25,408 bases of DNA from a virus, in the IMG/VR virus record IMGVR_UViG_3300043548_000247, positions 1-25,408 of that record; one strand, given 5' to 3'. The position numbers were made by a program, and so were the translations under genes. This document shows positions 1-25,408 of this stretch, piece by piece. The notes beneath the pieces were generated by a model. It searched no databases. It worked only from the letters and a program-made list of their open reading frames with translations, and was not told the DNA's origin. The first letter of the stretch is position 1, and each line of letters opens with the position of its first letter.

Positions 1-1241
1 AAACCCCCGCTCAATTCCCTGATGCAAGCCCTGTATGGGCGCTAGGTGTAAACTCTAGTGGTGATGTGGTTGAGTTTACCCCAACTGGCGGAGGCGGCGG
101 TTTAAAGTCGGGAAACGCTATTCAGGTGACAGACGGCGTATATGAAGCGACAATATCTGGTGTTACCGCATACACGGCTGGCGAAGCCTTCATGATTAAT
201 TTTGATAGCACCAACGAGGGAGAGTCTACATTACAGATAAATACTCTTGCGCCAATCAACATATTCAAGAACACCAATGTAAAGATTGCGGCAGGGGATA
301 TCAAGGCAGGCCAAGAAATCATGGTCGTGTATGACGGAACAAACTTCCAAGCAATCGGATTGGTGACCAACCAACTACTTGCATACGTACACAACTCAGA
401 GGCTGCCCCAATAACCAAGGGTCAGGTAGTATATGCGTTTGGTGCTTCCGGAGACAGGATGAGCGTAAAGCTCGCTCTTGCTAATGCAGACGACACTTCG
501 GCAAAGACGATTGGTATGGTTTACGACTCATCAATCGCAGCGGGTGGCGAGGGTTACATCATCATTCAAGGTGTAATAGAGGGAATCAACACGGCGGCGT
601 TTGCGGCAGGTGCTACCCTGTACTTGAGCGGAACCACACCCGGAGGTTATACATCAACTCCAACTTATGCACCAACACACCGTGTGTACGTGGGTATAGT
701 AGAGAAGAGCAACGCGGGTAATGGTCAGATCTACGTTCGATGCCAGAACGGATACGAGTTAGATGAGCTTCATGACGTACAGGCGCAGTCGCCTAACGAT
801 AATGATACGATATACTTTGATTCGGCTGATAGCCAATGGAAAACGGGCAGCGTTCCAAGCTTATCGGGTACGTTCAGCATAGGTATTACGGTTGACGGAT
901 CGGGAGGTGTAATTACAGCCGGCCAGAAGGGGTACATAAGAATCCCATACGCTTGTACAATTAACACATGGTCGATCTTGACAGGTAATTCTGGTTTGGG
1001 AGCAACCGTGACGTTTGATATATGGAGGGCAAACAATGCTATCCCAACGGTAGCTAACTCATTGGTTGGAGGCGGGACCAAGCCATTCCTAACGAGCGCC
1101 ACACAGCAAATAACAAGTGCATCACCTTCTGGGTGGACATCAGTTACTCTTGCCGCTAACGACATCCTTGGATTTAACGTAGAGTCAGGGGCTGCGGTAT
1201 TCTCTTGGGCAAACCTTCAATTGCTTGTAACTAAAATATAA
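1..1241 (+). CDS. Tail appendage/fibre protein, 5'-truncated by the window edge
   Basis: The reading frame is open from base 3, so the gene begins upstream; the GTG at 66 is internal. The visible part (about 412 residues) is rich in Gly, Thr, Ser and Ala with beta-type patterns and a Gly5 linker near the visible N-terminus. A middle segment (NSEAAPITKGQVVYAFGASG and onward, about 340-760) resembles repeats in appendage proteins of other phages. The last ~110 residues form a separate module that starts after a variable linker and ends in LLVTKI, consistent with a distal fibre or receptor-contact domain. No catalytic motif is seen. It sits first in a row of plus-strand virion genes. Function is inferred from composition and context, not from a specific family match. 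Confidence 0.75.
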   Translation, partial: TPAQFPDASPVWALGVNSSGDVVEFTPTGGGGGLKSGNAIQVTDGVYEATISGVTAYTAGEAFMINFDSTNEGESTLQINTLAPINIFKNTNVKIAAGDIKAGQEIMVVYDGTNFQAIGLVTNQLLAYVHNSEAAPITKGQVVYAFGASGDRMSVKLALANADDTSAKTIGMVYDSSIAAGGEGYIIIQGVIEGINTAAFAAGATLYLSGTTPGGYTSTPTYAPTHRVYVGIVEKSNAGNGQIYVRCQNGYELDELHDVQAQSPNDNDTIYFDSADSQWKTGSVPSLSGTFSIGITVDGSGGVITAGQKGYIRIPYACTINTWSILTGNSGLGATVTFDIWRANNAIPTVANSLVGGGTKPFLTSATQQITSASPSGWTSVTLAANDILGFNVESGAAVFSWANLQLLVTKI

Positions 1242-1247
1242 AACAAT

Positions 1248-1484
1248 ATGGCAATCACTCATAGTTATACAATCAACAACAAGTACCTCGAAGGAGATGC
1301 TCTCGTAACGGACGTCTCTATTCAATTCGCCGGGGATATTACGGATCTTATTGATGTTGTAATCTACCACTTCCTACCACAAAGCGTAGAAGAGGTGGAG
1401 AATAATATAGAAAACAGAATAGTCACAGAGAAGGATAAAATATTAGCTCGTCAGGTTACTGAGCAGGTTCTAAATCAGTTATAG
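1248..1484 (+). CDS. Small hypothetical protein between fibre genes (78 aa)
   Basis: The frame starts at ATG 6 bases after the preceding stop, with an A-rich leader (aaaacaat) and no Shine-Dalgarno. The N-terminal half looks like beta strands (ITHSYTINNKYLEGDALVTDV). The C-terminal half is an acidic amphipathic helix (about residues 45-78) that could form a coiled coil. The next gene starts one base after its stop. Similar short proteins often sit between tail-fibre genes as assembly or chaperone partners, but no specific family is recognised and that role is inference. Confidence 0.75.
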   Translation: MAITHSYTINNKYLEGDALVTDVSIQFAGDITDLIDVVIYHFLPQSVEEVENNIENRIVTEKDKILARQVTEQVLNQL

Positions 1485-1485
1485 T

Positions 1486-3306
1486 ATGCCAATCTTTACG
1501 GGAGCCATAGATAGTAACTGGGGTACTGCCGGTAACTGGGATACTGGGGTACTACCCTCTGCCACAGGTGCGGGGTCAGATGCTATATTTAATGCATCTT
1601 CCCCTAACTGTACAGTAAACATTACAACGGCTGTATGTAGAAATTTGAACTTTACTGGTTATACTAACACTATAACCATGACCAATGGTATTTTGGTTGG
1701 ATCTGCTGCTTCTGCAAATCCAGGTCATACGGTTACTCTTTCCCCCACTATGGGCGTAGCAGGGACGGGCAGTATATCTACAAGAGCCAATGGAACTACA
1801 ACACTTACTAGCAATGGTAAGGTATGGCCAAACGGTTTGGGGATAAACAACAATTTTATTGCAGCCAACTCAATTGCTACAATAACGGACAACTGGACTG
1901 TACAAAATTTATTTTTAGGCCCAGGAATTAATCACGCCATGACTTTGCAGGGCTCGTTTACCATTACTGTTAACGGTAGTTTTTCATATCAATCATTTGG
2001 CAACGCATCTAGGGTAATTGCAAATGCAGCAGCTCTCACAACAATAAAATTGGCTGGTACAGGCACTTGGTCTGTGGCGGCCACATTTGCAGGTGTCGCC
2101 AACTCTATAATAGGATTTGGTGTAAGCATTGTGATAGATACTCCAGGAACTATTACTATAGGGAATAACTGTTGTTTTGGAGGATCAGTAAGTGTTGCAG
2201 GCACAAACTTTACTTATGTATCAGGCACGGTAATACACACTGGTACTTTTCATTTATTAGGGAATCAGGGCGGTAATGGATATTCAATCAACTTAAATGG
2301 AAGTTCCTCTACTTCTGCCACAACGACTAGTAGTACAGGGGTAAACTTTAACAACCTAGCTTTTACAACATTCTCAGTAGGGGCGTCACCAGGAGCTTGT
2401 GCTATAACTGGAAATGTATGTGTCGTAGGAACTCTTTCCACAAATCCGCTTTCTGCTACTAAAGCTCCAATACTAACAAGTGGAGGAACTATTTATGCAA
2501 ATGGAAACTTTGTGCATAATGGCGGTATGAGAAATGCAAGCAGTACAATTGTTGTACTACAAGGAGCTTCTGTAACTTATTCTGAATCGGGTGCCAGTAC
2601 AACCAATACATCTTGGGGTACAGCTTGGCAGGTTCAAATAAATACAACGGGATCAGTAACAATTTCAACTATTATCGGATTTAGAGATGCGGGTTCTTTT
2701 ACATATACTGCTGGAGCAGTAACTTTTAGTCCCGGGGCAAGTATATTGGCTGGGCAGTCTGCTGCATTTTATGGTTTTGGTTCTGCTGGTGTTACAATAC
2801 CTGCTATTGAACATTTTACAGGGTCTGCCGGTGTTGCTTTCGGAACACTTTTGTTTTTTTATGATACAGTTCCATTTAGGATTTTAACATTTAACTTAAC
2901 AGGAGCTACATTAAATTTTACTTTTACTCACAAGGGAACCATAGGATGGGACTGTAATAGCCTGACTTGCATATTACAATCAGGATCTACAGGATCTGCT
3001 CTTAGGCTGCTTCCATCAATAGAGTATAAGATAAGAACAAGTTTAATAATGCGTTCTTGGGCAACTGTAGTTGGTAATGCAATGAGTGTGGGTACAGATC
3101 CTACTGGTGGAGCAAGCACTATATTTACCCTTCTTCCAGGTGCGTCCCAAGATATGTTTGTTATCAACGGAGGTGTTAGCAGCGGTCCTGTTAATAGTTC
3201 TAATGGACAAACAATTTATACAAGAGGTGGACAGATAATTGCTGGTACTTTAAACTGGAAAAATTGGGACTTTCCAAGGACCCGTCAATCAACATCTATT
3301 TCATAA
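1486..3306 (+). CDS. Large beta-rich tail fibre / adhesin-like protein (606 aa)
   Basis: The N-terminus has the pattern SNWGTAGNWDTG...DAIFN..CTV followed by GYTNTITMTNG and VTLS, an adhesin-like module also present in the next gene (residues about 10-75 of the 209-codon product). The rest is a long Gly/Ser/Thr/Asn-rich repetitive sequence with short beta strands, consistent with a beta-helix or beta-solenoid fibre. There is no signal peptide, as expected for a virion protein. Base composition shifts: roughly 2000-3250 is visibly AT-richer than the flanking fibre genes, suggesting separate acquisition of the shaft or tip. Receptor binding is inferred. The stop lies 2 bases before the ATG of the next gene. 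Confidence 0.75.
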   Translation: MPIFTGAIDSNWGTAGNWDTGVLPSATGAGSDAIFNASSPNCTVNITTAVCRNLNFTGYTNTITMTNGILVGSAASANPGHTVTLSPTMGVAGTGSISTRANGTTTLTSNGKVWPNGLGINNNFIAANSIATITDNWTVQNLFLGPGINHAMTLQGSFTITVNGSFSYQSFGNASRVIANAAALTTIKLAGTGTWSVAATFAGVANSIIGFGVSIVIDTPGTITIGNNCCFGGSVSVAGTNFTYVSGTVIHTGTFHLLGNQGGNGYSINLNGSSSTSATTTSSTGVNFNNLAFTTFSVGASPGACAITGNVCVVGTLSTNPLSATKAPILTSGGTIYANGNFVHNGGMRNASSTIVVLQGASVTYSESGASTTNTSWGTAWQVQINTTGSVTISTIIGFRDAGSFTYTAGAVTFSPGASILAGQSAAFYGFGSAGVTIPAIEHFTGSAGVAFGTLLFFYDTVPFRILTFNLTGATLNFTFTHKGTIGWDCNSLTCILQSGSTGSALRLLPSIEYKIRTSLIMRSWATVVGNAMSVGTDPTGGASTIFTLLPGASQDMFVINGGVSSGPVNSSNGQTIYTRGGQIIAGTLNWKNWDFPRTRQSTSIS

Positions 3307-3308
3307 TC

Positions 3309-3935
3309 ATGCCAACAAAAACTTGGATATCAAATGTAGCCTCAACATGGAATACTGCCGCAAGTTGGGCAGGCGGAGTCCCTGTTGCGGGGGATGACGT
3401 TGTGTTTACCGGAACTAACAACGGCCAATGCACAATTACAGTGGCAACAGCCACAATTCTATCACTTGTTACCACCGGATACACAGGAAACCTGATCGTC
3501 AACACTAGGCTTACGGTCGGGGGCAACGTGACCTTATCGGCCTCGAATAACATAAGCGGAACCTCTGACATAACCATAAGCACAAACTCCACTATAATAT
3601 CAGCAGGGGCAACCATCGGCTGTATCCTTCGTTTTGGTACAATCAGCACAACCATTCAGCTTGCAGACGCAATGATTTTGACGGCAGGACTGACTGCGTT
3701 TGGGACTCCTGCGGGATCTATTGCCTTAAGGTCAAGTGTACCAGGAACCCAGCGGTCTTTGACGCTAGTAAACAACGGGACTAATACCCAATACATAGAC
3801 TACCTGAACGTGACGGACATCGACAGCTCTGCTGCGTGTACCTTGTGGACGTATAAAGGCACTGTGACAAACTGTAATAACTGGTACATTATGCCAACTC
3901 AGCCGCCTCCGGTTAGCTCAATATCGCTTTCATAG
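3309..3935 (+). CDS. Short fibre/adhesin-like protein, paralogue of the preceding N-terminal module (208 aa)
   Basis: I chose the ATG at 3309 (MPTKTWISNVASTWN) because it lies just after the preceding stop and aligns with the start of the previous gene (MPIFTGAIDSNWG). The upstream in-frame codons overlap the fibre gene. Shared pattern with the previous protein: W-N-T-A-x-x-W, GDDVVF, CTI, GYTGN and VTLS. The product is much shorter and ends after a beta-rich segment containing YLNVTDIDSSAA, which resembles the ends of adhesin-type domains. Composition returns to the GC level of the region. It may be a second, alternative tip protein; that is inference. Confidence 0.75.
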   Translation: MPTKTWISNVASTWNTAASWAGGVPVAGDDVVFTGTNNGQCTITVATATILSLVTTGYTGNLIVNTRLTVGGNVTLSASNNISGTSDITISTNSTIISAGATIGCILRFGTISTTIQLADAMILTAGLTAFGTPAGSIALRSSVPGTQRSLTLVNNGTNTQYIDYLNVTDIDSSAACTLWTYKGTVTNCNNWYIMPTQPPPVSSISLS

Positions 3936-3937
3936 CT

Positions 3938-3945
3938 TATATTTG
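3938..3945 (+). promoter_or_regulatory. Candidate -7 box (TATATTTG) upstream of the 368-aa gene
   Basis: TATATTTG matches the Bacteroidota -7 consensus TAnnTTTG and lies 16 bases before the ATG at 3962, giving a predicted leader of about 10 nt. No clear TTTG or TTG is present 19-21 bases upstream, so the -33 half is weak. It starts just after the stop of the preceding gene. Confidence 0.4.
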
Positions 3946-3961
3946 CACAAACAATCCACTC

Positions 3962-5068
3962 ATGCAAAACTTAGATAAAACACTTCGACTACTGAACCTC
4001 CCGTCAGAGATGGGGGCTATCAATGGACAGGTTAACAAGCGTTCTGTAAAGTCGCTTGTAGAGAACCGCATCAACGACTTTACCAAGATGGTGAAGAACC
4101 CTACCACAGGAAAGATGGAGCCAACGCGCACTTCTACGTTTACCGTTGAGACTAGCGTTTCTCTGTTTGGTGTGTACCCGCTCAACTTAGCGGCTGGCCA
4201 CATCCACTGGGGTCAATACGACATTGTTGACATGAGCAATGGTTCTTTCAAACTTTACAAGCCGTTCACAGAGATCGACCACTTGTATACCAACGACGCT
4301 TCGGGTAACATCGTGCTTCGCGAAACTCCTTTGAAGGGCTGGATCGGATGGTCAGAGATCCACATCGTGCCTACAGCCAATGGATACGACTACAAGTTCT
4401 ATTGGGAGCAGGGAGACAACGTGACTCGCACCGGGGAACCTGTGCCGCACGATCCAAACACGGTGACTCGCTCGATCCTGCGTCGTGAATACGTTAAAAC
4501 GTCTACGTTTGACGGGGTTAAACTCAACAAGTTCAGCCGTACATTCCCAAGATACACGATCACTCAGCTCCTCAATCTTGCTGGCATGACCGAAACCCAG
4601 CTCGCTGAATGCTATAGCCACACATGGCACGTTGAGCGCAAGAGCGATGAGACACACTGCTTGAACATTGCAAGCGACATCGTAATTGTGGATGATAACA
4701 CAATCAAGGGAGAGGCTTATATCAATGGTATCTTGTCTTCTCAGATTCCGTTTACAAGCCTTATCAGCTCGTATGGTAAGAACCTTCCGGACTTTGTTTG
4801 TCGCTATAAGTTGTACAACGAGAAGTTCAAAACCCCAGGCGACAACGTATACGGAACCGCTTGGAACAGAATGTTTGCGTCTAACCAAGACACAACCCTC
4901 AAACTCAAGGCGGGTACTGAGGTGAAGTATGACTCAGCAACTAATACGTTGACTTACCCACCCGACAGCAAACTCGTGTTTGACTTCGAGTTCCTTCCTG
5001 CACAGGGTAAGAACGAAACGGTAGGTGCTTGCTTGGATCTTGACACAATGGAAAAATCTCTTTGGTAA
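3962..5068 (+). CDS. Phage protein of unknown function, probably structural (368 aa)
   Basis: The ATG at 3962 is the first start after the intergenic promoter-like box. The protein is soluble, with no signal peptide or membrane segment and mixed alpha/beta composition. Notable segments are an N-terminal helix (MQNLDKTLRLLNLPSEMG), a central hydrophobic-aromatic region (GWIGWSEIHIVPTANGYDYKFYWE, residues about 122-145) and a C-terminal strand-rich region ending MEKSLW. I do not recognise a family. It is between fibre and lysis genes on the same strand, so a virion or appendage-assembly role is the simplest guess. Its TAA overlaps the ATG of the next gene (TAATG), suggesting coupled translation. 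Confidence 0.75.
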   Translation: MQNLDKTLRLLNLPSEMGAINGQVNKRSVKSLVENRINDFTKMVKNPTTGKMEPTRTSTFTVETSVSLFGVYPLNLAAGHIHWGQYDIVDMSNGSFKLYKPFTEIDHLYTNDASGNIVLRETPLKGWIGWSEIHIVPTANGYDYKFYWEQGDNVTRTGEPVPHDPNTVTRSILRREYVKTSTFDGVKLNKFSRTFPRYTITQLLNLAGMTETQLAECYSHTWHVERKSDETHCLNIASDIVIVDDNTIKGEAYINGILSSQIPFTSLISSYGKNLPDFVCRYKLYNEKFKTPGDNVYGTAWNRMFASNQDTTLKLKAGTEVKYDSATNTLTYPPDSKLVFDFEFLPAQGKNETVGACLDLDTMEKSLW

Positions 5069-5460
5069 TGAAAAAGATACTAAGAAAATTACAGATGTTT
5101 GACGGCGTGTGGGCTATCCCACTCGCCTTCTTTCTATTTCTCCTCGCTGGATCATACAGCGCAGAGTATTTTGGTGATGGACTCATCTCAATCGAGTACA
5201 TTCAGCAGGTAATCCTTGCGGCACTTGTCCTAGTTTTTGCTAACTTTGTGGTGTTCCTTGGCGGGTTCTTTAACTTCCGTGGTTTGCAGAACTACTTCTA
5301 CTCGAAGAATGCCAAGTTGGACTTAGAATACTCATCCACGCCATGGCAAAGAATAACCTTATACGTCTGTGTTTACTTTGGTTTGCTCTTAGCATTCCTA
5401 TTCATATTGTGGCTGATAATGACGGCTACTGCGTCCGTGCCACTGCCGCTTCCTTTGTAG
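5068..5460 (+). CDS. Three-helix membrane protein, holin candidate (130 aa)
   Basis: The ATG at 5068 overlaps the preceding stop as TAATG; the in-frame TTG two codons earlier is rejected. Three hydrophobic segments are visible at about residues 14-29, 46-67 and 97-118, with a basic N-terminus (MKKILRKLQ), the usual topology of class I holins. The C-terminal helix coincides with DNA that also encodes the start and signal peptide of the endolysin in another frame, a 118-nt overlap. The position directly before a peptidoglycan hydrolase supports a lysis role. At 130 aa it is within the holin range. No holin family is recognised, so it could also be another membrane protein. Confidence 0.7.
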   Translation: MKKILRKLQMFDGVWAIPLAFFLFLLAGSYSAEYFGDGLISIEYIQQVILAALVLVFANFVVFLGGFFNFRGLQNYFYSKNAKLDLEYSSTPWQRITLYVCVYFGLLLAFLFILWLIMTATASVPLPLPL

Positions 5461-5933
5461 GGGTCAAGGAGAAGGGAGGTAACAACCAAGCCTTCAATGA
5501 TCGCGAGCTACAGAAAATGATGGCTGACGTTGGATGGAAACCAGGCTATGCTTGGTGTTCTTTCTTTGTACGCGCTATACTCGACGAGTGTGGTATCGAA
5601 AGCACGGTAACCGGATGGAGTCCTACCGCTTACAACAGGAAAGACGTAATCTTTACTGACGGCAGGTTCTATCAGTCCTTTAGGGATGGAGATGTACTCG
5701 TCATGACTATGTCGTACCAAAAGTTTAAGAACACTGGCCGATATAAGGGCATAGGTCACACGGGTATCGTAGACCGCGTAGGAGACCATTCAATTCGTAC
5801 AATAGAGGGCAACACCAACGAGCAAGGGATGCGTGACTCACGGTCACGGGATGGTGTCTATATCAAGATCCGGCCATTGTCTAAGAACGTCCACATCACA
5901 AGGTGGAAAAGAGCCAGTCGTTTTAGGGGTTAA
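5343..5933 (+). CDS. Secreted CHAP/NlpC-P60-like endolysin (196 aa)
   Basis: The protein begins with an export signal (MAKNNLIRLCLLWFALSIPI then HIVADNDG), so it can reach the periplasm through Sec. The catalytic domain has the papain-like order: Cys72 in GYAWCSFFVRA, His139 in GIGHTGIVDRV, then acidic/amide residues in IEGNTNEQG (155-162). These patterns match phage CHAP-type amidases or peptidases that cut peptidoglycan. The C-terminus is very basic (RWKRASRFRG), which may help surface binding. The start ATG lies inside the preceding membrane-protein gene and needs the 118-nt overlap; the signal peptide encoded there argues that this start is genuine. Confidence 0.85.
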   Translation: MAKNNLIRLCLLWFALSIPIHIVADNDGYCVRATAASFVGVKEKGGNNQAFNDRELQKMMADVGWKPGYAWCSFFVRAILDECGIESTVTGWSPTAYNRKDVIFTDGRFYQSFRDGDVLVMTMSYQKFKNTGRYKGIGHTGIVDRVGDHSIRTIEGNTNEQGMRDSRSRDGVYIKIRPLSKNVHITRWKRASRFRG

Positions 5934-5964
5934 AAGAAAAGGGGGCCTCACGATAGAAGCCCCC
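5934..5964 (-). terminator. Rho-independent terminator for the minus-strand spanin operon
   Basis: GGGGGC (5941-5946) pairs with GCCCCC (5959-5964), extended by TC/GA around a six-base loop after one mismatch. Read on the minus strand the stem is followed by TTTTCTTTT, a typical U-rich tail. It lies between convergent genes that end at 5933 (+) and 5982 (-), so it may also slow plus-strand transcripts, although no T-run follows on that side. Confidence 0.75.
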
Positions 5965-5981
5965 CTAACCAACAATAACAA

Positions 5982-6395
5982 CTATAACAACAACAGATAC
6001 AACGACGTACCAGCGGTAACGATCGTTGCACATTTCCAAAATATTTTTCTTCGTCTTTCCTTCTTCATTTCAGATTTCATAAAGACGTATTGTTCTTTCA
6101 AGAAACGAATCTCCGCTAACTGATTCTGACGAACCTCTTCACAAAGGTCGCCATTCTGTATGGCTAAGTCAAGGGCTTTTTGACAAGCCTCTAACTGATC
6201 GCGCATCATTTGAATACGCTGCGAACGGGACTCGATCGTCATCTTGTCCTGTCGGATGGTCTCAGCGGCTGCTGAGATTACTTCCTGAGCCTCCCTAGGG
6301 AGCTGTGGGCTAGTCGGCTGGGCGCAAGCGTCCGGTGCGATACTCGTTGAGAAGATAATTCCAAGAGTTAACGTATAAAGTTTTAAGCGAGTCAT
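5982..6395 (-). CDS. Spanin-like protein: signal peptide, coiled coil, C-terminal membrane helix (137 aa)
   Basis: The ATG at 6395 gives MTRLKLYTLTLGIIFSTSIA, a clear signal peptide; the upstream TTG start is unlikely. A signal-peptidase site is plausible at ACA|QPT, and a cysteine lies there, but the residues before it (PDA) are not a canonical lipobox. Residues about 40-110 are heptad-like and helical (SAAAETIRQDKMTIESRSQ and onward). A basic stretch KKERRRK precedes a C-terminal hydrophobic helix ending in LLLL. This N-signal/C-anchor arrangement resembles unimolecular spanins. It overlaps the upstream coiled-coil gene by 86 nt, as paired spanins do. The role in outer-membrane disruption is inferred. 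Confidence 0.65.
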   Translation of the reverse strand: MTRLKLYTLTLGIIFSTSIAPDACAQPTSPQLPREAQEVISAAAETIRQDKMTIESRSQRIQMMRDQLEACQKALDLAIQNGDLCEEVRQNQLAEIRFLKEQYVFMKSEMKKERRRKIFWKCATIVTAGTSLYLLLL

Positions 6396-6711
6396 TTGAC
6401 ATACGGGGTATTCGTGAAACAATTTTTTGTGCTTTTTCTATGCGCTCCTGCTCCATAACAAACTGCTGCTGGTCTTGCACCATGAAGGAGTCAAGGGCAG
6501 CCTTGGTTTGTGTTACGATAAACAGGTTAGAGTCCATCTGTGCGATGTACTTCTCGTTGATTTCATGCAGCCTTTCTATGGCCACAGTCTCATTCTCCGA
6601 GCTCGTGTGAAGAATGCCCATCCGGAATACCATAAAGAATACTCCGAATAGGATCACAACACTGAGTGCAAGGATGATTAAGGTGTAAATGTTCTTAGTC
6701 TTGTCCATCAT
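6310..6711 (-). CDS. Inner-membrane coiled-coil protein, i-spanin-like (133 aa)
   Basis: The N-terminus has a single membrane segment (about residues 8-30: IYTLIILALSVVILFGVFFM) after a short charged start, followed by a long helical domain (ETVAIERLHEINEKYIAQMD and onward) expected in the periplasm. This is the i-spanin (Rz-like) layout. The start may be the first or second ATG (6711 or 6708). The next gene begins within its 3' end in another frame, the nested arrangement known for Rz/Rz1 pairs. An unusual feature is that the downstream partner has its own C-terminal membrane helix. A periplasmic lysis role is inferred from topology and proximity to the endolysin. Confidence 0.65.
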   Translation of the reverse strand: MMDKTKNIYTLIILALSVVILFGVFFMVFRMGILHTSSENETVAIERLHEINEKYIAQMDSNLFIVTQTKAALDSFMVQDQQQFVMEQERIEKAQKIVSRIPRMSNDSLKTLYVNSWNYLLNEYRTGRLRPAD

Positions 6712-6754
6712 TCAAAATTAGCGTAACCTAGGTCTTCCCAAGTTGGTGATTCAA

Positions 6755-7294
6755 TCATTTTTTTAGCTCCTTTACTTTGTCTTTGTAGTGGTATATTAAT
6801 TCTTTTATCTTGTCAAGCGGCAGGCTCAGTCGGTCATTCCGCATAGACTTCAGCTCCTCCAACTTGGTCTTGCCTATGCGCCTCTCGATGCCAATGGCGT
6901 ACTCAAGGAGGTTACCGTGCTTGTGCTGGTTACAGCCCACACATTGTCCATGAACGTTCGTCTCTGAAAACCTAAGGTTAGGGTAGGAACCGACGGAATA
7001 AAAATGGCCGGCGTCATACTTGCCCTGTAATTGTTTACCACAAGATATGCATCCCTTCCCTTGGTCTCTCAGCCGGATGTATTGGTTGAACACCTGCTGT
7101 AGTTCCTTGCGCCACTGGGACACGGACTTGTTCCGCTCCTTGACCTCCTTCAGCTCCCTCTTAACCTTCTTGGCCTTCTGCTTGGAGGAGTAGGCAATCA
7201 TGCACTCGATGTTCTCACACGTTGCCTGCATGGTGCTGTACTTGGGAATAAATTCCTGTCTACAGATTCGGCACTTCTTACTCCTCTCCTTCAT
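6755..7294 (-). CDS. ninG: NinG-like recombination protein (179 aa)
   Basis: Two metal-binding parts are visible. An N-terminal knuckle has C8-x2-C11 and C26-x4-C31 (CRICRQEF, TCENIECMI). A C-terminal HNH-like part has C82-x2-C85, DAGH (94-97), ETNVHGQC, C118-x2-C121 and nearby His residues. Between them lies a basic helical linker rich in Lys and Glu. This order is that of lambda NinG (Rap), a Holliday-junction or recombination endonuclease that helps phage recombination. Length (179 aa) is close to the family norm. Gene neighbours are small early-type genes, and NinB-like and PD-(D/E)XK genes are further along the same strand. Confidence 0.85.
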   Translation of the reverse strand: MKERSKKCRICRQEFIPKYSTMQATCENIECMIAYSSKQKAKKVKRELKEVKERNKSVSQWRKELQQVFNQYIRLRDQGKGCISCGKQLQGKYDAGHFYSVGSYPNLRFSETNVHGQCVGCNQHKHGNLLEYAIGIERRIGKTKLEELKSMRNDRLSLPLDKIKELIYHYKDKVKELKK

Positions 7295-7302
7295 ATGCTA
7301 TG

Positions 7303-7578
7303 TTATTTTTCGGCAGGTTTCCACTCAGCCTGTTCTTTAGCCAAGTTCGCCTTGACGGTCTCTTCGAGAATGCCCTTGAAGTAGCATTCCTCCCCATCTT
7401 GCTCGAAGTATTGTTTGAACTGCTCATGGTCTGCCTCTACAGCAAAGGTAGTGACTCCGTTGGTGCTACGCAAGACCGTGAAGTTCCAAACTTTGTTTTC
7501 GACCCCCGGAAAGGCCATTGTTATCGTTCCGGTAAAGTACTCCACCCGCTTGGATGGCTTGTCTGAAATTTTAATCAT
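7303..7578 (-). CDS. Hypothetical protein (91 aa)
   Basis: The ATG at 7578 overlaps the end of the preceding alpha/beta hydrolase gene by 8 bases (CATGATTAA), so translation is probably coupled. The product looks like a small beta-sheet domain followed by an acidic-basic helix: VEYFTGTITMAFPGVENKVW, then FAVEADHEQFKQYF, then an EETVKANLAKEQAEWKPAEK tail. No cysteines in metal-type spacing, no signal peptide and no membrane helix are seen. No family is recognised. It ends nine bases before the NinG start. Confidence 0.7.
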   Translation of the reverse strand: MIKISDKPSKRVEYFTGTITMAFPGVENKVWNFTVLRSTNGVTTFAVEADHEQFKQYFEQDGEECYFKGILEETVKANLAKEQAEWKPAEK

Positions 7579-8029
7579 GTTGCTTAAAGTATTTGTTAAA
7601 AAAGTATTTAGGTATATCTGAATGCTTTAGCTGAACCCTTTCCGCGTCGCCTCCGGTTGCCTTGATCCTGTCGGCCATTGGCGCAAGAGACTTGTTGCTG
7701 CTACCCCACGCTGCGGGGTTGTACACAATAGCCGCGTTGTCATACGTTCCGTTAAGAAACGATGGCCGCGTTGACGGGTCTATCAGTCCGATGAAGGCGT
7801 AGCGGCTGTCGTAGTTCTTCAGTACGTCTATCCCTCCGGCACTGAATCCTATCAGAGCCGTGGTCTCGTAGTCAATGGTAGGATCGATGACGGAAAGCGA
7901 TGTGCCGTAGGGCGCGATGAGTATCTCGTACCTTGACCACATCCAGTCCGGTATCTGTTTCTCCATCCACTCCGGTGTGGCGTAGTGCATACCACCCCAC
8001 ACGATTATGGTGCATAGTAACGGGCTCAT
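7571..8029 (-). CDS. Small alpha/beta-hydrolase-like protein (152 aa)
   Basis: I chose ATG 8029, which overlaps the preceding stop as ATGA; longer in-frame starts lie inside the upstream gene. The N-terminus reads as a strand leading to a WGG turn (CTIIVWGGMHY). A nucleophile elbow ALIGFSAGGIDVLKN (Ser63 in G-x-S-x-G-G) is followed by a strand with Asp84 (FIGLIDPSTRP) and a late His136 (VQLKHSDIPKYF), the Ser-Asp-His order of alpha/beta hydrolases. At 152 residues it is much shorter than typical enzymes, so it is a minimal version. The substrate is unknown. A hydrolase in a cluster of early phage genes may act on a host metabolite or ester; that is inference. Confidence 0.7.
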   Translation of the reverse strand: MSPLLCTIIVWGGMHYATPEWMEKQIPDWMWSRYEILIAPYGTSLSVIDPTIDYETTALIGFSAGGIDVLKNYDSRYAFIGLIDPSTRPSFLNGTYDNAAIVYNPAAWGSSNKSLAPMADRIKATGGDAERVQLKHSDIPKYFFNKYFKQHD

Positions 8030-8241
8030 AGCTTGATGTCGTTTTGCTCTAGTAATCTGAAAAACTCTTGGTATATCTCGTCGCAGGTCTCCCACTTTTC
8101 AGCCGGCATCTCTTCGTACTTTACTCTACCTCTGAGGTAGTTTCTGATGTCGTTGAGTGCGTAGGCCATCTCGCGGGCTTTGACTGCCATGTCGAAGTAT
8201 TCCTGATCCTCAGGAAGGTTGAATTCAAGTATTGCTTTCAT
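8026..8241 (-). CDS. Conserved small phage protein (71 aa)
   Basis: The sequence starts MKAILEFNLPEDQEYFDMAV, a start I associate with a widespread family of small phage proteins of unknown function. It is a beta strand followed by helices with many acidic residues (DIRNYLRGRVKYEEMPAEKW). No catalytic motif is visible. It overlaps the hydrolase start by four bases. A pair of direct repeats lies just upstream (8258-8290), which may be a regulatory site for this gene. Confidence 0.75.
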   Translation of the reverse strand: MKAILEFNLPEDQEYFDMAVKAREMAYALNDIRNYLRGRVKYEEMPAEKWETCDEIYQEFFRLLEQNDIKL

Positions 8242-8257
8242 TTAAGTTATTTTTTAC

Positions 8258-8290
8258 TGGTGTACTTATTTTGGAGGTGGTGTACTTATT
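8258..8290. repeat. Two direct repeats TGGTGTACTTATT, 20-bp period
   Basis: The 13-mer TGGTGTACTTATT occurs at 8258-8270 and 8278-8290, with starts 20 bases apart, i.e. about two helical turns. The second copy overlaps the stop of the gene at 8286-8504. The spacing would place two protein-binding sites on one DNA face, or the same 13-mer twice in the mRNA leader of the next gene. Confidence 0.6.
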
Positions 8291-8504
8291 CGTCACCTTC
8301 TATTATTTCGTCAATTGGTTTAATTTCTTGTACATACCATAAATTCTCTTGAGCCTCTTCCAAGGTATAAAACAGGTCTCTTGCATACCATCCGTCGTAG
8401 TAGTCAGCCCACCAACGCTTCCATAGAAATTTCTTCTCCACTTGATAAAAGTAGTAGACCCTTCCGTCTGGCATTGTTCGTTTAACTATGCGTACATTCT
8501 TCAT
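8286..8504 (-). CDS. Aromatic-rich hypothetical protein (72 aa)
   Basis: The ATG at 8504 overlaps the preceding TGA (ATGA) and is preceded by a perfect GGAGGTGA site located in the last codons of the upstream gene. The protein is rich in Tyr and Trp (VYYFYQVEKKFLWKRWWADY) and then acidic (EEAQENLWYVQEIKPIDE). A single compact beta domain is likely. No family is recognised. It is one of a row of overlapping mini-genes transcribed from the promoter near 9860-9890. Confidence 0.7.
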   Translation of the reverse strand: MKNVRIVKRTMPDGRVYYFYQVEKKFLWKRWWADYYDGWYARDLFYTLEEAQENLWYVQEIKPIDEIIEGDE

Positions 8505-8716
8505 TTGTCACCTCCGTATGTTTCGTTGTAGTAATCTTGTCCAGACTTACCATTATCTATATATCCATCACGATAGGCTTGCTCATAACAATGAACAATC
8601 TGCTCCTTCTCCATTGTTTTGGCTTTATCTATTTCAAATCTCAACTCAGATGAAAGTTCGATATTATACCATCCTATTTGCTCTATTAACCACTCTACTG
8701 CTGTTTGCTTTTTCAT
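8501..8716 (-). CDS. MKKQTAVEWL-family small phage protein, copy 1 (71 aa)
   Basis: The N-terminus MKKQTAVEWLIEQIG and the C-terminus YYNETYGGDK match the paralogue at 9642-9842. The middle is helical (FEIDKAKTMEKEQIVHCYEQ). Such small helical proteins recur in Bacteroidota phages; the function is unknown to me. The last codons GGA GGT GAC AAA TGA serve as the Shine-Dalgarno and stop/start overlap for the next gene. About 30 nt at the 5' end and more than 20 nt at the 3' end are identical with the second copy, showing recent duplication. Confidence 0.75.
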   Translation of the reverse strand: MKKQTAVEWLIEQIGWYNIELSSELRFEIDKAKTMEKEQIVHCYEQAYRDGYIDNGKSGQDYYNETYGGDK

Positions 8717-8722
8717 ATTATT

Positions 8723-8947
8723 TCAGTATTTGTTTTTTCTGAGCTGCTTTGTCAATGTCTCGTGCCTTCTTGCTCTGAGGATTGCCCGCGCATTCTTAAT
8801 GACCTTGTTGGTGTCTGGGTCAATCACCTTGAAGTCCATGCTGTGGACGAGTCCGCAGTCGCAACAGGCCATCTTGTATCCCTTCTCGATGGGCATCTGC
8901 CATTCGTTCTTGGGAACCTGATAAAAGTCTACTTTTTTGTTTTTCAT
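8723..8947 (-). CDS. Small hypothetical protein with a CxxC pair (74 aa)
   Basis: The ATG at 8947 (MKNKKVDFYQVPKNEWQ) lies just after the preceding TGA; a TTG three codons earlier is less likely. Residues MACCDCGLVHSMDF contain a C-C-x-C cluster and a nearby His that could help bind a metal, but no second CxxC pair is present. The C-terminus is strongly basic (ARAILRARRHETLTKQLRKNKY), suggesting nucleic acid contact. No family is assigned with confidence. Confidence 0.65.
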   Translation of the reverse strand: MKNKKVDFYQVPKNEWQMPIEKGYKMACCDCGLVHSMDFKVIDPDTNKVIKNARAILRARRHETLTKQLRKNKY

Positions 8948-8952
8948 TTGTG

Positions 8953-9141
8953 TCAAGTAAAATGTTTTTTTATCACCTTAATAACCTCTTCTAGGGCTTC
9001 TTGTGAATCGAACGTGTCAATGCCGTACTCGTTTTCGCCATCGTACACCCAGTCCCTATGCTCCCCGCACTCAATGGCGTCTCTTATTGCTTTTTGGAAT
9101 GAGTCACTTTCTATAACATCGGCTATTGTTTGCCTTTTCAT
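8953..9141 (-). CDS. Acidic small hypothetical protein (62 aa)
   Basis: The start ATG 9141 overlaps the preceding TGA (ATGA) and follows a GGAGGTGA motif inside the upstream gene. The sequence begins MKRQTIADVIESDSFQ, which resembles the MKKQTAVEWL-type N-terminus of its neighbours, and continues with an acidic central part (EYGIDTFDSQEALEEVIKVI). It is probably all-helical. No function is recognised. Confidence 0.7.
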   Translation of the reverse strand: MKRQTIADVIESDSFQKAIRDAIECGEHRDWVYDGENEYGIDTFDSQEALEEVIKVIKKHFT

Positions 9142-9278
9142 TTGTCACCTCCTTCAATAAATGTCATGTGATTACAATTAGGACATTCAAGTTCTGATGT
9201 TTCAATAGGTCTAACAGCAACCCACATGATTCTACATATATCACACTCTACTAATGAGTAATTAAATTCCTCAGTCAT
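9138..9278 (-). CDS. Zinc-ribbon mini-protein (46 aa)
   Basis: I chose ATG 9278 because GGAGGTGA lies 8 bases upstream and because the longer in-frame start would lie deep in the upstream gene. Two CxxC pairs are spaced as in zinc ribbons: VECDICRIM and LECPNCNHM. The last residues EGGDK encode the Shine-Dalgarno of the next gene. Small zinc ribbons in phages often bind nucleic acids or host proteins; the partner here is unknown. It overlaps the upstream gene by 8 bases. Confidence 0.75.
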   Translation of the reverse strand: MTEEFNYSLVECDICRIMWVAVRPIETSELECPNCNHMTFIEGGDK

Positions 9279-9645
9279 GTTCTTGCTCACCTCCTTTAAG
9301 TTGTTTTGAAAATATTTTTGCCACATCTTCCCACATCATTTTTGTAGCGTCCGAGACTGATGGATTCTCTAGTTTTGAATACATGTCAAGCCATTCTTCA
9401 ATCTTCTCTTTGGTCATTTCAACCTTTCCCCCCTTATGCCAGTGGCCGAGTATTGTGGCTTCTGGCTTGGGGCGGTAGTCTTCGATCAACCCCTCGCTGT
9501 TTTCGTAATAGATTTGCTTCCCACTTTGTTCGTATTCGTTTATCTCCCAAAAATGGTGGCTGTTTTCGTAGTAAATAATCCTGTCCCCGCTGTCTCTGAC
9601 AACAAAGGGAAAATCTTTGATGTTTAATCGCTGTGCTATTGTCAT
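9271..9645 (-). CDS. Hypothetical protein with a repeated YYENS motif (124 aa)
   Basis: The ATG at 9645 overlaps the preceding stop and follows GGAGGTGACAA in the upstream gene. The N-terminal half has an internal repeat: IIYYENSHHFWEINEYE and QIYYENSEGLIEDYRP, i.e. two beta units with the YYENS core. The C-terminal half is helical (KEKIEEWLDMYSKLENP, MWEDVAKIFSKQLK). The end KGGEQEHD contains GGA GGT GAG, used as the ribosome-binding site for the zinc ribbon gene. No family is recognised. Confidence 0.7.
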   Translation of the reverse strand: MTIAQRLNIKDFPFVVRDSGDRIIYYENSHHFWEINEYEQSGKQIYYENSEGLIEDYRPKPEATILGHWHKGGKVEMTKEKIEEWLDMYSKLENPSVSDATKMMWEDVAKIFSKQLKGGEQEHD

Positions 9646-9842
9646 TTGTCACCTCCGTATGTTTCGTTAAAGTAATCGTTAAATGCTTCGTGTTTGAAAC
9701 CAATCATTGGATGAATTAATCGACTTTCCAAAAAAGCATCTTCAATCTGCTCCTTCTCCATTGCTAATGCTTTGTCTCGCATTGTTCCGCCGTCTATTCT
9801 AAGTTGGTCTGTTAACCACTCTACTGCTGTTTGCTTTTTCAT
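9642..9842 (-). CDS. MKKQTAVEWL-family small phage protein, copy 2 (66 aa)
   Basis: This is the first gene after the promoter at 9860-9890. Its ends match the copy at 8501-8716: MKKQTAVEWL at the start and YFNETYGGDK at the end, while the middle differs (DGGTMRDKALAMEKEQIEDA). Identical DNA stretches at both ends (e.g. taaccactctactgctgttt and tttgtcacctccgtatgttt) show duplication and could allow recombination that deletes the genes between them. It is probably helical; function unknown. Confidence 0.75.
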   Translation of the reverse strand: MKKQTAVEWLTDQLRIDGGTMRDKALAMEKEQIEDAFLESRLIHPMIGFKHEAFNDYFNETYGGDK

Positions 9843-9859
9843 TTCGTTGTTGTTTTTTA

Positions 9860-9890
9860 CAAAGATAACTTATGTGTGTTGTTTATGCAA
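9860..9890 (-). promoter_or_regulatory. Bacteroidota-type promoter for the 9842-to-6755 operon
   Basis: On the minus strand TTG (9890-9888), a 20-base spacer and TATCTTTG (9867-9860) match the TTTG/TAnnTTTG promoter pattern of Bacteroidota. The ATG at 9842 is 17 bases past the -7 box, giving a leader of about 10 nt that is A/C-rich (AAAACAACAACGAA) and has no Shine-Dalgarno. Confidence 0.7.
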
Positions 9891-9898
9891 TTATTTCT

Positions 9899-9931
9899 TT
9901 TGACTTCCGTGTTGCGGTCGCCATACATTTG
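9899..9931 (+). promoter_or_regulatory. Promoter-like element for the plus-strand small RNA
   Basis: TTTG (9899-9902), a 21-base spacer and TACATTTG (9924-9931) fit the TTTG/TAnnTTTG pattern. Predicted transcription begins near 9937, only a few bases before the first hairpin of the candidate small RNA. It diverges from the minus-strand promoter at 9860-9890. Confidence 0.55.
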
Positions 9932-9937
9932 TTGCGT

Positions 9938-10039
9938 TCTCACATTACAGTGTCTGGCTGGCAGTGTAATGTGGGAGATAAGAATTAAAATTCTTATTAT
10001 GAATTGCCCTCGGTCCAGCCAGACGAGGGCTTTTTTTTT
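9938..10039 (+). ncRNA. Candidate small RNA with complementary hairpin loops (about 100 nt)
   Basis: Three hairpins lie in a row after the promoter. H1 pairs CACATTACA (9941-9949) with TGTAATGTG (9965-9973). H2 pairs ATAAGAAT (9978-9985) with ATTCTTAT (9990-9997) around TAAA. H3 pairs GCCCTCG (10006-10012) with CGAGGGC (10024-10030) and is followed by nine T. The H1 loop holds TCTGGCTGG (9953-9961) and the H3 loop holds CCAGCCAGA (10015-10023), exact reverse complements. This allows an intramolecular or intermolecular kissing interaction, or alternative folding that breaks the terminator. There is no plus-strand gene downstream, so a stand-alone regulatory RNA is likelier than an attenuator. 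No known family is recognised. Confidence 0.7.
10006..10039 (+). terminator. Strong rho-independent terminator ending the small RNA
   Basis: A perfect 7-bp GC-rich stem (GCCCTCG/CGAGGGC) with an 11-base loop is followed by nine consecutive T. It points rightwards, although no plus-strand protein gene lies directly upstream, which supports a short non-coding transcript. Confidence 0.85.
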
Positions 10040-10237
10040 ACCCCAACCCCACCACCCGAATCAGCCCTGTCGGTGCAAGAGGCAAACTTCATACGCGAGT
10101 ATGTTGGATCGGGTAGCTGCCCCTTTGTGGGGCGGGGTAGTTTGTTTTTCACGGGGGGAGGCTTTTTCTTTTCTTCTCTTTAGGTTTCTTCTTGACTTGT
10201 TTCTTTTCTCTTCTTTTCTTTTGAGTGAACCAAGGGT
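10040..10237. other. Gene-free spacer with small hairpins and a pyrimidine-rich tract
   Basis: No gene is supported here. It holds CATAC-GCGA-GTATG (10091-10104, a GNRA-type tetraloop), a GCCCC/GGGGC hairpin near 10119-10132, and a long C/T-dominated stretch (about 10164-10222) that is purine-rich on the minus strand. The minus-strand gene ending at 10238 reads into it; no clear U-tailed terminator was identified. Confidence 0.5.
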
Positions 10238-10672
10238 TTAACCTATCTCAAGTTGCTCATTCGGGTCTGGGATATAAATATCCAACGTCTCGGCAGCAAA
10301 CTGCTTGACGTGTTCCATGTACTCAATAAATTCCTCCGTTGCCAGGTCTGACGTTTTGCGTGGGATTCTCATGACTTCACCGGTGGTCGGGTCGGTCAGT
10401 TCAGAGTAAAGGAATCTTCCCTTGAGGAACTCATGCGCGAGGTCGCGGTCAACGTCATGGCCAAGCTCCCTGAGCCTTTCCACTATCATCGACACGACTA
10501 CGCCCCAATAGTATGCGTTCTGCACGTCGGAGCGTACACGTTTCTTCATCTTGACTTCGATGGTCACAGCCAAGTCCTTTTCACGGGACATGGCTCTGAC
10601 TTCCTCATCAAAGAGGGGGCGATTGTAGATTCGCAATGCCCCCTGTGGCGTGATTACTCCGTTGTGCTTCAT
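10238..10672 (-). CDS. NinB/Orf-like recombination mediator (144 aa)
   Basis: I chose ATG 10672, which overlaps the preceding TGA as ATGA. The core reads VTIEVKMKKRVRSDVQNAYYWGVVVSMI, matching the R-S-x-x-Q-N-x-x-Y/L-W signature of NinB-type proteins. It is followed by a HEFLKGRF helix and a C-terminal ATEEFIEYMEHVKQFAAETL segment ending IYIPDPNE, as in Bacteroidota phage members. NinB (lambda Orf) binds single-stranded DNA and assists strand exchange. Length is near the family norm. The nearby PD-(D/E)XK gene suggests a recombination module. Alternative: an unrelated small DNA-binding protein. Confidence 0.7.
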   Translation of the reverse strand: MKHNGVITPQGALRIYNRPLFDEEVRAMSREKDLAVTIEVKMKKRVRSDVQNAYYWGVVVSMIVERLRELGHDVDRDLAHEFLKGRFLYSELTDPTTGEVMRIPRKTSDLATEEFIEYMEHVKQFAAETLDIYIPDPNEQLEIG

Positions 10673-10905
10673 TCTACCCTCCACACGCGAACTCCGGTGA
10701 CATACGACCTCGAATGGAAGTTGTACTTGGGGTTCTTCTTTTTGAAGAAGCTGGCTGCCGAGCACACGTTGCGCAGCGCCTTCTTCGGGTTAGACTTGTC
10801 TGAGATAAAGAACGAGTCTCCTATGCTCATCTTTTTGAACGGGTAGATGTTCCTGTTGCCGCGTGTTTTAGGGATCGGCACACCCTTTTCGATTTTGATT
10901 TTCAT
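10669..10905 (-). CDS. Conserved small basic phage protein, KGVPIPKTRG type (78 aa)
   Basis: The sequence MKIKIEKGVPIPKTRG, then YPFKKMSIGDSFFI and a basic helix, followed by FHSRSYVTGVRVWRVE, fits a family of small phage proteins seen in many unrelated phages. The PFxKMxxGDSF segment is its hallmark. The function is not known; a basic DNA-associated domain is plausible. Start and stop overlap both neighbours by ATGA, indicating coupled translation. Confidence 0.8.
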   Translation of the reverse strand: MKIKIEKGVPIPKTRGNRNIYPFKKMSIGDSFFISDKSNPKKALRNVCSAASFFKKKNPKYNFHSRSYVTGVRVWRVE

Positions 10906-11120
10906 AGCGATTGTATTAGCTTTTCTCGTGAAATAAATGCCTTTCTCTCCGGCACGACCGACAGCTCGCCATCGTTGTCTCGTGTGTAGAGGTAGACCCT
11001 GTGTTCGTTGTCTTCAAGGGTGACGTCCATCTTGTACATCACCCCGAACTTAATCTTGTCATCTTGGATGAAAAAGATTGTGTCTCCAAAGGAGAACTTG
11101 GTTTCGATTTGTATCTTCAT
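10902..11120 (-). CDS. Hypothetical beta-rich protein (72 aa)
   Basis: The N-terminus MKIQIETKFSFGDTIFFIQD resembles that of the following gene (MKIKIEKG...IGDSFFISD) and may reflect an old duplication. The centre VYLYTRDNDGELSVVPERKA looks like a short beta barrel. Its TGA overlaps the ATG of the next gene. No family is recognised. Confidence 0.7.
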   Translation of the reverse strand: MKIQIETKFSFGDTIFFIQDDKIKFGVMYKMDVTLEDNEHRVYLYTRDNDGELSVVPERKAFISREKLIQSL

Positions 11121-11132
11121 GTGGTTTGATGA

Positions 11133-12128
11133 TTAGATTTCTTCTTCCTCTTCTGTTACGCCAAACTTCTTGGCCTGCTCTACGATCTGACTGAAGTTGT
11201 ATCCGGCTGCCTCGATCTCGGCGCGTACCTCTTCGTTCTTGGCAGTTATCTTCTCGCCCTTTGCGTAGCGTGCGATGACGCGGGTCCAACGTGCAACCTG
11301 TGACTTGACTGAGTCGGCGTAGTCGCGTGGCTCCTCGAAGTCGTACAGGAACTTGAGGTAGTTGCTGTACTCGATGCCGAAGTTTTTCTTGAACTTGCCG
11401 TCCTCCACCATGATGAGTTTCTCTAGTGGTGGGCGTGTGTTAGACGTGAAGTAGTGGGTGATGCCGGCGAGGTCGGCGAGGTACTCCTGCTCCAGCTCGG
11501 CTGTAGGCTCGTATTGGAAGCACATCATCCGGAGGTCATCCTTGCATATGTACACTAGTTCACCATTGAGGTTGAGCCCCTTCATGTAGTGGAATAGCTG
11601 CAAGCGGTGGTGCTTGATAGGCTTCTCAGTCTTCTCCATCATGTCCATTACAAAGGATGAGCAGGACTTAATCTCCAGCACCTTTGTCTCTAGCTCCTTG
11701 TCACCGAACTTCTCGTACAACCTCTCGGCGATGTACAGGGAGGATGCTTGGATAGACTCGGGCAGGTGAGACGATGTGATGTCTTGCTTGGCACGTTCGA
11801 TGTCGATGCGGCCACCGGCTAGAAAGTCGATACGTCCGGACACCTTGAGCATGTTGGGGTACTCGACCATGACACGTTCCTGTGTGTTGAAGATGATGCC
11901 GGCACGCTCTAGCACGTATCGCACTACCCACTCGACAAGGTTGCCTGCCTCGAACTTACGGAGGCTGCGCATGTTAGGCGGGTTAGTTGGCGTGACGGCC
12001 TTCATCTTCAGATACCGATCGACAAGGGGCTGTCCGATTTCTGATGCATAGCAATAATCGCGTGGCTCTAGCGCACGTTGTTGGGAATAAACGCATTCAT
12101 TCCATAGCTGTTGTAGGTTCCAATTCAT
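11133..12128 (-). CDS. PD-(D/E)XK nuclease, RecB/Cas4-like exonuclease (331 aa)
   Basis: Nuclease motifs appear in order: an N-terminal RKFEAGNLVEWVV helix (59-69), GRID (98-101), LEIKS (151-155, the E-x-K part) and HRLQLFHYMKG (174-184, Q-x3-Y). These are the PD-(D/E)XK residues that coordinate metal in RecB-like and Cas4-like exonucleases. The C-terminus is a helical region ending in a poly-Glu stretch (VTEEEEEI). A role in end resection for phage recombination or replication is inferred from the NinB-like and NinG genes in the same orientation. No iron-sulfur cysteine set like that of Cas4 is evident. The gene is preceded by a CTAAACAACATG leader. Confidence 0.8.
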   Translation of the reverse strand: MNWNLQQLWNECVYSQQRALEPRDYCYASEIGQPLVDRYLKMKAVTPTNPPNMRSLRKFEAGNLVEWVVRYVLERAGIIFNTQERVMVEYPNMLKVSGRIDFLAGGRIDIERAKQDITSSHLPESIQASSLYIAERLYEKFGDKELETKVLEIKSCSSFVMDMMEKTEKPIKHHRLQLFHYMKGLNLNGELVYICKDDLRMMCFQYEPTAELEQEYLADLAGITHYFTSNTRPPLEKLIMVEDGKFKKNFGIEYSNYLKFLYDFEEPRDYADSVKSQVARWTRVIARYAKGEKITAKNEEVRAEIEAAGYNFSQIVEQAKKFGVTEEEEEI

Positions 12129-12133
12129 GTTGT

Positions 12134-12340
12134 TTAGATTTCTGATTTGTGTCGTTGTATGTCGAAGAATGTCTGTCTGATTTCGGGCGGTATTTCCGAG
12201 AGTTTTTTGCCTCGGGACTTGTATTCCGGTGTGCCCCTGCCGATGTATTTAATCGTCCTACCGGTGTGGCTGATTGCATAAATGTCACGCGAGTTGGTGA
12301 CCATTTCGTAGCCATCTTTGAGTTTGAATAGTGTTGCCAT
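12134..12340 (-). CDS. Small hypothetical protein, first gene of the recombination operon (68 aa)
   Basis: The ATG at 12340 lies only about 9 bases from a strong -7 box, so the mRNA would be nearly leaderless. The sequence MATLFKLKDGYEMVTNSRDI then a basic part (GRGTPEYKSRGKKLSEIPPE) and a short helix suggests a small regulatory or DNA-related protein. No family is recognised. As the first gene after a palindromic operator it could be an autoregulator; that is speculative. Confidence 0.7.
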   Translation of the reverse strand: MATLFKLKDGYEMVTNSRDIYAISHTGRTIKYIGRGTPEYKSRGKKLSEIPPEIRQTFFDIQRHKSEI

Positions 12341-12348
12341 TGCTTTTA

Positions 12349-12376
12349 CAAATATAGTGCAACATGCTGATGTTGC
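12349..12376 (-). promoter_or_regulatory. Promoter with palindromic operator upstream of the 12340 gene
   Basis: The minus strand has TATATTTG (12356-12349), the -7 box. Directly upstream, GCAACAT (12359-12365), spacer GCTG and ATGTTGC (12370-12376) form a perfect 7-bp inverted repeat that occupies the usual -7/-33 spacer. No TTTG/TTG at the right -33 distance is visible, which suits a promoter that needs an activator or is blocked by a repressor at the palindrome. Confidence 0.65.
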
Positions 12377-12388
12377 TGTTGTTTATTA

Positions 12389-12709
12389 TTAATTAAGGCT
12401 AATTAGTTCCTCTTGGAACACCTCAGCCAGCACGTCAGCGAGGTCTTCCTCTTCTGACTTGGTGAGAAGTCTCCGGAACAAGCGAGCGTCTATCCACCAC
12501 ACGTCGTCGGTCTTCTCGTCGTTCATTCCACAGGCAGGACACTTAGTGAACGGCCTGTCAGATATATACCCAACGTCAACAAGGAGTATACACCCACACC
12601 CGTTGCGATTCAACTTGTGTGCGGTGTATATCTCTCCCTTCTTGACGACACCCTGTGAGTGGTCCCTTATGCAAACAATCTCGTCGCCTGCGCGGTAGTC
12701 GATGTTCAT
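12389..12709 (-). CDS. Zinc-binding SH3-like hypothetical protein (106 aa)
   Basis: I chose ATG 12709 (MNIDYRAGDEIVCIRD), which overlaps the stop of the upstream mini-ORF by ATGA. The first half looks like a small beta barrel: YRAGDEIVCIRDHSQGVVKK then GEIYTAHKLNRNGCGCILLV. Cysteines at C-G-C and KCPACG could bind zinc. The sequence then has DDVWWIDARLFRRLLTKSEEE, a helix typical of this kind of phage protein. I recall similar GDxVxCI...G.xYTV architecture in phages, with unknown function. Confidence 0.7.
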   Translation of the reverse strand: MNIDYRAGDEIVCIRDHSQGVVKKGEIYTAHKLNRNGCGCILLVDVGYISDRPFTKCPACGMNDEKTDDVWWIDARLFRRLLTKSEEEDLADVLAEVFQEELISLN

Positions 12710-12774
12710 TTGTCGATGTCCTTTAGGAGCCACGTCATGAGGGCGAATGCTATGTTGTCAATACATTGCTTCAT
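12706..12774 (-). CDS. Very short hydrophobic ORF (22 aa), possible leader peptide
   Basis: The ATG at 12774 starts 17 bases inside the 3' end of the upstream gene, and its TGA overlaps the next ATG (ATGA). The peptide (MKQCIDNIAFALMTWLLKDI then DK) is hydrophobic in the middle. Start/stop overlap suggests it is translated and couples the next gene. It may be only a coupling leader. Confidence 0.45.
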   Translation of the reverse strand: MKQCIDNIAFALMTWLLKDIDK

Positions 12775-13129
12775 GGCTGACTAGTTTATTGATTCGTTCC
12801 TGTACCGAGTTGAACACCTCTAAGAACTCGTCCTTTGCTATCAGTTCGTAGCCGGTGTAGTTCTGTTTGATGCGGTATATCTCTGACTCAATCTCTTCCA
12901 CCTCTGTACCGATCGGTTCGATGTCGATTGTCTCGATGCCGAACCAGTTCCATATCTTGATGTCGTGACCGGAGGTCGTGAACATCCCGTACACGGGGCG
13001 GTTGGATAGCCTGTGGTCTGAGATAAACTTGTAGTAGATGCACGATTGAATGCGAGGTGTGTGGTCTTCAGTGTAGTGCCCGTCGTCGTCGGGGTTGGAT
13101 AGCTTCCATGCGTCGTTGTTGATGCTCAT
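12758..13129 (-). CDS. Acidic hypothetical protein (123 aa)
   Basis: The ATG overlaps the preceding TGA (ATGA). The sequence has a His/Tyr-rich start (HYTEDHTPRIQSCIYYKFI), a central FTTSGHDIKIWNWFGIETI segment, and a C-terminal amphipathic helix (AKDEFLEVFNSVQERINKLV). No catalytic motif, signal peptide or membrane segment is seen. No family is recognised. It belongs to the long minus-strand operon that runs from about 17.6 kb to 12.4 kb. Confidence 0.7.
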   Translation of the reverse strand: MSINNDAWKLSNPDDDGHYTEDHTPRIQSCIYYKFISDHRLSNRPVYGMFTTSGHDIKIWNWFGIETIDIEPIGTEVEEIESEIYRIKQNYTGYELIAKDEFLEVFNSVQERINKLVSHEAMY

Positions 13130-13320
13130 TGTTCAAACTTGTTTAGGATTATTGTATACATTTCGATTCGTTCCTTCGCGTTGGCGATGCAGTCGTGGAT
13201 GATGTGGTCTTCCTCGGTGTGAAACGCGATGTTGCGTAGTTGGTCTTCGTACTTCATTACCGAGCGCCATTCGTTCATGATTTGCTCTTGGATGTAGCTG
13301 ATTACTTTCTCTTCGTTCAT
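13126..13320 (-). CDS. Small helical protein (64 aa)
   Basis: I chose ATG 13320, which follows the CTAAACACTAACAAC leader; earlier in-frame ATG lies within the hairpin region. The protein is almost entirely helical (MNEEKVISYIQEQIMNEW, then EDHIIHDCIANAKERIEMYT), with the His/Asp/Glu content of a small helical-bundle domain. No function is recognised. A 13-bp hairpin lies immediately upstream. Confidence 0.7.
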   Translation of the reverse strand: MNEEKVISYIQEQIMNEWRSVMKYEDQLRNIAFHTEEDHIIHDCIANAKERIEMYTIILNKFEQ

Positions 13321-13338
13321 GTTGTTAGTGTTTAGATT

Positions 13339-13373
13339 GCGGGTGCAATATACCTGCCGCATACTGCACCCGC
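13339..13373 (-). other. Strong 13-bp RNA hairpin between genes
   Basis: On the minus strand GCGGGTGCAGTAT pairs with ATATTGCACCCGC (one G-U pair) around a nine-base loop. It lies between the stop of the lipoprotein gene (13387) and the start at 13320. There is no U-tract after it, so it is more likely an mRNA stability or processing element than a terminator. Confidence 0.65.
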
Positions 13374-13386
13374 TTGTTAGTGAATG

Positions 13387-13575
13387 TTAATTGTTCCACC
13401 CGCATCCGCCGTTGTCGTGGCGTACCCAATTGTTGCTAGGTGTTGAGCGCAGGTGGTCTTGGTAGCCAAGGCCCCGTGGGGCTGTGCAGGATGCTAGGAG
13501 CATGGTGAGCACGATTGCTACAACTACAGCCGACATAATGCGGTCGTACTTTCTGAGTCTGTCTTGTCTGTTCAT
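13387..13575 (-). CDS. Small lipoprotein with CGWNN end (62 aa)
   Basis: A basic N-terminus (MNRQDRLRKYDR) is followed by a hydrophobic helix (IMSAVVVAIVLTMLLASC) that ends in a lipobox-like LASC. Lipidation at Cys30 is therefore plausible. The mature part is short and polar, with a C-terminal GGCGWNN signature that I associate with small lipoproteins of Bacteroidota phages. It may be anchored in the host envelope; superinfection exclusion is one possible role, not shown here. Confidence 0.75.
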   Translation of the reverse strand: MNRQDRLRKYDRIMSAVVVAIVLTMLLASCTAPRGLGYQDHLRSTPSNNWVRHDNGGCGWNN

Positions 13576-13582
13576 GTTGCTG

Positions 13583-13891
13583 TTATATTGGTTTTACGTT
13601 TACATCGATTAGATTGCCGTCCCACTCAACGCCGTTGAGGTACCACTTGCCTGCGGACTGCGATACACTCACGCCTTCTATGCCGTTGAGTCTCTCTCGC
13701 GTCGTGTCTGTAGGCCACCCGCAGTTGGTTATGCTGAGTGTGCGCTCGGGGTCGTTGTACCGGTATGCTATGGGGTTGCCAAATAGTTTCAAGATTGTGC
13801 AGTTGGGTGTCACTTCAACCTGTGTGTTGCCGTTCTTGAATGGGGTTGCATTTTCAAAGGCTTGCACTGCCTGTGCTGTAATCTTTCTCAT
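13583..13891 (-). CDS. Conserved phage protein of the DUF8033-like type (102 aa)
   Basis: Diagnostic segments are NTQVEVTPNCTILKLFGNPI, RTLSITNCGWPTDTTRERLN and GKWYLNGVEWDG. This series of strands with the sequence TLSI-x-N-C/A-G-W-x-T-x-T-x-ERLN is found in many phages as a small protein of unknown function; the DUF name is from memory. It begins after a TAACAACAAC leader. It is probably a beta-sheet domain and has no catalytic residues that I can identify. Confidence 0.7.
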   Translation of the reverse strand: MRKITAQAVQAFENATPFKNGNTQVEVTPNCTILKLFGNPIAYRYNDPERTLSITNCGWPTDTTRERLNGIEGVSVSQSAGKWYLNGVEWDGNLIDVNVKPI

Positions 13892-13898
13892 GTTGTTG

Positions 13899-14135
13899 TT
13901 ATTTAATGAAGTCGTTGTATTTGAATGTGCCTGTCTTGATGTACTCTATGGCCTCCTCGCGGTATGCGTAGTGGGCCACGCTGCTGTCCGGCAGCATGAT
14001 CATGTACAAGTCTCGTCCCGTGTCGGGGTCTTGCCCCTCGTACACGATTGTGCCGTCGTCTTGCATCTCGCGGAATTTAACGTCGGCTGTTAGCTGTTGT
14101 ATGGCAAGCGCTGCCAATAGAAATAAGGTCTTCAT
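13899..14135 (-). CDS. Exported small hypothetical protein (78 aa)
   Basis: The N-terminus MKTLFLLAALAIQQLTADVK is a typical cleavable signal peptide. The mature part is acidic and beta-rich (FREMQDDGTIVYEGQDPDTG, then VAHYAYREEAIEYIKTG). It is probably periplasmic or membrane-associated. Together with the lipoprotein at 13387-13575 and the signal-peptide protein at 14876-15043, it shows that this operon sends several small proteins to the envelope. Function unknown. Confidence 0.7.
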   Translation of the reverse strand: MKTLFLLAALAIQQLTADVKFREMQDDGTIVYEGQDPDTGRDLYMIMLPDSSVAHYAYREEAIEYIKTGTFKYNDFIK

Positions 14136-14154
14136 GTTGCTGTTGTTGTTGTGT

Positions 14155-14328
14155 TTAGTAGTTGTCGTCGTATGCGATGATTGATTGCAGGTCGCTGTCG
14201 TCCATCCATCGTTCGATGAGGACGAGCATACCTTCCGTGCCTAGCTTCTGTAGCAGGGCGTTGTACTGCTTGCTTAATTCTGGGTCATGGCTAACCTTGC
14301 CGCTGATACCCATGTACTCTTGTTTCAT
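14155..14328 (-). CDS. Small hypothetical protein (57 aa)
   Basis: The frame from ATG 14328 to TAA 14155 gives a helical, acidic protein (MKQEYMGISGKVSHDPELSK, then LLQKLGTEGMLVLIERWMDD). It has the usual AACAACAGC leader and fits exactly between neighbours. No family is recognised. Confidence 0.65.
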   Translation of the reverse strand: MKQEYMGISGKVSHDPELSKQYNALLQKLGTEGMLVLIERWMDDSDLQSIIAYDDNY

Positions 14329-14335
14329 GCTGTTG

Positions 14336-14476
14336 TTAATTAAGGTGTTCGATTTCGCTGTCGTCTAGATAGATTCGGATGCCGTTGTCTAGCTGTATCC
14401 AATTGTCGCCTGCGCTGTGAATGGTGCGGCCTATCAGTCTGTCGATAGTGTCTGCTGTGAGTTTCTGAGTTGTCAT
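14336..14476 (-). CDS. Small hypothetical protein (46 aa)
   Basis: The frame starts at ATG 14476 after the leader AAACACAACAGCAACA and encodes MTTQKLTADTIDRLIGRTIH then DNWIQLDNGIRIYLDDSEIE. The N-terminal MTTQ is shared with the next gene upstream. A tiny helix-plus-beta domain is likely. No function is recognised. Confidence 0.65.
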   Translation of the reverse strand: MTTQKLTADTIDRLIGRTIHSAGDNWIQLDNGIRIYLDDSEIEHLN

Positions 14477-14490
14477 TGTTGCTGTTGTGT

Positions 14491-14694
14491 TTAGTTTAAT
14501 GATTCTTTTTTCCATTGGTCGGACTCGGTGTCCTCGGGGTCGGCGGCTATCTGAATGTTAGACAGGTGAGTCCACCCGCTGTCGGCAAAGGCCGTAGGGT
14601 CTTGCATGCCGTTGCCCGATTCGATGTGCTGCATGAGCCTGTTTGCGTCCTCAATGATGAACAGGAGGCGCTGTTTAATTTGCTGAGTTGTCAT
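14491..14694 (-). CDS. Small helical hypothetical protein (67 aa)
   Basis: MTTQQIKQRLLFIIEDANRL starts a long helix; the rest is polar and acidic (ESGNGMQDPTAFADSGWTHL). The leader ATAAACACAACAGCAAC matches that of neighbouring genes. No catalytic residues are visible and no family is recognised. Confidence 0.65.
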   Translation of the reverse strand: MTTQQIKQRLLFIIEDANRLMQHIESGNGMQDPTAFADSGWTHLSNIQIAADPEDTESDQWKKESLN

Positions 14695-14707
14695 GTTGCT
14701 GTTGTGT

Positions 14708-14863
14708 TTATGGTTTCCAAACGTGGTTCATGTAGTCCTGTAGAGACTGCTGCATCATGATGCGGAAGTCGTCGTCGGACGTGAAGTACTCGATGAAGTT
14801 TGTAACCTCGTCGATTGCCTGCTGCTGCTTTGCAGCGTCGATTGCTGATTGGTAGTTTGCCAT
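14708..14863 (-). CDS. Small acidic helical protein (51 aa)
   Basis: The frame from ATG 14863 to TAA 14708 encodes MANYQSAIDAAKQQQAIDEV then FIEYFTSDDDFRIMMQQSLQ. The composition is helical and Gln/Asp-rich. It has the CCCACAGCAAC leader and lies tightly between two other small genes. Function unknown. Confidence 0.65.
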   Translation of the reverse strand: MANYQSAIDAAKQQQAIDEVTNFIEYFTSDDDFRIMMQQSLQDYMNHVWKP

Positions 14864-14875
14864 GTTGCTGTGGGT

Positions 14876-15043
14876 TTAGTGGGTTGGGTATGCTCCGTAG
14901 ATTACGTAGTAGCAGCTGTCGCATGCAGCGTCGCTGCCGTCGGTTTGCTGCACACAATCTTGCAGCAGCATGTGCTTGTCGATGTCAGAAGCGAGCCATA
15001 GGGCCGCGATAAACACCGCGATGAGGGTTAGTCTAGTCTTCAT
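14876..15043 (-). CDS. Short exported or membrane-anchored protein with cysteines (55 aa)
   Basis: MKTRLTLIAVFIAALWLASD is a signal peptide or single membrane anchor. The remainder (HMLLQDCVQQTDGSDAACDS) has cysteines at positions 30, 41 and 44, which could form a disulfide in the periplasm. The leader is AACAACACCAAATC. It is one of several tiny envelope-directed proteins of this operon. No family is recognised. Confidence 0.65.
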   Translation of the reverse strand: MKTRLTLIAVFIAALWLASDIDKHMLLQDCVQQTDGSDAACDSCYYVIYGAYPTH

Positions 15044-15055
15044 GATTTGGTGTTG

Positions 15056-15301
15056 TTAAAAGGGTTCGTATTGAGTTTCTTCGTTGTCGTCGCTAGGCTC
15101 GTACAGCTCGATGATGAAGTCGTGGCTGTGGCCGCCCGCTAGGTAGCCGCCCTCCATGGGGTTCTCTTGGATGTCGTAGCCGTGCATGTCGCATAGCTCC
15201 GTGAATAGGTTGTAGGCCCTAGTGTAGCCGCTGACTTCCTTGCGCAGGGTCACCTCTCCCGATGTCGTGCGCGTAATCTTGATGACGTACATTGTGTTCA
15301 T
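15056..15301 (-). CDS. Hypothetical protein downstream of hammerhead A (81 aa)
   Basis: The gene starts at ATG 15301 (or MYV nine bases later), 16 bases after the predicted ribozyme cleavage site. The sequence is beta-rich then acidic (MYVIKITRTTSGEVTLRKEV, then GGYLAGGHSHDFIIELYEPS). If the ribozyme cuts, its mRNA would begin UUUACCAACAAC with a 5'-hydroxyl. No family is recognised. Confidence 0.7.
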   Translation of the reverse strand: MNTMYVIKITRTTSGEVTLRKEVSGYTRAYNLFTELCDMHGYDIQENPMEGGYLAGGHSHDFIIELYEPSDDNEETQYEPF

Positions 15302-15311
15302 ATAAGTTGTT

Positions 15312-15371
15312 GGTAAAGACCACAGGGACAGGGCCCCGTGGTTTCGACTACTGAAGTCTCATCAGTTTACC
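15312..15371 (-). ncRNA. Hammerhead ribozyme A (type I)
   Basis: Read on the minus strand: stem I GGTAAA/TTTACC (6 bp), core CTGATGA, stem II GACT-TCAGT-AGTC, core GAAA, then stem III CCACGGGG/CCCTGTGG (8 bp with one G-U, loop CCCTGT), and TC before stem I 3'. All invariant core residues (CUGANGA, GAAA with A15.1-U16.1) are present and the cleavage triplet is GUC, so self-cleavage is expected after the C at 15318. The open stem is stem I, hence type I. Its first base is the last base of the stop codon of the gene ending at 15371. A second copy is at 17161-17212, with compensatory differences in stem II. Confidence 0.95.
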
Positions 15372-16294
15372 TATGCTACAATCTTGGCTAGGATATCGAA
15401 GGCCTGCGCGTCCATTGAACCTGCGTTGCCTGTCATCTTAGCCTCGATACGGCCATTCTCGCGGTTAGGAGCGGAGGCTTTGTGAGTGGTGTAGTGAGTA
15501 ACCCCGCTCATCAGTCCCCATAGCGAGCCGCCCTTGTATGAAGTCTCGCGGCGTATGCTGTCTAGCAGGTCGCTTGCGATGTTGAATTTGCGGGCGCTGT
15601 GGTCAGCCTTGATGCTGCTCGGCGTCTTGGTAATGTCGACGTCGGTCAACTGCTGCACCACACTGCGTACAATCTCGGGGGTCATCTGAGCATTGGCCAT
15701 CTTGAAGAAGGTGTCGTACAGGCTCTCGTCGGCCTTGATGATACCCAAGATTTGGTGCTTGGCTGCCTCGATTCGGTCGCGCATGCTAGAGGTGTGGCGC
15801 ACGCGGCTCATGGCCTTGTCGCGGGCTGCGCGGTAGAACGTGTTCTGACAGCTAATCGTGTACCCTAGGGACCCGAAGCAAACGCTGCTGCTGCCGTCGA
15901 ATGAGTTGAGCGCCGTCACGTACTTTTCTACGCGGTCGTTGTTGTCACCGATACCTGTAACGCTGCCCGCTGACAGCTGTAGGTAGACCTTCTTGCCGCC
16001 GTTGAGAGCGCCGCCCTTGTGGATGGTGTAGCCAAACTCGCCTGCGATTGCCTCGCATAGCTCAGCCAACTCTTCGTTCTGAAAGACTGCGTACTGCTCG
16101 GACATTACGCCTAGGATAGCGCCGTTGTCCGCTCGTTGATTGGCCCATGCGCTGTCGACAGGTGTGCCGTCGGGTGTGTAGAGTTGTACCTTGTTTACCT
16201 GCCAATCGAGGCCTGTAGCTTGGAGGGTTTCGATTGTCTTAGCGCCTGTGGCGATTGTTGACAGCATGCTGTCGAGGTTGAAATTGTTGTTCAT
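15371..16294 (-). CDS. DUF932 / phage-plasmid-like protein (307 aa)
   Basis: The sequence has the DUF932 (LGT_TIGR03299-type) pattern: an N-terminal ETLQATGLDWQVNKVQLYTP segment, AILGVMSEQYAVFQNEELAE, then KKVYLQLSAGSVTGIGDND-type and YVTALNSFDGSSSVCFGSLG followed by TISCQNTFYRA, and a C-terminal MSGVTHYTTHKASAP segment. Length is close to the family norm. Members occur in many phages and plasmids; the function is not firmly known. It is the largest gene of the minus-strand 12-18 kb operon and lies between a tRNA-like structure (upstream) and hammerhead A (downstream), so its message may be cut out as a separate segment. Confidence 0.85.
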   Translation of the reverse strand: MNNNFNLDSMLSTIATGAKTIETLQATGLDWQVNKVQLYTPDGTPVDSAWANQRADNGAILGVMSEQYAVFQNEELAELCEAIAGEFGYTIHKGGALNGGKKVYLQLSAGSVTGIGDNNDRVEKYVTALNSFDGSSSVCFGSLGYTISCQNTFYRAARDKAMSRVRHTSSMRDRIEAAKHQILGIIKADESLYDTFFKMANAQMTPEIVRSVVQQLTDVDITKTPSSIKADHSARKFNIASDLLDSIRRETSYKGGSLWGLMSGVTHYTTHKASAPNRENGRIEAKMTGNAGSMDAQAFDILAKIVA

Positions 16295-16326
16295 AGTGTT
16301 GAATATAAATTGTTGTTAATAAATTA

Positions 16327-16373
16327 GAGCTAGGGAGGGGAAGCGAACCCCTCCATGGCCACCATGCCTAGCT
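16327..16373 (-). other. Compact tRNA-like structure A (acceptor + hairpin + T arm)
   Basis: On the minus strand: AGCTAGG, hairpin CATGG-TGG-CCATG, T-arm-like GAGGGG-TTCGCTT-CCCCTC and CCTAGCT, then a C in the discriminator position. The 7-bp outer stem, 7-nt loop starting TTCG and direct T-stem/acceptor stacking copy the top half of a tRNA, with D and anticodon arms replaced by one small hairpin. The first six bases overlap the last two codons, including the stop, of the gene ending at 16368. Acceptor-T minihelices are minimal RNase P substrates, so processing here is possible; that is inference. Confidence 0.65.
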
Positions 16374-16631
16374 GTTCTGTATTGCCTCGTGTTTAGCCTT
16401 GAGCGTGTAGTAGTCGTATGCGCTCTCGTTATACAGGTCGGTCAGCTCTTCCTCGTCTAGGTAGAAGCGCTCGACCTCCTGTCCGTAGTATACCCTCATC
16501 ACAAAGTCATGTAGTGAGGGGAATACGATAGCCTCGCCGTCCTTTACATAGACGTGTATAGCGTTGCCGTTGTTGTCGTGGCGGACCTCGTATAGTTCGT
16601 CCGCTTTCTGTAGGTGCTCGTTGTGTATCAT
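16368..16631 (-). CDS. Acidic hypothetical protein (87 aa)
   Basis: I chose ATG 16631, five bases after the preceding stop. The sequence (MIHNEHLQKADELYEVRHDN, then FPSLHDFVMRVYYGQEVERF and YLDEEELTDLYNESAYDYYT) is acidic and Tyr-rich. A small alpha/beta domain is likely. The end of the coding sequence forms the 5' strand of tRNA-like structure A. No family is recognised. Confidence 0.7.
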   Translation of the reverse strand: MIHNEHLQKADELYEVRHDNNGNAIHVYVKDGEAIVFPSLHDFVMRVYYGQEVERFYLDEEELTDLYNESAYDYYTLKAKHEAIQNS

Positions 16632-16636
16632 GCTGA

Positions 16637-16918
16637 CTAGTTGTTGTTGATTAATATCTTGCTGTCCTGTGTGCATTCGTACCATTGGCCGGCATGCTTC
16701 TCATACCATTCGCGCTCGTCTTCTACGTCCCATTCGGTGTAGCAGTACGCGTCGTCGTCGTATGCCTCGTCGAGGTCGGCATAGCCTAGCTCAATTGCGT
16801 AGCGTTCGGCGTCTTCATGCTCAATGAAATACATGAGGGACTCTTCGAATAGGTAGCCCTCATTCATACCCTCGTTTGTTGCGCTGCATATGCGAGCGAA
16901 TTTTTCAGTAGTTTCCAT
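16637..16918 (-). CDS. Very acidic, Tyr/Trp-rich hypothetical protein (93 aa)
   Basis: MESSAGE: the product is METTEKFARICSATNEGMNE at the start and has a strongly acidic centre (YADLDEAYDDDAYCYTEWDV). High Asp/Glu with aromatics resembles DNA-mimic or host-factor-binding proteins of phages, but this is only a compositional hint. Similar short phage proteins with GYxFEE...YFxxxxDA segments occur widely. The leader is AACACACAACATAAC with no Shine-Dalgarno. Confidence 0.7.
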   Translation of the reverse strand: METTEKFARICSATNEGMNEGYLFEESLMYFIEHEDAERYAIELGYADLDEAYDDDAYCYTEWDVEDEREWYEKHAGQWYECTQDSKILINNN

Positions 16919-16937
16919 GTTATGTTGTGTGTTAATG

Positions 16938-17147
16938 TTAGAATTTGCGTCCGCCGTATGATAGTCTAGTCTTTCTGAATGGTGCGAACATAGCGCACTC
17001 GGCGCGGTATGTCTCGGTGTCTACTATCTCGTAGCCCTTGCGCACCATGGAGGCTAGGAAGTTGGCTTCGTGCCTGTCGTCGTTGATTGTCACCACCATG
17101 TCGAATGAGAATTGCGACGGGCGGCGGAAAAAGAATCGTTTTTTCAT
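16938..17147 (-). CDS. Hypothetical protein downstream of hammerhead B (69 aa)
   Basis: The sequence has a very basic start (MKKRFFFRRPSQFSFDMVVT) and ends RKTRLSYGGRKF, with a mixed middle (ANFLASMVRKGYEIVDTETY). It starts 19 bases after the predicted ribozyme cleavage site. After cleavage the mRNA would begin UUUACCAACAC, very similar to the leader after hammerhead A. No family is recognised. Confidence 0.7.
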   Translation of the reverse strand: MKKRFFFRRPSQFSFDMVVTINDDRHEANFLASMVRKGYEIVDTETYRAECAMFAPFRKTRLSYGGRKF

Positions 17148-17160
17148 GCTGTTGTGTGTT

Positions 17161-17212
17161 GGTAAAGACCGCCCGCAGGCGGTTTCGTCTATTGAAGACT
17201 CGTCAGTTTACC
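17161..17212 (-). ncRNA. Hammerhead ribozyme B (type I)
   Basis: On the minus strand: GGTAAA (stem I), CTGACGA, stem II GTCT-TCAAT-AGAC, GAAA, stem III CCGCC-TGCG-GGCGG, TC, TTTACC (stem I). The core is complete, the triplet is GUC, and cleavage is expected after the C at 17167. Stem III is different in sequence and length from copy A but pairs fully. Stem II has a T-A pair where copy A has A-T. This compensatory change supports selection on the fold. It overlaps the stop codon of the gene that ends at 17212 by one base. Confidence 0.95.
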
Positions 17213-17562
17213 TAGTCAATGCCCTGCATTAGCAGCGTGTAGCCGACCTTGCCTAGGTCCTGCTGCACCTCTTGGCTCTTGTTTCTACCTATGGCCGAGT
17301 GTTGTTTCCACCAACGCACTAGCAAGGCGTTGTCTAGCTCGGTCTCGGCGCCCCATGTCATTACCTGTGCGCCGTTGAATAGCACAATCAACTGCATTTG
17401 CAGGGCCAAATCGTCGGGCCGCCCGTATGAGTCGAAGTTTATCCACTCGTTGAGTTTGACGTAGTGACGCACCTCCATGCCGTTAGTCATGTAGATTGTG
17501 TTGTCTTCAAATTTAGCCACCTGCATGCCGCTAAGTGACTTGAGTAATTCCTGTGTTTCCAT
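17212..17562 (-). CDS. Hypothetical protein (116 aa)
   Basis: METQELLKSLSGMQVAKFED is followed by a beta-rich segment (NTIYMTNGMEVRHYVKLNEW, then ALQMQLIVLFNGAQVMTWGA) and a helical end (LLVRWWKQHSAIGRNKSQEV). It resembles short phage proteins with a strand-helix layout, but I cannot name a family. It is flanked by tRNA-like structure B upstream and hammerhead B downstream and could be a separately processed message. Confidence 0.7.
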   Translation of the reverse strand: METQELLKSLSGMQVAKFEDNTIYMTNGMEVRHYVKLNEWINFDSYGRPDDLALQMQLIVLFNGAQVMTWGAETELDNALLVRWWKQHSAIGRNKSQEVQQDLGKVGYTLLMQGID

Positions 17563-17585
17563 GTGTTGTGTTGTGTATAAGTTTA

Positions 17586-17636
17586 GAACAACGCTAGGAG
17601 TCGAACCTAGATGAGCACCCCGTCGGTGGCGTTGTT
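17586..17636 (-). other. Compact tRNA-like structure B (acceptor + hairpin + T arm)
   Basis: On the minus strand: AACAACG, then hairpin CACC-GACGG-GGTG, CTCAT, T arm CTAGG-TTCGACT-CCTAG, then CGTTGTT and a C. The 7-bp outer stem, 5-bp T stem and 7-nt loop TTCGACT are tRNA features, but there is room for only one hairpin in place of the D and anticodon arms. It has no sequence identity to structure A outside the TTCG loop, yet the same architecture. It lies 24 bases upstream of the gene starting at 17562. Confidence 0.65.
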
Positions 17637-17639
17637 GTT

Positions 17640-17711
17640 TTAGTTGTTGTCTTGCGAGTCCATGTATGGCGCGTCCTTTCGGCTATCAGCGCAACTAGTA
17701 GAGGGTGTCAT
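17640..17711 (-). CDS. Micro-ORF 3 of a coupled run (23 aa)
   Basis: ATG 17711 overlaps the preceding TGA (ATGA), and the frame ends at TAA 17640, just before tRNA-like structure B. The peptide begins MTPSTSCADSRKDAPYMDSQ. The ATGA overlap with micro-ORF 2, and the same-frame relation with micro-ORF 1 across one TGA, are the only evidence that it is translated. Confidence 0.35.
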   Translation of the reverse strand: MTPSTSCADSRKDAPYMDSQDNN

Positions 17712-17838
17712 CGGCCTCCCTGCGGTTTCCCCACCTGTTCGGTGGCGTGCTTTGCACACATGGTCTCAGTACTTCAAAGAACTGCGGGCTTTATCGACGT
17801 TCCCGCTATCTGTCGTATGCCTTTGCATCTCACACCCT
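17702..17838 (-). ncRNA. Structured RNA domain with a possible pseudoknot
   Basis: On the minus strand AGGGTGT (17838-17832) pairs with ACACCCT (17708-17702), enclosing about 120 nt. Inside are an ATGC-AAAG-GCAT hairpin, an H-type pseudoknot (CGAC with GTCG, interlaced with GCGGG and CCCGC at 17806-17784), GTGTGC-AAA-GCACGC, and CACC-GAACA-GGTG. I do not recognise RNase P, tmRNA or another known class. Pairing was found by eye and was not energy-tested. Confidence 0.4.
17708..17761 (-). CDS. Micro-ORF 2 of a coupled run (17 aa)
   Basis: MCAKHATEQVGKPQGGR starts 4 bases after micro-ORF 1 and ends in an ATGA overlap with micro-ORF 3. It is too short for family recognition. It might be a regulatory leader or part of the structured RNA below. 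Confidence 0.3.
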   Translation of the reverse strand: MCAKHATEQVGKPQGGR

Positions 17839-17843
17839 TTCAT
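17766..17843 (-). CDS. Micro-ORF 1 of a coupled run (25 aa)
   Basis: MKGCEMQRHTTDSGNVDKAR then SSLKY. The ATG overlaps the TGA of the candidate gene at 17840-18058 (ATGA). The coding stretch also contains the pseudoknot described for 17702-17838, so either or both uses may be real. Confidence 0.35.
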   Translation of the reverse strand: MKGCEMQRHTTDSGNVDKARSSLKY

Positions 17844-18058
17844 TCAGCCGCTTGCGCTGCCTTTTCAGTTAGTGAGCCGATGAGCGACCTTTTGGTTCGC
17901 TTGCCTAGGTGGCTATAACCTCTAGTTGTCGTGTTGTCTCGGATGCGACCCCCGTGCAACTGCGCTGTGTATGGTAGATACATGGTCAGTACAGCTGTTG
18001 TTCCGTTGAACAGGGCAAAGATGGGGGGGTCTGCTCGCTGTGAGCTCGACATTAACAT
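17840..18058 (-). CDS. Possible basic protein at the head of the operon (72 aa)
   Basis: From ATG 18058 the product begins MLMSSSQRADPPIFALFNGT, has a short hydrophobic middle (TAVLTMYLPYTAQL) and a basic end (GYSHLGKRTKRSLIGSLTEK). There is no recognised family and no CAACA-type leader, and the DNA has notable secondary structure. A coding role is plausible because the next micro-ORF overlaps its stop, but the call is weak. Confidence 0.4.
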   Translation of the reverse strand: MLMSSSQRADPPIFALFNGTTAVLTMYLPYTAQLHGGRIRDNTTTRGYSHLGKRTKRSLIGSLTEKAAQAAE

Positions 18059-18140
18059 TTCAGTAACACTTTTTATGTCATAACATAATGTTTTTAATGT
18101 AACGTGTTGATAATCAGTGTACAAAAAAGTTAAGGGTATA
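18059..18140. promoter_or_regulatory. AT-rich divergent control segment with inverted repeat
   Basis: This AT-rich stretch separates the minus-strand operon from plus-strand signals. It contains TTATGT-CATA-ACATAA (18073-18088) and an outer AACAC/GTGTT pair. It is a good candidate for operator sites controlling both directions. No consensus minus-strand -7 box was found. Confidence 0.4.
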
Positions 18141-18172
18141 TTTGGATATGGGGCCAACATACCCTATATTTG
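18141..18172 (+). promoter_or_regulatory. Strong Bacteroidota-type promoter without a nearby gene
   Basis: TTTG (18141-18144), a 20-base spacer and TATATTTG (18165-18172) form a full consensus promoter pointing right. The hyphenated palindrome GGGAAATTCCC (18173-18183) covers the predicted start point and may be an operator. The first supported plus-strand gene is over 800 bases away and has its own promoter. Confidence 0.7.
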
Positions 18173-18567
18173 GGGAAATTCCCACCTAACTTATTGGTTC
18201 TCATAGCAGTTAACACTGCAAACCTAGCCCCGAGCGCGGGCAGTCCCACACAAGGCCCTCCCATAGATCCCTATAGAGACACACAAAGCACCGGCACAAA
18301 CTAGCCAATAGGCATACAAAGCACTCATGCGCGCCCGCACATTAGGCCTTCCCGAGCTAGGTTGCCCTAACCAAAAAGAGCGGGCCTGCTAGAACCCCTG
18401 TAAACACGCGGAAATTGCTTTAAATCGACTTTCTCGCCCTAGGTGGTATCTACATACATCCGAGCCCGAGATAATGCCTCTATGCCCCCTCAAAATGCTA
18501 TTTGGAATGGTTCTAAATAAGGCAGAATCTGGCCCAAGCAGTTGATTCTCAGCATGTTAGGCCTCGA

Positions 18568-18626
18568 ATTAACAGGGCATTAACTAAACACGCGGGCCAC
18601 AGGGCAGACGGCACAGGCCTGTTAAT
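18568..18626. repeat. 9-bp inverted repeat ATTAACAGG/CCTGTTAAT
   Basis: ATTAACAGG (18568-18576) and CCTGTTAAT (18618-18626) are perfect reverse complements enclosing 41 GC-rich bases. In RNA this would close a long stem-loop domain; in DNA it could be a cruciform or protein site. Confidence 0.55.
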
Positions 18627-18843
18627 GATAAGTTAAATACAGGGGAGCGGGCTGCATTTCGTATAGATAACCGCATGCATAAACGTAGCACTACAAGTTA
18701 TTCTTGCGGTATGTGGTTGGTTATCAGTATGTTAGTCTACTTTGTCCACCGATGGGATACCAAGAATACCCTATGTTATAGCTGTACATAATACTTTACT
18801 TTCTCCCGAGCCTAGGCAAGCAAGCGAGCGAGGCGGGTGCCGA

Positions 18844-18859
18844 TGTTCCACGTGGAACG
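18844..18859. promoter_or_regulatory. parS-like ParB-binding palindrome
   Basis: TGTTCCACGTGGAACG contains the perfect 14-bp palindrome GTTCCACGTGGAAC. It fits the chromosomal parS pattern TGTTnCACGTGnAACA at all but the last base. No parA or parB gene is in the window, so a host ParB would have to be the binder. Confidence 0.6.
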
Positions 18860-18950
18860 TATTCGACCCCACCCCGTTTGCCATATCGACTTCGGGAAAT
18901 TTTTTCTCGCGGGGGGGACTAGGGGGGGACCCCAACCCGGGATAGTTTAC

Positions 18951-18980
18951 GAAATGTCTAAAAATGTCTAGGAATGTCTA
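18951..18980. repeat. Three tandem 10-bp iterons (AATGTCTA core)
   Basis: GAAATGTCTA, AAAATGTCTA and GGAATGTCTA follow each other without spacer, one per helical turn, and end 3 bases before the -33 box of the promoter at 18984. This is the layout of a cooperative activator or repressor site, or of replication iterons. Confidence 0.75.
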
Positions 18981-18983
18981 AAA

Positions 18984-19014
18984 TTTGGATAATTGACGAC
19001 CTTGCATATATTTG
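18984..19014 (+). promoter_or_regulatory. Consensus promoter of the 19-20.3 kb operon
   Basis: TTTG (18984-18987), a 19-base spacer and TATATTTG (19007-19014) match the Bacteroidota consensus. The ATG at 19027 lies 13 bases after the -7 box, so the leader is only about 6-7 nt. The iterons lie directly upstream. Confidence 0.8.
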
Positions 19015-19026
19015 TAAAAAAAAGCC

Positions 19027-19185
19027 ATGAGATACGCATCGCAGGACTATACGGCCAACATGTTTGGCAGATACACCCCAGCAAGACAGATGGTAAAGAA
19101 CCGCTATAGAATGGCCCAGGAGGAGATGGAGGCCCGTATGGCTAAGGAGGCCAAGGGCGATCACGATTGTGGCTGTAAAAAATAA
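19027..19185 (+). CDS. Small basic protein with CGC end (52 aa)
   Basis: MRYASQDYTANMFGRYTPAR is followed by a Met/Arg/Glu-rich helix (MVKNRYRMAQEEMEARMAKE) and ends DHDCGCKK. The M-x-YASQDY-x-x-N start is shared with the next gene, so the two have related N-termini, perhaps a common recognition tag. This is the first gene after a strong promoter with a nearly leaderless mRNA. Function unknown. Confidence 0.7.
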   Translation: MRYASQDYTANMFGRYTPARQMVKNRYRMAQEEMEARMAKEAKGDHDCGCKK

Positions 19186-19189
19186 TACT

Positions 19190-19561
19190 ATGGACTACGC
19201 ATCACAGGACTACAGAGACAACGCATACGGCATGAGTGGCGTAAGGCAGTTCCTCAAGAAGGGGAAACGGGGTAAGAACGGATCTGCTGACAATCCGGAC
19301 AACGTGGATGTTAGCTGTGAGAAGGGCAAGGACTGTCCTGCATACGGTGGCGGAGATGGTCCTAGTCGTCAGTCAAACAAGGGCAGCGGGTCTACCGGTA
19401 AGAACAAAGGTGCCAGCGGTGAAAAGAACGAGGTGTTGTCTGCCAAGCAGAAGGAAAAGCGGGAGAAGGAGTTTACTGAGAACAAGGCTAAGGCGTTTGT
19501 GCCATCGACCAAGAATACGTTTGTTGGGCCACCTAAGCCTGACTACTTAAAGAAAAAATAA
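19190..19561 (+). CDS. Lys/Gly-rich low-complexity protein (123 aa)
   Basis: I chose ATG 19190 (MDYASQDYRDNAYGMSGVRQ), four bases after the preceding stop and similar to the start of that gene. The rest is disordered and highly charged (KKGKRGKNGSADNPDN, then GPSRQSNKGSGSTGKNKGAS) with two cysteines near DVSCEKGKDCPAYGGG, and a basic end (KPDYLKKK). It resembles DNA- or RNA-binding disordered proteins. The TAA overlaps the next ATG (TAATG). Confidence 0.7.
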   Translation: MDYASQDYRDNAYGMSGVRQFLKKGKRGKNGSADNPDNVDVSCEKGKDCPAYGGGDGPSRQSNKGSGSTGKNKGASGEKNEVLSAKQKEKREKEFTENKAKAFVPSTKNTFVGPPKPDYLKKK

Positions 19562-19680
19562 TGGCAAAGTCACTAGGAAACGGTGCCAAGACGACATTTG
19601 GCAAGCGAAGGGATGGCAAGGCGTGTAAGCGCAAGTCTCCCATGGACAAGAAAACAAAACCATCAAGAGGACAGGGATGA
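19561..19680 (+). CDS. Tiny basic protein (39 aa)
   Basis: MAKSLGNGAKTTFGKRRDGK then ACKRKSPMDKKTKPSRGQG. Over a third of residues are Lys/Arg. It overlaps both neighbours (TAATG at the start, ATGA at the end), showing tight coupling. It resembles the KSPxxKK-type phage mini-proteins that travel with the next genes. Function unknown. Confidence 0.65.
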   Translation: MAKSLGNGAKTTFGKRRDGKACKRKSPMDKKTKPSRGQG

Positions 19681-19871
19681 GAAACATAAAAAGACAACCA
19701 ACTCCGAAGTCAAAGCCGATCGGCACGACTCAAAAGCCTACAACTATTCCCAACTACAAGCCGAAGCCTGGTGGGGAAAAGCCGGTAGCTATACCGAACT
19801 ACAAGCCGAAGCCTGGCGGAGAGAAGCCGGTTCCGATCCCAACTTACAAGAACATTCAAAAGAAAAAGTAA
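19677..19871 (+). CDS. Pro/Lys repeat protein (64 aa)
   Basis: Two copies of PNYKPKPGGEKPV follow each other (residues about 25-50), with a third degenerate IPTYKN unit and a basic N-terminus MRNIKRQPTPKSKPIGTTQK. The protein is expected to be disordered and to bind nucleic acid or a phage structural partner. The DNA repeat that encodes it is 19745-19830. Start and stop overlap both neighbours by 4 and 1 bases. Confidence 0.7.
   Translation: MRNIKRQPTPKSKPIGTTQKPTTIPNYKPKPGGEKPVAIPNYKPKPGGEKPVPIPTYKNIQKKK
19745..19830 (+). repeat. 39-bp tandem repeat coding for PNYKPKPGGEKPV
   Basis: Two near-identical units, each containing AACTACAAGCCGAAGCCTGG, differ mostly at third codon positions (GGTGGGGAAAAG vs GGCGGAGAGAAG). 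This shows protein-level selection after duplication. Confidence 0.7.
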
Positions 19872-20029
19872 TGGCAAGGAGGGGGCTATACGCAAACATT
19901 CACGCCAAGCGCAAGAGGATTGCAGCTGGATCAGGCGAGAGTATGAGGAAGCCGGGTGCACCAGGTGCTCCCACGGCAAACGACTTCAAGGAGTCAAAGA
20001 AGACAGCAAAAAAAACCAAAAAAAAATAA
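19871..20029 (+). CDS. RGLYANIHAKRKRIAAGSGE small phage protein (52 aa)
   Basis: The conserved block RRGLYANIHAKRKRIAAGSG then MRKPGAPGAPTANDFKESKK is a widely distributed small basic protein in phages and some large viruses (a DUF family with no known function). The C-terminus is poly-basic (KKTAKKTKKK). The TAA/ATG overlap with the preceding gene is TAATG. A DNA-compaction or virion-associated role is possible but not shown. Confidence 0.8.
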   Translation: MARRGLYANIHAKRKRIAAGSGESMRKPGAPGAPTANDFKESKKTAKKTKKK

Positions 20030-20032
20030 AGG

Positions 20033-20293
20033 ATGGCAAAGTCCCCGGCATGGCAGCGTAAGGAGGGAAAGAACCCCTCAGGAGGATTGAACGCTAAAGG
20101 AAGAGCTTCCGCTAAGCGAGAGGGCCACAACCTCAAGCCCCCAGTGTCTGCAAAGCAGGCAAAGAAGTCGCCTAAGGCTGCGGCCCGGAGGAAGTCATTT
20201 TGTGCTAGGATGGGTGGCATGCCTGGTCCTATGAAGAAACCAAACGGCAAGCCTACACGTAAGGCACTGGCTTTACGCAAGTGGGACTGCTAA
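20033..20293 (+). CDS. DUF6321-like small basic phage protein (86 aa)
   Basis: The N-terminus MAKSPAWQRKEGKNPSGGLN then AKGRASAKREGHNLKPPVSA is characteristic of DUF6321-type proteins found in cyanophages and marine phages (name from memory). It continues with SFCARMGGMPGPMKKPNGKP and ends ALRKWDC. The protein is strongly basic. It is the last gene of its operon and is followed by a terminator. The molecular function is unknown. Confidence 0.8.
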   Translation: MAKSPAWQRKEGKNPSGGLNAKGRASAKREGHNLKPPVSAKQAKKSPKAAARRKSFCARMGGMPGPMKKPNGKPTRKALALRKWDC

Positions 20294-20338
20294 GGATGCA
20301 CGGGTTGTGTAGATGGCCCGTTATATTTACGACTAAAG

Positions 20339-20361
20339 CCGGGGTAACTCCCGGTTTTTTT
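20339..20361 (+). terminator. Rho-independent terminator after the 19-20.3 kb operon
   Basis: CCGGG (20339-20343) pairs with CCCGG (20350-20354) around a six-base loop, followed by seven T. It overlaps the stop of the convergent gene ending at 20360 by two bases. Confidence 0.8.
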
Positions 20362-20638
20362 ATAGCTCGTAGCTATCCTCGCACCAGATGGGTGTCTTTT
20401 CGCCCACGTATCCGCCAGCCACGTTGTACTGGAAGTGCTCGATGGCGTCTTCCGGGTCCATGCCCTCGACCTCGACGAGGATCTCTAGGCACTTCTTGCA
20501 GGAATAGATTAGGCGTGACGATCCGTAGTCAACACCGATCACGGCGTCGTCAAACCCGTCCGCGATAAGGAACTCGTCCTCCGGGTAAAGGTCAAGCAGT
20601 AGCTCTAGGTAGTTCTTGTATTCTTTTGGTTCTCTCAT
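20360..20638 (-). CDS. Conserved phage protein with EKTPIWC ending (92 aa)
   Basis: The sequence YPEDEFLIADGFDDAVIGVD then RLIYSCKKCLEILVEVEG and AIEHFQYNVAGGYVGEKTPI followed by WCEDSYEL matches a family seen in very many phages, of unknown function. The D-G-F-D-x-A-x-I-G-x-D and YVGEKTPIW motifs are the hallmarks. It is a small acidic alpha/beta protein. The start overlaps the stop of the gene at 20635-20745. Confidence 0.85.
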   Translation of the reverse strand: MREPKEYKNYLELLLDLYPEDEFLIADGFDDAVIGVDYGSSRLIYSCKKCLEILVEVEGMDPEDAIEHFQYNVAGGYVGEKTPIWCEDSYEL

Positions 20639-20745
20639 AGTGAAAATAGTATTAGCATTATTACCGCGTATATCGCAAGCAGGACGAGGTAGGGCACGAG
20701 CCGCTCGAACTCGAGGCTGTTGAAGAAGTTATATTTCCGCTTCAT
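20635..20745 (-). CDS. Single-helix membrane mini-protein (36 aa)
   Basis: I chose ATG 20745 (MKRKYNFFNSLEFERLVPYL); longer in-frame starts lie in the neighbour. A hydrophobic helix (LVPYLVLLAIYAVIMLILFS) follows a basic N-terminus. It overlaps the previous gene by 17 bases and the next by 4. A small inner-membrane protein is likely; function unknown. Confidence 0.6.
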   Translation of the reverse strand: MKRKYNFFNSLEFERLVPYLVLLAIYAVIMLILFSL

Positions 20746-21025
20746 TTCTCCAAAGTTCTTTAGCGTACTCAAGCAGTTGGTTGAAGTCGTCGGACACGTT
20801 CTCTCCTTTGATAGCTTCACCCCACCACTTGCCCTCACGCGGGGTTTCTAGGTAGTACATCACGTCCTTCTCCTCGGCGTCAAAGCTCCAGGAAGAAACT
20901 TTGGCCTTGTAGATTGCTATGTGGTCTGTTGGCCTGCCGTTGTCGCTCCACATGGAGATGGCGTAAACCTCTGTGCCCGGCTCGTAGGCAAAGATTGTGT
21001 AGGTTGTTTTCTTTTTCATATTCAT
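20729..21025 (-). CDS. Hypothetical protein (98 aa)
   Basis: The start may be the first or second Met (MNMKKKTTYTIFAYEPGTEV). A beta-rich N-terminal half (VYAISMWSDNGRPTDHIAIY) is followed by a helical acidic end (SDDFNQLLEYAKELWRNEAE). No catalytic motif or family is recognised. It begins 8 bases downstream of the first tRNA-like gene on the same strand. Confidence 0.7.
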   Translation of the reverse strand: MNMKKKTTYTIFAYEPGTEVYAISMWSDNGRPTDHIAIYKAKVSSWSFDAEEKDVMYYLETPREGKWWGEAIKGENVSDDFNQLLEYAKELWRNEAEI

Positions 21026-21033
21026 TTGTTTTG

Positions 21034-21125
21034 TAGTCAGGACAGGACTCGAACCTGTAAGCAGGGTTTCTCACCCATGGTGTGTACATTGCCATTCACC
21101 GCGTCTACCATTCCGCCACCTGACT
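21034..21125 (-). tRNA. Class II tRNA-like gene, unusual anticodon arm (copy 1)
   Basis: Acceptor AGTCAGG/CCTGACT plus A, Leu-like D arm (TGGCGGAATGGTAGACGC) and T arm ACAGG-TTCGAGT-CCTGT are normal. The variable arm is long (GGGT-GAGAA-ACCC). The anticodon arm is not standard: no clean 5-bp stem with a 7-nt loop is found. The best fits are GTG/CAC with a mismatch, or ATGG/CCAT around an 11-nt loop containing TGTACA. CCA is not encoded. The identity is therefore undefined; it may be a degenerate tRNA-Leu. Confidence 0.6.
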
Positions 21126-21131
21126 ATGTTG

Positions 21132-21201
21132 TGGAGAGACCAGGAGTCGAACCTAACTCTTTGGGATTTCACCCCAACGCATACCACTATGCTATCACTC
21201 C
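21132..21201 (-). tRNA. tRNA-Phe (GAA)
   Basis: Acceptor GGAGTGA/TCTCTCC (one T-T mismatch), D arm GCA-TAGTGGTA-TGC, anticodon arm TTGGG-GTGAAAT-CCCAA with anticodon GAA after T33, a 4-nt variable loop and T arm TTAGG-TTCGACT-CCTGG. All parts have standard spacing and the gene does not encode CCA. Confidence 0.85.
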
Positions 21202-21257
21202 ATATTGCTCGTCTTTCCGAGCTGTCACCCGTTTCTAGTCTTTGTGGGTTAACATGG

Positions 21258-21350
21258 TAGTCAGGACAGGACTCGAACCTGTAAAAAGGTAGGCTATGTA
21301 CACTTGCCGTTTGAAGAACACTTGCAATTACTCATTTCTGCCACCTGACT
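21258..21350 (-). tRNA. Class II tRNA-like gene, unusual anticodon arm (copy 2)
   Basis: The acceptor stem and T arm are identical to the gene at 21034-21125 (28 shared bases at the 3' end), and D-arm spacing is similar (GCA...TGC). The centre is different: either GGCAA-GTGTACA-TAGCC (mismatch, anticodon GTA) after a 15-nt insertion, or a CTTCAAA loop without a paired stem. Both fail as a canonical arm. A short TACCTTTTT variable segment follows. It may be a tRNA pseudogene or a tRNA-derived RNA. Confidence 0.5.
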
Positions 21351-21363
21351 AACATTTTTCTAC

Positions 21364-21600
21364 CTAGGGACGATTTGTCCCCATAATCTTCTTTAGGTAC
21401 AGCGCAAGGTCAAGCGCCTCCTCGTATGCGTGTTGGATCCACTGCTTCTCGGTGAGGTCCGTGCGGTCCATTGTGTGATTATACTGTGAAAAACCCTTCT
21501 TTTCACGCATAATCATGTCCACGATGACCTCGTTGAGTAGGTCCGATGCGTGTTTTATCGGCTTATTGTCGCTTGTATGTCCCATCTGTAGCTTAACCAT
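21364..21600 (-). CDS. Conserved helical phage protein (78 aa)
   Basis: Either the first Met or Met6 (MGHTSDNK) is the start. The end DLTEKQWIQHAYEEALDLAL then YLKKIMG is a recognisable helical signature in phage proteins, with acidic pairs spaced like those in small all-alpha nucleotide pyrophosphohydrolases. I cannot confirm activity. The gene overlaps its upstream neighbour by up to 46 bases and ends 13 bases before the tRNA-like gene. Confidence 0.7.
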   Translation of the reverse strand: MVKLQMGHTSDNKPIKHASDLLNEVIVDMIMREKKGFSQYNHTMDRTDLTEKQWIQHAYEEALDLALYLKKIMGTNRP

Positions 21601-21743
21601 TTATGTTCAGTTCCCATCATTTTATCGAGCTTGAAGCAGTCGTTCAACACCTTGGTCTTGGCTGACTCAGGACTCTTTGCTTTGGATTTTGCGTTGTGGA
21701 CGATCTTCTCGCCGTCCCATATCGTTATCACGTAGTTATTCAT
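21555..21743 (-). CDS. Small hypothetical protein (62 aa)
   Basis: I chose ATG 21743 (MNNYVITIWDGEKIVHNAKS), overlapping the preceding stop by 8 bases. It starts with beta strands followed by a basic helix (KSPESAKTKVLNDCFKLDKM). No catalytic residues are seen and no family is recognised. Confidence 0.65.
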   Translation of the reverse strand: MNNYVITIWDGEKIVHNAKSKAKSPESAKTKVLNDCFKLDKMMGTEHKWLSYRWDIQATISR

Positions 21744-21927
21744 GTATCCCGTAGGTTGAGTTTTTCCACACACGCACCTGATCGCTTGAAAAGTGCCTGA
21801 TTTCGCCTCCCTTACACAACACAACCGTTATCTCGTCGTTTTCTAAGAACCCGCTTGGTGTAATGTAAAGGATGTAGCCGTCACCCAACGGGGTCACCAC
21901 CGGTATCGGCCTGCTCGCGAAGATCAT
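21736..21927 (-). CDS. Small beta-barrel hypothetical protein (63 aa)
   Basis: The ATG at 21927 overlaps the TGA of the 160-aa gene (ATGA). The sequence PVVTPLGDGYILYITPSGFL then EITVVLCKGGEIRHFSSDQV has the alternating pattern of an SH3-like barrel common in small phage proteins. Function is unknown. Confidence 0.7.
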   Translation of the reverse strand: MIFASRPIPVVTPLGDGYILYITPSGFLENDEITVVLCKGGEIRHFSSDQVRVWKNSTYGIHE

Positions 21928-22090
21928 TTTGACACTTTTTTAACAGGCTTTGAACGTCTTCTTGTCTCATACTCCTCAGTGTCGGTATGTTCTTCGACAC
22001 TATCTCCATTATCCTCTGTTTCTGGTCCGGATTGGCTGTCTGTAGCTGTTCCGTCAGAAACTCCAGCAGCCCCTGCTTGGTCTTTTTCAT
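21881..22090 (-). CDS. Alternative-frame ORF with protein-like sequence (69 aa)
   Basis: From ATG 22090 the product is MKKTKQGLLEFLTEQLQTAN, then DQKQRIMEIVSKNIPTLRSM and DVQSLLKKCQNDLREQADTG, a plausible helical protein. It overlaps 167 bases of the 160-aa gene and 47 bases of the 63-aa gene, in another frame. Either this is a true overprinted gene, or the acidic tail of the 160-aa frame is the secondary one. Confidence 0.4.
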   Translation of the reverse strand: MKKTKQGLLEFLTEQLQTANPDQKQRIMEIVSKNIPTLRSMRQEDVQSLLKKCQNDLREQADTGGDPVG

Positions 22091-22406
22091 CAATTTGTCG
22101 TTTTATGTCGTTAATTCCTTGGTTTACTAGCGCCCAGTACTCGACCGGGAGCGTTGCGAGGTTTTGTAGCGTGACCTCCATCGACTCTACAGCGCTTGAG
22201 TACGGACTTCCGCCCTCTACGTTGCCCAAAATGCCAAAGATTGGCATCATTTCACGCTCCAACTTGGCAATAAGGTTCTTAGAATGCATCTTCAGGTCAT
22301 GCTTGAAGAACTTTAGGTCTACGCACTCGTCGTGACACTGTGCATAAATTTGTTGTGCGCCCAAAGCGGTCACAATCAGTCGTTTTTTTCTTTCTAGATC
22401 GTTCAT
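21924..22406 (-). CDS. Hypothetical protein with disordered acidic tail (160 aa)
   Basis: Residues 1-105 are helical (MNDLERKKRLIVTALGAQQI, then CVDLKFFKHDLKMHSKNLIA, then VTLQNLATLPVEYWALVNQG). The last ~55 residues are low-complexity and acidic (SGPETEDNGDSVEEHTDTEE) and end in a basic patch RRRSKPVKKVSK. The tail region also encodes a plausible protein in another frame. No family is recognised. Confidence 0.65.
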   Translation of the reverse strand: MNDLERKKRLIVTALGAQQIYAQCHDECVDLKFFKHDLKMHSKNLIAKLEREMMPIFGILGNVEGGSPYSSAVESMEVTLQNLATLPVEYWALVNQGINDIKRQIDEKDQAGAAGVSDGTATDSQSGPETEDNGDSVEEHTDTEEYETRRRSKPVKKVSK

Positions 22407-22464
22407 TTCGTTTATTTAGGTGGCTAATATACACCACGCGTGGATTAAGTCAAGAATTTTAACT

Positions 22465-22719
22465 TTAATTTGCGCTGAACATAAAGCTCACGTCGCTCAT
22501 GATGATTTCGTCCACCTGTTCCATTGACATACCGATGATAAAGTCATCCCCACCAGAGCTAACTATGCACAGATTCTTGTAGTTTAAGTACGGCCTTACG
22601 TTGTCCACAGAATAGAAGACAGCCGGCTCGCATTCAAACTTTTCTGGCGTAGAGCCAACCAAGTCCGCGATTCTTTTCTCGTCGTTGTCTATTACAACAG
22701 GAAGGATGACTCTAAGCAT
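22465..22719 (-). CDS. Hypothetical protein (84 aa)
   Basis: MLRVILPVVIDNDEKRIADL starts a mixed alpha/beta domain; later parts read FYSVDNVRPYLNYKNLCIVS and GMSMEQVDEIIMSDVSFMFS. No motif of known function is seen. It is one base downstream of the mini-zincin gene. Confidence 0.65.
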   Translation of the reverse strand: MLRVILPVVIDNDEKRIADLVGSTPEKFECEPAVFYSVDNVRPYLNYKNLCIVSSGGDDFIIGMSMEQVDEIIMSDVSFMFSAN

Positions 22720-22720
22720 G

Positions 22721-22963
22721 TTAATCCAAATTTACTTTCCTGTAACCCATCTCCCACAAGAACTCGGATATTTTTATTCCGTATTCTTTCACATAATCTT
22801 CTTCCCAGTGCTTGAACTCGTGATGTAAAAACTCGTGAATTAAGACCTCTAGACACTCCTTGGCCGGCAACCGGGGATCGATCTCGATCAAGCCATGCTC
22901 GTGGTAAAGACCTCTAGCCTTTTCCCTCCCCAACTTTCTTTCTTTTACGACCAAGTTTTCCAT
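22721..22963 (-). CDS. Minimal HExxH zinc-metallopeptidase-like protein (80 aa)
   Basis: The motif HEFLH (43-47) in LEVLIHEFLHHEFKHWEE is a canonical zincin active site with two metal His and the catalytic Glu; further His48 and His52 and Glu54/Glu55 could supply the third ligand. The preceding strand (HGLIEIDPRLPAKE) fits the edge strand of such domains. At 80 residues it is only the core. Phages carry similar mini-zincins of unknown substrate, sometimes compared with SprT- or ImmA-type domains. Confidence 0.7.
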   Translation of the reverse strand: MENLVVKERKLGREKARGLYHEHGLIEIDPRLPAKECLEVLIHEFLHHEFKHWEEDYVKEYGIKISEFLWEMGYRKVNLD

Positions 22964-23030
22964 ATAGCAAAATAAGGAAAAATTTCTTAGACCCCCGTAA
23001 CAAAAAACAAGCAGAAAATGTTACCGCCCG

Positions 23031-24065
23031 TTATTTAATCTTGCCGTTTACGATCCGGTAGTTTAAAACCTCAAACTCATCATTATCAAACGCTTTGATG
23101 TGAGCGAAACCGTGTGTAAACTTGTTGATCGGCATATAGTCTGGGTGTAGTTCGCATAGGCAAGCTACCGACCAGCAGGTGGTTACCTTTCCGTTGATAT
23201 TTGGCTCGGTATGCTCTGAGGTTTGGTGGTGGTGTCCGCAGATTGCGTTGTCCTTGGCTCGAAGATAAAGTCCACGGGCGATGTTTACCGGGCTGAACAT
23301 GCTTTGTCCAAACTCGTGGCCGTGTACGGCAATTAACTTACCCATCTGAACAAGTTGCTTGTCCGGGATAAACGTAATGTTGAGCTGCTTGAGGTGCAGG
23401 ATGGATTCCAATGAAAACTCCTCAATTCCTACAAGTTCAGACGCATTGTTGATTAGGTAGTGGTCCCACCGGATGTCGTGGTTCCCTGCTTTGAAGTATA
23501 TTGCTTGCGTAGGGAACAGTTTCCGCAGCGTGTAGAGGAACTCCCGCGCCATGTAAATCTCGGAAGCAAGGTCGCGCTTGCGAGGATCCTTCTGAAAACG
23601 GCTAATGGCATAAAAATCAACGAGGTCTCCGTTGATGTAGACGGTGTTGACTTCGTTTTCGAGTCCGTACTTGAGGGCCGCTGTGAGCGCAGGAATGTTG
23701 TGGTATGGTACGTGTATGTCGGTAAGAAAAAGAATATCATTGTGATTTACTGGTAATTTATATGGCTTCCATTCCCTTTCCTTTGATTCGGGCAACGATA
23801 ATGGGTTACTGTCGGGAATCAGTTCGTTAACGAGTTCCTGGAAGCCCCCCGCCACCTTGTACGGGTTGATCTTGGCTTTTTTTACAGCCCCAGGCTTGAC
23901 ATACTTCGATGAGTTGCTTTTCTTCCAAGCCATAAATGCCCGCTTGAAGGAATCTAGGCTTGTTCCGGACGTTACGTTTTCGTATTCTAACTCCAGCTTT
24001 TTATTTTGGCTTAGATCTCTTGTATCGTTTAAGACGTTGAGATAGTTTTGTACGTTATTTTTCAT
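23031..24065 (-). CDS. Calcineurin-like metallophosphoesterase (344 aa)
   Basis: Metal-binding motifs in order: D116-x-H118 (FLTDIHVPYH), GD-x2-D (146-150, NGDLVDF), GNHD (194-197), HGH (248-250) and GHHH (277-280). These define the dinuclear metal site of calcineurin-like phosphoesterases. The N-terminal ~100 residues form a separate helical region (DSFKRAFMAWKKSNSSKYVK) that may bind DNA or a partner. Homologues are common in phages of Bacteroidota. The target, DNA or nucleotide phosphates, is unknown. It has its own promoter (24081-24111). Confidence 0.9.
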   Translation of the reverse strand: MKNNVQNYLNVLNDTRDLSQNKKLELEYENVTSGTSLDSFKRAFMAWKKSNSSKYVKPGAVKKAKINPYKVAGGFQELVNELIPDSNPLSLPESKEREWKPYKLPVNHNDILFLTDIHVPYHNIPALTAALKYGLENEVNTVYINGDLVDFYAISRFQKDPRKRDLASEIYMAREFLYTLRKLFPTQAIYFKAGNHDIRWDHYLINNASELVGIEEFSLESILHLKQLNITFIPDKQLVQMGKLIAVHGHEFGQSMFSPVNIARGLYLRAKDNAICGHHHQTSEHTEPNINGKVTTCWSVACLCELHPDYMPINKFTHGFAHIKAFDNDEFEVLNYRIVNGKIK

Positions 24066-24080
24066 TTAGTTGATATGTTA

Positions 24081-24111
24081 CAAATATAATCACTATCACC
24101 AATACAGCAAA
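24081..24111 (-). promoter_or_regulatory. Consensus promoter of the metallophosphoesterase gene
   Basis: On the minus strand TTTG (24111-24108), a 19-base spacer and TATATTTG (24088-24081). The ATG at 24065 is 15 bases after the -7 box, giving a leader of about 9-10 nt. The TTTG lies in the T-run of the upstream terminator. Confidence 0.8.
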
Positions 24112-24136
24112 AACCGCCTCGGTTAAGAGACGGTTT
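24109..24136 (-). terminator. Rho-independent terminator after the 24.2-25.4 kb genes
   Basis: On the minus strand AAACCG-T-CTC pairs with GAG-G-CGGTTT across a six-base loop with one internal mismatch, followed by T5. It ends the transcript from the DnaA-like operon and abuts the next promoter. Confidence 0.7.
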
Positions 24137-24220
24137 CCACAAACGAAATGAAATAAAACAAACTGAACTTGCGTGAAGCACGCATCCTCAGCAAATGTAT
24201 CGACAAACAATTTAGTTTGC

Positions 24221-24454
24221 TCATTTTCGTTTGATTACGATGACTTTTTGCTTGTTTTCTATAGTCGTCTTTTGCGATTTCTTCCATGCGTAGTACTTTA
24301 TAGGAAGTATGCTGGCCACGGTAAGGAAGCAAGCAAACGCGCTGACAAAGTCTCGAACCCATAGAGAGACAAATATTGCGATACAGAAGGCAATTAAAAA
24401 TGCCGTAAGGGTTATGTTGGGCAACTCCAACATGTGCTTGATAAATTTTTTCAT
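24221..24454 (-). CDS. Two-helix membrane protein (77 aa)
   Basis: I chose ATG 24454 (MKKFIKHMLELPNITLTAFL) because GGAG lies 4 bases upstream. Two hydrophobic segments are visible: LTAFLIAFCIAIFVSLWV and FACFLTVASILPIKYYAW. The C-terminus is basic (KKSQKTTIENKQKVIVIKRK) and probably cytoplasmic. No family is recognised. It overlaps nothing and precedes a terminator. Confidence 0.7.
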   Translation of the reverse strand: MKKFIKHMLELPNITLTAFLIAFCIAIFVSLWVRDFVSAFACFLTVASILPIKYYAWKKSQKTTIENKQKVIVIKRK

Positions 24455-24473
24455 TAGCTCCAAATTTATAGGT

Positions 24474-24749
24474 TTAGACCACATTAAACTTTATCCTGTC
24501 AATTAGGATCAATTGTATTGTTTTTCCGTTGAATTTGCCTCTATAAGTACAATCAACTACACTGCATCCGCCTTCGCTTTTCCACGCATACGCCATTGCT
24601 TTTATGTGCACCAGAACAGCTTCCATGGTGTTCAGGACTTCTGACGTCTGCAACACTTCATTGTTTTCGCCAATTGTCTTCACGCGGTATGCGTTAATCT
24701 TCTTACCGTCTATTGTGCGTTTTGCGTCTTTAATTTCAATTCTGCCCAT
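24474..24749 (-). CDS. Hypothetical protein (91 aa)
   Basis: MGRIEIKDAKRTIDGKKINA then YRVKTIGENNEVLQTSEVLN and MEAVLVHIKAMAYAW look like a beta-hairpin plus helix, with a later strand pair (KFNGKTIQLILIDRIKFNVV). A faint resemblance to YegP/DUF1508 repeats is visible but not convincing. It overlaps the upstream gene by 14 bases. Confidence 0.65.
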   Translation of the reverse strand: MGRIEIKDAKRTIDGKKINAYRVKTIGENNEVLQTSEVLNTMEAVLVHIKAMAYAWKSEGGCSVVDCTYRGKFNGKTIQLILIDRIKFNVV

Positions 24750-25002
24750 CTTCTATTTTTTTGAGTTCGTTATAATTTCCGCCAAGCCAAAGATACATAT
24801 CATTTCCGGTCAGCTCATACAATCTGTTGTTTATCAAGCGCATTAGCGACTTATCTCGCTTGTATTTGTGCATTGGCTTGTACACACCCATTTTAGGGTA
24901 CTCCATGTCCTCAGTGAGGAGCTTATGCCTCAATTTCCGCAGGTGCTGTAACTCGGTCAGCGTCGACGGAGTAGGCGGCAAGTATATTGGGATTCCGTTC
25001 AT
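24736..25002 (-). CDS. Basic hypothetical protein overlapping the DnaA-like gene (88 aa)
   Basis: The ATG at 25002 lies 80 bases inside the 3' end of the DnaA-like gene, in another frame. The protein is basic and helical (LTELQHLRKLRHKLLTEDME, then MHKYKRDKSLMRLINNRLYE). It may contact nucleic acid. A shorter start (Met33, MEYPKMG) would reduce the overlap. No family is recognised. Confidence 0.6.
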   Translation of the reverse strand: MNGIPIYLPPTPSTLTELQHLRKLRHKLLTEDMEYPKMGVYKPMHKYKRDKSLMRLINNRLYELTGNDMYLWLGGNYNELKKIEDGQN

Positions 25003-25408
25003 TAAAAAAGTCTAATAAAAGTTCTTGTTTTGCTGGGTCTAGATCGGCTATGAAGTGTCTTATCTTTTTTCTTCTTACCGGATCGTATTCGTAGTCAACA
25101 CGAAGCGTCTTTAACGCATGACAAACCGTTGCATGGTCTCTTTCTACTATCCTGGCAACCTGTGCAAGAGTTTTGGTGCTACACACCTTAATGGTAGTCA
25201 TAAACATCTGCCTTGCAAACACTATATCTGCAAATTTCTTTCTGCCTTTTATTTCTCCAGTAGGCACTTCAAAATGCTTGCTAACTTTTTCAAGAATATC
25301 GTTCTCTTGCGGATTATCTACCTTGTGTAGGTACTCGTAAATTTTTGTAAACTCACCTCGTTTTTTTACGTGAACCAAATCGACTAAATCTTTGTATGTG
25401 TATCTCAT
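24923..25408 (-). CDS. Stand-alone DnaA domain IV-like DNA-binding protein (at least 161 aa)
   Basis: Residues about 38-110 match the C-terminal DNA-binding domain of DnaA: a first helix pair (ILEKVSKHFEVPTGEIKGRK), KFADIVFARQMFMTTIKV in the position of the R-x-x-A-x-Y helix, then TLAQVARIVERDHATVCHAL, where DHATVCHA (91-98) replaces the DnaA signature DHTTVxHA. No ATPase domain precedes it. The ATG falls at the last base of the window, so the gene might continue upstream. It probably binds DnaA-box-like DNA as a replication or regulatory factor. Confidence 0.8.
   Translation of the reverse strand: MRYTYKDLVDLVHVKKRGEFTKIYEYLHKVDNPQENDILEKVSKHFEVPTGEIKGRKKFADIVFARQMFMTTIKVCSTKTLAQVARIVERDHATVCHALKTLRVDYEYDPVRRKKIRHFIADLDPAKQELLLDFFNERNPNILAAYSVDADRVTAPAEIEA

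What the first reader, a model, noticed from the sequence alone, without database searches (positions are those of the whole stretch)
9899..10039. Small RNA with kissing-complementary loops between divergent promoters
A promoter-like element is followed by three perfect hairpins. The 15-nt loop of the first contains TCTGGCTGG, the exact reverse complement of CCAGCCAGA in the loop of the terminator hairpin. A chance 9-of-9 match between the only two large loops is unlikely. The pairing could dimerise the RNA, lock it into a closed form, or control termination. No plus-strand gene follows.
Basis: partly seen in the sequence, partly recalled or inferred. Interest (0 to 1): 0.8.

Follow-up and report, generated by a model that had tools for sequence, protein, structure and literature searches.

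The report
Phage RNA with self-complementary kissing loops
A group of uncultured phages of Bacteroidota-type bacteria carries an undescribed ~105-nucleotide RNA whose first hairpin loop always matches its terminator's loop letter for letter, even as both sequences change, and a sister RNA built the same way sits directly in front of their replication gene, which suggests an RNA that recognises copies of itself to control replication.

Summary
Window 9898-10039 holds a Bacteroidetes-type promoter (TTTTGACTT-N17-TACATTTG), hairpins H1 and H2, and a terminator hairpin H3 with T9; the H1 loop TCTGGCTGG and H3 loop CCAGCCAGA are exact complements. Nothing in Rfam matches.

New here: these phages also carry a second RNA of the same layout. 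In 61 of 62 loci it directly precedes a replication-initiator-like gene (ATG 3-12 nt after the T-run). Its loops come in three matched versions, and both loops switch together while the 44 nt between them stay almost unchanged.

The best reading is a new family of self-recognising leader/terminator RNAs: the terminated RNA can pair with another copy of itself, most simply for dosage-dependent control of replication genes. The structure is shown computationally; the trans, dosage-sensing step is inferred. A pairing within one molecule that only stabilises the terminator is the main rival. The window's copy has no downstream gene, so its own target is unknown.

The parts
9898..9931 (+). Bacteroidetes-type promoter TTTTGACTT-N17-TACATTTG
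   Evidence: Sequence; both boxes kept in aligned relatives while the spacer between them varies
9932..10039 (+). sRNA1: small RNA of about 105 nt (true 5' end unmapped, about 9936-9938)
   Evidence: Covariance model R1 hits 9932-10038 with 111 bits, E 4e-23 (the window is in the model); fold z -4.9
9938..9976 (+). Hairpin H1, 12-bp stem plus conserved G.G mismatch (9950/9964) and a 2-bp top
   Evidence: 8 of 14 pairs have compensatory changes, 97.7% of cells paired
9953..9961 (+). Kissing loop 1, TCTGGCTGG
   Evidence: Complementary to loop 3 in all 35 loci, 12 versions
9978..9997 (+). Hairpin H2, AU-rich, sequence variable but foldable in relatives
   Evidence: Folds; not scored separately for covariation
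10006..10030 (+). Terminator hairpin H3
   Evidence: All cells paired, 2 of 7 pairs compensated
10015..10023 (+). Kissing loop 3, CCAGCCAGA
   Evidence: Covaries with loop 1; 5 of 6 scored pairs changed on both sides, 98.2% of cells paired
10031..10039 (+). T9 run of the intrinsic terminator
   Evidence: Sequence; T-run present in all relatives aligned
9860..9890 (-). Divergent promoter-like element TTG-N20-TATCTTTG for the minus-strand small genes
   Evidence: Consensus match only

Best explanation
The element is a stand-alone small RNA (sRNA1) of a new family of self-complementary, terminator-ending phage RNAs. SHOWN by comparison: three hairpins, an intrinsic terminator, and a conserved loop-loop helix between H1 and the terminator loop; and a second RNA of the same layout (sRNA2) that directly precedes the replication-initiator-like gene of these phages, with its terminator 3-12 nt before the start codon. 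INFERRED from that spacing: no second promoter fits between terminator and start codon, so the gene must be expressed by read-through and sRNA2 acts as an attenuator; the terminated product is itself a small RNA. INFERRED, less sure: because the two loops are complementary, a terminated copy can pair with the loops of a nascent leader (loop 1 to loop 3 and loop 3 to loop 1), favouring the terminator and blocking the start site, so that replication-gene expression falls as phage copies rise. sRNA1 would be a paralogue that kept the self-recognising part without a gene; its output is not known.
For: Twelve loop-pair versions all matched with double-sided changes and controls. Self pairs -9 to -18 kcal/mol, non-self pairs on average -2 to -6, although near-identical versions cross-pair almost as well. 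sRNA2 in all 11 near-complete genomes scanned and in 61 of 62 initiator loci, ATG 3-12 nt after the T-run. sRNA2 loops switch as matched pairs (GAGCAAC/GTTGCTC, GAACCAC/GTGGTTC; 42 of 42 distinct RNAs matched, 0 mixed) while the 44 nt between them differ by 1-3 bases. The gene has an HTH_36 domain and resembles phage replication initiators, and a BT4734-like primase/helicase gene follows it. Model R1, built on sRNA1, finds two sRNA2 copies at E about 1e-5. A rough helix calculation puts an intramolecular kiss in sRNA2 out of reach of its linker unless H2 melts or the complex is bent by more than 90 degrees.
Against: No transcript, termination or binding data. The window's own copy has no downstream plus-strand gene, so attenuation cannot be its job. 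The geometric estimate ignores flexibility and for sRNA1 allows a kiss within one molecule. No alternative antiterminator structure was identified. Closely related loop versions are not fully orthogonal. Several near-complete relatives lack sRNA1. No integrase, ParA or ParB was found in nine genomes, so lysogenic immunity or plasmid-style copy control is not supported by gene content.
Confidence: 0.42

Rival explanations
1. The two loops pair only within one molecule. The kiss is a tertiary contact that stabilises the terminator hairpin and 3' end, or changes how fast it forms, and thus sets a fixed level of read-through or RNA lifetime without sensing other copies.
For: Covariation alone cannot tell pairing in cis from pairing in trans; the sRNA1 linker can span the stack if extended; sRNA1 has no gene to regulate in cis.
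Against: For sRNA2 the linker looks too short with H2 folded. Plain terminators work without such a contact. Matched switching of loop versions would need no such variety.
Confidence: 0.33
2. The RNA is a structural homodimer or ring built by head-to-tail kissing, as in phi29 packaging RNA or the GOLLD/ROOL cages, with a role in the particle or as a scaffold.
For: Two distinct complementary loops on one small phage RNA is the arrangement of phi29 pRNA (PMC7357161); a closed antiparallel dimer would place H1 and H3 of one monomer side by side (inference).
Against: The paralogue leads a replication gene, not a packaging gene, and its terminator abuts the start codon. No three-way junction, no Rfam match. 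sRNA1 is absent from some near-complete relatives.
Confidence: 0.1
3. sRNA1 is a conventional antisense small RNA that uses its loops to bind a third RNA, from phage or host.
For: Promoter, terminator and exposed loops are typical of trans-acting small RNAs.
Against: Both loops change together in 12 versions, which self-pairing explains and a fixed target does not; TCTGGCTGG and CCAGCCAGA occur nowhere else in the nearly identical 70-kb relative.
Confidence: 0.06

Closest known systems
Phage P4 CI RNA (immunity RNA from the leader of the replication operon)
   Same: A small RNA made from the leader of phage replication genes, complementary to sequences in that same leader, that causes premature termination (as summarised in PMC4825925).
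   Different: CI RNA is processed out of a longer transcript; here the RNA has its own promoter and intrinsic terminator, and complementarity lies in two hairpin loops, one of them the terminator's. No integrase found here.
Gifsy-1 IsrK RNA
   Same: One promoter gives a short terminated RNA and a read-through mRNA, and the short form acts in trans on the long form (PMC4825925).
   Different: IsrK activates translation of an antiterminator cascade through linear pairing; no kissing loops with the terminator and no replication gene.
Plasmid pT181 antisense-controlled attenuator
   Same: Leader attenuator in front of a replication gene, recognition begins by kissing hairpins, specificity lies in the loops (PMC4878617).
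   Different: There the repressor is a separate antisense transcript and an antiterminator helix is known; here the sense RNA carries both complementary loops and no antiterminator was found.
phi29 packaging RNA and the ROOL/GOLLD RNAs
   Same: Phage RNAs that assemble through complementary loops, with covariation across relatives (PMC7357161, PMC12286853).
   Different: Different size and fold; those carry no terminator loop in the kiss and do not lead a replication gene.

Membership tests
Any Rfam 15 family | Covariance-model match at the gathering score | tested here: not met
   No match for the window element or for relatives of sRNA1 and sRNA2; permissive scan gave only weak hits near E = 1
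Kissing-loop RNA (structural class) | Two hairpin loops with conserved, covarying complementarity | tested here: met
   12 matched versions; 5 of 6 pairs with double changes, 0/500 shuffles reach the covariation score; sRNA2 likewise
Kissing-loop RNA (structural class) | Physical loop-loop contact in RNA | not testable with these tools
   Needs probing or native gels
Leader attenuator of a replication gene (pT181-like), for sRNA2 | Intrinsic terminator between promoter and replication gene | tested here: met
   61 of 62 loci, ATG 3-12 nt after the T-run
Leader attenuator of a replication gene (pT181-like), for sRNA2 | Alternative antiterminator structure | tested here: inconclusive
   None seen in minimum-energy folds; no systematic search made
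Leader attenuator of a replication gene (pT181-like), for sRNA1 in the window | Gene downstream on the same strand | tested here: not met
   No plus-strand gene after the terminator in the window; noncoding type A block or an apparent minus-strand gene in relatives
P4-type CI RNA | Leader-derived RNA that terminates replication transcripts in trans | not testable with these tools
   Needs expression data
phi29 pRNA | Three-way junction and packaging role | tested here: not met
   Predicted fold is three hairpins in a row; packaging role not tested

The most novel reading that the evidence does not exclude
A class of phage RNA in which one transcript is both antisense regulator and target: complementary loops let terminated copies of a leader recognise nascent copies of the same leader, giving loop-encoded, dosage-dependent control of replication, with sRNA1 as a gene-free paralogue that has its own diversifying specificity.
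Probability: 0.3. Interest if true: 0.88.

Novelty: new variant of a known kind. Interest (0 to 1): 0.7.

Why it matters
If the trans step holds, a replicon can count its own copies with a single sense RNA, without a separate antisense gene or repressor protein. The natural series of matched loop versions would also be a ready set of kissing pairs for testing specificity and for building RNA regulators. Even if only the cis reading holds, this is a new covariation-supported RNA family in phages of Bacteroidota, where few phage RNAs are described, and it shows that an intrinsic terminator's loop can be part of a conserved tertiary contact.

Tried and rejected
Searching IMG/VR for the bare motif CTGGCTGG-N35-60-CCAGCCAG gave 120+ mostly unrelated stretches, so the motif alone is not specific. 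DNA similarity searches: only a 21-nt match in Lak phages at E 0.7, taken as chance; none in plasmids. Two scans of GTDB genomes found no relatives of the initiator or NinB. A plus-strand ORF of about 82 aa just after the terminator in type B loci first looked like a downstream gene; conservation continues past its stop and the opposite strand reads as a gene, so it was dropped (the minus-strand reading was by eye). Leaders of other Bacteroidota phage initiator genes (L296, L306, L391) show 6-8 nt loop matches, but shuffled leaders reach 6 or more at a similar rate, so they are leads only. Cultured Bacteroidota phages: no hits in five; two AT-rich hits in B124-14 with weak hairpins were set aside. 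Lysogenic immunity and plasmid-like maintenance: no integrase, ParA or ParB in nine genomes.

Full report
What is in the window. The plus strand at 9898-10039 carries a Bacteroidetes-type promoter, three hairpins and a T9 run. H1 is a 12-bp stem topped by a G.G mismatch and two pairs, so that its apical loop is just TCTGGCTGG. H3 is a terminator hairpin with loop GT-CCAGCCAGA. The two 9-mers are exact complements and occur once each in 25 kb. The fold is far more stable than shuffles. Flanking genes lie on the minus strand: NinB ends at 10238 and a small gene starts at 9842, with a promoter-like element facing left. Rfam has no match.

Covariation. NinB served as an anchor for 53 related loci in IMG/VR. 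Thirty-three of them carry the RNA by similarity, and a more divergent one, L168, was found by eye. In these 35 sequences (window included; L122 is nearly identical to the window, and 28 RNAs are distinct) there are 12 loop-pair versions, for example TCTGGTAC/GTACCAGA, TCTGACGG/CCGTCAGA, TTGGAGAG/CTCTCCAA and TGTAGAGAG/CTCTCTACA; all keep 7-9 bp. Re-pairing the versions at random never reached the observed total in 20,000 trials. On a 19-sequence alignment, six loop-loop pairs were scored: 98.2% of cells paired, five pairs with changes on both sides; whole-structure covariation beats all 500 shuffles and all register slides. The promoter boxes are kept while their spacer changes.

A paralogue in front of replication genes. 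Model R1 found a weak second hit in two of the same phages. A purpose-written scanner for 'terminator loop complementary to an upstream hairpin loop' returned only this RNA and the window's RNA over 1.13 Mb of relatives, with one hit in shuffled sequence. It is present in all 11 near-complete genomes scanned. Starting from its downstream protein, 62 loci were collected (L234-L295); 61 have the RNA, and the truncated L258 lacks the region. The start codon lies 3-12 nt after the T-run, mostly 5 nt. The protein has three alternative N-terminal parts and one shared C-terminal part, an HTH_36 domain in two forms, and similarity to phage replication initiators such as TP901-1 Rep; a BT4734-like primase/helicase gene follows. 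Since no promoter fits between terminator and start codon, read-through is required: an inference, but a strong one.

Loop versions switch as pairs. sRNA2 has GAGCAAC/GTTGCTC, GAACCAC/GTGGTTC and, in L289-L294, GTAAGGC/GCCTTAC. All 42 distinct sRNA2 sequences are matched and none is mixed; in several pairs of relatives both loops differ while the 44 nt between them differ by only 1-3 bases. Pair counts agree (row L289 is misaligned there). Self pairs are stronger than non-self pairs on average, but near-identical versions such as TCTGGCTGG and TCTGGCCGG still cross-pair, so strict orthogonality is not claimed.

Cis or trans. Covariation does not distinguish them. A rough A-form calculation gives a coaxial stack of about 87 A for sRNA1 against a fully extended linker of about 90 A, and about 93 A against 57 A for sRNA2. 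This leans towards trans pairing for sRNA2 but assumes rigid helices and a folded H2. Precedents exist for the ingredients: P4 CI RNA and IsrK (PMC4825925), the pT181 attenuator with kissing hairpins (PMC4878617), phi29 pRNA (PMC7357161) and the GOLLD/ROOL cages (PMC12286853). I found no described RNA whose own terminator loop is the conserved complement of its first loop, but the paper library is partial and seven searches were made.

Limits. Everything here is sequence comparison. No host is known; the promoter type, the NinB relatives in Bacteroides phages and the primase relatives in Flavobacterium, Cellulophaga and Maribacter phages point to Bacteroidota. Six cultured phages of that group, scanned wholly or in part, gave no convincing case, so the family is so far confined to one uncultured clade. 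The role of sRNA1, which has no downstream gene and is missing from some near-complete relatives, remains open.

Noticed in passing
window 10040-10225: A noncoding block (type A) just after the sRNA1 terminator is about 92-100% identical in many relatives, with hairpin-forming sequence followed by a long pyrimidine-rich tract; other relatives have a different sequence (type B) at the same junction, with the same sRNA1 version.
   Followed up: partly
window 18161-19168: About 1 kb without convincing genes, with promoter-like TATATTTG motifs at both ends, partly conserved in relatives.
   Followed up: partly
window 18844-18859: Palindrome TGTTCCACGTGGAACG resembling the bacterial parS site (from memory), conserved as TGTTCCACGTGGAACA in three relative genomes; no ParA or ParB family hit in nine genomes.
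   Followed up: partly
window 21033-21201 (minus strand): Two tRNA genes, tRNA-Phe and one with a predicted four-base anticodon (gcaa), in ARAGORN output.
   Followed up: no
sRNA1 promoter spacer, window 9907-9923 and relatives: The spacer between the promoter boxes often forms a different inverted repeat in different phages (for example CTACATTTTTGTAG, GGAGTGTGACCTCC); sRNA2 has CAACCTCGCGTGGTTG: possible operators.
   Followed up: no
L235:3001-3690 and relatives: The replication-initiator gene exchanges its N-terminal part among three types while its C-terminal part and the leader RNA stay.
   Followed up: partly
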